Positions 1 through 64,000 of a DNA stretch of 64,000 nucleotides are shown here, in pieces. Position 1 is the stretch's first letter. Every line of letters starts with the position of its first letter. The position numbers were made by a program, and so were the translations under genes. The DNA is taken from positions 971,146-1,035,145 of the forward strand of contig NW_014575558.1 of the NCBI RefSeq assembly GCF_000708205.1, written 5' to 3'. Under the pieces are notes generated by a model that was not told the DNA's origin, did no database searches, and saw only the letters and a program-made list of their open reading frames with translations. The DNA is from Mixia osmundae IAM 14324 (taxonomy: Eukaryota; Basidiomycota; Mixiomycetes; Mixiales; Mixiaceae).

Positions 1-1
1 A

Positions 2-550
2 TCAGCTCCTCAGCCCGAGCCCTCGTCGACTGGGACAAACAGCGATTCGAAAGCGTTGACAGAAACGCCAGGTAACGCGCTCGTTCCCTCGCCCGAATCT
101 GCTGCCTTGACGCTCGACCAACGTGCTGTCCTCCTGGCAGCAGCAGTCTCGATCGATATTGACTACTTCTCTCGAGCTCGCGGAGGCGGCTTCGGCGGCG
201 GCTTCATGCCTATCTTCTGGCCCATGGGCGGGGGTAGTGGAGCAGCAGAAGGCGCAGAAGCGGGCGCGGCAGGCGAAGCTGGTCAAGTGGGAACGCCGAT
301 CGACGGTACAGCAGACGGATCGGGACCTTTCCCGCTGGATCAGCAAGCCGATCAGCCCCCTCGCGATACTGAGCCTTCTCCCTGGTCGAATGAAGACGTC
401 TGGGGCGAGTCCAACGAAGGAATGGATGAAGGTCAGCAGCTCGAAGATCCCTGGGCGGCTCCTCAGGAACAAGGCGGGTCGTCCTGGGGCTCGTGGGGCG
501 GAGGAGATTCAGGCGGAGGAGATGGCGGAGGTGGCTGGGATGGTTGGTAA
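2..550 (+). CDS. AIM25: Phospholipid scramblase family protein, C-terminal part
   Basis: The frame is open from the window edge to TAA at 548-550, so the 5' part is missing. The stretch AAAVSIDIDYFSRARGG matches the membrane-proximal end of the fungal scramblase-like family (Aim25; IDxDYFSR motif), whose yeast member is mitochondrial. After it comes a tail rich in Gly, Glu, Asp and Trp (PWSNEDVWGE, then GGG repeats), which is low complexity and not diagnostic. The call rests on one motif and its place near the C-terminus; the beta-barrel core lies outside the window. Confidence 0.6.
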   Translation, partial: SAPQPEPSSTGTNSDSKALTETPGNALVPSPESAALTLDQRAVLLAAAVSIDIDYFSRARGGGFGGGFMPIFWPMGGGSGAAEGAEAGAAGEAGQVGTPIDGTADGSGPFPLDQQADQPPRDTEPSPWSNEDVWGESNEGMDEGQQLEDPWAAPQEQGGSSWGSWGGGDSGGGDGGGGWDGW

Positions 551-647
551 GGAAATTGCAGCCAAACAGAACGCTCTCGCGTCGCGCTCGACCTGGGGCT
601 TTACCTCGGTTGTCTGCTTTGTTTCATTCGCTGCTGGCCCGAGCAAA

Positions 648-1406
648 ATGCTTTTTGCTCGACTCGTCGCCATTCTATCGACGATCCTGCCTGCATCAGC
701 CATCGTCGTACGAACATACTGCTTCTCGATTGCTAAAGAAACGGCTGATTGCATTTCGACATGCATGCCGGGTGATGCTACATGGATCATGGAGACCTTT
801 GTCTCCAGAGCTCTCGTTCATGTGCGCGTCGAGCCAAGCCGCTTCGAGGCAATCGCTGCCCTCGTGAGCAACTCGCATACGCTTGGATCACATTTTTCCA
901 ATCCTTTGCTTGTCAGACAGTGTATGGTCCATCTCGGCCCGAGTTCACGATGACGCCTGCTAGCTTGAGTCCCAGTACGGCAAGCTACACGCTCCGGATC
1001 AAAATGCCAGGAGCTATCAGAGAAATTCTCGTGCCTGGCGATGATGAAGCTGCTCGACTCGAAAAAGCCTGGCTCGGAGCTTGTTGCTCGGTTATCCTGG
1101 AAAGCAAGTTTACGCTCGGATTCACCGAATCGTTCATGATTGTCGGTCGACCGGGCGTGTATGTTCATTGCGGTCAAGGCTCAGGAAAGATCCGTCCGGA
1201 TTTCGATTGCGAATCGAAGCGAGGTGGGTAGACTCAAGACGTGATCAGTTCGGGCGCTGATGTGTGGTTGTTGACGAGCAGTCATTGCAGAGTGTCAGAC
1301 GACGGCAGAAGCTCATTGCGGGATCGCCAGAACGAGAGGCGCGCGAGAGGGCGGCTTGTGCGCTTGGCAGCCTTACTTGGTCCCTCCCCCGCACTCTACT
1401 TCGTGA
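648..1406 (+). CDS. Secreted 12-Cys family protein (dispersed member, divergent)
   Basis: The ATG at 648 opens a signal peptide (MLFARLVAILSTILPASA). Modelled introns are 864-916 (GTGAGC donor) and 1224-1290, both keeping frame, with the stop at 1404-1406. The protein carries the family blocks in order: an N-terminal Cys cluster (YCFSIAKETADC), the central segment TPASLSPSTASYTLRI followed by GACCSV in place of the usual DCC, and a C-terminal Cys segment. Sequence identity to the 19-28 kb array is low; membership rests on order, cysteine spacing and intron placement. It is followed at 170 nt by another member on the same strand. Function unknown; probably extracellular. Confidence 0.6.
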
Positions 1407-1575
1407 GGACGAGATGGAGGTCGGACGCAGGCAGGACACGGTCTGCTGAATGCATGCGACTGTGTGCCGCTGCTGAGGTGACTGAGGCTAGTGAAGCGCG
1501 TCACGCGACGATGACTGGGCACAGCTTGAGATCCCTTCTGATATAATCTGCCCTTCGTCCCGCCTTGATTCTCGG

Positions 1576-2379
1576 ATGCGGATCTTGTGCCCGATATCAC
1601 TCGCCATCCTTTCATTCGTTTCTATCGCTCAGTCGCCGAGACCGCCGGCGGGAAAAAGACTCTTCTGCTTACAAGTCAAGCATTGCTCGGTCATCTGCAA
1701 TGGCCTCATAACGGACAACCGGGGCGAGCGTCTCTATTTCTGGGGCAGCGATCCTCTCGATGGCTATCTCATCCAACTTGACTTGTTTCCGAGCGCTACG
1801 ACGAGGTATGGCGCCTCCTGTAAATTGGTCAGTCCTACAACATTTTTCTGGATCAGGACACCCAATGCATAGTGTCCACAGCCCGAGGATCAGGTTGCAC
1901 CTAGCGAGCCTGTGTGCTCTGCTCGGCCAAAGGAGCTGCAACCTTCTGCTGCTATCTACAGTGTACGCTTGCGAGCAGGCCTTGTGCCGCTTGCACTGAG
2001 CAGTCGATCGGGTAAGCTCAGGGACCGCATTCGAGCTATGGGGACTCAGTAGAAAGCGTGCAGACGAACATGCAAGATGCTGCAAGATCACGAGGCTACA
2101 TCGGTTCGATCTGTCATTCTACAGTCGAACGATGTCAGAAAACAAACTTCCTCAGATTGATATCGAGTGTGGTCCAGACACGGACCCCGAAAAGTCATGC
2201 ATCGACGTCTTCGCCACACCGGGCATGCGTGCTTCTGCTTCACGAATGCGGTTTCTGATGATCGCGCAGTTTCTGCGACCTGTGACATCGTCGGCGAGTC
2301 TTGCAAGCTCGAGCCATTCATGAATCGAAGAAGCCTATTCCTGTCTCGCTGTCCACTCCCGAGCTCGGCAGTCGCTTGA
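1576..2379 (+). CDS. Secreted 12-Cys family protein (dispersed member, tentative exons)
   Basis: It starts with a signal peptide (MRILCPISLAILSFVSIAQS), then FCLQVKHCSVICNG, which matches the array consensus CxGVQSCIVNCxG in spacing. Downstream pieces in several frames give LQPSAAIYSVRL (central SPS...Y block) and SCIDVF plus CDIVGESCKLE (terminal block). At least three introns are needed; the first probably uses GTATGG at about 1806, and the last may run from about 2228 to 2268. I could not settle every boundary, so the span is better supported than the exact protein. A pseudogene cannot be excluded. Confidence 0.5.
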
Positions 2380-2711
2380 TGACGGACACGACTGTCGTCA
2401 GAAGCTTTGCGGATTGGCTGTTTCATTGGGCCTCATGCAGTCTTGACCCGAAAGTATGGTTACGCCGCGTTGAGTCGATAGGTCAAGCCCTGCGGAGTCA
2501 ACATCAGCTGTCATAGCGTGCCAGTGCGAGCGACTGACGCCATTTGTCGACTTTGTCGCGTGTTTGGCGGCAACGAGAGCGAGCAGACATTGATTGGCTC
2601 GATGACTAGCAATCTTGGGATCCGACGCGGTGATTTCTGCGACTGACATGCCCTCTGGCTTTCGCTTGAGCAGGATGATCACGCTCTGCATCTCGCTCCG
2701 ATGTGGCTGCC

Positions 2712-3379
2712 TCACGCATCAGCAGACGAATGCGCTCTGGATCTGATGACACGAACTTCTTGTTCGCGGTACTTGATAGGTAGCGTATCGAGTATCGTGC
2801 CCGCAAAAGCGGCGAGGGCTTTCTTCTCTGCAGCAGCAGCATTCCTGCCTGAGCTGGGCGCACCTCCTCTGCCGCGTGTACCGCTCGTCACTCTGCCTCT
2901 CTGCGCAGGCGCGCTCGTCGTTGCGGTCACTGTTGTGCTCGGTGGCTCTTCTTTCGGTGGCGGCTGTTGTGCCGCGGTGGGCTGCTGCTGCGCTTGCTGT
3001 TGCGAAGCGTGACGCTGTGCTGCTAACTCGTACGAGATCTTCGCAGGTGCCTGCTCACAACGCTCAGCACGACCACAGCTTGCTTGGGAGGCCAGCGCAC
3101 CTCGCTGTATTCTGTCGTGTAAGCGTTCATCTTGAGACCGTAGAGATAGCCAGCGAAGGCTTGATTGAATCTGTCGAGACCATTGTTGATCTCGCAGAGC
3201 GAAGCCATGTGGCTCGAGTAGTCTTCCATGGCATCTCTGAGCTCGCCAAAGACGCTTTCGAGGTGAGCGAGAGGTGCGCCGTTCGCGCCCGAGCGAGAAG
3301 CTGATAGTGCTGACAGAGATCCACGAGAGATGCGTCGGATGGGCGTGGTAGGCCTCACGTGAGCCTCCTGGCTTGTCAT
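2712..3379 (-). CDS. DAM1: DASH/DAM1 complex subunit Dam1
   Basis: A 205-residue product from two exons (3379-3101 and 3050-2712) joined across a 50-nt GTGCGC...CAG intron. Residues about 30-85 hold the Dam1 core: LESVFGELRDAMEDYSSHM, then NGLDRFNQAFAGYLYGLKMN, the signature helix of the family. The rest is low complexity (Gln-rich, then Pro/Thr/Arg) and ends near LPIKYREQ. Dam1 is the kinetochore-microtubule coupling subunit of the fungal DASH ring. I chose the ATG at 3379 because it puts the PTTPIRRISRGS segment directly before the core; an upstream ATG at 3464 reads another frame. Confidence 0.85.
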
Positions 3380-3456
3380 CGTCGAGGCTGCTCAAGCGCT
3401 CAACGGCCGAGACGCGTCGATACTTTCTGTGCTTTGGCAGCCCACCATCGCGACGG

Positions 3457-4422
3457 ATGGTCATCTTCTTCAGCTCACATCGTCAGCGCATCGCCTACCC
3501 TTTTGCTCTTGACTGACAACGCATACAGCGCCAGCATGCGAGTCGGCGATCGAGCTCTACATGGGCGTTGACAAATTTGAGAATGAAGATCTGATCAAGG
3601 CAAGCGCAACCACTTAGCCCAGCCTCGTGGGGCTGACACGCTCGTGGCTCACGAAAGCACGCTTGGCCAGAAGACGTATGGTTCCATGTCGACAAGGTCT
3701 CTTCGGCGCACGTCTACTTGCGCATGCCGGGCGAAGCCATCGCTTTGCCAGACGCGACTTCAGTCACTCCAGCAGCTGTAGCGCCTGCACTTGCTGCCAA
3801 GCCAGGCACACAGCGCGGTGGAAAGTCGACAAGAGGAACGGCTAGGCCAGCCATGCCCAGACCTTCCACAGTGCCGCACACGACGCGCAAGATGACTCTG
3901 CAGACGATCCCATCGCAGTATCTCATCGATGCCGCACAGCTTGTCAAGGCGAACAGCATTCAAGGATCAAAGATGAAAGATCTCATCATTATATACACGC
4001 CTGCTTCCAATCTGCTCAAGACGAACGGCATGGAAGTCGGCTCAGTCTCATTCACGAATGAGCGCCTTGTCAGACGGGTCCATGTTGCCGACAAAGACCG
4101 AGATATCGTTTCTCGACTTGAGAAGACTCGCACAATTCGGCAGGTTGATTTCCAGGCAGAGAATGTACAACGAATCCGAGCGGCGCGTCTGAAAGCTCTC
4201 GAGGCTAAACAATCCCAATCAAAGTCAGCGACGCTTCAAGCGCAAGAGGCAGCAGAGATTGAGCGGATCCGGAAGGAGAAGCTCGAGCAAGACTATGCGC
4301 AGATGGAGGAAGCGATGGCAAAGGCAGAGATACAGAAGCGCAAGGCGAAAGAAGCTCGCCGCGCGAAGGGCGAAGAAGTAGAGAGCGAAGATGAGAGCGC
4401 GAGCGAGGATGGCTTCTGGTGA
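3457..4422 (+). CDS. CCDC25: CCDC25/Jlp2-like NFACT-R domain protein
   Basis: A 286-residue protein from three exons: 3457-3481, 3529-3599 and 3658-4422. It begins MVIFFSSH and continues LYMGVDKFENEDLIK, WPEDVWFHVDK, SSAHVYLRMPG, AAQLVKANSIQGSK and IIYTPASNLLKT, the conserved run of the NFACT-R (DUF814) domain of CCDC25/Jlp2. Residues about 170-286 form a charged coiled coil rich in Lys, Glu and Ala with an acidic tail. An unusual insert of about 45 Pro/Ala/Thr residues sits in the domain after the VYLRMPG strand. The second intron (3600-3657) starts GCAAGC, so it is a GC-AG intron. The frame leaves little choice for either splice. Confidence 0.88.
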
Positions 4423-4524
4423 CACCCGACAGTTCGCAGAGGAGGCAGAGTACGTCGTCATGACGGTATGTTTGGCTCCTTTGGCGCCGTTATCGACAAA
4501 CCATCCTACACATAGCCGAGCCCA

Positions 4525-5252
4525 ATGTTCCGTCGCTTGCTTCTGTCTTCGGCCTGCCTGTCGGTGTGTCTCAGCAACCCGATTGACCCGATCACAGAGC
4601 CACAGCTCGTCAGATTTAGACCGAGCATCTCCTATGCTGTCAGTGAAGAACCAAAGGATGAGCCGAATCTGCTGAAGCTTGGCTTATCAGGTCAAATGCA
4701 TCATAGGCAACGACTACAGAGTCTTCTTCGGCTCAGATTCTCGGGATAGTTCCTTTGAGCTTCTGGCGACGTCAAATAGGCCGGGCTCTCATCGCATACA
4801 GGATTGGTCATTCGAGGTGCTCAGAAAAGGCCCCTTCAAAGTCGTCGAAGCCGAAAAGGTCTACACGCGCGATGAGATGCATCCAGCTCTTCGCATCTGG
4901 GCTGTCCTGGAAGATCACCCGATGAACAGAGGTTCGCTCTCTGCAATTCTTGACAGGCACACGGCTGAACGAACGGGTAGGCTACGATCGCGCTTGTACA
5001 GGCGAGCTGGGCACGTACATGCTGGCCGACTTCATCCGAGGCAAGTCATCTCTCGTCGTGAAACTGTGTGATTGCTGACAGAGGAGCACAGAGACCATCG
5101 AATTTGACCCCGATCCAGATTTCTACATGGAATGTCCCCGCAGCAAAGTCGACTGGACGCTCGTGCCTTGGCCGCCAGAGATCACGACATGCAATGATCA
5201 GCTCCATGCTGAGTGGATCGACAAGTATCATCCGCCGATAGAGGTCTCCTGA
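4525..5252 (+). CDS. Secreted protein, three-member family, copy 1
   Basis: The signal-like start is MFRRLLLSSACLSVCLS. Exons are 4525-4637, 4691-4931, 4981-5040 and 5092-5252; all phases agree. The last intron (5041-5091) opens with GCAAGT and is a GC-AG intron. The product aligns along its length with the next gene: KCIIGN...F...SSF, then WSFEVLRKGPFKVV, GYDRACTGELGT and FYMECPRSKVDW. It has few cysteines and is not clearly related to the 12-Cys family. It looks secreted; function unknown. Confidence 0.72.
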
Positions 5253-5312
5253 GATGTGTCCGCGATGCATCCCTTGTCGTGCAAAGCGTTGCCTCTGATC
5301 AAAGTCGAAGCG

Positions 5313-6025
5313 ATGCGATTTGCAGTCTTCTTCGCGGCTGTGCATACTGCGTATAGCTTCGCGGTGGAGTATCGTTTCGATGTAAGATGGAAGGCAGGTC
5401 GAGGGCGTCCTTGCTGCTTGACGTTGCTAACGAAAGCAGACCGATTGCTGGCTGGCTGGCGTTTACTGGACCTACTTTCAGAACCTTGGCGGTCCGGATA
5501 GCTTCACATTCTGGATCACAGAGCGGCGACCAGATTCGTCACTCGTTGAAGATTACTCATTCGAGCTTGTCAGTCAAGGTCGATATCGAATAAGTAACCC
5601 TGACGACGGCGCAGCTACGACCGGGCGAGTTTATACGAGTCGATAGCGAATTCTTCTACAATGAAGAGGATGAGCCTTTCTTGTTGCTCACCACAGTGCT
5701 CTCCAGTCGTCCGATCGACGAGGGGTACGCGGATTATTGTTATGGACGGATGGGCACGGTCATTGCGTTTGATCTGCTGAGAAGTAATGCGCGCTCTGAG
5801 TTGCGCGTAACATGCTGATGGTCGGCAGAGCGGTACACGACTTCACCTTCCGGCTTCGAGATGCTGTGTCCGCCGCCCGCTCAACAAGCCGATCTGGTGC
5901 CGATTCCACCAGGTCGGATGTCTCGCTGGATTGACTATCAAGCTGATGAGAAGCGTAGAGCGCGAGATATGCACGAGCAACTTGTCAGTGCATTGGTCGC
6001 TCACAACGGTACCTGTCGAGCTTGA
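5313..6025 (+). CDS. Secreted protein, three-member family, copy 2
   Basis: A clear signal peptide (MRFAVFFAAVHTAYSFA) begins 60 nt after the previous stop. Exons are 5313-5381, 5440-5568, 5615-5783 and 5829-6025. The first intron has a CTAAC branch motif near 5426 and sits where copy 1 has its first intron. Aligned blocks include YSFELLRPGEFIRVD, YADYCYGRMGT and FEMLCPPPAQQAD. The pair is thus an older tandem duplication with preserved gene structure. It converges on the eIF2B-delta gene, with only about 9 nt between the stops. No known domain recognised. Confidence 0.72.
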
Positions 6026-6034
6026 GAGCTCGGT

Positions 6035-7490
6035 CTAAGATTGCATGATCGGCTTGAATTCTCGCAGGATGAGCGGAACACTCTGGACGGGAATGATGGC
6101 TGCTTCGGTGACGACGCAAGTGATATCCTCCGGTCGCGAGACATCGTAGAGCAAGTTGAGCACGCTGAGATGCTCGTTAGGTGGCACGAACGTTTGATGC
6201 TGGGCTGGCGGCGGGTCGACCAAGCTGTCTTGAGACCTTGCGCTCGCAGGCCATACTGCAAGAGGCGATGCTGCTCATCTTGTCAGTGTCATGTTGCCGG
6301 ACCAGCGTGAGGGAAAAGGTACCCATCTCATTACCGACTATACTGTCAAGCATGATGCGGTCGCTAAACTTGTAAGTCTCGCAGCAGCAGACGACAGGTT
6401 TGCCTGCAGACTTTGAAAGAAGAGCAACGGTTGCCGTGCCCGCACGTGCAAACATGGCCCCATCCGACAAGAGGGCCGATGTTCCCAACAGCACGAGGGA
6501 GACACTTGATAATACTGTTGACATGGAAGGTATCAAGACATAGGTCGCCGGAATGTGGTGGTCTACAAGCCGCTGCAGGAGATGACGGCCTTCGAGCATG
6601 GGACGAGAGTCGACACAGATGACGCTGAAGCGCTTGCCTGATCGCCAGGCTGTGAGGAGGATCTGCTCGACGAGAGATGAACGCGCGTAGGTCAAGATGA
6701 CATCGCCATCGTTGATCTTGTCGAGCGCGTGGGTCTGGATGACTTGGCCAGCCAGATGGATGCGATCGCGTATGAAGTGATCAATTCTCTCGCAAAGCAT
6801 CGCCTTTGCCTGTTCATGCTGTGTCAGTCCTGAGTCATCTGCACAACGCAGCAAGCCTGCCTGTTCGTCTGGCATGTCGGGGCCGACTTGATTGATTTCC
6901 CATTTGAGCCACCGGATGGCATTACCCATACTCACTGCGAGCGGTCTGGCTCTGACGAGATGCGTGATCTGAGGCGACAGATGGGTGGGCAGATGGCGAA
7001 AGAGCGCCGTGCCTGCCGGAGGCTGATAGGATTGGATAACCTGCTCGTGTCTCGATCAATCTCTTGGTCTGCTCGAATAGCAGCCCGGGCAACGGACGAG
7101 CTTGAAGGCTTCGAGCATGGCTATAGCTCGTGCATTTGCGCCTACGATCTTGAAGTCTGCGTACTGACTCGCAAGTCTGACGACGGCAGGATGAACATAG
7201 TCTTTGTCTGACGCATTCGATTTGGCCAGCGTCCTTGCAGACCGTGGCGGGTCAAGATGCAGGAACAAATTCAGAGGAGTCTGTGCGGCCTGTGCTGGCG
7301 CGATAGAGGCTGGCGTGGTACCCGGCTGGGCTGCTGTAGGAGGAGCGTTAGGTTTTCGTCGAGAGGTCGGATTGGCATGACTGGCTGCTGAGCTCGTGCT
7401 CGCTTGAGGTCGTTGCTGAGCACTGGCGTCCTTGTGCGCCTTCTTTGCTGCTTTTGCCTTGGCCTTGGCTTCATTCTGCTCCACACTCAT
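6035..7490 (-). CDS. GCD2: Translation initiation factor eIF2B subunit delta
   Basis: Subunit of the guanine-nucleotide exchange factor that recharges eIF2 with GTP. About 448 residues from exons 7490-7098, 7040-6323 and 6270-6035. The N-terminus is Lys/Ala and Pro rich, then come VHPAVVRLASQYADFKIVG, LSPQITHLVRARPLAVSMGN and IRWLKWEI, ending with LNLLYDVSRPEDI, VVTEAAIIPV and VPLILREF, the eIF2B alpha/beta/delta fold. A 17-codon insertion between PDMPDEQ and AKAMLCERI has AACAGGCA at both edges and a CTGAC motif before its end. It may be an in-frame 51-nt GC-AG intron rather than coding sequence. Confidence 0.9.
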
Positions 7491-7800
7491 CTTGGCTCGC
7501 CGCTGGCAACTCGACCTCGTCGCGATTCGCGCCACGCTTCGAAGTTGTGGCGACGGTGCACACGCCCGGCCGGCCTATCTCGTCGCTCGAAGCTCTGTTT
7601 CATCTCGCTAGGGTCCCATACACGCATGCTAAGACTAGCTATCACTTCTGAGTTGCCTCGACAACTATCGCCTGGTCATGTCATCTCATGTATCCTGTCG
7701 TTCTGTTCGCCTCACCAGCCAAGTCTAGGTACTGAGGAGGTACTGAGAAGCAGCACTAGTGCGCTAGAGCAAGACGGCTTCGTACATTCTTCACACAGCC
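7491..7800. other. Intergenic region, divergent promoters
   Basis: These 310 nt separate the eIF2B-delta start from the small secreted gene and must hold both promoters. I saw no convincing TATA box, RNA gene or repeat. Short frames inside are not supported. Confidence 0.5.
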
Positions 7801-8055
7801 ATGATGGTCAAGACGATCATGCTGCTCTCCCTGGTCCTCGCGGCCGTTGCCATTCCAAGTAAGCTCTCGGTTGCGTCGCCCGGTCGGACTCAGCTGACCG
7901 GGCGTCGGTCAGCCGCCAAGCCTTCATTCCTTGATCAGTGTGATGACTCGAATTGCGGCATCGGTGGCAGATGCAACACGCTGACCGGGTTCTGCAAGGG
8001 CGCGCCTCAATATCAGTGCTGCTTTGCAAACGACCGATGCGATCGTAACTGCTAG
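7801..8055 (+). CDS. Small secreted cysteine-rich protein, 84 aa
   Basis: Single exon. A signal peptide (MLLSLVLAAVAIPS) is followed by a basic linker (about residues 24-42) and a C-terminal module of about 40 residues with eight cysteines, ordered C-x4-C-x5-C-x6-C-x7-CC-x5-C-x3-C, ending at the final Cys. Eight closely spaced cysteines in a short secreted peptide fit a disulfide-knotted peptide, as in many fungal effectors, toxin-like or antimicrobial peptides, but I cannot assign a family. The Arg-Arg in the linker (TGRRSA) could be a Kex2-type processing site. Confidence 0.72.
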   Translation: MMVKTIMLLSLVLAAVAIPSKLSVASPGRTQLTGRRSAAKPSFLDQCDDSNCGIGGRCNTLTGFCKGAPQYQCCFANDRCDRNC

Positions 8056-8226
8056 TCATGGATTTGCTGTCTCTGTATGTCTAGACGCTTGCATCATCCG
8101 AGTTTTTGCATCTCCTCGCGCTCGTTGCGTCTGCAATAGTCCGTGACGTTCGATGACACCAATAGCATGCAATGCACAGATGGCTCTTGCTCTGATCTGC
8201 ACAGCTGCACCGAGAGCAATGCGAGG

Positions 8227-9029
8227 CTATCTGGACCTATGCGCAAGTCCTCCTGTTACTGTTGTCAAGGCGGCAGGCGAAAGAGGCCATTGACACCTAT
8301 TCTCACGACGGGTGAGGGAAGCCAGCTGGCAATCGCCCTGTTGGATTTGGCATGCATAGGTCTTGAGCTGCTCGGCTTCTTCCGAGCCGGATTTGCATAC
8401 GACGCCAGCGATGGTCGGTTTGCCGTCATTGCGACATTTGAACTCGAAGAATGGCTTGTCGTTTTCGAGTGTTACTGGTCTGAATGAGCCCCCATACTCT
8501 GCAGCGGATCCGAGGCGACTCACGGTTGATGAACCCCCACGTCATATCGACGTGGTAGTAGAGATCACAGCAGCTCAGGACAAAGTTGACCACATTTTGA
8601 GTGTCGCCAGTCACTTTGAATGGCGTGTCTCTGACGCCGGTCATGAAGTAGTAGAGCTCACTGGGCGTCTGTATCATATCCCTGATGGTACATTTGGGAT
8701 TCCAATGATTTGGCCCCTGTTGCGACTGCAGACTGTCTTAGCCAAATCAACCATCGCGATCTATCGGCCCCGACCATGCACGAGGCAAATAGCTTGCCAG
8801 AAGGCAATGGTTGCTTCATTCGTGCTCGGAAGATCGTCTGAGGTGACGAGGCTGTGACTGCAAAGAGCCCGAGCTCGCCATTGGGGGCCTTGTAGGTGCC
8901 TTCACAACGAACTGCGCAGGACGAGACTCCGATGCAAATCTCGCCGCTCTTCTTGTCGGGACCGGGTGGTCGACCGGAACCGGACAGTGCAAAGTTGACG
9001 AGGAAAGGCAGCAGATATAGACGGGTCAT
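8227..9029 (-). CDS. Secreted 12-Cys family protein (dispersed member)
   Basis: Exons 9029-8782, 8732-8524 and 8474-8227 are separated by two introns of exactly 49 nt; all phases fit. The protein has a signal peptide (MTRLYLLPFLVNFALSGSG), ICIGVSSCAVRCEGTY, then a segment (PQTIFRARMK) fused into exon 1 that is a separate microexon in the array genes. Next come HWNPKC, TPSELYYFMTGV, SCCDLYYHVDMTW and a terminal Cys block (FKC, VVC, YAC, GDC). A C-terminal extension of about 25 residues is absent from array members. A shorter 25-nt option for the second intron is also in frame but less likely. Confidence 0.75.
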
Positions 9030-9203
9030 GAATCAGGTTGTCAGTCGCGGAACACACAGGATGTCGGCTCCATAGGGGTCCAACGTGTCAATTGATTTCT
9101 ACCCCTCTATTGCCGAAAACGATCAGAGTCCGGGGTGCACGCGGCCATAGCCGAATCAGCAACGAGTCTGTTCGCTTCTGTGCTGCCTACTGTAGAAGCA
9201 AGT

Positions 9204-10625
9204 ATGCCGGGCACGTTCACCATCGACACTGTCGTCTCACTGTTGGACAAGTACCCTTTCTCGCCAGCGGGAGCGACAGTCATCTCGCTGTTGCTGTGGA
9301 ACAAAGCACGACAACTCTCGGCTTATGAGCTCACTTTTGGTCAATGGCTCAAAGATACCGCCTCGGCGAGAACGAAAGCGTATCTCGCTTGGGTCTTCCT
9401 CAAGACGCTCAATCGAGTCGTCGTGAGATTGATCATCAATCGGGGCTGGAAGCGTGATCGTCCTGCCTGGACAAGCGGCAAGGAGGTCATTGTCATCACG
9501 GGAGGCAAGTGGCAATGATACCTCATTCGCATAAGCACGAACTGATGAGCTTGTCACAGGCGCTGGAGGTATTGGTGGTGCCTTGGTCGATTTGCTTAGC
9601 AAAAAGACTAACAAAGTCGCCGTGCTTGACTTGGGACCACCCACTTATAAAGCTCGTGCGTAGATTCCAATGTAGCTGACCATGGTGTTGATGAGTATGC
9701 AGGCAATGTCAACTACTACAAGTGCGACGTATCGAGCGAAAAGCAAGTGGCCGAAGTGGCCAAGCAGATCCGTTCAGATGTAGGGTGCTCGACGCAAATC
9801 TACAGACACAGGCCTGACGCATGCTCAACAGCTCGGCCATCCTACTATCCTCATCAACAATGCCGGTATCGCTCGTGGCGAGACCATCATGAATCTGTCT
9901 GCGCAACAGTTCATGAAGACGTACAAGGTCAACACGCTCGCTGCATTCATCATCATCAAAGAATTCATTCCCCACAGTCCGTGCCTTTACTAGCCAAGGA
10001 GATTTGTGCTGAACCGGATTGGGTCGTAGTCATCAAGACAAATCATGGTCACATCATGACGGTGGCCTCTTCGGCATCGTATGCCTCGATTCCCCAACTG
10101 AGCGAGTACGCTTGCAGCAAGTCTGCTGTACTCTCGCTTCACGAAGTCCTTTCATCCGAGCTCATCCATAGGTATGCGCATCCACTCGCATGGCATATCG
10201 GCCTGCTGATGCATAGACAGATACAATGCCCCGCGCGTGCGAACGAGCGTCATCTGCCCGACCAAGGTTCAGACGAACATGGGCCAAGCGATGGAAGACC
10301 ATCCATCTCAGTTCTGGACACCTGTTCTGACGCCGCAAGAGGTGGCAAAGGAGATGTTTGCGCTCATCGACTCTGGCCTGAGTGGCCACAAGGTCATGCC
10401 GCTCTATGCAAGCCTCATCTTGCCCTCTATCCGAGCCTTGCCCGAATGGCATCGCTTCGTCGTCAATACTGTTGGTTTCCTACGTATCTCACTCCGCAAG
10501 AGCAGCTGACGCGTTGATGACAGGCGGGCAAGACGCACGAGACCATCACCGACAAGCGAAATGCGAGCATCATGGAGGATTACCGCAAGAAGCTAGCAGA
10601 GCAGGACGAGAACAAAGACGACTGA
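9204..10625 (+). CDS. Short-chain dehydrogenase/reductase, RDH10-like
   Basis: About six exons encode an N-terminal hydrophobic segment (GATVISLLLWNKA) and a classical SDR domain. The Rossmann motif TGGAGGIGGAL is split by intron 1; the NNAG motif (LINNAGIARGE), the catalytic Ser region (GHIMTVASSASYASIP) and YACSK (YxxxK) follow, then SVICPTKVQTNM. The family (membrane SDR16C/RDH10 type) oxidises or reduces alcohols or ketones on retinoid-, sterol- or lipid-like substrates with NAD(P); the substrate here is unknown. Intron 1 (9505-9559) begins GCAAGT, a clear GC-AG intron because the split glycine codon must rejoin. The ATG at 9204 is the first in frame. Confidence 0.88.
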
Positions 10626-10706
10626 TCTCGCTGCGAGACAGTGCGTGATGTGCAATGCAGTTACTAATTCGCTTGTTCGTTCTTTCGCTCGACAAAGAGC
10701 CTGAGA

Positions 10707-11095
10707 TTATGTCTCATTTTGGTAGCCACCTTCGCCTCGTGCCTGGCCAGACATGGATTCCTTCACTCTGGTCTCCTCGTCTTGAGCAGTCTTGCTGCCT
10801 GCCTGGCCCTGCGTCTCCTCCTTCTGGCCCGTTGCTTCACCTAGAGTGGTGTTGCCATCGATTTGAGTGTCGCCGGAGAAAGCGTCCTGTGGATCAATGA
10901 GCTCTGATGCTGCGCATAGTGAGCATGCAGCGTGCCTTGCTAGCTTGACTTTGTGGTCCTGCTTCCATAGTGGCTACTCAATTGTCTTACTTTCAATGCT
11001 TGAGGAGCTACAACTGTGCCACCAAGGTCACCCCTTTTGCCGCCGGGTGCGTCATCGTCAAAAATCAATTGACGCACACGCGTTTCTGCCGCCAT
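10707..11095 (-). CDS. Small hydrophilic hypothetical protein
   Basis: On the minus strand, ATG at 11095 opens MAAETRVRQLIFDDDAPGG, continues to VVAPQALK, and meets a GTAAGA donor. After an intron of about 80 nt the frame resumes with LIDPQDAFSGDTQIDG and runs to a TAA at 10709-10707 through a very hydrophilic Gln/Glu/Gly-rich tail. The product would be about 100 residues with no signal peptide or membrane segment. It sits tail to tail with the dehydrogenase. I recognise no family; support is a good donor and a consistent frame only. Confidence 0.4.
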
Positions 11096-11630
11096 TTTGG
11101 GCAGACCCACCAAATCGCATTACCCGAGCCTGGATCTTCATCAGCTGCAGCGATCAATGGAAAGCTTCGATGGCGTCTGTCAGAGATTCTCTCTTGCCGG
11201 GCAAGCCAGGCGATCGGGGCATGCGTAGAATCTCAATGTGCTGTCCGGAATGCAGGCCGAGATTTTGAAGGCTTGCGTGGTCAGCGAGCGAAGGCAGTGC
11301 CTTTGAGAACCTGATCAGACAAGACAGCGCAGCAGAGGACGAGCACTTGATTGGGCTTCGACTGTCTGCACCCCTGCGACTGCTCACAGTCTAGAGCGAA
11401 CCGGTTTCACTCTCTCGCATACGCATTCGCATATCAAAACTCGTTCGTCTGATAGATCCATCAGACAAGGCCCCGTCTGGTACTGGCAAGGCCCCCCACA
11501 CCCACACTCTTTTCGTCGTAGCACCCACCTGTCGGCCTTTACTGCGCTCGCACAGGCTGCTACTGCCTGCTGGCAGGCACCCTATACCTATCTCAGTCAC
11601 TTGTCGTCGGTACTGGTTATCTGACTCGAC
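11096..11630. other. Intergenic region upstream of mucin-like gene
   Basis: About 530 nt holding the promoter of the mucin-like gene and that of the small minus-strand gene. It includes C-rich stretches around 11480-11520. A minus-strand frame at 11154-11387 has a vaguely ubiquitin-like end but lacks an ATG and is not called. Confidence 0.4.
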
Positions 11631-14600
11631 ATGTCTGACTACTGGACCCGCCGCTTCCCTCTACCGGCAGCCGCGGACCATCCTTCAAGTCCATCTGCCT
11701 CATTCTACTCGCAACTCAAGGACTTTGAAGCAAAATCGGCGAATTTGGTCGCGCGCGGTAACCCGAAAGCGAGCGAGGAGGCACTGAGGAATGCGAGAGG
11801 TGGCGAGTCGCTCGTTGCGACTCTCTCTGCCCTTGCTGCTTCGTCTGCCGCCGCAGAAGCCAGAGCAGACGCGACGCCAACCTTTGATGCCCCGCCAGCG
11901 TACGCGATATTGCCCTCCGCATGCACTTCTGCGACTGACACGAGACGCACAGTGCTACTATAACAGAGACAGTCGTCTATACACCTACTGCCGATGCTGC
12001 CTTCTCATCCTATACGGCCGCTCTGGGTTCGGCGGCAGCTTCACTCAGCTCATTGCTCAGCAAGGCCACTGCTGCTCCATCGTCTAGAGGTGGCGCTGTC
12101 AAGATTGCGTCTGCTGGCTCTGCCATCTCGTTCGGCTCGAGCTCGAGCAAGGTCGAAGCGCTTCCTACCAGAGCAGTCAACAAAGGCTCTGGCATTCTGA
12201 CTTCGACACAAGCGCAGGCTTCGATCGCGACGGCGCCGAATGAGTCTAGCCAGTCTGTCTTTGGCGGAAATGGAGCTACCCAGAAGATTAAGATAGTGCG
12301 GCCCTCGCAAGCGGCTGCATCGTCATCCAATGCAGCAAGTGCCTCGTCTGTCGCGCAAGCCTCAAGCAGTATGACAGCCAGTCGCGCCGCTGTCACTGCG
12401 GAGCCGACCGCTGCAAGCTCGCCAGTCAGTGTCATAGCAGGCACTCCGTCTCGCGCGGTCAAGCTGGGCGGCGCACTGAGCTCGATCCAGTTCGGCGACG
12501 GAAGTCTCGAGACCGTCACGACTTCGCCCGATGCTGCGCCGACAGCCTCCGCTAGCGCAGACGAGCCCACTTCGTCCGCAAGTGTATCGCAAGACGTCTC
12601 TTCAGATGCTGCCGTACCGACTGTGTCGTCAGATGCTGCTGTGTCTAGCTCGTCAGATGTCGTGGTTCCCAGCTCATCAGATGCTGCTGGCGCAACCTCG
12701 GCGGCGGCAACCGACGTGCCGATATCTACGGACGTGTCATCCCTCGCAGCATCCCCTACAGCCGGTGAGTTCAATGGCATGCATCAATGAGCCAAGGCTG
12801 ATTTGAATGGCTAGGTGGAACAGGATCAAGCTTGTCGCTACCAGCTGCGACAACTGCGCCAATCGCAACATCCGTGGCTGACAACAGTACTGTACCAGCA
12901 ACGACGTCTGCGCCGAGCAATGCCACAATGACGAGCACTGCGATCCCACTCTCAACTCTGCTGCCAGGTCTGAATACGACTTCGATCATAGCCAATGCAA
13001 CGTCGTCTGTGCTCAACGCGACGGCATCTGTCACGGCGATGCCTACCAATGCGACGGCGAGCATCACCGGCATTCGCACCCTCAATGCAACTTCCACGTC
13101 TGCGCGGAGTCTCAATGCGACTTCGACAGGCTTGAGCTCACTCAACGCGACTGCTACCGGCGTACGAGGACTCAATGCGACCTCTACGGGCATACGGTCG
13201 CTCAACGCGACATCGTCGATCAGTCTGCCGCTCAACGCAACGTCAACGCGTGGCCTGAATGCGACAGCGACCTCTAGCCTCAACATGACGAGGACAAGCA
13301 CGAGCATGAGCTTCACGTCAACCTCGACAGTGATCATCGGCGCTGGTGGATCGACGCTATCGGGCACGCAGACGGATTGGCCAGCGACGAGCTACACGGC
13401 GCATGATCATGCAACTTCCACCGCGACGAGCTCGTCTGCGACAGCAACGACGACCATCTCGGCCAACCCGGTATCGACGTTCTTCAAAGATCTGCCTCAC
13501 TCGCCCACTAACATCGTCATTGTCAGTCTTGGCGCACTCGGTGCTACTGTCTTGCTGTTTGCTTCTTCTGCCTTTGCTCTCAGACGATTCTGCGCCCGCA
13601 ACAAAGGCCGTAGAGCGAGCTCCGCCGGTTCAGAGGCTGGCTTCATACATGATGACCGATCAGGCAACTTCTTCCCGAATTCGGACGGTCAAGAACCATG
13701 GGATGCGCTCACTGGAGAGAGCCGAGCGGCTGCACGCCGATGGAGCTTGCGCAATGGAGAGGAAGACGCGATGATGATCGATCCTTTCGCTGACCCTCGC
13801 TCGCCTGGCTCGGCTTCCTCCGCGGCCAATGCTCGCATGCGACAACGCTCGCCACTGGCGATTCGGTCTGTCCTGGCTGCTAATCAGCCGCGATATGCTG
13901 GCATCAGGGAAGAAGAGGAAGATGAGCACGATGAGACGATGTCGGATCATACAGTCACCGGACCTGCCACGCCCCGACAAGCCCAGCCGCCTGCACTCGT
14001 CAGACAACAATCAATCCCGTTCCATCTGCCAAGTTCGTCGCATGCCGCAGCAGGTACAAGTGAGCCTGTTGGCAGCCCGACCAGTCTGCATCGCAACTCG
14101 AATGGGAGCACAATGTCCGCCGCTAGCCAAGTAGCCGATGATGCGGTCATCCAGATGCACTCGGGTCCTGTGCCGATACGCGCGCTGTCCATTGCAAAGC
14201 GGATGCCCATGTCGCAACTGCAGCAGCAGCCCTCTCAGCAGACAACGACCTCCACTGGGCGGTCTTCTCCCCAGTCAGTAAAGTCTGGCGCCGGTAGCGC
14301 AGCTGGCAGCATTGCTCAAGTCATTCGACCCAAAGCCGCTGCTCTCGCTCGCCACAAGTCGATGGCCAGCTCAATGTGGTCAGACGACACTGCCGATACG
14401 GAAGCCTCGCATGTCACCGCACCTCAACGGACGACGCGCTCCGCTCGCTTCGATTCACTGACAAATCAGTACTATCAGATCGATCCGCGAGAAGAAGCTG
14501 AAGACGATGAGAGCACAGAGGCAGATTACGACGATGTACAGCTCCATTCGCCAACTCAAGAGCATGCCCTTTCCCCGCCGCCGCTTGTGTCTAGCTTCAG

Positions 14601-14631
14601 TCCTAGATCCTCTGTAAGCTCCCTTGGGTGA
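11631..14631 (+). CDS. Ser/Thr-rich mucin-like single-pass membrane protein
   Basis: 965 residues from exons 11631-11899, 11953-12764 and 12815-14631. Residues about 90-590 are Ser/Thr/Ala-rich with at least ten N-glycosylation sequons, many in repeats of LNATST type. One strong transmembrane segment (IVIVSLGALGATVLLFASSA, about 592-614) is followed by a basic stop-transfer and a cytoplasmic tail of about 345 residues with acidic, Gln-rich and Ser-rich stretches. This is the layout of a heavily glycosylated surface sensor or signalling mucin, but no specific family (Msb2, Wsc, Axl2) can be claimed. The N-terminus (MSDYWTRRFPLP) is not a classical signal peptide, so an upstream exon may be missing. 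Confidence 0.75.
13081..13292 (+). repeat. Coding repeat of N-glycosylation sequons (LNATST)
   Basis: About eight imperfect copies of a Leu-Asn-Ala-Thr-Ser/Ala-Thr unit, spaced 9-12 codons apart and linked by short variable segments, within the ectodomain of the mucin-like protein. Each copy is a potential N-glycosylation site (NxS/T). The repeat is degenerate at nucleotide level, so it is old or under protein-level selection. Confidence 0.75.
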
Positions 14632-14693
14632 GCGTGATATGCTCGATGCAATGCATTTCGAATGGGACAGCCCTCTTGAAATCGTCCTGAGTT

Positions 14694-15447
14694 CTAGTCT
14701 TCGATGATCGGAGGCGGCATGGGCTCGTCCCAAGGCTTGGCATCGATTTGAGCAAGATACAACTCACAACCGTGCGACACTGTTGCACCAGATGATCATT
14801 ATTCCGTTGAAGCAGCTCGGACGCACCTTCTTGGGGGAACTTTTGCCTGCACATATCCATGATGGGCAGATCGTAACTTGGCGCTTGTCCAACACCGCAA
14901 GTGACCGTAAGAGCTTCACCTTCGCTGCGGAACTTATCTGGGTCCCTCGTCTTCAGAGACGGCAAGCTCGATAGCGGCATACTCACAATTCGTGTATCCG
15001 ACTGTGATTGTGTGGTTGAGCGTGGCTGTACAGCAGTTGTCGATCCAGCCTGTACAAAGTATCAGAAAGCGGCGATGGGTCTTTGAAACGATTGGACATG
15101 CTTGTGCCGGAGTTTGCACGCCATTTGATCGAGAGCACTAGCTTGCAGCTCACTCCAGTCGGATCAGACTCGCGATTCAAAATGATCCTAGAGGTATCGA
15201 TATGGTGAGGTGCCGTTATTCTCGCCACGGAACAGATGAGATCTCTCGCTCCAGGGTAGAGAAACACCCGCAGTTTGACGTTTGTAAAGGCAAAGCGGGT
15301 GAACGTCGAAGGCGATGTGGGACAGAAGCCGAGCGCCTTGTAGAACCGATAGTAGCTGCGCTGAGTAGGTGCTTGATGGGGAAACCCACAGAGCGCACAG
15401 GCCGCAAATAGACCAGATAAGACTGCGACTATGAGGTATGAGCGCAT
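14694..15447 (-). CDS. Secreted 12-Cys family protein (dispersed, divergent)
   Basis: Signal peptide MRSYLIVAVLSGLFAACALC starts at 15447. Later pieces give GWIDNCCTATLNHTITVGY (central CC block), GEALTVTCGVGQ and DMCRQKFPQE spliced by a 47-nt intron (GTGCGT...CAACAG) to SHGCELYLAQID, ending PPPIIED. The order TLxxxC, C-x3-F, GCEL matches the C-terminal block of the array. At least four introns are needed; the last two are well supported, the earlier ones less so. The 3' end lies about 60 nt from the end of the convergent mucin-like gene. Confidence 0.62.
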
Positions 15448-15703
15448 GCCGTCAGAGCCGACCAAAGAGCGTTGGGAAGGATGAGGTAGCTGAGGGAACG
15501 CGTGGTGTCGCAACGAAGACGCGTTTGAACTAGATCGTTACGGCGCTCGGTCGAGCTCAAGGACTGCTGAGGGCGGGTCCCGCGAAATGAGCTTGCAGTT
15601 GTTCTATACAACCTCATGCGGAATCATGTCAAGTTTTCGTTTCGTTCTTACTTTTTGTCCATTCGATCGTTGTATGATGGCTCGTCGGACGATCATCTCG
15701 CCT

Positions 15704-15908
15704 TTAGACGGTACCGCTCTTAGCGATGGCTGCGTAGATCGCGAGTCAGCAAAGGGAGGGTGGGCTCGCATGCAAGGACATACTGATTGTACCATTGGGC
15801 TTGCCTGAGCCAGATCCGAGAGTCTCGATCTTCTTGACAACGTCCATGCCTGTTGCAGGCGTCAGCAAAAGGTATCAGCAAGCGTGCGATGGCTCACCCT
15901 TGACAACT

Positions 15909-15940
<32 letters not shown>

Positions 15941-16626
15941 TGCTGAGAGAGAGCAAAGGGTCAGCTGGGCGCCGGAAAAGAGCGCAGTTGCACGTACAGG
16001 TGACGACGGTGGTGATGAAGAACTGGCTTCCGTTGGTGTTGCTATAGGCTCAAGTCAGCATAAACTCCAGGTAGTATCGAAGGGAGGAAGGACTGACGGT
16101 CCAGCGTTGGCCATGCTGAGGAGACCGGGCTTGGTGTGCTTCAGGTTGAAGTTCTCATCGGCAAACTTTTCGCCGTAGATGGACTTGCCGCCGGTGCCTG
16201 TGCTCATAGATCAGCTTGCGCTGTATGAAAGACGCGAGAGAAGATACCGTTGCCGCGGGTGAAGTCACCACCCTGAAGCATGAACTGGGGGATCACGCGG
16301 TGGAAAGAGGATCCTTGGTAGCCTGTAGATGACACGTGCTCAGACGGTGTCTGCTTCGATAGTCCAAACAGAAGAGCTCACCGTAGCCTTGGCCGCCCGT
16401 GCAGAGCTCTCTGAAGTTCTTGGTCGTCTTGGGCACGACATCACTGCAATACACAATGCCGAATCAGCTCAGGCCAGCCCAGGCACGGAGCGCAGACTGA
16501 CTCGTAGAGCTTGAATTCAACCCGGCCGAGAGGGCTGTTGTTGTGGGTGATCTCAAAGAAGACTGCAAGCCGCTAGCGTCAGCCTGGGTGTCAGACTGAT
16601 CGAGTGCGTGGCTGACCGTTAGACAT
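15704..16626 (-). CDS. CPR1: Cyclophilin A-type peptidyl-prolyl isomerase
   Basis: Cytosolic proline isomerase and cyclosporin target. About 163 residues from nine exons: the first has only 10 nt (ATGTCTAACG) and eight introns of roughly 50-60 nt follow. The product has the whole domain: [74 protein letters not shown] and the final TIAKSGTV. Catalytic and drug-binding residues (FHRVIPxFMxQGGDF, the Trp of [10 protein letters not shown]) are intact. No targeting signal. Confidence 0.95.
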
Positions 16627-17080
16627 TGTCGGGGCTGACGAATAGGATCGAGATTGGAGAGCGGTCTGTCTGAATAAGTTCCGAGTGAGGCTGACTGTCG
16701 CCATGCAAGGATACGCCTGTCAGTATGCATGCTCTGAGACTGCTACGAGACTCGATGCAGGGACACAGGCGGCCGCAGAAAGGGCAGGGACGGTGGAGGT
16801 AACCACAGCGCGATGCACGAGCCGATGTGCTCGTGCGAGAGGCAGGGATCCCCTCGGACGTTGCGTGCTGGCTCTATCATAGAGCAGATGTGACGAGGAG
16901 CGGGGAAGAGCTCGATTGAGTCACCTACCTTTGACTATTTGAGCAGAAGCAGCGAGCGAGCCAAATCTTAAAATCTCGAGTCTTCCGCCGGCCCGTTTTG
17001 CCGGTGGAGCCGTGAGAGAAGCGAGAATCGCCTTGGTGCGTGAGGCAGCTATAAGAATCGAACAAAGTGCTTGCTGGACG
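16627..17080. other. Divergent promoter between cyclophilin and QCR6
   Basis: About 450 nt between the divergent starts of CPR1 and QCR6. I saw no RNA gene, ORF with support or repeat; presumed to hold both promoters. Confidence 0.5.
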
Positions 17081-17731
17081 ATGGCAGGCAAGGAGGAGAG
17101 CTGGCTGAGCAGCTTCTTCGGCAGCGCATCGCAGCTCTTGAGCAGCTCACAAGATCAGCAAGACACGCCCGCGCTGCCGGACGCGGACACCTTACCGTCA
17201 GATTTCTCATCGTCTGTGTCCTCAATCCGGCATCGCAACTCGGGATGCTGATCGAGATGTGAGACAGGATATCGACGGGATGGAGCAGGATGACGAGCAT
17301 CCGATGCGATGATGGCGAGGATGAGGATCCCAAGCCATCTGCGGACGAGGGCGAGGAAGCGGAAGGAGGCGGCGAGGGCGGAGAGGCAGAGGAGGAAGAG
17401 GAGGAGGAAGAGGAGCCTGTAGATCCGGCGGATGAGATCAAGGAGAAGTGCAAGTCTTCGTCGCAGTGCAAGGCGGCCAAGCACCACTTTGAGGAGTGCC
17501 AGGAACGCGTAGAGGCCGGCAAGGGCTTCAAGGGCGAGAACTGCGTCGAGGAGCTGTGTGAGTATCTGCAGAGCAGACGATGGGTCCTGTGCTGACGTTC
17601 CGGTCATAGTCCATCTGCTACACTGCGTGGACGAATGCGTCAGTCGCGCAGTCTGTCTTCAGTTTTGGCCATCGCTGACTTGTCTACGCTTTCCGCAGGC
17701 TGCTCCTAAGATCTTCGCCTCTATGAAGTAG
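17081..17731 (+). CDS. QCR6: Ubiquinol-cytochrome c reductase hinge protein
   Basis: Complex III acidic subunit that helps cytochrome c bind cytochrome c1 at the inner mitochondrial membrane. Exon 1 (17081-17196) gives MAGKEESWLSSFFGSAS; intron 17197-17267; the next exon has an unbroken Glu run (EEEEEEEEEE), then CKSSSQCKAAKHHFEECQER. Two further introns lead to FHLLHCVDECAAPKIFASMK at the end. The four conserved cysteines of the hinge fold are present. The splice of exon 1 is the least certain; the C-terminal domain is unmistakable. Confidence 0.93.
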
Positions 17732-17889
17732 ATTGTTCAGACGCTTCCCACGAGGCAGGGATGGCGTTGCGAGCTCTGAACATCAGCATGCAATGCAGCA
17801 GATTTGACGTTCAGAGTGCATTTGAGATGTTACATTCAAATAATCAGGAAGCGCATACAGTCGGTCCGGAGGCCTAGCCAGGCGAAGTC

Positions 17890-18837
17890 TCAGAAACTAG
17901 CTTTGAATGAAAGATCAGCTCGATTCATGCTCGCGAGAGACGTGTGGACGCACAAGAGTGAACCGAGAAGTAAGCCGCCGGCCATGCCGCCCATGAGAGG
18001 CATGCCCATGCCCATACCGCCCATCCCCATACCGCCGCCATAGCCACGACCATAGCCTCCGCCATAGCCATAGCCGCTCCTGCGATAGTAAGGATCGCCA
18101 GGGGCAGCATAGCGCCCGCCAGAATAGTAAGGATCATAGTAGCCACCCTGCTGTTGCGGTGGCGCTCTGCCTTCGCGGACGGCTTTGTAATACTCTTGCT
18201 CCTGCGCACGCTGCTGCTCGATCATCTTCAGCCGTCGCTGTCGGTGGGCTTCGTAGAGCTCGGCTTCGCGCTTGCGAGCTGCCTTGCGCTTCGCTTCTCG
18301 TTCGGCATGGGTCGAGTTGGTCACCTTGTCCTTGATCTTCTCGCCCAGACCACGTTTCCGGTTGGGATCGTACGCTGGCTCGGCCTGCTTGCTCGAAGAG
18401 GCTTGCTTGCTCGACCCCTGTGCGGGCGCTCTCTTCCTGACCGGCTGTGGCCCTGCAGTGGGCACGCTGTGTCGCTCGGTATCCGGTAATGACTGCAAGT
18501 AGACCGGATCGTCGTAGGGGTGCGTCCAGATTGATCGAGGCGGATTGGCCTTTGTGTCGACATAGAAGTGATGGCCAGACTTGCTGTCCATCTGCCTGAT
18601 CCATCCCTTTGGCAGTTCCCTCAATTCGTCCTCCATCGATGCACGCCTTTCGAGAGGAACGACGCTCTCGTAGCCTGCAATCGTGCTGTTGTCTTCCTCG
18701 TCGGTAGTATGACCGTCATTGCTCGTGCTCGCCGTCATGCTCGACGACAGCGCCGGTGCAAGTGAGCTGGAGCCATTGGAGGCCTCGTAGGCAGGCGGTG
18801 CTTCACCGGGCGCAACCTCAGGCACGCCTTTCGCCAT
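17890..18837 (-). CDS. WW domain protein with Gly/Tyr/Met-rich tail
   Basis: 315-residue ORF. A single WW domain lies at residues about 75-108 (LPKGWIRQMDSKSGHHFYV ... IWTHPYDD) with both signature Trp residues and the closing Pro. Then follow a Ser/Gln linker, a basic helical stretch rich in Arg, Lys and Glu (about 170-225), and a tail of Tyr-Gly-Gly and Gly-Met repeats. Fungal WW proteins of this layout bind Pro-rich partners; the exact role is unknown. The last 20 or so residues look unlike the Gly-Met tail and may be intron or readthrough. Confidence 0.75.
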   Translation of the reverse strand: MAKGVPEVAPGEAPPAYEASNGSSSLAPALSSSMTASTSNDGHTTDEEDNSTIAGYESVVPLERRASMEDELRELPKGWIRQMDSKSGHHFYVDTKANPPRSIWTHPYDDPVYLQSLPDTERHSVPTAGPQPVRKRAPAQGSSKQASSSKQAEPAYDPNRKRGLGEKIKDKVTNSTHAEREAKRKAARKREAELYEAHRQRRLKMIEQQRAQEQEYYKAVREGRAPPQQQGGYYDPYYSGGRYAAPGDPYYRRSGYGYGGGYGRGYGGGMGMGGMGMGMPLMGGMAGGLLLGSLLCVHTSLASMNRADLSFKASF

Positions 18838-19050
18838 CGTTGGGTGTCTTCTGCTGATATGCTCGGCTGTAGAGAGCTTCCGATGTCAGCAAGGATAGAG
18901 GCTGTGCGAATGTGGCCGGGTACGCCAAGGATGGCTGCTGATCTGAACGAGACCGCTATCAAGAGCGATGCCGTCATCGCGTGTGCCATCTGCGGGTCAA
19001 CTGTGGCAAACGCGGCGAATGCAGTAGCGAACAACATGCAACTGCCGGCC

Positions 19051-19728
19051 TCAGAGGCTCGAAATCCTGCACATGTTTTCCCTCATCTTGATACCGATGA
19101 CTCGACAGCCTTCGATGATCTCGCAGAGCCGTGGTGCTGGTGCTTTGGGGAACCAGTGGGAGCACGGGCGACCAGCGGCAATGACGTCCGGGCGCGACAG
19201 GCAGAGCAACCGCACTTGCTCATCTTTTGCCAGGCTGACTGCAGCTAGCGATCGTCAGCACTGGACTGTATGTGCAGTGATGGTCCGCTCACGCTGACGA
19301 GGGGCTATGACTGACAAGTCGAGACCAACGCCGAGAACGACTTCGCAGCACCTGGCCGTGATCGCTTGTACTCTATCAGAGGTCGAGCTCGTCCGGCTGG
19401 GCAAGATCTGAAGCGCCTCCACGACAAAGTCGGCAGAATCGGGCGTCATTCTTGCTCCTCGCAGGGTACATTGAGGCGCATACTGCAGTCCCTCGGCTTT
19501 GCACACCACGTTTTCTTGCCCTTGCTTGCCACCATACTCGAGGCTCAGTCTGAAGGCTGACGGCGTGACTTCTGCTGCCTTGACAAAGGAAACATCGGTC
19601 TGGGTGCCATCGCTATAGCTACCTTGACAGGTAGCATAGCAGCGAAAAGCCAGGCAGAAGTCTGCCTTCTCGAGACTTGCGGCAACTCCGAGAAGGAGGC
19701 CGAGCAGGATCAAGAAAAGGCCGAGCAT
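19051..19728 (-). CDS. Secreted 12-Cys array gene 1 (intron-poor)
   Basis: First member of the array by coordinate, most downstream in transcription. Exon 1 is 19728-19293, one intron (19292-19239, 54 nt), exon 2 is 19238-19051. The signal peptide is MLGLFLILLGLLLGVAAS. Cys blocks: FCLAFRCYATC, VVCKAEGLQYAPQC, ARCCEVVLG, RLLCLSRPD, RPCSHWF and LCEIIEGCRV. It lacks the introns and microexon of the other array genes: SAFRLSLEYGG runs straight into VVCKAEG. The terminal CEIIEGCRV is closest to the dispersed gene at 45.7 kb (CEVIEGCRV), so it may belong to an older subfamily. Confidence 0.8.
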
Positions 19729-19865
19729 GACGATAGGATCAGTGGGGGGACTGCGCAGACTCTGACGCGAGGGGATGTTGCACCACGAGATCAGTCGCCA
19801 CGCAGGCGTCGCTCAGTCCCCTGTGATACCACAAGAACACCTTGCTCATCATCAAACAAAAGTAG

Positions 19866-20665
19866 CTATGAAGAACTCGATCCATCTCTGAATTTGCAAC
19901 CTTCTGCGGTCCCTATTGCACTGGTCACTGCGCAAGCGTCGTCCATCTCCCACAACTCGCATCCAAAAGTTTCTTTTGCTGCGAAGAAGTCGTTACACGT
20001 CTTTCCTTCGAACTTTGGAGATCTCGACCGCGATGTCGAACAAGTCAGTCTTATGCTGGGCTGCGTCGCATCGACGTCGCCTGCCAAGCCGATCAGTAGG
20101 AACTACCCACGAGAATCAAAAGGTGATTCACCGGAAGGGAAAGCCCACACCATCTTTGTCTCCCATCTCACATCACAGCAGTTTTGAATCGCTGCAACGA
20201 TCTCTCTCGAGCTGCCTTGGACATGCTTCTGAAATATTGTCTTGGCATCGACTTCGTATACGATCCCAGAGGGCGACATCCTTGAGCTGATATGCCAGCA
20301 GTCTGGCAGCCATGGCTGGTCAGCTTCCTTGACGCAGCTCAATTCGGGCGCTCCTGCTTTCCACGCAAGATGAGACATTCCCGCAAGCCAATTGAACATC
20401 TGCTGGCCTTTGCCATCTGCGGCCTGGACTCGTCCACGGAAGAGCGTTTTCGCTGCAGCGCACGTCAGGGCCAGCTGGTATACAGATTTATCTACGAACC
20501 CGGTCCGGACAGGGTTTTAAAGGTCGATGGCGTTAAGCTGTCGTACAGGGTGTAGGTGCCGGCGCAGATGACCGTACACGATTGAACGCCCACGCAGAGC
20601 TCGTCATGGTTCCGTGGTGGCGCGACGATCAAGACGACCAGATTCAACAGTACTGCGAGCAACAT
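19866..20665 (-). CDS. Secreted 12-Cys array gene 2
   Basis: Exon 1 20665-20500 (signal peptide MLLAVLLNLVVLIVA, then LCVGVQSCTVICAG), intron 20499-20453, a 39-nt microexon 20452-20414 (KTLFRGRVQAAD), a GC-AG intron 20413-20354 (donor GCAAAG), and exon 3 with LSCVKEADQPWLPDC, RMSPSGIVYEVDA, VQGSSREIVAAIQNCCDVRW. A last GT-AG intron leads to DVDATQPSIRLTC and TFGCELWEMDDAC, ending at 19866. All phases agree with the paralogues. It looks intact. Confidence 0.85.
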
Positions 20666-21227
20666 CTTGCAGAGCGGCTGCACCTTTGGAGGGGTCGTGT
20701 GATCCCAAATTTCATAAAAGCGCGACAGAATCCACTTCGAGACGGGTTGCCGTGCAGCATTGACAACCATTGGCGTTCTGTCTCCGCAGACTCCTGGCGT
20801 GGCATGAGAAGCAGCCCTCGCACCACAAAGACACCGATGCATCGCTTCTGCAAACAATGCATTAGACCCATTCACATCACGTGCAACGAAACCCGATTCG
20901 CGCCGTGTTTGACCGAGAAGCGCTCGATGCTCCTGCTGTACACGATCTATTCACACTCGATTCCGGACTTGCTGCGGGCTGACTGTGTGCTATTCATCCA
21001 TCGACGTTGGCTAAACATAATTCTGCGTCGTCAAGATCGAGCTTGGTCTAGAGGAAGCCAATACTCATACTCAAGCATGCCTTTTTGAATCAGCGCACAG
21101 TAGAGCGGCTAGTCCGCCGTTGCCACATAGACCCATGCAAGTCTCGTAGGGTCTGCTCGGAACGCATACTTGTCAAAACACCCGGTCGGAGACGACGCAA
21201 TGCAGCCATCACTATAAGTACAGCTAT
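20666..21227. other. Intergenic spacer in the array (genes 2-3)
   Basis: About 560 nt between the start of array gene 2 and the end of array gene 3. Small frames occur but none carries a family block, signal peptide or supported splice. Presumed promoter of gene 2 and 3' flank of gene 3. Confidence 0.45.
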
Positions 21228-22021
21228 CTACGAGCTTTCTGATAGCCTAAAACGGCAGCCATGGCCTGTTCGTTGCTCTGATGACAGAGCGCAGCTGTCG
21301 CCATCTTCGTCCAATTCGCAGCTGAAAGTGGTTCTCGCAGCGAAGGAGTCTTGACATTGTGTCCCGGTCCTGAGGGAGGGGATTGTCACGGCATTCGTGC
21401 AACGGAGAATGAAAGTAGGCACTGTTGCCGCAAAATTGCCCGCTGATCGAATCAGTCAGTCTATGTCGGGACAGATACGACTTCAAAAGTACCTTTGCCA
21501 GGACGCCACTCCATCCGCGCTTGCCATGTCAACTCACAGCAATCCGATATTGCCGCAACAATCGCCTCTGAGCTGCCTTGAACGAATTTCTCAAAAGTCG
21601 CAGTGGCGTCCACGACATAGTCTCGTTGAGAAGGCGACATCTCCGACTTGACGAGCGAGCATGTGGGCGCCCATGGCTGATCTTTCTGCTTGTGACAGTT
21701 CGCATAGAGGACTCCTGTTCAAGGCAACGCTCAAAGCTGGTGTCTGCCGACGGTGATAGACTTGACATACCTTTCACAGGCTGGAGAAGGGCGCGAAAGA
21801 GTGTCTTGGCTGTACCATACTGTCAGAACGGCAAATACAAGGGAATTACACCAACTCGGCCCTGAATAGACCCGAAATGCCGACGGCGTGGATGCGCCGG
21901 GTACGACGTGCTGCCCAAAACAGTTGACTATGCATGACTGAACGCCGATGCAAAGCTCGCCCAGATTTCTTGGCGGAGCGACGGCAGACCCAACCAGAGC
22001 AAGGATCAATGTGAGCCACAT
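21228..22021 (-). CDS. Secreted 12-Cys array gene 3 (recent duplicate of gene 4)
   Basis: Signal peptide MWLTLILALVGSAVA, then LCIGVQSCIVNCFG and STPSAFRVYSGP. A 39-nt microexon (KTLFRALLQPVK) follows, then a GT-AG intron (GTATGT), CHKQKDQPWAPTC, EMSPSQRDYVVDA, FVQGSSEAIVAAISDCCELTW, another GT-AG intron, and PTFILRCTNA, QCQDSFAARTTFSCELDED, CALSSEQRTGHGCRF. Twelve cysteines can be counted in the mature part. The sequence is nearly collinear with gene 4 in coding, intron and upstream parts. It looks intact. Confidence 0.87.
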
Positions 22022-22356
22022 CGATGAGAGCGCTCGAGCAAACTAGATGACTTTGTCTGAGAGGGTATGCGGCACAACTCACCTTCACCACCGTTGACTT
22101 GCCCCTGGCATGGGCCGAAGACCCTGTTCATCTGACGCGATCTGGCAGCCCTTCCCTTCGAAAGGAGAGCTGGAAACTGACTGGGGATGCCTGAACGGTC
22201 AACGCGACCATCAGACCCGGGACAGAGACAGAGGACCTAGAGAAGTGCGCGTCGCGCTTTCGGGCGCAAAGCACCGATGCATCGATGCGGCTGTCAACCT
22301 AAAGCGCAAGCATCGCAGCGTCCTTCCGCAAGATCCTCGAGCTGTGTTACAGTTGC
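21228..22356. repeat. Duplicated segment, downstream copy (gene 3 plus promoter)
   Basis: The array gene 3 body and about 330 nt upstream of its ATG match the block at 22786-23906. The first 55 or so nt upstream are almost identical (GATGAGAGCGCTCGAGCAAA and onward); similarity continues in patches, including GAAGTGCGCGTCGCGCTTT near 22239 and CCTCGAGCTGTG near 22334. Offset is about 1.56 kb. Confidence 0.8.
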
Positions 22357-22785
22357 CACGTAGGCGTCGCTCGTTCCCCCGACGAACGACAAGAATGCCT
22401 GCTCATCATCAAATCAAAAGCAGCATAACTCGAATCAGCTCTGGATTTGCGCGGAGAGACTGCAGTAGGAGAAAATATCCTCGGGACCCGCGCACGTCTC
22501 GTCTTCCACGAGGTGAGGACCCGCTACGCAAGCTCGCCGACAGTATCCAGACACTCTAGCCGGGCTCAGCTCCATGAAGATCGAGCCGTGTTCACATCGA
22601 GACCAACACCAACGAATGAAGCCTGCCTCCGCTATGCGAGCGGGGGCAGCGAAGAAGGGCTTGCGCACCGGTGCTGCTATGTCCATTCAGACTCGAGCGA
22701 CTCACATAGCTTGCTCATAATGCATGCGTATCAGTCATGTGGTCAAACGAGGCGCAATGCAGCCAACAATGCTAAGGCAGCTGTT
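22357..22785. other. Inter-copy spacer with unexplained Cys-rich frame
   Basis: This stretch separates the promoter of array gene 3 from the end of gene 4. A minus-strand frame at 22686-22435 encodes about 83 residues with several cysteines (GYCRRACVAGPHLVEDE), but without start context, signal peptide or the family's Cys spacing. The TGCTCATCATCAAA block near 22405 also occurs upstream of array gene 1 (about 19840), so part of the spacer is repeated intergenic sequence. It may be a decayed remnant. Confidence 0.35.
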
Positions 22786-23580
22786 CATGAGCTTGCTGAC
22801 TCTCGGAAACGGCAGCCCTTGCTGACTCGTTGCTCTAGCGACAGAGCGCAGCCGTCGTCATCTTCATCCAGTTCGCAATCGAATCTGGTCTTCAGACCGA
22901 AGAAGTCTTGACAGCGCGTCCCGCTCCTGGTGGACGGTATCGTCACGAGATTCGTGCATCGGAGGCTTAAGGTAGGCTCTGTTGCGGTAAAGTCATTCGC
23001 TAATCGACTTCATCAGTCCATATCGGGAGAGGCAGATCATCAGAACATACCCCTTCCAGGACTCCACTGCATTTGCGCTTCCCATGTCAGCTCGCAGCAG
23101 TCGGAGATCGCCGTGACGATTATGTCTGAGCTGCCTTGGACGAATTTGTCCACAGTCTTTGTGGCGTTGACAAGATACTCCGTCTGAGAAGGCGACAAAT
23201 CCGACCCGACGAGCGAGCAGTTCGGCCACCACGGCTGACCTTTCGACTGGTGACAGTACGCATTGGGGACGCCTGTACGATTCGACGCTCAAAGCTCTGT
23301 GTCTAGGGACGTTGCCAAGCACGACGTACCGTTTATATTCTGAAGTAGGGCGCGGAAGAGTGTCTTGGCTGACTGTTCCATCAGAACGGCACATGCAAGG
23401 GAGATCACACGCACTCGGCCCTGCATAGACCCGGAAAGTCGATGGCGCCGATGTGCCAGGTATGATGTGCTCCCCAAAACAGTTGACTATGCATGACTGA
23501 ACGCCGATGCAAAGCTCGACCAGATTTCTCGGCGGAGCGACGGCTGATCCAGCCAGAGCAAGGAACAATGTGAGCCACAT
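22786..23580 (-). CDS. Secreted 12-Cys array gene 4 (recent duplicate of gene 3)
   Basis: Signal peptide MWLTLFLALAGSAVA, LCIGVQSCIVNCFGEH, STFRVYAGP; a 39-nt microexon (KTLFRALLQNIN); a GT-AG intron (GTACGT); CHQSKGQPWWPNC, DLSPSQTEYLVNA, FVQGSSDIIVTAISDCCELTW; then FTATEPTLSLRCTN, RCQDFFGLKTRFDCELDED, CALSLEQRVSKGCRF. It has the same exon plan as gene 3 and differs by scattered substitutions. It looks intact. Confidence 0.87.
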
Positions 23581-23906
23581 CGATGAGAGCGCTCGAGCAA
23601 ACTAGATGACACTGTCTGAGAGGGTATGCGGCAGACTTCTGCCCTTGCCCTCACGACCGTTGAGCAGCCCCTAATATGGGCCGGATACCGTGCTTGTCTG
23701 GACGCATGCTGACGTTGTCCCTCCGATAGAGCTGGAGATCGATTGAGGATGCCGGTATGGTACCCGCGACGATCAGACCAGAGAAAGAGATAGAGAAGTG
23801 CGCGTCGCGCTTTTGGGCGCAGAGCGCCGACATGCAATGTGGACAGCCACCCAAGCGCAAGCATCCCTCCGCAAAATCCTCGAGCTGTGACATGGTTGCC
23901 AGACGC
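22786..23906. repeat. Duplicated segment, upstream copy (gene 4 plus promoter)
   Basis: Counterpart of 21228-22356. Shared upstream landmarks include CGATGAGAGCGCTCGAGCAA directly before the ATG (minus-strand sense), GAAGTGCGCGTCGCGCTTT near 23796 and CCTCGAGCTGTG near 23878. Confidence 0.8.
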
Positions 23907-23940
23907 AGGCGCTCTCTATGTACGGCTTGCAATGAGAAGT

Positions 23941-24739
23941 CTACGCCGAGCTTGCTTCCGTGATGAAGTGGCAGCCGTCAGGGCCTCTCCTCTCCTTTGA
24001 CAAGGCGCAAGTGCCATAGCCGGCGAGCAATTCGCATCTGAAAGGCACTGCTTGCTCGAACAGCTCTTGACATGACTTTCCTTCGCTTCTGGAGTATCTG
24101 GTCCGATCGTTCGAGCATCGCAAGACAAGAGTAGGCTCTGTTGCATCGAAATCGCCTGTGAGATTGGTCAGTGGCCCGTGTTTCGCGAGGGTTTGTGCGG
24201 ACCCCAGGTAAGGTCCCAAGTCATCTGTGCTTCCCACTTCAGATCACAGCAGTCATAGACTGCTCCGACGATGGCATGTGAGCTGCCTTGAACGTGCTTG
24301 TCGAACTTCGTTTCAGCATCTATGATGTATTCGATCGTCGAAGGTGACGATCGCACATCGATCACCTTGCAATCAGGACCCCACGGTTGGTCGCGCTGCT
24401 TGTGACAGCCCAAGACAATGCTTTCTGTTCGTGTCAAACTGTTTCAGAGCGAGGGGTGATGAGCGCAAAACTGCCTTGCCTTCGTCACGCGCAAGCTGCA
24501 CTCGACCACGGAACAGTGTTTTATCTGGCAGCTACTAGATGAGGCTGATAGATTGCGGCGACACTGCGCTTACCCGGCGCGGAGAGAACCTCAAAGGCTG
24601 CTGGTGAGTCTGCGCCGCGCAGAATGTATGACCCGATGCAGTTGACGATGCATGACTGCACGCCTATGCAGAGCTGACCGGTGCTCTTTGGCGAAGCGAT
24701 GGCGGAGCCCACGAGGACGGAAGAGAGCAGAAGTAGCAT
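23941..24739 (-). CDS. Secreted 12-Cys array gene 5
   Basis: Start chosen at 24739 (MLLLLSSVLVGSAIA) to match the paralogues; an ATG ten codons upstream is also in frame. Exon 1 24739-24574 has the same 166-nt length as gene 2. A microexon (KTLFRGRVQLARDE) precedes a GC-AG intron 24479-24425 (donor GCAAGG). Then come LGCHKQRDQPWGPDC, SSPSTIEYIIDA, HVQGSSHAIVGAVYDCCDLKW, DFDATEPTLVLRCSND, SCQELFEQAVPFRCELLAG and CALSKERRGPDGCHF. It looks intact. Confidence 0.85.
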
Positions 24740-24987
24740 CAAGCAGGAGCGGATTTGCAGATAGAGCACGAAAGTAGAGATGCTGACGCGCCCAGCTCAA
24801 TAATGAGCGCTTTTTGGAGGAGGCTTCTGTCACGACGACGATGCTCCTAAACGTTGGCTCAGGGTTTCTGCGACGAGTGTCGTGATGACGACAGCCATTC
24901 CATCGCTGTGATGGGAACAGAAAGCAAGTATTCGACATGGTTGATTGAAGACGCGCGTGATAAGACGATAGGTTGCAATGCGCTCAT

Positions 24988-25788
24988 CTATTGCGGGCTG
25001 GCGAGCGATCTAGGTTGACAGCCATTCTTTGTCTGTAGCTCTTGTGACAGTGCGCACGTGTCACCCATTTCGTCCATTTCGCACTTGAAAGTCACCTTTT
25101 GTCGGAAGAAGGCTATGCAGCTGAGATTGTAGTAGCTGGAATATCTCTTCTTGGCATCAGTGCATCTCAGTGCAAAGGTTGGCCTTGTCGCAGCAAAGTC
25201 ATCTGACGATTGGATCAGGAACGTGCGCACTCGAACCTCAGCTTTCCGAAGGTACCTCTGCTGTAATACCATAATATCCGGGCCTCCCACTTCAGGTCGC
25301 AGCAGTCTGCAACGGCGGCAACGATTGCAGCTGAGGTGCCTTGAACGTGCTTTTCCATGATCGCGCTGGCGTCCATAACGTATTCGATGTTGGCCGGTGA
25401 CATCTGAGAACCGACAAGCAGGCAGTCTGGTGACCATGGGTAGTCAATTTCCTTGAGGCAGGTCAAGCTAGGTATGCCTGCAGACGGCGAGGCTCAGATC
25501 TGTATCTACCGCGCGAATCGAACGACTCGCCATCGCTCGATATAGCCCGGACCCGTGCGCGGAAGAGCGTCTGAACTACCCGGACTGTCAGACAGGTATG
25601 TAGCTGCGTCTTATGAACGAACCCGGTCCCGAGAAGACTTCGAAAAAGGATGGCTCGTGGTCGCCGGGCAAAGTGAACGACGCAAGGCAGTTGACTATGC
25701 ATGACCGTACGCCCAAGCACAGCTCTTGGTTGCGTTTCGGCGGGGCGGTGACTTGCAGTATGAACGTGAAGAGCAAGATGTGCAGCAT
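24988..25788 (-). CDS. Secreted 12-Cys array gene 6
   Basis: Signal peptide MLHILLFTFILQVTA, LCLGVRSCIVNCLAS, SFFEVFSGP. The microexon is longer here (about 57 nt, VRVVQTLFRARVRAISSD) and is followed by a GC-AG intron 25530-25478 (donor GCGAGT). Then LTCLKEIDYPWSPDC, QMSPANIEYVMDA, HVQGTSAAIVAAVADCCDLKW, FAATRPTFALRC, FFRQKVTFKCEMDEMGDTC and ALSQELQTKNGC. It looks intact. Confidence 0.85.
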
Positions 25789-26234
25789 TGAGTCTGGTAC
25801 GCGAGTGTGCAGAGCAGATGACGTCTTTCGAGATTGTGTCGATCCACATGTTTGAGACGTGTCTTGACAACGACCATCTCCTCTTGATATGGATTCGCAC
25901 GAGCATCAATGAGTGTAGCTGTAGCCACGCAGGTATTCAAGATGAGGGCAAGTACGATTGATGAAAGTGCGTGATGACTGTCCGGGGGCACTCGGAAATC
26001 GTAGGAATGATCTTTTCTCGCCGGTCCGCATGGCGACAGATGTACAGCTGCGACGCGAAGTCGGCCGAGATCCATGTGATCAGCATGCACGCAAGCTAGA
26101 GCGCCAATGGGCCTATTTAGACCGTTGGCCGCGCCGGACTACGCAGAGCAGTGCGTGCAATGATCCACGCGAAACTTGGCTTCTTGCGAGTGAGCGAGGC
26201 CAGATTGCATGTGCTACATGCACCTTTGACAGGG
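25789..26234. other. Intergenic spacer in the array (genes 6-7)
   Basis: About 445 nt upstream of array gene 6 and downstream of gene 7. A minus-strand frame near 25965-25850 has a short hydrophobic run (SSIVLALILN) but no family block. Presumed promoter. Confidence 0.4.
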
Positions 26235-27035
26235 CTAGGACGAGCTGGCGCCGTCTGCAAAGCGACATTCGTGAGAGGCAAGGATCTCTCTCGTCAAGCC
26301 GCAAGTGTCGCCCATCTCATCCAGTTCGCAGTTGAAAGTGGTCCTCTTGGCGAAGAAATTGTTGCAGTTCTTGTCAAGATAGCTTGTATATCGCTTCCAA
26401 GCGTTCGAACAGTCCAGCACAAGTGTTGGTGCTGTCGCTGTAAAGTCATCTAGCATTGACCTCAGCAACACGATAGTCGGGCAGGTGCCAGATCTGACCT
26501 GCGTCAAGGTGCCAGTCCATGCGCGTCTTCCATCTCAGATCACAGCAATCGGCAATGGCCGCGACGATGGCGGTGGAGGTACCTTGGACGTGCTTCTCGA
26601 GGATCGCGCTGATGTCGACAATGTACTCGATCTTGGAAGGGGACAGTCGAGTTTCGACAAGTGTGCAGTCCGGAATCCATTGCAGATCGTGCTGCGTATC
26701 GCAGCGCAGCTCCAGAGAGCCTGCACCACTCGAAGCTCAGAGGAAGCAGATGAGCACGGCCTTGGAAGTCAGACTTGCCCTTTCTGGAGATCTGAAGCTG
26801 TTGAAGGAACAGCATTCGCGCTGTTCGAATGGTCAGGCCGACAAGTCTGTACGGCGCCGTACTGACCTGGTCCTGCGAAAACCTCGAAAGCAGATGGTGT
26901 GGCGGCGCCGCGTAAAGTGTGCGATCCGACACAGTTGACTATGCACGATTGAACGCCCACGCATAGCTCATCAGAGCCTTGCGGAGGAGCAGTGACCGAA
27001 GTGACCAGCAGGCCGAGTAGCGAGAGCAGCGACAT
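26235..27035 (-). CDS. Secreted 12-Cys array gene 7
   Basis: Signal peptide MSLLSLLGLLVTSVTA, LCVGVQSCIVNCVGSH, SAFEVFAGP. A GT-AG intron (GTCAGT) precedes the 42-nt microexon (RMLFLQQLQISRK); a GC-AG intron 26778-26721 with a perfect GCAAGT donor follows. Then LRCDTQHDLQWIPDC, RLSPSKIEYIVDI, HVQGTSTAIVAAIADCCDLRW, DFTATAPTLVLDCSNA, NCNNFFAKRTTFNCELDEM and CGLTREILASHECRF. It looks intact. Confidence 0.86.
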
Positions 27036-27360
27036 GCAGGAAAATTGAGTTTGCCGGGCTAACGACGATAGATATGCTATTGCCCAGTGATCTGTTTTTC
27101 GAGCGAATCTCTCCTGAAGCCTTGACGACCAGGGTTTCTTGTCTTGCACCGCTCGAGTATGATAGCAATTTGCAAGAGCATCGACGCAGGCATTGTCAAT
27201 AAGAGATGATGTGAATGACACACTCGTGGCGTCCGTCAGCAGGGTTCCGGCGGACGTACTCTCAACAAAGCTTGCCCACGCCACAGCGAATTTGCGTTCC
27301 TGTTGCTGAATTGAGAGGCAGCGCAATAAGTGCTTGCATTGCGTTCTCACTGCAAGCTCG
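27036..27360. other. Intergenic spacer in the array (genes 7-8)
   Basis: About 325 nt between the start of gene 7 and the end of gene 8 on the minus strand. No supported frame or repeat; presumed promoter of gene 7. Confidence 0.4.
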
Positions 27361-28144
27361 CTATTCGCTTGATATAACAATCATTGGGCGTTCGCAGCTC
27401 TTTAGCGAAAGCCCGCAGGTGTTGCCTAGCTCGTCCAATTCGCAAGTGTAGTAGACTGTTTCCCGAAAGAAGGCCTTGCATTTCCTTTTTTGATAACGAG
27501 TGACTCTTCCCCAGGCATTCGTGCATTTGAGAAAGAAGATAGGCTCCGTTGCCTCGATGTCACCTACCATGGGGTCAGAAGCGCAAAGGTGAGCCGACAT
27601 CGAGCCGATCGTACCCGTGTTGAGATGCCAGCTCATCTTTGTTTCCCACCTGAGATCACAGCAGTCTGCGATCGCCGCCACGATCATGTCCGAGCTGCCT
27701 TGAACATGTTTCTTCATGATCGCATTGACATCCACGACAAATTCGGTCCAAGACGGCGACATCCTGGATTCGACAAGCAAGCAATCGGGTATCCAGGGAA
27801 TACCGGTCCGGCTGGTGCAGCTCAAGTCGGGGCCTCCTGGAGACCGCAAGGTTTTTCAGGTTGGTCTACCTGACGTGGGCCCAGAGAGTCAACTCGCCAT
27901 CAGCTGCAGGCTTCACGGTGCTGCGAAAGAGTGTTCTTGCTGCGTTCGCTGTCAGACAAGCAACAAGGTGTGCAGAACTAGACGGACACGGCCCCGAGAA
28001 GACTTCGAATGACGATGGCGCATCAGTGCCAGGCAGAGTGTGTGTTCCAATGCAGCACGACTGGACACTCAAGCAAAGCTCGTGGGATGACTTGGGTGGA
28101 CCACAGACAGAGCCGATCAAGATGGGCAGCAATGCGAGCCACAT
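27361..28144 (-). CDS. Secreted 12-Cys array gene 8
   Basis: Most upstream member. Signal peptide MWLALLPILIGSVCG. The first Cys block reads LCLSVQSCCIGTH: compared with CIVNCIG in the paralogues it lacks three residues (IVN), leaving adjacent cysteines. A 42-nt microexon (RTLFRSTVKPAAD) precedes a GC-AG intron 27897-27837 (donor GCGAGT). Then LSCTSRTGIPWIPDC, RMSPSWTEFVVDV, HVQGSSDMIVAAIADCCDLRW, IEATEPIFFLKCTNA, KCKAFFRETVYYTCELDEL and CGLSL, ending near 27361 without the final GCRF. It diverges from pyruvate decarboxylase. Confidence 0.82.
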
Positions 28145-28458
28145 TGAGTTGAAGGGAGGGTAAGAATGCAGACAATACGAAACTTCGAGGTACTTTGTGT
28201 CAGCCCATAGTGTTTGACGAGGTCTTGACAACACTCCCGTTCGCTCGGAGATGAGTGAAGATCATCTGGACAGCGACGAGAGAGGAATGGGTGTGCAAGA
28301 GGCAGCAAAGCACAGACACATCTCGATGATGTCACTGCAACAACGTTTGGGGCACACAGAAGGAGCAGTAACGTCCGCGCTCCGCGCTTTTATATCGACA
28401 AGGCTTGCGAAGTTCGGAGCTCCCTTGACATCAACGAAGCCCTGCAGACCTCTCCAGC
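28145..28458. promoter_or_regulatory. Divergent promoter, array gene 8 / PDC
   Basis: 314 nt between the two divergent ATGs. A TATA-like TTTTATAT at 28388-28395 lies about 65 nt before the pyruvate decarboxylase ATG, a usual fungal spacing. A CT-rich stretch (CAGACCTCTCCAGC) directly precedes that ATG. No such box was seen toward the secreted gene. Confidence 0.45.
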
Positions 28459-30289
28459 ATGGTCGAAGATCTCTCGCTGCCCAAGCTGGAGCCAGGCAAG
28501 ATCACAGTAGCGGGCTACCTGCTCAGACGAATCCATCAGCTCGGTTGTCGGCAAGTGCTATCAGTTCCCGGCGACTTTACCCTCGCATTCCTCGATTATG
28601 TCGTTGATCCGTCGAGTGGACTGGAGTATGTCGGGTGTGCCAACGAGCTCAACGCTGCCTATGCAGCAGATGGTTATGCCCGCGTCAAGCAAGGTCTAGC
28701 AGCTCTCGTCACTACATTCGGCGTCGGAGAGCTGTCTGCGCTCAATGGCATCGCGGGCAGTTACAGCGAGCACTTGCCTGTTCTACACATTGTCGGCGCA
28801 CCCTCGACAAAGTTGCAGGGCAATCACGCCCTCCTGCATCACACGCTTGGTGATGGGCGCTTCGACGTCTTTTCCACGATTGGCAAGCTCGTCACCTGCT
28901 CGAGCGCCATACTCGGTGCAAAATCGCTTGCGAGTCCGAGCTCGATCAGTGCAGAGATCGACCGAGTTCTCGTCGAGATGATGACCGAATGCAGACCGGG
29001 ATACATCTCATTGCCGACGGACCTTGTGCCTCTTCAGATCGATGCTAAGCCACTCGAAGACGAATTGACGCCACAAAGCATTCATAAACACCTCACGACG
29101 TCCAGTGTGTCCGAAAAGGTAGATGCTGTCGTATGCACTGATCATGCAGGCTGACATGAGCGTGCAGATGGAAGACTTTGTGGTCAATGAGATTGGCAAG
29201 CTTTTCAAAGCTTCGCAACGCCCCATCGTACTCATCGATGCATGTGCGGTACGGTTCGGCGTACAGGATCTGGCTAAGCAGCTCATCGAAGCAACGGATA
29301 TCACATTCTTCACCACGCCTATGGGCAAATCTGCCATCAGAGAAGATCATCCTCAGTTCGGGGGCGTGTATGCAGGCGCGACATCCGAGGACAGCGTGCA
29401 AGCTCATGTAGAGCAAGCTGATCTAACAATCTCCTTGGGCGAAGTCCTGTCTGACTTCAATTCTGGCTCGTTCACGTATAACATCCGGCCTGATCAAGAG
29501 GTTAAGCTACATCATGGATACACGCAGATCCAATACGCCACTTACAAGGATGTCGGCTTTCACACGATTCTACCCAAGCTGATCAAATCACTGGGCGCGA
29601 TAGCAAAGTCTACAAAGAAAGAAAAGATTCCTCGACCAGAGAATGCCGGTCAGGTGCTCGAGCAACCCAAAGAGAACTCGGAGATCATTTCGCAAGATTA
29701 CTTCTGGCCCACAATGGGCAAGTTCTTTCAGGCAGGCGACATCATCATCGGCGAAACTGGCACTTCTTCCTTCGGGCTACTCGACGTTCAATTTCCGCCA
29801 GACGCGGTGTTTGTGTCTCAAGTCTTGTGGGGCAGCATTGGCTACACAGGAGGCGCCGTACTCGGTTGCTCGCTAGCTGCAAGAGAGTTAGGCAAGAAGC
29901 AGCGGACTTTGCTCTTCATAGGCGATGGCAGCTTGCAGCTGACAGCGCAGGAGTTCAGCACGGTCATTCGCCAGGATCTTCATCCCATCATCTTTGTGCT
30001 GAACAATGATGGCTATGCGATCGAGCGCTTCATACATGGCATGGAAGCCAAGTACAACGACATTCAGGGCTGGCAGTGGCAAAAGCTGCTAGAGCTTTTC
30101 GGACCAAAGGCAGGCAAGACGACCTCAGTGCGGGTTTCGACACGCACAGAGCTCGAGGCGCTCATAGCAGACGCATCGTTCGCTACGCTCGAGCAAACCC
30201 GTCTGGTCGAGGTCATCTTGCCCAAGTGTGACGCACCTCGCGCGCTAAGAAAGCAAGCCGAGCTGACCGCCAAAGCCAACGCGGACTGA
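28459..30289 (+). CDS. PDC1: Pyruvate decarboxylase
   Basis: Thiamine-diphosphate enzyme that turns pyruvate into acetaldehyde and CO2, the entry to ethanol fermentation. 593 residues from exons 28459-29118 and 29168-30289 with one 49-nt intron. Catalytic features are intact: Glu63 in ANELNAAYAADGYARV, the His-His pair at 127-128 (NHALLHHTLGDG), and the ThDP-Mg motif GDGSLQLTAQEFSTVIRQ ... NNDGYAIE at about 472-500. Length is slightly above the yeast enzyme. Indole-pyruvate decarboxylase is a close alternative but less likely given the HH/E pattern and full-length match. Confidence 0.93.
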
Positions 30290-30345
30290 TTACACAACAA
30301 CCTAGACGCGCCCTCTGTATCGATACACACATATGCATTTGCTCG

Positions 30346-31959
30346 TTATGCAAAGTAAAACTGATCGTTCTTCTTGCGCGACTGCACCTCGAGAATGCCG
30401 CTGAGGTAATGCTCGTGATTCAGTGCCGTAGCGCCTTCTCGGAGCGCGATCATGCCTGCCTCGACACAGACTGCTTTGAGCTGCGCGCCATTCATCTGTA
30501 GCACCCAAGACGTTTAGTCTTGCCACCTCAGGGCAGCCAGAGACTGACCTCATCTGTACTCCTCGCGAGCTCTTCGAAGTTTATGCGATTGCTGAGTGAC
30601 ATCTTTCGAGAGTGGATCTACTCGTCCTGTGAGCACGTGTGTGCGCAGACGTCCGAGTAACGTGCCTCTAATATTCTCGCCCGCGCTTCCTCAGTCGGCA
30701 AGGGGAACTCAATCTTGCGGTCTAATCGGCCAGATCGCAAGAGCGCCGGATCGAGGATGTCAATCCGATTTGTGGCTGCAATGACCTGCTCGCGTGACCG
30801 TGTGAGCTCATGTCGGCGCTTTCGAGGACAGGTACTGGCCTTGATGCGATCATCGCTACCGAAGCCGTCGAGCTGATTAAGCAGCTCGAGCATGGTTCTT
30901 TGCACTTCACGATCGCCTGATTTTTCGCTGTCGAACCGCTTGGTACCTATCGCATCGAGCTCATCGATGAAGATGATAGCTGGCGCCTTTTCTTTCGCAA
31001 GCTCGAAAGCGTCTCTGACGAGTTTTGCACCATCGCCGATGAACATCTGCAGCGGATATCAGCCTGTCAAGACAGCCAGCTGATCACAGCACTTGCCTGG
31101 ACGAGAGAAGGTCCAGCGAGCTTGAGAAAGAAAGCATCTGCTTGTGCGGCACATGCACGAGCGAGCAAAGTCTTGCCTGTGCCGGGCGGTCCGTACATGA
31201 GACAGCCTTTGGGGGCTTTGATGCCGAGTGCCTTGAACTTTTCTGCAGACTTCATGGGCATGACGATGGCTTCGACGAGCTCCTCGATCTGCTTGTCCAG
31301 GCCACCGATGTCTGTGTACGCCTCTGTGGGCTTCTCATCGACCTCCATAGCTTTGACGCGCGAGTCATATTCTGATGGCAGTGTGTCGAGGATGAGGTAC
31401 GAATCCTTCTGGACGCCGACAAGATCGGACGGCTTGAGCTTGTTGGGGTCGACGAGACCGACGAGGGGCAGGAAGATCGTCTGACGGGTGGATGTTTTGA
31501 CTACGGCACATTTGCCTTTGACGGTAGAGTCGAGGTCTACGTTCGCCCCGTCATTCTCCTCGTCCCCATCTGGGTTGATCTCGAGCAGCTGTCGGTGATC
31601 GTGGATGTTAGCTTGCGACCGTAGCCCTCACAACATCAATGGCTTGCCTCCACAACATTGGCGACAAGATAAGGCAGTTGCTTGTTGTTCTTGATCTTGT
31701 CAAAGTTGTCGGCCAGCTTGAGCTGCATCTCCTTCTGTGTATGCCTGAGACGGCCCTGCTCTGATCTCATGACCTATGTGATGGCCTGTCAGCCTTGCAG
31801 AACACAAGATGATCCTGACGTGAGGCGCACTTTGATGTCATTGTCGATGAGGCGCATGCGGGTAGCAATCTCATCCGCAGAGGCGTCCAGGATCTCTTGA
31901 GGCAGCTCTTCTTCCTCTGGCTTGTCTGTCGCCATCTTCTCGCCCTCCTCTGCCGCCAT
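30346..31959 (-). CDS. RPT5: 26S proteasome regulatory ATPase Rpt5
   Basis: AAA+ subunit of the 19S base that unfolds substrates and gates the 20S core. Several exons give [20 protein letters not shown], a coiled-coil and OB region ([30 protein letters not shown]), then [19 protein letters not shown], Walker A GPPGTGKT, Walker [24 protein letters not shown], and the arginine finger region [13 protein letters not shown]. The C-terminus is DQFYFA, so the last three residues are YFA rather than the usual hydrophobic-Tyr-X gate-opening motif. The introns around 30600 and 30810 were not worked out base by base. Confidence 0.93.
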
Positions 31960-32315
31960 GGTGGCCTGACCAAGCTCGAGACGATGACGCGGCTTTGACG
32001 CTGTGACGGCGGTCGGCTGCTGAGTTTGCCTGAGGGGACAGATCTGCTGACAGCTGACCGATCAGTCAGGCTCGCATCTGCTTATGCGCCTCTGCAGAAC
32101 ACGTACGAGGTAGTCTTGTGCGGACTTGAGTCAATCGCTCGACTCGGCCGACTCGACTGGACGCGAGAGAACGCGCACCGTCAAACGGGCTGCACATGAC
32201 AAGTCGTGCTCAGTTTCAGGGGCTATCAAAGCATGCTCGAGGTGCCCGCAGAGAGCGACGATCTACTGCACTTATAGTTGCGTGCAATATACAGCACACA
32301 TCTGAGCAAGAGCAA

Positions 32316-32963
32316 TTACCAATACAACCGATGCGCGGGACATTCGTAGCCGCCAGGATTGTTCTGCAGCAAGGCAGGGTCAGCATCGGACATGCAGATC
32401 GCAAAGATTGACACGTACATGCAAGTACTTTTGGTGATAGTCTTCTGCATCCCACCATGGTCCTGCCGGCGTGATTTCTGTGACGACGGTCTTGCCTGAT
32501 TGGAGATCGCGTTAGCACGAGGCTCTCGAGGATGATGGACTGCCGCAGACTGACCCTTCCAATGCTTGGCCTGTACGTCTGCCTTGACCTTCTCGGCAGT
32601 CTTGGCTTGCTCGTCAGAGTGAGTGTAGACGGCAGACCGATACTGAGTCCCGCGATCGCCACCTTGCCTGTTCAGCGTCGTCGGGTCGTGCATCCTGAAA
32701 TGGAACGTCACGAGCTCCTCGTAGCTGACTTTGCTAGGATCAAAGGTGATCTGGAGCGCCTCTGCATGTCCCGTCGTGCCCGAGCAGACCTCTCTGTAGC
32801 TTGGCGATGTCGAGCTCTCCTTGCCACCACAATATCCGACCTTCATGGAGTCGACCTTGCTGCCATAGTGCTTGGCAAACATGTGCTCTGTTCCCCAGAA
32901 GCACCCATTGGCGACTGTACAGAGCTCCTTGCCGGATCTGTGCTTGCGGTCGGCCATCAGCAT
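32316..32963 (-). CDS. MXR1: Peptide methionine-(S)-sulfoxide reductase (MsrA)
   Basis: Repairs methionine-S-sulfoxide in proteins. The catalytic GCFWG motif sits near residue 20 (VANGCFWGTEHMF), followed by VGYCGGK, CSGTTGHAEALQI, FHFRMHDPTTLNRQGGDRG and YRSAVY. Two introns (GTCAGT...AATCAG and GTACGT...CTGCAG) then give TPAGPWWDAEDYHQKYL and NNPGGYECPAHRLYW. The ATG at 32963 yields a compact cytosolic form. The frame stays open upstream to an ATG at 33227, adding an Arg/Ser-rich, acid-poor stretch that could be a mitochondrial presequence. Confidence 0.9.
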   Translation of the reverse strand: MLMADRKHRSGKELCTVANGCFWGTEHMFAKHYGSKVDSMKVGYCGGKESSTSPSYREVCSGTTGHAEALQITFDPSKVSYEELVTFHFRMHDPTTLNRQGGDRGTQYRSAVYTHSDEQAKTAEKVKADVQAKHWKGQSAAVHHPREPRANAISNQARPSSQKSRRQDHGGMQKTITKSTCMYVSIFAICMSDADPALLQNNPGGYECPAHRLYW

Positions 32964-33256
32964 TGCGCTTGTCCAGCTGACCAACGAGCCACGCACGGCG
33001 CTTGTGAAGCCATCGTTGCTGCCTGAAGATGCGGTGTACTCGTATGAGATGCTTGTGAAAGACCGAAGATGAGACCACCGAAGCGCTTGAGCATGCGAGA
33101 GTAGACTTGATCTCGTGAGGCGACCCGGCCGATGATGACGAGTTGTCTTGCCACTCTGTCTTGACGCGTCGTTGACCACGCTCGCTGCCCGTGCCACTCT
33201 GCCTGGAGCTCGCGTAATTCCGGTCATACCCCCTGGATGATCCTCTCAATCGACCG

Positions 33257-34045
33257 ATGACGGACGATGTGGACGACATCGGCGCTCAGTGTGCACTGCC
33301 GACTTGCCGCACACTGGACTGGCTGCCCATCGCATGTACTGCATGTCAGCTGAGGTTCTGTCGTCACCACGCAGCGCGTGATGATCACGGATGTCCTGCT
33401 GACATCCCGGTAGCGCGTGTCGGTCCAGCTGTAGGGCCATCCTTCGCAGAACTCTTGCCGGACCGACAAGCGGGTTATGCAGCCATAGATGCCAAGCGCG
33501 AAGTTGCCATGAGCTCCAAAGAAGAGCGTTCTCGCAAGGCCAGAGATCTCATCGCAAAGAACTTTGCACGTGCAAGCCCGTCGACCGTTCAGCCAAAGCC
33601 TGCTGTCAAGCGCAACGCCGTCATTGAGCGTATGCGACTTAAAGGCAAGGCCGTTCCTGGCGATCTCAACAAGCGCGCCGTAGCCGAGCAGGACAGGGTC
33701 TACTTTCTCGCGCGCTGCCATACCTCTGCAGGATCAAGCGAGAGCAAGTCTGTATGGCTAGACGAATCAACTAGCATCGGCCGGTCACTCGATCTCATTG
33801 CAGCTGCTTTCAAAGTACACAATGTCAACCACCAGACGAGTGACATCAGCCTGCGTCTGGCGCTCTTCAAACCGTCAGATCTCCCACGCTCGCTCGGAGA
33901 TCCTTTCGCGAGCGCTCAAGGCAGCATCGTCACCGCTATGTCTTCCACACTCAGCAGTGTGTTCGAGCCCGGAGAGCTCAGCAAGACGTCTTGGATGCCC
34001 GAGCTGTGGCTTGTACGTGGCACGAGTCTGGCATCATCGATATGA
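33257..34045 (+). CDS. CUZ1: Cuz1-like AN1 zinc finger protein
   Basis: 262 residues in one exon. The AN1-type finger at about 10-50 has the spaced Cys/His set (CALPTC ... CTACQLRFCRHHAARDDHGC). A basic linker follows, then a C-terminal ubiquitin-like segment (VYFLARCH ... IGRSLDLIAAAFKVHN ... LRLALFKPSD). This order matches yeast Cuz1 and animal ZFAND1, which link Cdc48 and the proteasome during arsenite stress. It is divergent from the MsrA gene. The Cuz1 assignment rests on domain order rather than close identity. Confidence 0.82.
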   Translation: MTDDVDDIGAQCALPTCRTLDWLPIACTACQLRFCRHHAARDDHGCPADIPVARVGPAVGPSFAELLPDRQAGYAAIDAKREVAMSSKEERSRKARDLIAKNFARASPSTVQPKPAVKRNAVIERMRLKGKAVPGDLNKRAVAEQDRVYFLARCHTSAGSSESKSVWLDESTSIGRSLDLIAAAFKVHNVNHQTSDISLRLALFKPSDLPRSLGDPFASAQGSIVTAMSSTLSSVFEPGELSKTSWMPELWLVRGTSLASSI

Positions 34046-35600
34046 TTCACGCAAGCAACGTCAGCCAGCTGGGCATTACAAAAAACGACATTGAGCAACA
34101 CGGCAGAAGGACCTTCGCGCGCGCCACTAGACTTCCGAGCGAGCAAGGATTGACCGTCTGTCTGTCAGCTTACGTAAACTCTGCGCACTTATTACCGAAG
34201 ACATGCTGCTTTGGGCACAGAGCAAGCTAGGGGTCCGACACAGCTCAAGATCATGATGATCTGAACGCGCGATACAATGGTGCGAGACTAGTCCGAATGC
34301 GATTGGACTGCCCCGCGTCTACAATACACTGCGGTCTCACTGAGTCTCACTGAGTAGCCAGAGATTATTGCAAGCCTTTTGATACATATGTCTCAGTGAT
34401 GCTAATCTGATGAGAGTATGTGTGAAGTAAATTCACTCGTCTTTTGAGATAAACTTCAACATTCGACCGTCAGCCTCACCGCGAGCCTATTTGGGTTTGC
34501 CCCGCACGCTTGCTGAGAAGGTTCGGATCCTTTTGAGGACGACTGTTCCCGGCACCTTGGCCCGAGGCGAACTCATCTTCGCTGATGGCCTCGGAGGTCG
34601 AGTCACGTGTCATGGAGTTTTTGACGCGTCAAATATTTTCGACGCCATGTGCGGTAAAAGAGATCACCAAAGTCACAATGGGCTGTATGGTTCTTGCTAG
34701 CGGTTTATAGCATCTGGACGAATTTTGGTACTCTTTTGCTCTAAACTCAGTGTACAAGAAGAACATGCTCAAATATGCACGATGCAGGCTTTTGAGAAAA
34801 TCTCTGAGATGAGCCTTGTCCGTACGGCTGTAGGCACCACAACGTCATACAACATTCTCAGCGAAGTTTCAGGTCATTTAGAGCCTGCGAAATTTGGTGT
34901 TGTTAACAAGTGACTCGATCCAGTGACGTGGCAGTTCTCGACCGCTGTCGCGCCAGGTGCCCCGTAGACGCCTCCCCGCCCACAAGATTGCCCCTCAATT
35001 CCGCGGGATTGCCCCTCAGTTGTCGGATAGAGTTTCGCTGCGTCAGGAAGAGAAGGCAAATTGCCAGGAACATCGGTCGCACATTCATGTAAAACGTGAA
35101 GATTGTCAGACTTGATATGACATGACAGTCTTCATGGCATCAGATCGATACTTCACTCATCTGCGTTTGTCGACATCACACCTTTAGCGAGTCGACATGG
35201 CTCCTTGTTCTCAGATGCTGGCTCAAGTTTCGAGAGAGTCTGGGCAGGATTCCGATGGCATTCTGCACATGTATCCTCAAAACACCTCCACTGAACCTCT
35301 GCACGCCCGTCCACAATGCTCAAAATCACAACTACGAGCTCACAAATGGCTGCTCTGTCTCTCCCCGTGGCGAAGGAAACGCTGCACATAGCCATACTGG
35401 ACAGCGAGAACACGCAGGAAATGGTCTGCAGGCTCGAGACGGGAATGCTCTCCAACCTGGTAGCAGCCGCCTCGGCGCAGCTGACCTCTCTGTGGCGCAC
35501 TGTTGCCAGGTCATAATGCTTTTGGTCTCGCTCGACGTACAACAAGCTCTGCAATCACTACATGCGGATATGACCGATATCAATACAACCCTATGCGCCT
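34046..35600. other. Gene-poor spacer with AT-richer composition
   Basis: About 1.5 kb with no supported gene, the longest such gap here. It is richer in A and T than its surroundings. It contains a 12-mer repeat (GATTGCCCCTCA at 34986-34997 and 35007-35018), a tandem TCTCACTGAG near 34333-34352, and a CACGTG box at 34604-34609. Short frames have no start context or signal peptide. I found no tRNA boxes, transposase or clear terminal repeats. Confidence 0.4.
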
Positions 35601-36265
35601 CTTGCACTGTCGAGATTGGATTCCAATCGAGATGGATGGTTGCTGTTGTGGCCGCCGTACGACTGCTCGTGTATGGCATGCAGGCACTCACCAACCCTGC
35701 TCGAACGCCACGATGGAGTGTCTTGCACGAGCTACGGTTACTCAATGCAGCGCGCTGAGCTCTGCCAATCCGAGACGAAGCCATCGTCATGACACTGCAA
35801 CGGACACTTTTGAGCTGCAATACGCCTACGGCCGTTGGGGTGTGATCCAGTCAACGGGCACAGAAGAGCGCGACTTCAATCTCTGCCCGTCACAGAGTCT
35901 ACAAAAGCTCGATCCTGAGTACATCATGCAGATCACGTACATCCTGCCCTGTCTAAGTTGCAATGGCGAGCTTTGGCTCCGGAGCAATGTCAGGCAAAGC
36001 ATTGCCAAATTCGCCACAAACATTCATACTGGAGATTGCCCATTGTCATCAGAATGCCATCAGCTTGGCTGGCTTCACGCTTGACTCTGACACAGTGAGC
36101 CTCCGATATGGACATCTGTTGCTTAGGTTGATCTGAATGGCAGGATTGGACGGTCCTCCCTGCGCGATGGCCTGGTGTCAAGCATCTGGCGGGAGTCAGG
36201 CCACGTCTGCAGGTCAGATGACGGGTTTCGTGGTCGCAAATTTGCATTTCCCCACTGGCGACTCG
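35600..36265 (+). CDS. Secreted protein, third member of the 4.5 kb family (tentative)
   Basis: Approximate span. A likely signal-peptide exon starts near 35638 (MVAVVAAVRLLVYGMQA). A better supported exon at about 35800-36000 encodes DTFELQYAYGRWGVIQ, YIMQITYILP and LSCNGELWLRSNV, and a later one QDWTVLPARWPGVKH. These align in order with the 4.5 kb gene (SFEVLRKGPFKVV, ACTGELGT, DWTLVPWPPE). I could not fix all splice sites, so it could be a decayed copy. It lies next to the gene-poor spacer. Confidence 0.45.
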
Positions 36266-36477
36266 CTCGAGCGTAACATATGCTTCGACAATGCGACCAA
36301 AGCAATCAGATCCATGTCCGTTTGGCGAGCTATCGTGCTTGGCTACAAGTGGCAGATCTCGGATACAGTGTAAGCTCGACTACCTGTTCGCTTCATCTAC
36401 AGTTCCCAATTTGATCGTACGGACGAGCGGCGAACGCATATCATCGCCCTGTCTTCCACCTCTGACTGAGAGCGGTA

Positions 36478-37236
36478 CTATGCAATCTGAGGCGCAGGCG
36501 GGGGAGTCTTGCAGCCTGAATATGTAGTGGCGAGTTCGAAGACGGGCTGCGGCGAACGGATGGGACATGCGCCGTTGCCTGCACACCCGTGAGTTCCATC
36601 TTCAAGATGATATTGAAGCATGACGACCTTTCTGAGGGATGAGCTTTGCGCACTCGCCCCGTTCGCCTTCATCCTTTTTTCGGTAGAAGATCTCGTCGTA
36701 GTCGCAGCTCCAGCGAGCCTTCTGATCGTCGTATCTGAAGTCACCTGTGGCATGGCTCAGGCTGTCAGAAGATGATGGGCAGCGACGGGAGACTGACGAT
36801 CCGTGAGGCCCACATGAACGATAACCTCGTGGTAGACACGACAGCAGCGCTGTAGAATCGGCCAAGCGGGAGCAATCGGATTGGGCAGCAGCGTCATCGT
36901 CATGCGCTGGCTGACTTCGTATACGGCGTGCGATGGGTCGCCCTGTAGGAGTTGCGCACGGCATTTCACACTGCGGCCCTTGGGGCTCTCTTGGCATGTC
37001 GCTCCCCTCTTCAGCGTGGGATGGTTTGGCTTAAGTGAGATCATCACGACTGTTGGGTCTAAGAAGGCTTGCAGCGAGACCGGGTAGAACAGCGGGCCGA
37101 GCGAGGGCACAGGATCGCAGTAAACTGAGGTACGAGGCACGTAATCGCAGTAATTCCTCGTGGCGGCGGTGTGCGGAGCTAGCGCTGACGGTGCTTGATG
37201 ATGCAAGAGAAGCAGTACGTAGAGGAAGGCAATCAT
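36478..37236 (-). CDS. Secreted 12-Cys family protein (dispersed member)
   Basis: Signal peptide MIAFLYVLLLLHHQAPSALA at 37236. The long first exon runs through YCDYVPRTSVYCDP, TCQESPKGRSVKC, SHAVYEVSQRM and ILQRCCRVYHEVIVHVG. Intron 2 (GTCAGT...CCACAG) leads to DFRYDDQKARWSCDYDEIF and GECAKLIPQK; a further GT-AG intron gives GNGACPIRSPQPVFELATT and SGCK. The central block (SHAVYEV ... RCCRVYH) replaces the array's SPSxxxYxVDA ... DCCDLRW. It faces the sugar transporter across about 190 nt. Confidence 0.7.
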
Positions 37237-37428
37237 GTCTGGCCGATGCGCAAGGCTCGAGGCAGACTGAGAGGGCCGCAGGTCTGCACTGTGACACGTG
37301 ACGCGTGACATTGAGCGAGCTCAGGCTGACACAGAGAGACTCAAGCCTCACTGATCCTCGACCGATAGACCATCACAGGGGCCTGAACGAAGCCCGCTTC
37401 GGCTCACCTGGCTCTGAGCTCGTGCAGC

Positions 37429-38905
37429 ATGACTGCGCTTGCATTCCCGATAGCTATCATCTGTCTTGCCAGCTTTCAGTACGGCTACCACATCTCAGCT
37501 CTCAATTCGATACACGGCGCATTGACATGTCTGGACCGATCGGGACCTGTAGACTCGGCCGTCGACTGGCTACCTACCTGCATCCCCATGACCAATGTCG
37601 AATTTGGCATCATCACATCTGCCTATACGCTCGGTGGGCTCATAGGCAGCCTGTTAGCTGGCAAGCTCGCTAACTCGCATGGCCGAAAAAGGTCCACTGT
37701 CTATGCGGCCCTCTTCGTCATCGTTGGCAGCTTGCCTATGACGCTGCCAATCTCTGTCTGGATGATCGCTTTCGGGCGCGTACTCGTTGGCGTTGGCTGC
37801 GGCATGTCGACCGTACTTGTGCCGATGTACCTCTCAGAGATTGCGCCGTCCAAGATGAAAGGCAAGATCGGCATCATGACGCAGCTGTCTATAGTCCTCG
37901 GCATCTTTGCAGCTCAGGCCCTATCCTTGCCTTTCGTCGGACCTGGCCAATGGCGCTACATACCCTTTATCAGTGGGATCATTGCTCTCATTCAGGTCGG
38001 CGATCTTTCCTTGCTGAACGTATCACGCACAGCTCAGCAGATTCGCAGATACTCTTGATGGCATCAGTCGCGGAATCACCCAAGTGGCAAGCGCAACAGG
38101 ACGAGCTGGCTCGCAAGACTTCCTCTACCCTCATAGGGCCCCAAGCGAGCGATCCTCTCTTGGGCGAGCAAGACGCACTCGAAGGCGCCAAGCCGGATCG
38201 ATACGTTCCTTTGAGCGTCCCGGAGCTGCTTAAGAGCGGCGAGCCTGCCGTCAGAAACGGCAAGTGGTTCGTAGCATTTATCTCTGCAGGCCAGCAGGTT
38301 TCTGGCGTCAATGCCGTGCTCTACTATTCGACTTCGATTCTCATGACGGTCATGCCTACAAATGCCAAGTACATCGCCTTGCTCGTCACAGCGGTCAACG
38401 TTCTGATGACATTCCCGTCGATTGTTCTCATCGACAACATGGGTCGTAAGCCGCTCTTCTTGCTATCCTCGATCGGCATGTGCATTTCCTCGCTCGTGCT
38501 GGCCATGGCAATCAATCACAGTCTCAGTGCGTTCGCCAGCATCTTCATCATCACTTTTGTGTCCAGCTTCGCTATCGGTCTGGGTCCTTTGCTGTTCATT
38601 CTCGTTGGCGAGGTCGTGCCGGAGCACGTAAGCATCTATGTCTGTCCTCTAGCAGTAGTGTGGGCTGATCGAGCAACCAGGCATCTGCTGCCGCAACCAG
38701 TTTCGGACTCGCTGTCAACTGGACATCAAACGCGCTGATTGGCCTCACTTTCCTGCCCCTTCGCGACGCATTGTCTGGTTCAGCGGGCGGTGGGCCAGGT
38801 ACGGGCAACGGCCAGGGCAACGTCTTCTTCATATTCACCGGCACGATGCTCATCCTCACCCTCGGCGTTGCGCGGTGGTATCACCCGGATAGCACAGAAA
38901 TCTAG
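37429..38905 (+). CDS. MFS sugar transporter-like protein
   Basis: 456 residues from exons 37429-37995, 38049-38627 and 38681-38905, all phases consistent. Sugar-porter features: FQYGYHISALN in TM1, GSLLAGKLANSHGRKR (the GRK loop after TM2), PMYLSEIAPSKMKGKIG (PESPR-like loop region), AESPKW, GQQVSGVNAVLYYSTSI in TM7, and DNMGRKPLF in the TM8-9 loop. About 12 membrane segments are present. Length and loops recall vacuolar/endomembrane members such as yeast Vps73/YBR241C, but substrate and location are inferred only. It ends 38 nt from the convergent guanine deaminase. Confidence 0.85.
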
Positions 38906-38943
38906 ATTCATAATCTGGCATCGCAGTGGCGAGCCATGCCGCA

Positions 38944-41169
38944 TCAGCGCTGCAGCGGTCTAGCACCGCCGATGCACCGTCCTCGTACAAAGACGGAACC
39001 GATGTTGCGATCATCACCCTATTGACGTCCGTGTCAATCAGCACACTTGGCCACCGATCAACGCGACTGACACAGAAGAGGAACTTTTCGAAAAGCGTCT
39101 CGATGGACTCGTCCGGTTCTACGAAGATGGCAGGATTCAGACCCTCGGGATAAGGCGAAGGGGTCGTCTGTATCGCATCCTCGGCACTCGATACGTCACC
39201 AGGAGCGACGTTGTCGGGTTCTTTCTGACCAGTCTGAACGAGCAAAGCATCAAAGTCTTTGCCGACTAGAAAGTTACCAATCTGTTCGTCAAAGGCGCAC
39301 ACTTGAGCGCCGCCTAGCGTAGCGAGATAGAAGAGTGTCTCGAGAGGCAGATGCCGATTCGCAAAGTCGGGATGGAAGTCAGGCCCGTCTGCCGCTTCGG
39401 CGGTCGCCTTGATATCCTCGCCCTCATCGGTCCGCACTTCAACTTGAACACTTTTGTCTGAACTTGCCTCTACTGTTGATCTACCGGTTTGTGAAGTCAC
39501 GCGGATATTGGCCTCGCCCTTTGGCGTTTGCGAGCGACCTCGCCGCCCTTTCGTTGTCGTTGCGACATTATCGCGCGCTGAGAATGCAAGGACCTTCGAG
39601 ACGACCGATGCTTCTCGCAAAGCTGTCAAGATGCCAAAGCCGAAACCGCCAGAGACGTCTGTGCCTAGACCCACTTTCATGCCTTTTGACAGCATCTCGG
39701 CAACCTGCTCAAGCCATGTCAACGATAGGACGCGCGTCGCGCATAAGAGAAGCGTACGCGAGAGGCGCCGCTGCGCAGATTGAGATTGGACGAAGGGCAG
39801 TGAGCAATACCGCTCCCCTTTGCGCGGATGAGCTCCATTTCAGCATCGTCCAAGTGAATGCAATGCGCCAGGATGGTGTTGTTTTTGAGGAGGCCAAAGT
39901 GATCGTACACTGTCATTCTCGGCATCAGTCAGGCCCGAATGTGTCCCTCGAGGTCAACATACCATGAGTATATGTATCAGCAAAAGGGAAAAGCTCTCGC
40001 GTGTAGCTGATTTCTGCTGGCGACTCTGACAGATGCGTCTGGACACGCAAGGTCTTGTCTTGAGCGAGCAGCGCTTGCAAGCTCGCGAGCAGAGCATCTG
40101 AGCATGAGATGGCAAATCGAGGCGTGACGATGGCATGAACGAGCGCGCGGGCATCTCGATGTGACTTTGAGAGGGTGACATGCTTGTGATGACCGTTTGA
40201 GGAGGCAGACGAGTGAGAGGAAGTCGAGCTGGCCGACGAATTGGAGGAGATGGAGGACGTCCGATGGACTTCATGATTGCGTTCTTGAGGCGCGTCAAGC
40301 GGATGGGAAGCCTCGTAGCACATATCGCGTACATGAGCGACGAGACGTTTGGTGTCCTCCACAGATTGGGCCGCGCTTTTCTCACGGTACCAAGTTGGAC
40401 TGTTACGGTCCATGCAGCATTTGCCGATGAGTGCTCGCTGGCCCTTCTCGAAGCAGACATTGGCAAGTCGTTTTGAGGCTTCGAGGTGCAAGGTAGCATA
40501 GTACGCGCACGTCGTGGTACCCGAATTGATGACTCGCGTGACGACAGCCTCATACGCCTTTTGAGCATATACTGGGTTCTCGAACTGGCGCAGCTATAAG
40601 CTCGGCCAGAGTTTGCTCAGATTAGTGCTTGCCTTTCGTTCTGCTGGGAAGGTGATCTATCTCTGCGCATTAGCACAGACTTGACGTTGCGAATCACACG
40701 GACATGTTCCAACCAATCGAGCAGTTCGTGCTGCTGTCCTAAGCCCAGGCTGGCGTCCTTATCAACGACAGCGCAGCCTGGCAAGCCAGACCGGGCTCAC
40801 TTGACATATCTATGTCACCCGTCAGCTGACTGACGTGGACTGCACGGTTCTGCTTACTGTGGCGCATGTGTATGAGTGTCCACAAGCCTGCAGACCGTGT
40901 CAGTCGGTCAATGACGCTGAGAGGGCCGACTCATACCCAGGCACGATAAAGTCTCCCCTCGCAAGTCTGACGATCTTTGCATCCTGCCACTGACTACCCT
41001 TGTTGGTGATCCTCGACTTGACGTCCTCTCTGCTCACTCCCTGCTCGACAAAGCTGATGACGCCCTGCTCGTCAACGCCAAGCAAAGTGTCTTTCAGGTA
41101 CTCGAGCGTGAGCACGTCGAGACTGTGCACAAATGTGCCGTAGTAGACTGTCGGCCTGATTGATACCAT
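38944..41169 (-). CDS. GUD1: Guanine deaminase
   Basis: Zinc amidohydrolase converting guanine to xanthine. Multi-exon. The N-terminus MVSIRPTVYYGTFVHSLDVL is followed by GDFIVPG and the metal motif VDTHTHAPQ, LGLGQQHELLDWLEHV, HLEASKRLANVCFEKGQRA, LRVQTHLSESPAEI, NNTILAHCIHLDDAE, GIAHCPSSNLNLRSG and VGLGTDVSGGFGFGIL, ending EKFLFC spliced to GDDRNIGSVFVRG. The His, Cys and Asp ligands are in place. Two low-complexity inserts enlarge the protein: a Ser-rich one (about 40179-40258) and one after VSKVLAFSARDN. Confidence 0.9.
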
Positions 41170-41430
41170 TGCAAAGGTCGGGTGAGTGCACCACAGGCTG
41201 GTTGGCAGTGGCTGAGCTGCTCTGAGGCCCGCGCCTGATAGGCCTGATAATGATAAAGACGACGACGACGCGACTTGCCCGCCGTCGATGCGCTGACCGG
41301 CTGATAAGCCACGCTGGGGCGTGCATCCTCCTCTATCCAGAAACTGCTCGCTTCATCGTCATCGTCGGACACACATGCATTCATCGACATCTATGCGCAC
41401 GAACGCTGTGAGGCAACGATGGCGCTCTGC

Positions 41431-41961
41431 TCAGTAAAGTTCTCCCGGCCACGTCGGACGGACAACCCCGCCAATCGTGACCTTGGAGTGGATGTTCCTC
41501 GTATCAAAATTGGTATTCTGGGCGTTAAAGTGATCGATGTAGGTGTATTCGATTGCAGCGCCTCTGGCAAAGAAGTAGATCGCAAACGTGAAGGGCGTCC
41601 TGCCGTCCATGCCGTAGACATCGAAACCCTCGCTATGATAGCCTCGCAGGTCTTCTACCAGCCAGACAGGCGTGTAGATTGTCTGTGGCTTTGACGATCC
41701 AAAAGGGGCAAAGTACTGTCGCGCCAGTCAGCGATCAACGGACGGCACTCAGCCAGACAGCCAGACATATCCATCCTTAGGGCGATAGTTGAGACAAAAG
41801 GACATCTCTAGCGTTGGCGTTGTAGCATCTGGGCTGCCGAAAATGGACACCGTCGTCACGTCGACGGCAGCGCAGGCGCCTTTGTTATATCTGGCCGCAA
41901 CGGCCGGCGAGATTGTAGCCATCGCGAGACCACATAGAGGCAGTATCGGGCTTGCGAACAT
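41431..41961 (-). CDS. Secreted protein, 41-45 kb family, copy 1
   Basis: Signal peptide MFASPILPLCGLAMATISPA, then GACAAVDVTTVSIFGSPD and MSFCLNYRPKDGY. One GT-AG intron (donor GTCTGG, phase 0) joins YFAPFGSSKPQTIYTPVW. The second half has GRTPFTFAIYFFARGAAIEY and ends VVRPTWPGELY. The aromatic FTFAIYFFARG strand recurs in neighbours (FAFEIYVAAER in the 42.8 kb gene). No known domain recognised. Two exons, about 158 residues, looks intact. Confidence 0.68.
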
Positions 41962-42091
41962 GGATGCCTTCGTCTTCGACTTGCGAGCTTTTGCTACTAC
42001 GACAGTGCGAGTCAATGTTGCTACGAAATATGCGTCACACAGTGCAGGCGCGCTGTCAACAGTATCTAGGCACGGTTGGCTTGCGGGCTCT

Positions 42092-42488
42092 TTACGGTGC
42101 GTCGATCGTCGTCGCGTGAGGCCACGGCAGACTTGCAATGTCGTCGATGACGAGGCGGTAGCGAGCATCGTAGAACTTGCCATGGTGACGCACCTCGGAC
42201 ACCAGCACATAGTGGGTAGCGCGCACGCCGCATGCTGAGTGCAGTGTGAGATGCAGCCTGATCGCGTCGCCGAACGGGCGCGATTGATGGCCGTGCAACT
42301 TACAACAAACTGCTGACAGATTCCTTCAGCTGGTCTGAGGGAGCCTTTAGGCCGTAAGAGGCTACGTAGCAGTGACCGCTTGATCTCGAACGCATCGCTG
42401 GAATGTGTACCTGATGGCATTCTACGAGCCACAATCTTGCTGGCTTCAGACAGGCGCAATACTCGCGTAACATATCAATGCAAGCCAT
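42092..42488 (-). CDS. Possible 41-45 kb family member, fragmentary
   Basis: A frame from an ATG near 42488 (alternatively 42395) gives HCYVASYGLKAPSDQ, then a consensus GTAAGT...GATCAG intron (about 42307-42261) and THYVLVSEVRHHGKFYDARY ... ASLPW, ending at 42092. The second exon resembles the piece at 45250-45065 (FGYMILVVSRPYKRYY ... RSLP). No clear signal peptide was found, so it may be a partial or decayed copy. A reading that joins it to the 41.4 kb gene was rejected because a signal peptide would become internal. Confidence 0.3.
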
Positions 42489-42837
42489 AGCCGATCGGCT
42501 GATCTTGCTATGTAGAGCCTGTTCGGATCTTCAGAGGTCTTGTGCCAACTTGAGCTGCAGACACAATCGGCCGAAGAGCTTGCTTCGAATTGTCGGCGCG
42601 CATCGTGAGCTTCGTCGAGGCTCGTATGATGCAAAATATCGTGGGACTTTGCTGTCTGTGGAAGCAACGGGGAGCATCATGAGTGAGAGATAGAGTGTCT
42701 TTGGCTCTCGAGAGAAAGCGAGATGCGCTACACTCCCGAAATTCACTGAAACTCAGATTATATTGGTTTCTCCTCGAGTTGCCCCTTCTAAGAACGACTC
42801 GCGCCACCATCAGCTAGTGATCCGAGCATGCTGATCA
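42489..42837. other. Intergenic region
   Basis: About 350 nt between the possible minus-strand fragment and the plus-strand secreted gene. No supported gene or repeat; presumed promoter. Confidence 0.35.
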
Positions 42838-44229
42838 TATCCACGAGAGTCTTCTGCACGCTTGCCTCTGTGCTCTTTATCTCGGCAACGTCCTTCGCTC
42901 ATGCTCTTGATCGCCGTGACCCCAACCTCAGACTGTATACTGTCACGGGATTCGGCACTGTCCGCCTGTCTCGACACACTTCGTAGCACGACACGCTGAG
43001 GTTGATGCGCAGGGACACTGCGACGAGCCTACCGTGACTCGGCGCGAAGATCGCGACCCAGAACCGCTGTTCACTTGGGCTTTGTGGGCACACAAACTTG
43101 ATGTCGAAGTCACAACCTTCGCTGACACCGTCCAGGCTCGCATCACAAGCTCTACCAACGTCGAAAGATACGGGGTGATAGTACCCACCCCCGGTCATGC
43201 TCGACGAGTCAGAGTCGAAGGCATGGTCGTCAATCGCCCCCTTAATCCGGACATGCAAGTCAAGGCCTGCTGTCGAGTCTTTACGCCCTTTGCCTTTGAG
43301 ATTTATGTCGCCGCAGAGCGCGTTGAGAATCTGCCCACGGAGAGCTACGTCTCCTGCTTCCGAGATGGCGACAACGACGGGACATGCAATCGTCCGTTGG
43401 TGCCCCGTGCTATCTGTCAGAGCTGATGTGACTCGTCAAAGCAGCACACACCTTGAAAGTTCGACCGCCCGGCTTTGTTGATCATTGCGTGACCGAATTC
43501 CAATGGATCCAGAGGGATGGGACGGGAGAATGGAAGGACAACTCGTTCATGCTACAAGGAGGATTGGAAGGACATTGCGCGGTCACACCGGAAATCACTA
43601 TTCCGATAGCATCACAGGTACCGATCGAACTCAACGTATCGATATGGCTTCCCAGCTACAACCTCTTCCTCGACAACTCGAAAAACATCGTTTGGTACCA
43701 GCAATTTGACTATGAAAGCTACTATGTCAAGCATCCCAAGGAAATCCGGTTAGAATTCAATGCAAGACCGATAAGACCTCGCCAATGTTGGTCCAATGCT
43801 CTCAGATTTCGCCCAAGGGCTGATGCTCGTCGGCAGGGCACGATTGCTGTCAAGCGCGCGTCATCACTAGCGGCGTCTTGGATCTCATCAGCGGAGAGGT
43901 GCTTAGCATAAAGAGCTGGATGGCGCTCTATTGCAATGAGCTCGTCGCACTGCCGAGCTGCGACGGTGAGTCCGGACCCTGCATCACACATAGTGTTGAC
44001 AAGCCGCGATATAGCTACTGCAACCGCCTCTTCACCACTGATTGGTCAGACGAGCCCCTGTAATACTATCAGCCTGACTGACATCGTGCAGCTGTCACGG
44101 GATGGATGTCCTGCGAGGCCAGAGTCAAATGGTCCTCAAGATATATCCATTAGCCTGTACATACAGTACAGCTACGCAGTCGCAAACCCATTATCGTCCT
44201 CCTCCATCGTCCATTTGAGATCCCCTTGA
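42838..44229 (+). CDS. Secreted protein, 41-45 kb family, long member
   Basis: Signal peptide MLIISTRVFCTLASVLFISA. After an intron ending near 43011: GHCDEPTVTRRE, VERYGVIVPTPG, QVKACCRVFTPFAFEIYVAA. A further exon from about 43440 holds CVTEFQWIQRDGTGEW, VPIELNVSIWLPSYNLFLD and VWYQQFDYESYYVKHPKEIR ... RPRQCW. The last parts are VLDLISGEVLSIKSWM, a GTGAGT...ATATAG intron, then SPCNTISLTDIVQL to the stop. About 400 residues with possible internal duplication. It might instead be two adjacent genes, but only the first part has a signal peptide. Confidence 0.55.
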
Positions 44230-44321
44230 CAGCTCGTGCGCTCAGCTGTGAGTATCGATAAGCAAAGCCTACGTGTTTGGCTGCAACTTGCTTCGTAAAT
44301 CAAGTGAACCTGTTCGTAGCA

Positions 44322-45029
44322 TTAGCATATCCGTTGAATCTGACCATATATGCGTGCTATCACACTCGTTGGTCGCGTATGGGACCGCCACATGAGATTG
44401 TCATCTTCTCCTGCTGCACAAAGCAGCGGTCTTGCACGTATGTCAGTGAAATGCTGCTGGTGCGACAATTCGAGGTTACCATCAGATTCGAGAGGAATGT
44501 CTATATCCAGCAAAATGTCTGCATCACAGCATCTGGCCATTTCAATATCTTTGGGTCGTACGCTGAAGCGCACTCGAGCGGGAGCGTAGTGAATGAAAAA
44601 GCCTTCAACCTGTAGCTGACTGTAGTACGACACTCCCTTGCCGCCATCGAGCCACAGCGTATGATCGTCGAACGCGGTGACGTTGAATGCGAGTTGATCC
44701 TTTGATACGATCGCTGCCCACTGCCCGGAACTCAATCCTGCCCACTGCTTGCGTACGTCGGACCAGCGCAAGATCTTGCTGTATTTGATCTACGGTAAGG
44801 ATGGCACGGAGCATGAAGCGCGCCTTGACCAAGGCAGCGTTATCATCTTTCCATCTTGCTACAACTTGCATGAGGTCCGTGTAGGCTGCATTGATATTTG
44901 ACATTGAAGTCACATCGGCTAACTTCAGCCGATTTGAGAAGGCAGCACCTGGTGGTAAGTGATCCGGCTGAGAGCCTGCGCAACGATCAGCCCATAGATC
45001 GCGACGACACGCCAAACGGACGATCGCAT
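44322..45029 (-). CDS. Secreted protein, 41-45 kb family, copy 3 (tentative)
   Basis: A signal-like start at 45029 reads MRSSVWRVVAIYGLIVAQAL. Downstream exons include YTDLMQVVARWKDDNAAL, then (intron GTCAAG...CAGCAAG) ILRWSDVRKQWAGLSSGQW, FDDHTLWLDGGKGVSYY, IHYAPARVRFSVRPKDIEMA and CC, ending near 44322. VSYYSQLQVE...ARVRFSVRP aligns with VWYQQFDYES...EIRLEFNARP of the 42.8 kb gene. The join of the first exon is unresolved; an overlapping ATG at 45039 fits the splice phase better but loses the signal peptide. Confidence 0.5.
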
Positions 45030-45064
45030 AGCCCGTCATTGTCCTCTGCTACGCAGGATACGTA

Positions 45065-45520
45065 TCATGTAGTCTTGTCGGGCAGGCTGCGAAATGGCTG
45101 GGCTACTGTCAGATGAAGCTCAAACCTGGTGGTCGTGAAGGTACGGCAGCAGTGCAAATAGTATCGTTTGTACGGGCGGCTGACCACGAGAATCATATAT
45201 CCAAAGTATCGAGCGAGGTTGCCCAACGGTACTGATCGAGTGACGCGCAAAACACCTTTGCTGGCATATCCTGGCCGTTCAGCTGGCGGAGGCGCGCAGA
45301 TAGCAAGAGAAGCGTACCACCTCGACGTAGGAGCGAACGGCCAATTGCTGGACTGTCAAGTCGATCTCGGCGTCTTCGTCATATCCACTATGATAACCTG
45401 ACGATAATTCGCGATAGTTTTGCGAATCGCCAAAGCCATATCCAAGCAGTCAGATCGTTTTGACGCTATCGCCATTATCATCGCACGACAGGAGACCAGT
45501 GGCTATGGCTGAGCAGCAGC
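45065..45520 (-). CDS. Possible 41-45 kb family member (5' end unclear)
   Basis: Two consecutive pieces match the family: SGYDEDAEIDLTVQQLAV ... EVVRFSCYLRA (about 45390-45285), comparable to AAVDVTTVSIF ... MSFCLNYRP of the 41.4 kb gene, and NLARYFGYMILVVSRPYKRY ... FRSLPDKTT (45250-45065). A hydrophobic stretch upstream (LRRLAFLAILSNWICCCSAI) could be a signal peptide but has no ATG in frame. The span and start are uncertain and the gene may be decayed. Confidence 0.38.
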
Positions 45521-45690
45521 AGATCCAGTTGCTGAGAATAGCGAGGAAGGCGAGACGACGCAGGATGCAACCTCAGCAGGGAGATGCACGCCCGCTGTCG
45601 CAAGAAGTGAAGACGACATCGGCGCGGTCATTCACGCAAGCAGCTGACACGTGACACTTTGACTGAGTTGGCCCACCCCATCACTCTGAC

Positions 45691-46390
45691 ATGGCTAGCC
45701 TCTTTCTACTGTCGGCTCTCTTATCTGCGAGCACGCATGCCATCGTGACTCGACGATACTGCTATGGCACATCCTCCTGCGCTATCCGCTGCAGCGGCAA
45801 AGTCTTTGACACCCCCTTCATCCTCGAAGCAGCCACGCCGCCGTATCTGCTCAGCCTGCGAATGAGTCCGACAATGTATGCTGTGTCCAAGGTCTCTTGT
45901 GTCTGTCAGTCGCATCGCTTGGCTGCTCAGCGCTCATGCTACTACGCAGAGCTCGATCCCGATCGGATTCAAGCCCTCGTGCTATGCAAAACAACGCAGA
46001 AGCAACCCGGACGCCGTATACTACAGTACCTGGGCCACCGTAAGCATGGATTCGACTATCTGGAGTACAGCTCAAGACGTGATCGCCGAATGTTGCCATG
46101 CCTCGCGTGAGATGGCCTTCATCACTGCCGTGGAACCTGGTAAGCTCATCGTTGTCGATCCTTCTCATTCAGGCTGAATTGCGATAGACGCATCGTCCTA
46201 TTCTTCCCAGACCTTCGAGGTAGCTTGCAATGCAGGGCCAGTCAAGAAGGTCTCCCCTTTTTGCGCACGTGTGTTCGGTCTCGATAGTACCATCGGACAA
46301 TGCGAGGTCATCGAAGGCTGCAGGGTCTCTCAGCAGTCAAGAGGGGGCCAGGATGGGGATTGCAGGTGGTTACCGGTCCATAGTCAGTGA
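45691..46390 (+). CDS. Secreted 12-Cys family protein (dispersed member)
   Basis: Exons 45691-45891, 45950-46139 and 46188-46390; introns of 58 and 48 nt keep phase exactly. Signal peptide MASLFLLSALLSASTHA, YCYGTSSCAIRCSGK, then PSCYAKQRRSNPDAVYY, AQDVIAECCHASREMAF, FEVACNAGPVKKVSPFC and QCEVIEGCRVS, ending CRWLPVHSQ. It has the family order with only two introns and no microexon. CEVIEGCRV is almost the CEIIEGCRV of array gene 1, which also lacks the microexon, so these two form a subfamily. Confidence 0.8.
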
Positions 46391-46447
46391 GCTGCAGATC
46401 CATCGCTAGCTCGGACGAGAAATGCATTCCTGGGATCGCAAATAACT

Positions 46448-47348
46448 TTATGCGGCAGCGAGCCACGAAGGCGTCGTGCTGGGATAAGCGACACCTTGAA
46501 AGTCGATGCCACAATTGTACCTCTTCTGAAGCCGGAGTGCGCTTGCAGGCACAGGCCCGCTAACGGCTTGACCTCGGCGGCCTAAGAAGTCGATAGGCTC
46601 ATCTTCCAGTATACTGACTTCCGGGAATGCGACGTCGGTCGTCCGCGTCGGTGGAGGATTGTCCTCGGACACAGAGCGACGGCAATGCTTGTGTTTCTTG
46701 CTGTGCTTCTTGTGCTTCTTGTGTGTCTTCTTGTGCTTCTTGTGCTTCTTGCTCTTCTTAACCGCCTTACCGACGAGACCTGACTCGACCGCTGACGCGA
46801 CGGAGCTGACAGCTGAGGCCGCTGCTGTCTCGACTGCACCGCCAGTATATGCAGAAATGGTGATGGACAGCTTTGGCACGTCGGTGCCAGAGTCATTGTG
46901 CCAGATGTCGTAGACGACGGTGTTTGCGTCGGCGACAGCCTTTGCGAGTGCTGCCGCTGAGATCTGCGCTTCAGGGTAGGTGGCAAGGTTGCAGAGATTG
47001 CTCGCAGCAGCAAAGGTGGGCGCAAATTCGGTGCAGCACACGCCGCCTGCCCAGGCCTTGGCTACTTTTGCGTAAGCTGCGCAGTAGCAAGTCGCCTGGG
47101 CCTTTGTGCCCGTCTGACTCGAGCAAGCTGAAGGCAGCGGCGTGGCAGCATCCCATAGTTCGCGAAGGGTGGATCCCGTGCACATCCAGCAGCCGGCTGC
47201 ATTGCGATCATGTCGGTCAGTCGCCTTCGTGACACAGAAGGTGCACGAGCTTACAGCAAGTGGTGTCACCCGCACAGCAGGCTCCTCCCGCAGAGACGAA
47301 GCTAGCCAAGGTGAGGAGGATGGCAAGGCTCAAGACGATGGCCTTCAT
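46448..47348 (-). CDS. Secreted Cys-rich protein with Lys/His-rich tract
   Basis: 280 residues from exons 47348-47255 and 47196-46448. Signal peptide MKAIVLSLAILLTLASFVSA is followed by a Cys-rich half (GGACCAGDTTC, GCWMCTG, CYCAAYAKV, VCCTEFAPTF, LCNLATYPE), then Ala/Val-rich sequence (AAASAVSSVASAVES). Next comes a tract of about 27 residues almost only Lys and His (KKSKKHKKHKKTHKKHKKHS), then HCRRSVSEDNPPP and a C-terminal YNCGIDFQGVAYP. The Cys-rich half recalls small secreted fungal proteins, but I can name no family. The tract is a candidate metal- or polyanion-binding segment; KxKxKR-like basic sites may be processed. Confidence 0.78.
46678..46761 (-). repeat. Lys/His codon repeat (KKH)
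   Basis: A simple coding repeat of AAG-AAG-CAC units (plus strand GTGCTTCTT) inside the secreted protein. It makes the antisense frame look like a Cys/Phe/Leu repeat, which is not a gene. Confidence 0.8.
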
Positions 47349-47626
47349 TGTCGTGCGTTCCGTTTGATGCGTAGGCGTGAATGCGTGAATGCGTCGATTG
47401 CAGTGTGAGTTGCGTGTAGCGAGCGCCGACCAGCGGAGTCTCGCGTCGTGTTACGAAGCTTGATATGCGTCTCTGTGTAGCGACCAGCGCTCGATGTCGT
47501 ACCGTTCAAAGGAAGTGCTGCGCGCCAAGAACGCCGGCCAGCCAGGCGCGTCGTCCTCGCGGCGTGATCAGAGTGATCGTGTCACATGTCAAACTGCGTG
47601 ACACGTCACCGTCACTGTTGCCATCG

Positions 47627-50322
47627 ATGGCTCACCCACCACGGAGCCACAATGGCCTGGTACAAGAGCGGGCAGGAGCGAATCGGTTCGCGAAAGCCTA
47701 TGTTCCTCGCTGGCTCCGCGACGTCAATCTTGCGCCCTTCCCGCTGATTGATCCGGGCGTGCTTCCTGCGGTTGACTGGCGTGCCTGGAATGGATCTCTG
47801 TGCCCGTCGTCGATGCTCGAAGCTTACGACGCAGAGAGGGCGAACCGCCACGCGATTTGTGCAGATCTCTTGACCCAGTTCAAAGCCAAGTATGACATCG
47901 GCATTCTGCAAGAAGCTCGACCAATGCCCGTTTCGTCGCCTCAGACGAGCGCAAGAGCAGCCTGGGCTCAGCACGACAGCTCACGTAGCTCACAAACTCC
48001 TTCGCCTGCCCCTCCTGCTGTCCAGACTCCGAGTCTCGCCTCGCAGACAACAGCAACGACGGCTGCGACGAGCATAAGGTCCATGTCACGATCCCCAGGC
48101 CGGCTTGTCCATCTGCCCACTCTATCGCAAGAGCACTACGGTCTCCGCTTTCTGAGCATCCTCCATGAAGAGTTCAGGGCCAGAAAGGAAGTGCTCACAT
48201 CGGCAGATATATACATGACCACTCTCGAGGTTGAGCAGTTGCCCGCCTCTGCAATCTCGCCGGCACGACAGCTATATGCATTTGATGCAAAAAACATTCG
48301 CGAGGGTTGGCCACCCGTCGAGATTGGTGACAGAATCCTGCTCCGGCAGCTCTACCCGGAGCATCTGACCGCTCAAGGTACCTGCTTCGCTGCCAGAGTT
48401 CACGCCATCTCGCGCGTCCAAGGCCGAGTCATCGTTCGTTGCGATGCCCTTTTGCAGAATTGGGTGTCTGGCTACTTCAACGTCCAGTTCACGCCCCAGT
48501 CGCAGTACTTTTCTGCAATAGACGAAACGCTCCAGCTCTACCAGTCCCTGCTAGACCCTTCACACTTTCCCCTTAGTCATTACCCCGGGGGTCCCAGTCC
48601 AGCTAAGCAGGAGCAAGCAAGAGCTTGGCTGTTCCCGACAGAGGAACTTGCATCCCGAGTAGGATATAGCAGTCTGCATTCGCTCGAGCGGTGGCGAGAC
48701 GAGCATCTCAACGCCGAGCAAAGGCGAGCGATCACAGATGTTACCCTGCGCACCCGGCGAGTGCCCTATCTAATCCATGGCCCGGCCGGAACAGGCAAGA
48801 CCAAGACGCTGGTTGAGTGCGTTCTTCAGATACTCGAACACGATCCTAACGCCCATCTGCTCGTCGTCGGCTCCAGCAACCCTTCTGCCGACACGCTCGC
48901 TAAACGCTTGCGAAGCCACCTTGATCCTTCTGTCATGTTGAGACTGCAAGACGCAAGCAGGCCTTTCACAGAGGTCGTCGATGACCTCCTCATGTTTGCA
49001 CATATCGAGGATGATCGCTTCGCTATGCCATCCTTGCAAGCTCTGCTCGCCAAGCGCGTCATCGTCACAACCTGTCTGGACGCCCAGATGCTCCTCCACG
49101 TAGGCTGTACCAACGGCCTATTGCAACAGATTGAGCGAAATGTGATGCGGAGCATACATCCACTTGCGCCGTTGTCTAAAGTTGCCCAGCCGCATTTCAC
49201 GCATCTGCTAGTAGATGAAGCCGGTCAGTGCTGTGAGCCAGAGGTGCTCCTACCGCTAGCCGTCATGCTACCTTCTGGCGAGCTCGACGATCGTGTCCGC
49301 CAACCGCAAATTGTGCTGTGTGGTGATGTCAAGCAGCTTGGTCCGACAATTGACAGCGAGGAAGCCAGAGCGCACGATTTCGATCAGTCACTTCTGGAAC
49401 GCCTGTCTGAGCTGCCTCTCTATGCTGAACATCCGAGCGCGAGATCCAAGGGAACGAGCCGGACTGGCAGATCGCCCTTGCCTCCTCGACCCGTGCACTT
49501 TGCAGACCTCACCCGCAATTACCGCTCGCACCCCGGTCTTCTCATGATGCCTAGCGCGCTCTTCTACGACAACTCGCTGAGGGCGGAAGCAGCAGAACAG
49601 ATCAAAGCTACTCCGTTACTCAGCTGGTCTGGGTTGTCTGGCTCTCACATACCGCTGTTGTTCCACGGCGTCGACGGCGAAGAAGATTGGGTCGATGAGG
49701 GCGCGAGCTGGTACAACGTCACAGAAGTCGATCGAGTTGTGGCTTACGTCAGCTCGCTCTTAGGAAGCTTCAAAGGACGGCTTCAGCCCAGCGAGATTTC
49801 CGTCATCTCGCCCTTCCGAGAGCAAGTCTGGCGCGTTCGACTGGCGCTACGATCGCGTGGCCTGAGTCAGGTTGACGTAGGCAATGTGGAAGCCCTTCAG
49901 GGCGCTGAAAAGTGAGCGGCGAAGCACAATCGCTGAGCAGAGCTGAGAGCTGAAACCTGTCGAGCAGCCGTGTCGTCATCATCTCTACTGTACGGTCACG
50001 ACGTGTCGACTTTTTGGCAGACGATGCCCTTCGAAATCGCGGCTTAATCCATCAGCCGAAGCGTCTCAACGTTGCGATCACAAGACCAAAAGAGTTGCTG
50101 ATCATTGTCGGTAATGGAAAAACGCTGATCGAGGATGTATGGTGGCGCAAGATACTTCAATTCTGCCAGCGTCACTCGCTCTATCGGGGAGCCAGCTTTC
50201 CGGGCCTCGAATCTACTGAACTAAACGAAATATCGCTGCTTGAAGAGACATACCAGACGAATCCAGACCACTTCCGATCGCTCGTCTCGTCGATGGCGAG
50301 GACAACACTTTCTTGCGAATAG
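47627..50322 (+). CDS. Upf1-like SF1 RNA helicase (MOV10/SDE3 type)
   Basis: 879 residues from exons 47627-49911 and 49968-50322. Helicase motifs in order: Q-like region LNAEQRRAIT, Walker A GPAGTGKTKT, motif Ia LLVVGSSNPSADTLAKRL, Walker B LLVDEAGQCCEPEVLLPL, motif III VLCGDVKQLGPTI, motif IV region LTRNYRSHPGLL, motif V (VDVGNVEALQGAE, split by the intron) and motif VI QPKRLNVAITRPKELLIIVG. The closest known class is MOV10/SDE3/HELZ-like helicases acting in RNA decay or silencing. The N-terminal 300 residues are less conserved. Start at 47627 chosen over an in-frame ATG at 47465. Confidence 0.88.
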
Positions 50323-50665
50323 ATGAGTTATCAGGCAAGAGTGCTCTGCAGAGCGCTGAGCACCGTGTTGTTGTACTATGACGAGCAAGTCCTGCATTGC
50401 AGACAGCAACATGATCAATAGGTGAAGCAAGGATCTGCTGATAGCTGAAGCATGCGAGTTGCTTGCTGGCCATGAGCAGGTCGAAGAAGCATGTCAAGTA
50501 TACCCAACTTTGCCTTTGTGGCCGCGTACAGATGCCCGCGTATGAGTCTGAGTCGGCGGAAGCGAAAGCGACCTAGTGCGTCGATGTACACGATTGACGA
50601 GCTCTGAGGACGCTCTCTATTGATTCAGGGCCTGCCCTAGCATCACTCAGGACGGCGCAGCGGGC
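50323..50665. other. Intergenic region downstream of helicase gene
   Basis: About 340 nt with no supported gene; holds the helicase 3' flank and a possible promoter for the small plus-strand gene. Confidence 0.4.
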
Positions 50666-51072
50666 ATGACCGACGCAGCGAGCATTGAGACGGCAGACTC
50701 ACCGAAGCGCTCGATGGAAGCAGTCTCTGCCGAGCGCTTGCTTGCACATTTCAGTTTGACGCGGGCTGATGTTGCAAACACAGTATGCAGTCAACTCGCT
50801 AGTTTGCATCCGGCGTATACTCTGCACATTTCCGGCCTGCTGTCGGCCACCACTCGGCTCCGCATGGCATTCCGACAGGTATGGTGCAAGCTCGCGTGAC
50901 TGCATGAGGTAAGACAGAGCCTCGGTGGTTGCAGAGGCGACTGACTGATCTCTGGAAAAAATTGGGAACACCAAATTCGATGGTGTGGGTCGTCCGAACC
51001 CCGGAAGTTGTTAAAGTCACAGCGCATGTAAGCCGAGCGTCCCCGGTAATCAAGACTGTGGCTTCTCTGTAA
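50666..51072 (+). CDS. Possible small protein antisense to secreted gene
   Basis: Exons 50666-50878 and 50935-51072 (intron 56 nt, GTATGG...TTGCAG, phase 0) encode 116 residues: MTDAASIETADSPKRSMEAV, amphipathic helices (SAERLLAHFSLTRADVANTV), then RLTDLWKKLGTPNSMVWVV. It has no signal peptide or known domain. It overlaps on the opposite strand the last exon of the 12-Cys gene at 50791-51542. Frames and splice are consistent for both, so one could be chance. Confidence 0.4.
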
Positions 51073-51542
51073 GACTGCGCATGGGAGAGGGTATCGATTT
51101 ACTCTCTATCGAGATAGCCCAAGTCAAATTGATGGCTGACAAAGGCACGACAACAGTGCTTGATGGCCAACGTGCTAGCGTTGCCATCGTCAAGGATGTC
51201 GAGTTGCGTGTCTTGGGACATCCTGTAGATCATTTGTTGATCGGTCACGAGCGACAGGGTGGCCGCACACTTGACTTTCCGCAGAGACGGCTGAGTAGAA
51301 CAGGTCGCATGGGAGACCGGATACTGCTCAGGATTGAGAAACATGAGGATCATGCTCTCGGGCACGGTAGCCCGAATTCTGACAGCGTCGACCAGATGAA
51401 CAGGCCTGAGCTCATCACAGACCACTTCGCAAGCGTCAATGACGTCGCAGAACGTCCGAGTCGCAAATCTTCGCACGGCTAGTGACCGAGGGAATACAGA
51501 CGGGGTATACGACAGAGCAGGCAGCAGCAGACACAGGCGCAT
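50791..51542 (-). CDS. Secreted 12-Cys family protein (dispersed member)
   Basis: Signal-like start MRLCLLLPALSYTPSVFP at 51542. One long exon gives TFCDVIDACEVVCDE, ATCSTQPSLRKVKC, QQMIYRMSQDTQLDI and KHCCRAFVSHQFDLGYL, with no microexon or early introns. A GTAAAT...CCACAG intron leads to SAYMRCDFNNFRGSDD, WCSQFFPEI and LCLTSCSH. The order TFC/C/C, YxM, HCC, RC, C-x2-FF, LC...C follows the family. The 3' end is uncertain because of the antisense candidate; the stop at 50791 gives a longer Arg/Cys-rich tail than expected. Confidence 0.6.
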
Positions 51543-51733
51543 CCTTGTTAGATCGCCTTTATATGGCACCGGGTCCCCGGTTACCAGCCACACGACTGGT
51601 CTGGATTCGAAGTAGCCGTGTGGCGCGCCACTATCTCCAATTGGCATGATGCGGGGTGTGCGACGGCCAATCAAAGACAGAAGTCGTCGACACATCCAGG
51701 CGAAGGCAGAGGGCTCGACGGTCACCGACAGAC

Positions 51734-52830
51734 ATGGGTGTCGGCAATGCGGTCAACAGAGTCATCGCCGTCGCCTTCTTGACGGCATCGGCTGTCATGT
51801 TCCTCATCATCTGTATATCTACCCCGGTCTTCAAGCAATTCACCTTTCTCTCCACCACCCTCGGTGATGGCACCCTCGTCAGAGCTGGCATATGGGGATA
51901 CTGTGTCCGCAACCCTCAGGGCGTCGAGAGCTGCCCGCATTCATCGGTCGGCTACGTGTTGAGTCAGTCGAGCGTGATGTAGATTCGATGATCTCTTGGC
52001 TCACCCACTGGTCCGGTAGATGCCGCCGGACTGCCAGGATATACTGGCAGCGGACCTGCAACGACTGTCATCGTGGGCAAGCCGCTATCGACTGCTCTCA
52101 TTCTTTACGTCCTGAGTAAGTCACACGACAGATCTGCTGGGGATCTTCAATCTGACGCCGCCCTCCTGCAGCGTTCGGTCAGAACCTGCTGGCACTTCAG
52201 GCTGCCTTTCTGCCCTTCCGATTGGTCACCATCATCGCCCTCGTCCTGATCTTCATGCTCTTCGGCAGGTTCCCTCTGCCCGCTCGTGAGTCGTATGTGT
52301 CTGATAGGGCGAACACAGGCATCGGCGCCATCTCACTGCTTATCAGCTTCATCGTCTACTCACAAGCCAACAGTCGGATGTACCAGCAGTTCCCCAATGG
52401 CACAGTCTCCTCCCGGCTGGGCAACTGCAACTGGCTTGGACTGGCCGCAGTGTGTTGCACCATCTTGGCTTTCATCTTCCTGCTCATCGCCATGCCTGCC
52501 AAGGAACGGCCGAGAGACGAGAAGCACTACACTTGGGACGACATGTCTGTGCACGACGACAACTCTGTCGTCGACGAAGGCCGTTCTTCGAAGCGGTCCA
52601 GAGGGTACGGCACGAGTGGCTACGGCAGCCGATCTGGCCGATCTGGCACATCCTATTCCAGTCGAACACGCTCGGAACGGTCCAGCCGATCTGGCACAGG
52701 CGCAGGTAGCCGATCCTACAACACTCGATCGCGCGATGGCACTGGCTCTGAGGCATACGAGGACGAGCACGAGATGCACGACCGGAGGACCAACTCGAGC
52801 GAGTCGTCCGTCGTGTCGAGATATGATTGA
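51734..52830 (+). CDS. PalI/Sur7-family tetraspan plasma membrane protein
   Basis: 327 residues from exons 51734-51962, 52020-52115 and 52172-52830. Four membrane segments: VIAVAFLTASAVMFLIICIS; LSTALILYVL plus LLALQAAFLPF; LVTIIALVLIFMLF; and LGLAAVCCTILAFIFLLIAM, with the Sur7/PalI loop (GIWGYCVRN ... SVGYVL) after TM1. The C-terminal tail (about 130 residues) is Ser/Gly/Arg-rich and cytoplasmic. Family members act in ambient-pH signalling (PalI/Rim9) or eisosomes (Sur7); I cannot decide which. Segment 52286-52318 is a 33-nt in-frame GTGAGT...CACAG that could be spliced or read through. Confidence 0.78.
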
Positions 52831-52958
52831 GTCAATCTCGCCAGGAAAGCCAGCTCGGACACTCATACAGAGACCGCGCTCCTAACTTATTCGCCTCTTT
52901 CGCACCTGTCATGATCGCTCGTTAGGCGATTGGATGTACACTCCTCGATTGCATGTAC

Positions 52959-53684
52959 TCAGTACTGTTGCGTTTGATTCCCAGACTGATCACCTCGGAT
53001 GGCCATTGTCCTGCGTGCCTCTGTCGTGAAAAGGTGGACGACGAATTCGCCACCGTCGACGAGGGTCCAGGTAGGCTCTGGCGGCTCCAGTCCTTCGATT
53101 GCCACTACGCGCTTCCTCTTGCCTTGCACAGCTGGCACATCTCTCGCCTGGCATGGTGACATTCATACTTGTCGGAGAAAGACAGCACAGAAAACACTGA
53201 CCCATTCGGCTACTTGGCCAGTCGCAGATCTGAGACCGCGTTCTCTGCCAGACGCCATCTCGAGCACGACGACCCAGTCCCATACGGAGCCGCCTGTCAT
53301 GTCTTCGAGGGTGTCCGCGCTCGTGCTTGCTTTGGCGTCGATGAAAGTCGTCGCGGAAGCCTCAAAGAGCGGCGATTCAGTCAGATGCGCGTGCAGCTGC
53401 CACAGCCTCTCCGGCAGCTTGTCAGGCCGTGGCTGAGCGCGTCGTGTGTGCTCGGGCGTGCGCTGACTCGGTGTAGCCTTGCCTGGCTCATACGAAGGAT
53501 CTACGAACCAAGGAATGCTGTCTTGCTCCTGTCTGAAGCTCTCGACAATCGTCGACGGTATCTCGGGTGGCTGGACGGACGAGAAGCGTGTTGCAGGCAA
53601 TGTGCGTGGCTGCTTCACGCGTGCGCTCGTGCCGAGCGAGCGCAGGCTAGCGCAGGTGCATCTCAGCAGTCTTGAGGCCGCCAT
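52959..53684 (-). CDS. Mitochondrial ribosome-silencing factor-like (RsfS/Atp25)
   Basis: An Arg/Ser-rich N-terminus (MAASRLLRCTCASLRSLG) fits mitochondrial targeting. The second half matches the RsfS/DUF143 fold: PLFEASATTFIDAK, WDWVVVLEMASGRERGLRSA (the D/V strand and SGRS-like turn), GQVAEW, then after a GTCAGT...TGCCAG intron KRKRVVAIEGLEPPEPTWTL, VDGGEFVVHLFTTEARR. RsfS proteins bind uL14 and block or assist large subunit joining; yeast Atp25 carries such a domain. It lacks the long Atp25 C-terminal part, so a plain mitochondrial RsfS is the better call. Confidence 0.75.
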
Positions 53685-53773
53685 CGTCGGCGATGATGCC
53701 ATCGATCAAAGAAGCGCGTCAACATCGCGAGAGAGACGACGTTGACGACGGCCGACGGCCTGGCTTGCTGCAA

Positions 53774-55985
53774 ATGGCCGAGCCCGAGGAGGCAGTACCC
53801 TCTTGGCTGATCAGGCCACTGGAGGATGACACCCTGCGAGCATTCGACGAGCTCTTCCCGACAGCGGCCCCCTCCCCACGTACTCTCGAGCAGCTAAAGC
53901 AGTTTGCGCTCTTGCCATCGACTAGCACAAGCACTCAGCCTTGTCCCGCGACTGCTCTCCGGTCCATCTACTGGCGCTGCTGTCTGGGAACGCTCAGCCT
54001 GCCTCTTGCCTCGCCAGACAGCACACGCGCTCCACTCTGGGCGCTCAGTCTCGAACGCACTCGCTCAGAATGGGATGAGCTTGCAGACCGCTTCCTCAGC
54101 GGTCCAGACGGCAAGGGCGTCGGCGATTATCTCTCAACGGCCAAGCAAGCTCGGGACGGTACCCTCCGGACCTCTCCCATCTCGGCAGAACGGCTTCACC
54201 TTGACTTGACGCGCAATAATCCACTGGCACTGGACTCGAGCGTGAGTCTGATATGTCCGACAGTCGTGCCTCGCTGATGGCCTGAAAGTCGCCTTGGAAA
54301 GCCTGGTTTGTGGACATGGAGCTTCGAAGGATGATCAGGCAAGATGTCGACAGAACGTCCGTCGTGCAATGCTTTACCGTCTACTGCGCTGATGTGCTAG
54401 CAGCTTCCCCGAGCTGGCCTTCTTCCGCGATGCTCTCGTACAGGACACAATGACAGATCTGCTCTTCGTCTGGGCTAAGCTCAACGAGGGCATCGGCTAT
54501 CGTCAAGGGATGCACGAAATCCTCGCTCTGCTCTATGCAATCGTTGACCGCGATTCACTCCCATGCAAGAGCGAGCGAGTACGAGCCATGTTCGTCTTGG
54601 ACAGGGCCCGCGTCGAACATGACACATGGTCACTCTTCCAGATCCTCATGCGATCCATTGCCTCCTTTTATGACCACACCACACTCGTCCCGCTTGTCAC
54701 TCACACCAATCCCGGTCTTGGCCTCACATCCCTCAAAGATGCCACTAGACACGTACAGCCCATCGTCGAGCGATGTCAGCGCATCCATGATCGGTCACTG
54801 CGTGCAATCGACGAACAGCTCTGGACTCATCAGAACCAGCTCGGCATAGAACCTCAAATTTGGGGGATACGCTGGCTGAGACTTCTGCTTTCGCGCGAGC
54901 TGCCCCTTCAATCAGTCTTGCGACTCTGGGACGGGCTCTTCGCGGAGGATCCCTCGCTTCAATTGCTCGACTTTGTCTGTTTGGCTTTGCTTGAGCGCAT
55001 CAGAGATCAACGTAAGTGTTGACCATCTTGATTCTTCAACACACATTGACAGTGCCGAGCAGTACTAGCCGCCGACTACTCAAGCTACCTGCAAGCCCTG
55101 CTGCGCTATCCGATTCCGAGTGACTCAGAGCTAGAGGTCCCTCTCTTGCTGCAGCAAGCCATCCTCCTGCGCGACAACAGCAATCCTACTGGCGGTCTTA
55201 CGGTCCGAGAGCAAAATGGGCGCGCAGGACTCACACCTCATTCGATGCAGGTCCCTCCAAGAAGATTAGTCACGAGCACCCCGCGGCCCATAGGAGATGC
55301 GCCTGCCCGCGCAAACGAGCTCACGTCGATGAGCGACCTTGCAAAGACGGTCTGGTCACGCGCAGAGGCAGCTGGAATCAACAAGGCCGTCTTGTCTGCC
55401 TTTACGGAAATCAGGCGCAACGTCGACGCTTATCAAAATGCTCTGGCTACTAGCCAGGCTGCAGGCATGATGCAGCCGACCGCCAGCGTAAACGGCATTC
55501 GGGACTACGCAGCCGAGCTAGCAGCGCATAGAGCCGGCAACGCAAACATGGCCAATGCGCTTGATCTATGCACGAGCGTAATTGAGCGGATCGCCGCGCC
55601 CGTCACGCCCAATCTGGACGATCCGACCAGAACGAGCACCTTGTCGTCCGATTCCGCTACTTCTCTGTTCATGACCGTCACCATCATGCGGCATATACGC
55701 GACGTGCTAAAGGGCACTTCGAGCGGCTTCGACGCCAGTGTCTTGGGTCCTCTGGAAGCTGTCAAAAATTCGCTTGATCAAGTACAGCCATCCTCGATGC
55801 GTCGGGCGAGTCCCAGTTTGCTGCTGTCGACTCGGGATGACCATTTTGCGACGGGCTTGCCTCGAGTTCCCTTCAGTGCGAATCTACCAGATAGGCTACC
55901 GCCGCACACCGCATCTCCAAAAAGGCAGTCACAGGCGTCACAGACTGAGAAAAGCACGCATAGCGATCCTTTGGGCGCGATTTAA
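53774..55985 (+). CDS. TBC-domain Rab GTPase-activating protein
   Basis: Several exons, about 640 residues. The start MAEPEEAVPSWLIRPLEDD leads to the TBC domain: NPLALDSS spliced to SPWKAWFVDMELRRMIRQDV, DRTFPELAFF (arginine finger in IRQDVDRT), ELNEGIGYRQGMHEIL (glutamine finger YRQ), and WGIRWLRLLLSREL, LRLWDGLFAEDPSL. Both catalytic fingers of the dual-finger mechanism are present. The order and C-terminal region resemble TBC1D5-like GAPs for Rab7-type GTPases; specificity is inferred. The C-terminal third is Ser/Pro-rich with a predicted helical part (LPxTxxMRHIRDVL). Confidence 0.85.
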
Positions 55986-56030
55986 CGACCCCTTCTCCTC
56001 ACTGTTGCTTGTGATCCCAATGCATGTGTA

Positions 56031-59000
56031 TCATACAATCACATCCTCGTCGCGCACAGACGAGGTTTCTGCCGGCAGTGCGATATCAGGCACCTCTTGC
56101 GCCATAGTCACCTCTTGATCTACCTGCTTTTGCTGCAAGGTTGTATCAAGCCACTGACGGAAGATCTCTAGCTTACGACCCGCGCCGATCGTGGGCTCCT
56201 CCCGCTTGCGATGAAGCGTATCGCCGGTGCCACTGACGAAAAACATCCTGTACGATCTCAAGCAGACGCGCGACTCGAGTCCAATCTGACTTTTAGGCGT
56301 TTCGGCCGAGCCCAACTGAGCATTTCGCACGTTTCTGAAGATCTCATCAGACGTGCGTCCCATCTCGAGAAGGCGCATACCTAGGCAATAGAACAGAGCT
56401 CCTCAGTGTGCCATCCGCTCGCCAGGCTTGCGCTGGCAGTCCTTCGGTATTGAAATCGCGTGTGTAGCTCTGCAGATACGCTTCCCACTGATCCTTGGCT
56501 GTGTGCTCGTCTTCCGGAAGCAAATCGTCGCGACCAAGCAGCTGATATCCTATGTAGAGCGTGTCATGTCGCACGGCCTGCAGTACAAGATTAACGCCAG
56601 ATCAGCAGACAGACATGAGCCAGTACGCACAGTTTCAACGCGATAAAAGTTTGCATCGCTGCCGAGTGCCGACTCGACGCGCGAGCGATAGCCGACCTGC
56701 CTGGCCCGACTAGTGGCATCGTCTGCTCGATCCTTGGCGAGCTCTTGTGCTACCCGCTCACACGCTGCCGCATTGACATGCTGCGGGTCGCTTAGATGAT
56801 GAGCCTGTTCGCGGCGAGACATCAGCATCGGTTGCACGGGCAGGACAAGCGAGCGACTGACGGTGCGGATGATGCTGCGAATAACGCTGTCCACCGAAAA
56901 GATACGCCAAGCCTCAGTACCAAAGAGATTACGGGCGGCATCCTCGAATTTGTGAGAATCAAGCTCGCCATTGCAGAAGCGCTCGCAGAGCGCCAGCAGA
57001 TTGTCGTAAAATGCATCAGCATCAATGCTTGGTGTATGATAGACGCCCTTCGTGGACAACACTGGAGCGGCTTGCGGGTGTGAGCTTGGTGCGACGCGCG
57101 CCAAGGAAAGGACAGTCGCAGTCCGTTTGAGCTGCCACAAGCGATCGTACAGGAAATGCAAGAGACGAACGAGTGCATACTGTGACGAGCCGCAGAAGAA
57201 GTTCCACGTCGGCCTGTCAGACCGCCTAGCGATCTCCTCGGTCAGCGTGATCGCAATGACAGGTTCCGCGCCTTCGACGAGAGGAAGCGGAGACGTGCTA
57301 GTCTCGACCTCAATCGTGGACTGCACCGGCAGCGCATCGACAGTTTCGACGCCCTCCATCCCATCCAGACCCGCATTTGTAGCCGGCACGGGCGGCATAT
57401 CTTCGTCTGCAGTGGCATCTGGCAGATTGAGATCCTCTGTTCCATCTGTCGAAATTGCGCTAGGTGAGCCAGGATCTGCAACGAGAGCCGGCGAGGAGAG
57501 CATGGGCGAGACGGGAGCGCTTGCTTCGCCCTTACGTCCGCGGGCAGTTCGATCTGCGTTGCGCAGCACTTGCTTGCGCAGGTCGGCAGCACGTCGGGCA
57601 GCGCCCTTTTTGCCGGCAATGGGAGGCGTTGGCGCTTCCTCACCGGCATTAGATGCACCGTCTTCGCTCGGATCAACATCGGAGGCAGCGTCTGTGGCAA
57701 CAAAGACCGCAGCTTGTATGTTCTTATCGACCTCGAGCTGTGGTATGAGGAAGACATCCCGGAGGTAGAGCTTGAGCAATGCTTCGATGCGAGATTTGTC
57801 GAGGAGTGAATAGCCAGTCGCCGACACGCGATCTAGATAGGAGAGCGAGAGCTTGACAATGTCAAAGAGTATGCTGCTATCTTCTATCTGAGCAGCGAGC
57901 TGCTGCGTCGGCGGCTGTTCGCGATCAAGCGAGCCAATCAGACTGCGTTGCTGTTGCTCCCTACGAATGGTCTCTATCTCGCTGACAAATGTCTTCATCT
58001 GTACCGCCTTTTTGTCCTGGACCTTTGCTTCGGCACCCTTGTGATCGAGTGACTTGAAAAAGTTTTTGGCGTCAATCTCGCGCCACACTCGATTCCACTC
58101 GCGCAAAGCTCGCTTCCACTCTTCATCCTTTTGCTTGAGTCGGGCGAGCACGATCGGTACTGCGACGCAAGGATTCTCATGAAGCGCATGGATGACGTTG
58201 ACGCCGTGCTCTTTACCGTAGACCTTCTTGACTACGCGCTGATAGATGCTCTTCGATTGACCGCCTAAGCCCGTCTTTAGCCGGAACGGAATGCGATCTT
58301 CGGGATCCATGAGCTGGATACGAGCAGCTATCGGTTCCAGCAAAGCTATCGTACGAGCGTTGGCCTCGATATGGAAATCATATTCGAAACGCTCCTCCTC
58401 TGACCGCTGCAGATTTTCTTCCCACGTGTTCTTTTTGTGCGCGATGAAGAAGCCGTCATCTGCTGCCGCCCAGGTAGGATGTGAGATGAGTTCGTCATTG
58501 AGCACATCCCAGCATAGTGCATCACGCCCCGAGCAGGGTTGGTTCACTTCTCGTGCGGTGCTGGGTAGCTTGCGATAGCTTGGTCCAAATTTAGCAGAAT
58601 CGGCCTGGCCTGCATCTGTCCAGCTTGTGTCTGCAGTGGGCACGTTGGTGATGACCCATTCGCCTGTCTCTTGCAGCACTCGACCCGGGCCAGCGTAGCC
58701 ATCGTTCCAGCCTACTATACCTCTGAATTGGGCCCAAAGATCTGGATTTTGACCTAGGAACAGGTAGGCTCGAGACACGAGGGCGGGCAAATCGATCAAA
58801 TCTTGTGCGAACAGATTGAGCAGTTTGAGAAAGTCGTGATATGTCTTCTTGTCATCTATCCACTTTGCAACCCTTTCGAAGAACGACGATTCGTCAGCTT
58901 CGATCGGAGGTGGAACGGGTGGAATAATCGGCAGGTGATGCGGGAGCTGCACACCATAATTAGACAAATTATAAGCAGGTGGCATGGTTCTAGTGGGCAG

Positions 59001-60480
59001 CGGAGGAGCATAGAGTGGCTCGGGCAAAGGCATCGGCTCTTGCGGCATCGCCGTCGTCGGGGGCTTTCGCTTTCGAGGGCGCCCCTTCGCATCTTCAAGC
59101 TGGGATCCCGCCGGTCTAGCAGAGCGTTTCTTCTTGGCAGGCGGAGGACCGTCTGACTTTTGCCTATGCGCACTCGCGCTTCGGCCTGGAAGAGCTGCGT
59201 GAGGGTCATACATGCCAGACGCGCCAGCATTCGATGGGTCTTGGCCGGGCGTGCCGAAATAATTATCCTCCTGGGGCTGAGCCGGGTCTGGCAAAAACTG
59301 TTTGAATTCGTCTAAAAGATCTTCTGCATGACCGAACAGGCCAGACACTTGCGCATATACCTTGCAGCGTCCGGCGTGCGGTCAGCGCTGGCAAGACCGT
59401 GGAACGAAAGGCTTACATCCTGAATCGGCCTTCCTTCCTTTTGATAGGTTTGTAAGATCTCGAGGAACTTTTTGTAGGTATCTGGCTCGCCAACGAATCT
59501 GTTCTTGATCTTGTTGACGTAGGTGATGGCATGATTGAACTCGATAGGCGCCTTGCCACCCGGAGTACCCGGCAGAAGCCCTGGCGCGCCCATCATGGTC
59601 GGTGTACCACCTGTCTTTTCGGTCAGCTGGCACGATCGATCAGACGTCTCGCGCGTGCCTCCTGTAGGTATATTGAAGGGATGGGAGAGAGCGTTGAGTA
59701 CGTTTGCCGCGCCGGGGGTAGCAAAACCGGGAGTGGTGTGCCCGTCCAGCTCGGGTGGTCCCTGTGGCATCAAGCCGAGATGCAAGCTGGCGGTCGTCTC
59801 GTCCAGAGACAGGCCACCCTGGATCCGGGTCGTGCCTTCCGGAGTGATGACGGTGATCCACTCTGACTGGGTGCCGTCGGCATTGGGCAGACACTCGATC
59901 CGGTAGCCGGGCGGTAGAAAGGTGTTGAAGCCCTGTATGAGAGCCGGATGACCTTTGAAGAGCGTCGATACCCGTGCAATGACACCGGGCGTATCAATCC
60001 TGCAAGCCTCTGTGAGCCAGACAGTCTGGTGGACGATCCAAGTCACGCTGACGTTTGAGTCTTGAATTCTTCGCAATCCAGCCAGGTCAGCACAGGCCAA
60101 ACGAGCACGCAGAACAGTAGCGCACCTTTCATGACGTCCAGAAAGCGGTTGTAGACCTCGGGCACGTCGCGGAAGCGCAGCTTGACGTCGTCCAGATACG
60201 ACAGGGCATCCTTGACGTTGAGCGGACGATAGAGCGCAGCGTGTGCAGCCGCAGACGGCAGATCGTCCGGGCCAAGATCTGCACCGGGTAGGACGGCGAG
60301 TGCGTCTGCAGAGATGCCTTGCATGAGCTGGTTCGCGCCGGCTGATCCATTTGAGAGATGATGGCCTTGGGCCAGGTCGGCCATGGCATGACTCGCTTCC
60401 TCGCGTGCCTCTGCCTGATCTTCCGAGATTGCATCGGCTGGCCGGCTGTCGAGCATCTCCTGGTCGGCCGCAGTCTGCAT
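56031..60480 (-). CDS. SIN3: Transcriptional co-repressor Sin3
   Basis: Scaffold of the Rpd3/Sin3 histone deacetylase complex. PAH1: LNVKDALSYLDDVKLRF ... YNRFLDVMKG, then TPGVIARVSTLFKGHPALIQ. PAH2: NHAITYVNKIKNRFVGEPDT ... FLEILQTYQKEGR, ending LFGHAEDLLDEFKQFLP. PAH3: FFERVAKWIDDKKTYHDFLK. The HDAC-interacting domain is GPSYRKLPSTAREVNQPCSG ... LNDELISHPTWAAADDGFF. The Sin3 C-terminal domain follows (FFCGSSQYALVRLLHFLYDR), with a last exon pair ending DVIV. The main exon spans 59348-56550. I placed the ATG at 60480 (MQTAADQEMLDSRP) rather than 60657, which would leave 7 nt to the divergent gene. Confidence 0.92.
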
Positions 60481-60664
60481 GTCGGGCAGCTGCGAAGCGG
60501 CGCTCTTCTGCTCAAGCCAGGCGCGCGACGCCCGGCAACGCCAGCGAGTTGCAGAGGGGGCACCTCTTCCCGGATACGCTTGAATTCTGCCGTCATCGCT
60601 CGCTCGCATACGCAACTCGTGCGCTCGGCCGGCCCAGGCAATCTTCGTCCTTGCCACCCAGAAG
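60481..60664. promoter_or_regulatory. Divergent promoter SIN3 / membrane hydrolase
   Basis: 184 nt separate the chosen SIN3 ATG from the ATG of the plus-strand hydrolase. GC-rich with no obvious TATA box. If SIN3 starts at 60657 this region would be coding. Confidence 0.35.
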
Positions 60665-62609
60665 ATGGCTCAGGCGAAGCTGACAGACTTTTATCCTTCC
60701 TCCAGCAGCAACGGCGGGGGGAGCGTCAAGTCGGCAAGGACCACAGAGGATATCAGGATACCGGCAGACACGGACAGGGCCATGACCGTTTCTGCTTTCC
60801 CTCATCCTCGGTCCCATTCGCCTCATGCTAGCGAGCAGACACCCCTGCTCGCTGGCTCTACACCGACGCCGCCGCCACCGTTGACGGCAGGCGCAGGATT
60901 TGAGCCGCCAAAGACGAGGCCGTATCTGCTCAGGCTGAGCTTTCTCTTCTCGGCCGTCATCACCTGGGCGTCTCTCGCCTTCCTCGTCCTCATTTGCCTG
61001 GCCATAACGCACAGTCAGTTTGTCTACCTGCTACCGTCACATCGCGGCTCGCTCTTCTTGCCGCTCTGGCTGTCCATCTTTAGCTTTCTGTCGGGCCTGC
61101 TGAGCATGATCTACTACTCGGACCCGCTAGACTTTCCTGCTGGTCCGGCCAAGCTCTTCAGCCTGCTCTCAGCCATCCTCATCCTCGTCGACGTCGTCCT
61201 CGTCGGCGTCAACAGGCAGCTCAGACTCGAAGAGGGCTGGCTCACTTTGATCTTGCTCATCATCAACTTTGTGAGCTATGTCCATTCCCTAGCTGCGACG
61301 TCAGTTCTGCCGCAGGAAGATGCACCCGATCTGCCAATCTATCAGCGTCAGCAAGCACTGGCAGAACAGGTCGGCTTCTTCGCCCGCGCTGGCGAGAATC
61401 TCAAGAGTTTCTTCTCCCTCCTGACGATCACGCTGCCCGTCTTTGTACTGCAGCTCGCCACCACTGTCGCCCTTGCGCTCATCATGCTCGATCTCATCTT
61501 ACGGGCCTACGACTCCACTGTCGTGCACCAGCAAAGTACAGACCTGTACAAGATCAATCCTTCCAGCTTCAGCGTCAACTCACCGTCTACGCTACGCCAC
61601 CATGATCGATCAGACGATAAGGGAATCTTCCCAGGTGACTTCAGGCTTCATCTCGATTGTCGCTTTCTTGGCACACCCGTCCGCGAACCCCGGTACATCA
61701 AGACGGTTCTCTTCGACTCTGACAAAGGCATTCCTGCCTCTGTCGAATCCAGTTGGGCTGTTGATGCTATGGAACATCTCGACGGTAACGGGACTGCTTA
61801 CCGGCTATGCATCTACGATCGACCCGGCTACGGACTCAGCGACGTCGCACCGAGCGCCGAGCTGGCCATGACCGTCCGTTCGCTCGAGTCTGCCCTTGTC
61901 CAAGCCGGCGTGATGGCAGAGATCCAAAGCGCGGTTCCGTTGGGCAGCTCTTTCGTCCTCGTCGGCGCAGGCTATGGCGCACTCGTCTCTCGCGTCTTTG
62001 CAGCCCGCAATCCCAGTGTAGTCGAATCGATTCTCTATCTCGACGCTTCAACAGAGCTGACCCATTTCAGCCCGGATGCCCAGACGCTAGCCCGAACCTG
62101 GCGCTTCTTTTTCAGCAACAGTATGTATTCGTTGCTTGTCCTTGGCGAGCACGGCTGACATTGTCGCAGTTCTCGGCGCCGTTGTCTCGCCTCTCGGCAT
62201 CAAGCGATGGCTGCAGATCATCTTCCTGCCCGGACGAGCTTCTCGAGAGGGCAGAATCTTCGGGACTGTCACCTCTGGCTTGAACGCGCCAATCTTGCGA
62301 GCTGCTCTGCAAGAGTCAGCTGAAGCACATCGACACACTTCTCGTTCGTACCTCGAGCTCAAGCGATCTCGCAAGACGTACCCAGATGTGCCTGCTATCG
62401 TCCTGACGAGCAAGGAAAAGCTACAGTCCAAGGCTGGCTCGGCATGGGAGCAATCTCAAGAATGGCTCGTCAAGATCATCATCGGCGATAGTCTCGTCAG
62501 GTGGGACGAGATCAAGGCAGGCGGCTCTCGTCTCCTCTCCGGTCCAGTGGGACGTGATTCCGCTGGCAAGGCACTCAAGCAGCTCCTGGCAAGATCGTCC
62601 GACAACTAG
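60665..62609 (+). CDS. Multi-pass membrane protein with alpha/beta hydrolase domain
   Basis: 631 residues from exons 60665-62120 and 62170-62609. After a Ser/Pro-rich N-terminus come about six membrane segments (SFLFSAVITWASLAFLVLIC; LFLPLWLSIFSFLSGLLSMI; LFSLLSAILILVDVVLVGV; LTLILLIINFVSYV; FFSLLTITLPVFVLQLATTV). Then an alpha/beta hydrolase core: AYRLCIYDRPGYGLSD, VLVGAGYGALVSRVFAARNP (nucleophile elbow reads GAGYG, with no Ser at the usual G-x-S-x-G site) and ILYLDAS. Fungal DUF2417-type proteins have this layout. The missing nucleophile suggests an inactive or altered hydrolase. Function unknown. Confidence 0.8.
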
Positions 62610-62865
62610 CATACGCTCTATACACACATCACGACGCACTAGTCTTGTACATTTGACTGCAATGCAAAGAAAGGACCCGACGTGCTTGACCGCTCGGGCG
62701 TGATAGCTTGATCTGCGCCACGCGTGGCGGGCTATCGACGCTATCGATCTATCTCTGGCACGCGCGCTCACACGTGGTTCGTATTTCGAGTCACCGCTTC
62801 TCCGCGGACTCCGCTTGACAGGATGTGAAGCGAGTGCCGTCTATCGTTTCCTCATTGTTCACGAC

Positions 62866-64000
62866 ATGGCAGACGAGCACACGGCGCTATTGCCTCCTGG
62901 CAAGGACAACGAAGCTGGTCATATCAAAGGCCTGCTGCCTCCCAATTCGGCTGTCGAGGTTATCTCGCGCAGTGAGACGTGGATCCTCTTGAGAGCGACG
63001 CGGACGATTGCGATCACTCAGCTGCTGGAATGGTCCCTGTACAGTGTCTCTGTCTTCCTCCTCGGCCATCTCGGCACCAAATACTTGGCGGCCAGCACAA
63101 TCAGTCTGGTCACCTTCAATGTGCTCGGCATATCTTTGAGCGTCGGCTTCAGCGGAGCGCTCGACACGCTATGTCCTCACTCGTGGGCTTCCCACCCAAA
63201 GGAGACAAGTCTACACGCACAGCGGATGCTCTTCATGCTGCTTTCACTCGCTATCGTACAATGTCTCGTCATGTCACTGGCAGCAGAGAAAATCTTCCTC
63301 TTCCTCAGGCAAGGTGAAGAAATCTCCTACCTGGCTGCCAAGTACCTGCGCGTTCAGGGATTCGCCATCTTTCCGATGATCGTCTTCGAAGTGCTCAGGA
63401 AGTACCTTCAGAGCATGAACCTCATGCGTGCCCCCGCCATCGTCATCGCTTGTATAGCGCCCATCAACATCGTCTTGTCGTACCTTCTCGTCTCTGGACC
63501 CGTTGAAGCCTTGCGCATCGGCTACCTGGGCACTCCCATAAGCTATCTTATCACGAGCAGCCTGTCTGCTGGACTGCTTGCAGCATACGCCGGCATGCAT
63601 GCGCGCGAGGGCCACACTGGCTTCACAGCCCGCGCCTTGACCAACTTTGGACAGATGACCAAGCTGGGGCTAGCAAGTCTTGCTCAGACAGTATCAGAAT
63701 GGTGGACTTGGGAAGCCATCTTCCTCATGTCATCGCAATTAGGCGCGGATTATCTGGCCAGCATGTCGGTCTGCATCGCTACCGCAACCTTGGTGAGTTG
63801 CTCGTTCCAGCGGTAGTGCTGGTCTGATCAGCGCACAGCTCTACCAACTGCCAATGTCGCTCAACATCGCAGCCTCTGTGCGTGTGGGCAATCTACTCGG
63901 CGCAGAGCGACCAGACCTCGCAAAAGTGTCTGCAAAGACAAGTATGATCATCTCCGTCCTCATTGGCGTTTTCAGCGCCATCGTCATCTTCTCTCTGCGG
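62866..64000 (+). CDS. MATE-family multidrug/toxin exporter, 3' truncated
   Basis: Exon 1 62866-63792, intron 63793-63838, then the frame runs off the window. Start MADEHTALLPPGKDNEAG, then MATE signatures: ITQLLEWSLYSVSVFLLG, GFSGALDTLCPHSWASHP (the TALxT-like site in TM2-3), FEVLRKYLQSMNLMRAPAIV, GLASLAQTVSEWWTWEAIFL, and PMSLNIAASVRVGNLLGAER (the second repeat of the family). It belongs to the fungal Erc1-like branch by general appearance. About 360 residues are seen of an expected 450-550. Likely an H+- or Na+-coupled exporter in plasma or vacuolar membrane; substrate unknown. Confidence 0.87.

Follow-up and report, generated by a model that had tools for sequence, protein, structure and literature searches.

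A tandem gene array in the fern pathogen Mixia osmundae is part of a larger, probably lineage-specific family of cysteine-rich candidate effectors

The tandem array of eight cysteine-rich genes in the stretch of the Mixia osmundae IAM 14324 genome (13.5 Mb) that we analyzed, a window of 64,000 nucleotides, makes up part of a larger family, of which we recognized 44 loci, spread over four contigs; the window contains 14 of these loci, and the other 30 lie elsewhere in the genome. The family is most likely lineage-specific and composed of secreted candidate effectors, and its clusters most likely arose in M. osmundae by the tandem duplication of family members. Because M. osmundae is a fern pathogen, and because of the size and cysteine profile of the encoded proteins, the best overall explanation is that this expanded secreted family supplies candidate effectors acting in the fern apoplast, a reading to which we give an even chance.

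The first-pass annotation had described eight adjacent genes on the minus strand, and models of these genes fill exactly the interval from 28144 (the ATG of g1) to 19051 (the stop codon of g8). Their products are about 200 residues long (198–215 aa), each with a hydrophobic N-terminus, and g1–g7 share a structure of four exons and three phase-1 introns at corresponding positions. These seven genes are g1 (27361..28144, 207 aa; exons 28144-27988, 27939-27898, 27836-27615 and 27563-27361), g2 (26235..27035, 215 aa; 27035-26867, 26820-26779, 26720-26499 and 26449-26235), g3 (24988..25788, 215 aa; 25788-25623, 25575-25531, 25477-25256 and 25202-24988), g4 (23941..24739, 215 aa; 24739-24574, 24524-24480, 24424-24203 and 24155-23941), g5 (22785..23580, 213 aa; 23580-23415, 23368-23330, 23272-23051 and 22999-22785), g6 (21228..22021, 213 aa; 22021-21856, 21809-21771, 21714-21493 and 21442-21228) and g7 (19866..20665, 213 aa; 20665-20500, 20452-20414, 20353-20132 and 20080-19866). 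Intron 2 has a GC donor in g1–g4 and in g7, and the donors of g5 are all GT. Leave-one-out prediction recovered g2, g3, g4 and g5 exactly and g7 with one splice site off, and the NCBI protein L969DRAFT_625724 is identical to our g6 model, letter for letter. We also observed that g5 is a near copy of g6. The most diverged gene of the array, g8 (19051..19728, 198 aa; exons 19728-19316 and 19234-19051), has two exons and only 21–28% identity to g1–g7; its 3′ exon is less certain, being a manual reading where the automatic spliced aligner, run with a g1–g7 profile, gave another end.

All 12 cysteine columns are invariant across the eight array genes when aligned, which bears out the plan originally proposed for them. 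The motifs quoted with that plan are approximate: the first block fits six of the eight genes (in g1 three residues are missing between C2 and C3, and in g8 one residue is missing ahead of C2), and the blocks containing DCC and CEL are variable in g3, g7 and g8. Nor do 12 cysteines define the family as a whole, since its members carry 8, 10 or 12 (and fewer in two uncertain models).

The observation of eight genes is confirmed, but their family extends to six further loci in the same window. On the minus strand lie g9 (8227..9029, 234 aa, with introns 8774-8726 and 8523-8475), which is outside the array and identical to NCBI L969DRAFT_95252, and two members of subfamily C: g10 (36478..37236, 218 aa; exons 37236-36798, 36744-36628 and 36578-36478), which has 10 cysteines and lacks C2 and C11, and g11 (50799..51542, 216 aa; exons 51542-51103, 51055-50946 and 50899-50799), which has all 12 conserved cysteines and from which the NCBI model L969DRAFT_515488 departs at both ends. 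On the plus strand are g12 (45691..46390, 200 aa, 12 cysteines, two introns), g13 (1576..2379), whose model is uncertain because its splicing is unsettled, and g14 (648..1231), whose model is incomplete at its 3′ end. We placed 33 complete models in a single family alignment and tree, which covers neither five incomplete models (C3_457, C3_459, C3_461, C3_521 and C14a) nor the six loci found later (g12, g13, g14, C6e, C6f and C6g); where models were built with the profile-guided aligner, their E-values are favored by that same method. A weak match on contig C1 was dropped as a family locus, the reading frame of the family not being seen there.

Common descent of the family is supported by a conserved phase-1 intron: 31 of the 35 modeled genes have it exactly 14 codons past the CC doublet. 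When the six later loci were modeled with an all-family profile, this intron appeared in two (g12 and C6e); in C6f an intron lies 16 codons past the doublet, in C6g a phase-2 intron lies 15 codons past it, and both g13 and g14 lack an intron at that place.

Cysteines have been lost from this family in matched sets. Six of the 12 are kept in all 33 complete members, whereas 26 have C3 together with C10 and the other seven have neither, and C2 and C11 are concordant in 32 (the one discordant member, C6a, reflects an alignment slip, as the C11 cysteine does occur in its sequence). Because these residues are lost together across the family, the pattern suggests disulfides joining C2 to C11 and C3 to C10, and the matched losses make such bonds testable predictions. 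A C4–C5 bond is disfavored, since C3_510 has C4 but no C5; C3_517 lacks both, but its model contains an extra intron at that very place. Hydrophobins have eight cysteines that include two CC doublets, and we rejected a hydrophobin identity given the single conserved doublet in the family alignment.

We ran dN/dS on ten pairs of genes, of which three fail by at least one method; the whole-gene value is undefined for g1/g2 and ranges from 0.12 to 0.43 in the other nine, four of which exceed a dS of 1. The whole-gene averages of the remaining five, where dS is below 1, are 0.18–0.43, showing that the less diverged pairs are on average under purifying selection and constrained at the protein level; the earlier view of fast divergence as a sign of adaptation is thus not supported at the whole-gene level. 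The more distant paralogues, with dS high or undefined, are old duplicates. Positive selection is not evident in these whole-gene averages, which counts against an effector role; the first 20 codons of C3_511/512, taken alone, give 1.01.

It is very improbable that these loci are not expressed genes at all but open frames left by decay or arisen by chance. Such a view would accommodate the several loci that resisted full modeling and the failure of 22 of the 27 members used as queries to retrieve any protein record; it is at odds with dN/dS below 1, with the invariant cysteines and conserved intron, and with the agreement between annotated proteins and our models for three genes (g6, g9 and one C6 gene).

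Secretion was judged from hydropathy only, and the profiles agree with the signal peptides first proposed for the array. In the 33 complete models the N-terminal 9-residue maximum is 1.49–3.48, and later 19-residue segments never exceed 1.66, although internal segments of C3_561 (1.66) and C3_462 (1.64) approach the level commonly taken to mark a membrane span. Given their signal-like N-terminus and the lack of an anchor-like C-terminus or any clear further membrane segment, the cell would be expected to release the family proteins. The hydropathy of the C-terminus also bears on whether they could instead be structural or adhesive proteins of the spore or cell surface. The spore-bearing cells of Mixia have an unusual morphology, which the restriction of the family to a single species in our searches would parallel; but the highest 9-residue mean in the last 25 residues of any complete model is 1.63, no anchor-like segment was found there by hydropathy in these models, and we regard a surface role as improbable.

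Searches of protein collections returned Mixia proteins only, as a lineage-limited family would predict, under a method that requires shared 5-residue words and similar length and that distant relatives or fused annotations may escape. The description of the family as unrecognized also stood: the best Pfam match had an E-value of 0.072 among eight members and 0.011 among 12, each in one member only and with the curated cut-off shown for just one of the matched families. Profile searches of PDB sequences yielded no family identity, and of the 21 stretches that fit the pattern in a search of viral contigs, none was confirmed. These results also touch on antimicrobial or killer-type proteins, which the yeast phase might deploy against its microbial competitors on fronds. 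Proteins that are small, secreted and rich in cysteine, and whose genes occur as tandem duplicates, would be compatible with this function, but members scanned against Pfam gave no credible match, and we consider it unlikely. More generally, a yeast-phase or environmental role would fit the sequences equally well as an effector role, against which it also counts that, in the 350 bases before the starts of g1–g11 (excluding g5, the near copy of g6), no shared exact 7- or 8-mer rose above shuffled controls.

Two AlphaFold2 models, for members about 28% identical and from shallow input alignments (23 and 25 rows, chiefly exon fragments), have the same order of elements: a predicted body of eight strands, one helix leading into the CC doublet, and then six more strands. 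A Foldseek search of the PDB with the g6 model gave nothing at E ≤ 0.001; the matches listed included no effector of the MAX, RALPH, ToxA-like, KP6 or FOLD type, and SnTox3 (PDB 6wes) was not among the best 50 listed, nor did it appear in PDB sequence profile searches with A1 and A2 up to an E-value of 10.

The Mixia family might nonetheless share a fold with SnTox3 and with protein D (PDB 9fei), a defoliating toxin of Fusarium oxysporum f. sp. vasinfectum; its sequences would then have diverged too far to reveal the relationship, and its members would affect host cells as those proteins do. SnTox3, an effector of Parastagonospora nodorum, has a Kex2-cleaved pro-domain (PMC8528282). In contrast, the first cysteine of the array proteins lies at about residue 24–25, KR or RR ahead of it (our sign of a Kex2-processed pro-domain) is absent in seven of the eight genes, and the Mixia proteins have up to 12 cysteines. 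Alignment to protein D has an identity of 7% and 4% and a Z within the background range of the tool. Because many unrelated structures align over similar lengths, we consider a shared fold doubtful. It is equally doubtful that an old ascomycete effector fold would also occur in a basidiomycete fern pathogen and would have expanded there to 40 or more genes, clustered on four contigs, in which disulfide pairs were gained or lost as units and most tested members are without a record among the proteins searched.

Returning to the preferred reading of candidate effectors in the apoplast, tandem expansion in M. osmundae would have produced small, apparently secreted, disulfide-bonded and strand-rich proteins, whose bodies up to six disulfides would pin, and which would bind host molecules in the apoplast of the fern, each copy with a different surface. 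If so, a secreted family of 44 loci would alter the count of candidate effectors for M. osmundae and would offer a concrete set for testing the infection of ferns by a fungus, ferns being hosts on which effector biology has been little explored.

Among fungal proteins, the class of species-specific small secreted cysteine-rich proteins is delimited in PMC4759460 by a length of at most 300 residues, a signal peptide and at least 3% cysteine. The Mixia family is unlike that class in forming a sequence family without a credible Pfam match and in that most tested members are missing from the protein collection searched. Its hydropathy profile would agree with a signal peptide without a transmembrane segment or anchor. 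It is like that class in being species-restricted in our searches, in its length (modeled members have at most 234 aa) and in a cysteine content above 3% (12 conserved cysteines in the 198–215 residues of the array proteins).

The best reading of the sequence is that the eight adjacent minus-strand genes g1-g8, which run from 28144 (the ATG of g1) to 19051 (the stop of g8), would be part of a family of secreted, disulfide-rich proteins that is specific to one lineage and has expanded by tandem duplication. The common cysteine plan that the first-pass annotation had claimed for this array holds in our hand-built gene models, with 12 cysteine columns (C1-C12) invariant in all eight. Genes g1-g7 each have four exons and three phase-1 introns at corresponding positions, and their pairwise identities are 43-52%, excluding the pair g5/g6 (70%); g8 has two exons and is 21-28% identical to the others. 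When models were left out one at a time, a purpose-written spliced aligner recovered five of seven exactly, and in each of the remaining two one splice site was off; the g1 model (207 aa) takes the aligner's site. On one flank of the array lies a thiamine-pyrophosphate enzyme split over two open frames (28429-30289, plus strand), and on the other a protein in which a WW-like stretch falls short of the Pfam cut-off (17890-18885, minus strand).

Six-frame searches of the genome (13.5 Mb in 19 contigs) located further members on the minus strand of the window, g9 (9029-8227), g10 (37236-36478) and g11 (51542-50799), as well as four loci on contig C6 (912.6-917.8 kb), two each on contigs C7 and C14, and nineteen places on contig C3 at 450-464, 510-523 and 561 kb (L053, L072-L080), some of them on the other strand. 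These first 38 loci fall into subfamilies A (13 loci: g1-g9 and the four on C6), B (21, on C3 and C7) and C (four: g10, g11 and the two on C14). A final scan with family profiles covered 2841 open segments, drawn from the window and from seven further stretches of the genome, and gave six extra loci. Three lie on the plus strand of the window: g12, which has a full model with 12 cysteines, and g13 and g14, whose models are unsettled. The other three are minus-strand loci with provisional models near 910-919 kb of C6 (in L051, about 62-872, 1324-2174 and 8877-9839). Altogether the family amounts to at least 44 recognised loci, spread over four contigs and with 21 on C6, all such counts being lower bounds by the search tool's own warning. 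Four C3 loci (C3_457, C3_459, C3_461 and C3_521) yielded no full model and may be decayed or clipped by the ends of the fetched sequence.

A phase-1 intron lying exactly 14 codons past the conserved CC doublet is shared by 31 of the 35 modelled genes and is evidence for common descent, the exceptions being both C7 genes (16 codons), g8 (nine codons, phase 2) and g11 (15 codons, phase 2); two of the six late-found loci also have it. In a search space of 7000 proteins, a g1-g7 profile matched g9 at E = 5e-27 and g8 at 8e-12. Subfamily C is the most distant, matched with only 10% probability by the g1-g7 profile versus 95-96% by a wider A profile and by B. In an unrooted tree of 33 complete models (five of the first 38 loci being omitted), B and C each form one side of a supported branch and A is not resolved in this way; the tree program flags long branches for C6a (a C6 locus), g8, g9 and g10.

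Among these 33 aligned members, Cys 1, 6, 7, 8, 9 and 12 are always present; 32 members carry Cys 4 and 31 carry Cys 5. The presence of Cys 3 matches that of Cys 10 in every member, 26 having both and seven neither. Cys 2 and Cys 11 are likewise both present or both absent in 32 members, the sole exception being an alignment slip. Numbers of genes are not numbers of events: because absence of Cys 3/Cys 10 is confined to one clade it represents one event, and because Cys 2/Cys 11 are missing in subfamily B and, separately, in g10 within subfamily C, at least two events are needed on this tree. Such paired absences support predicted disulfides Cys 3-Cys 10 and Cys 2-Cys 11.

An N-terminal hydrophobic stretch is seen in all 33 complete models (maximum hydropathy over nine residues, 1.49-3.48); beyond it, hydropathy over 19 residues peaks at 1.66 (C3_561, on C3), and no anchor-like C-terminus was detected by hydropathy. 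Across the five gene pairs whose dS is below 1, a whole-gene dN/dS of 0.18-0.43 (0.38-0.43 for g5/g6) shows constraint at the protein level, and these averages give no sign of positive selection.

The earlier suggestion that the family is unrecognised withstood a Pfam scan of eight and 12 members (best E = 0.011); a PDB sequence search gave a best E of 0.06, and a scan of viral contigs no family match. When 27 distinct members served as query rows, profile searches of a collection of 5.8 billion proteins matched five, all from Mixia; these searches rely on shared five-residue words and similar length and may miss distant relatives or fused annotations. M. osmundae, a non-rust fern pathogen (PMC4071342), is among the species compared in PMC4071342 and PMC4759460, and the literature searched, including the parts of these two papers covered, yielded no description of the cysteine-rich family, which within that literature appears undescribed. 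Families of this kind are well known in plant-pathogenic fungi, and the proteins are probably candidate effectors of this fern pathogen.

Only five of the 27 query members have any protein record: g6, g9, one C6 gene, g11 and an incomplete record that joins exons from two C3 genes. Intron 2 begins with GC, at identical site and phase, in g1 (27897-27837), g2 (26778-26721), g3 (25530-25478), g4 (24479-24425) and g7 (20413-20354), all minus strand, and with GT in the sister pair g5/g6. GC donors occur in six of 70 introns across all modelled genes, five of them being this intron and the sixth belonging to an uncertain model, and we infer that such departures from the usual donor may partly explain why the genes escaped annotation. 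Intron 2 of the array also offers a small natural series for GC-AG introns.

In the database, g6 exactly matches L969DRAFT_625724 of M. osmundae IAM 14324 (NCBI), g9 is identical to L969DRAFT_95252, and the only difference between L969DRAFT_49961 and the third C6 gene is three additional N-terminal residues. L969DRAFT_515488 includes most of g11, starting earlier and reading through the last intron of our model; this NCBI model seems to lack that intron and to carry an added upstream stretch. L969DRAFT_29568 (NCBI) combines exons from two adjacent C3 genes.
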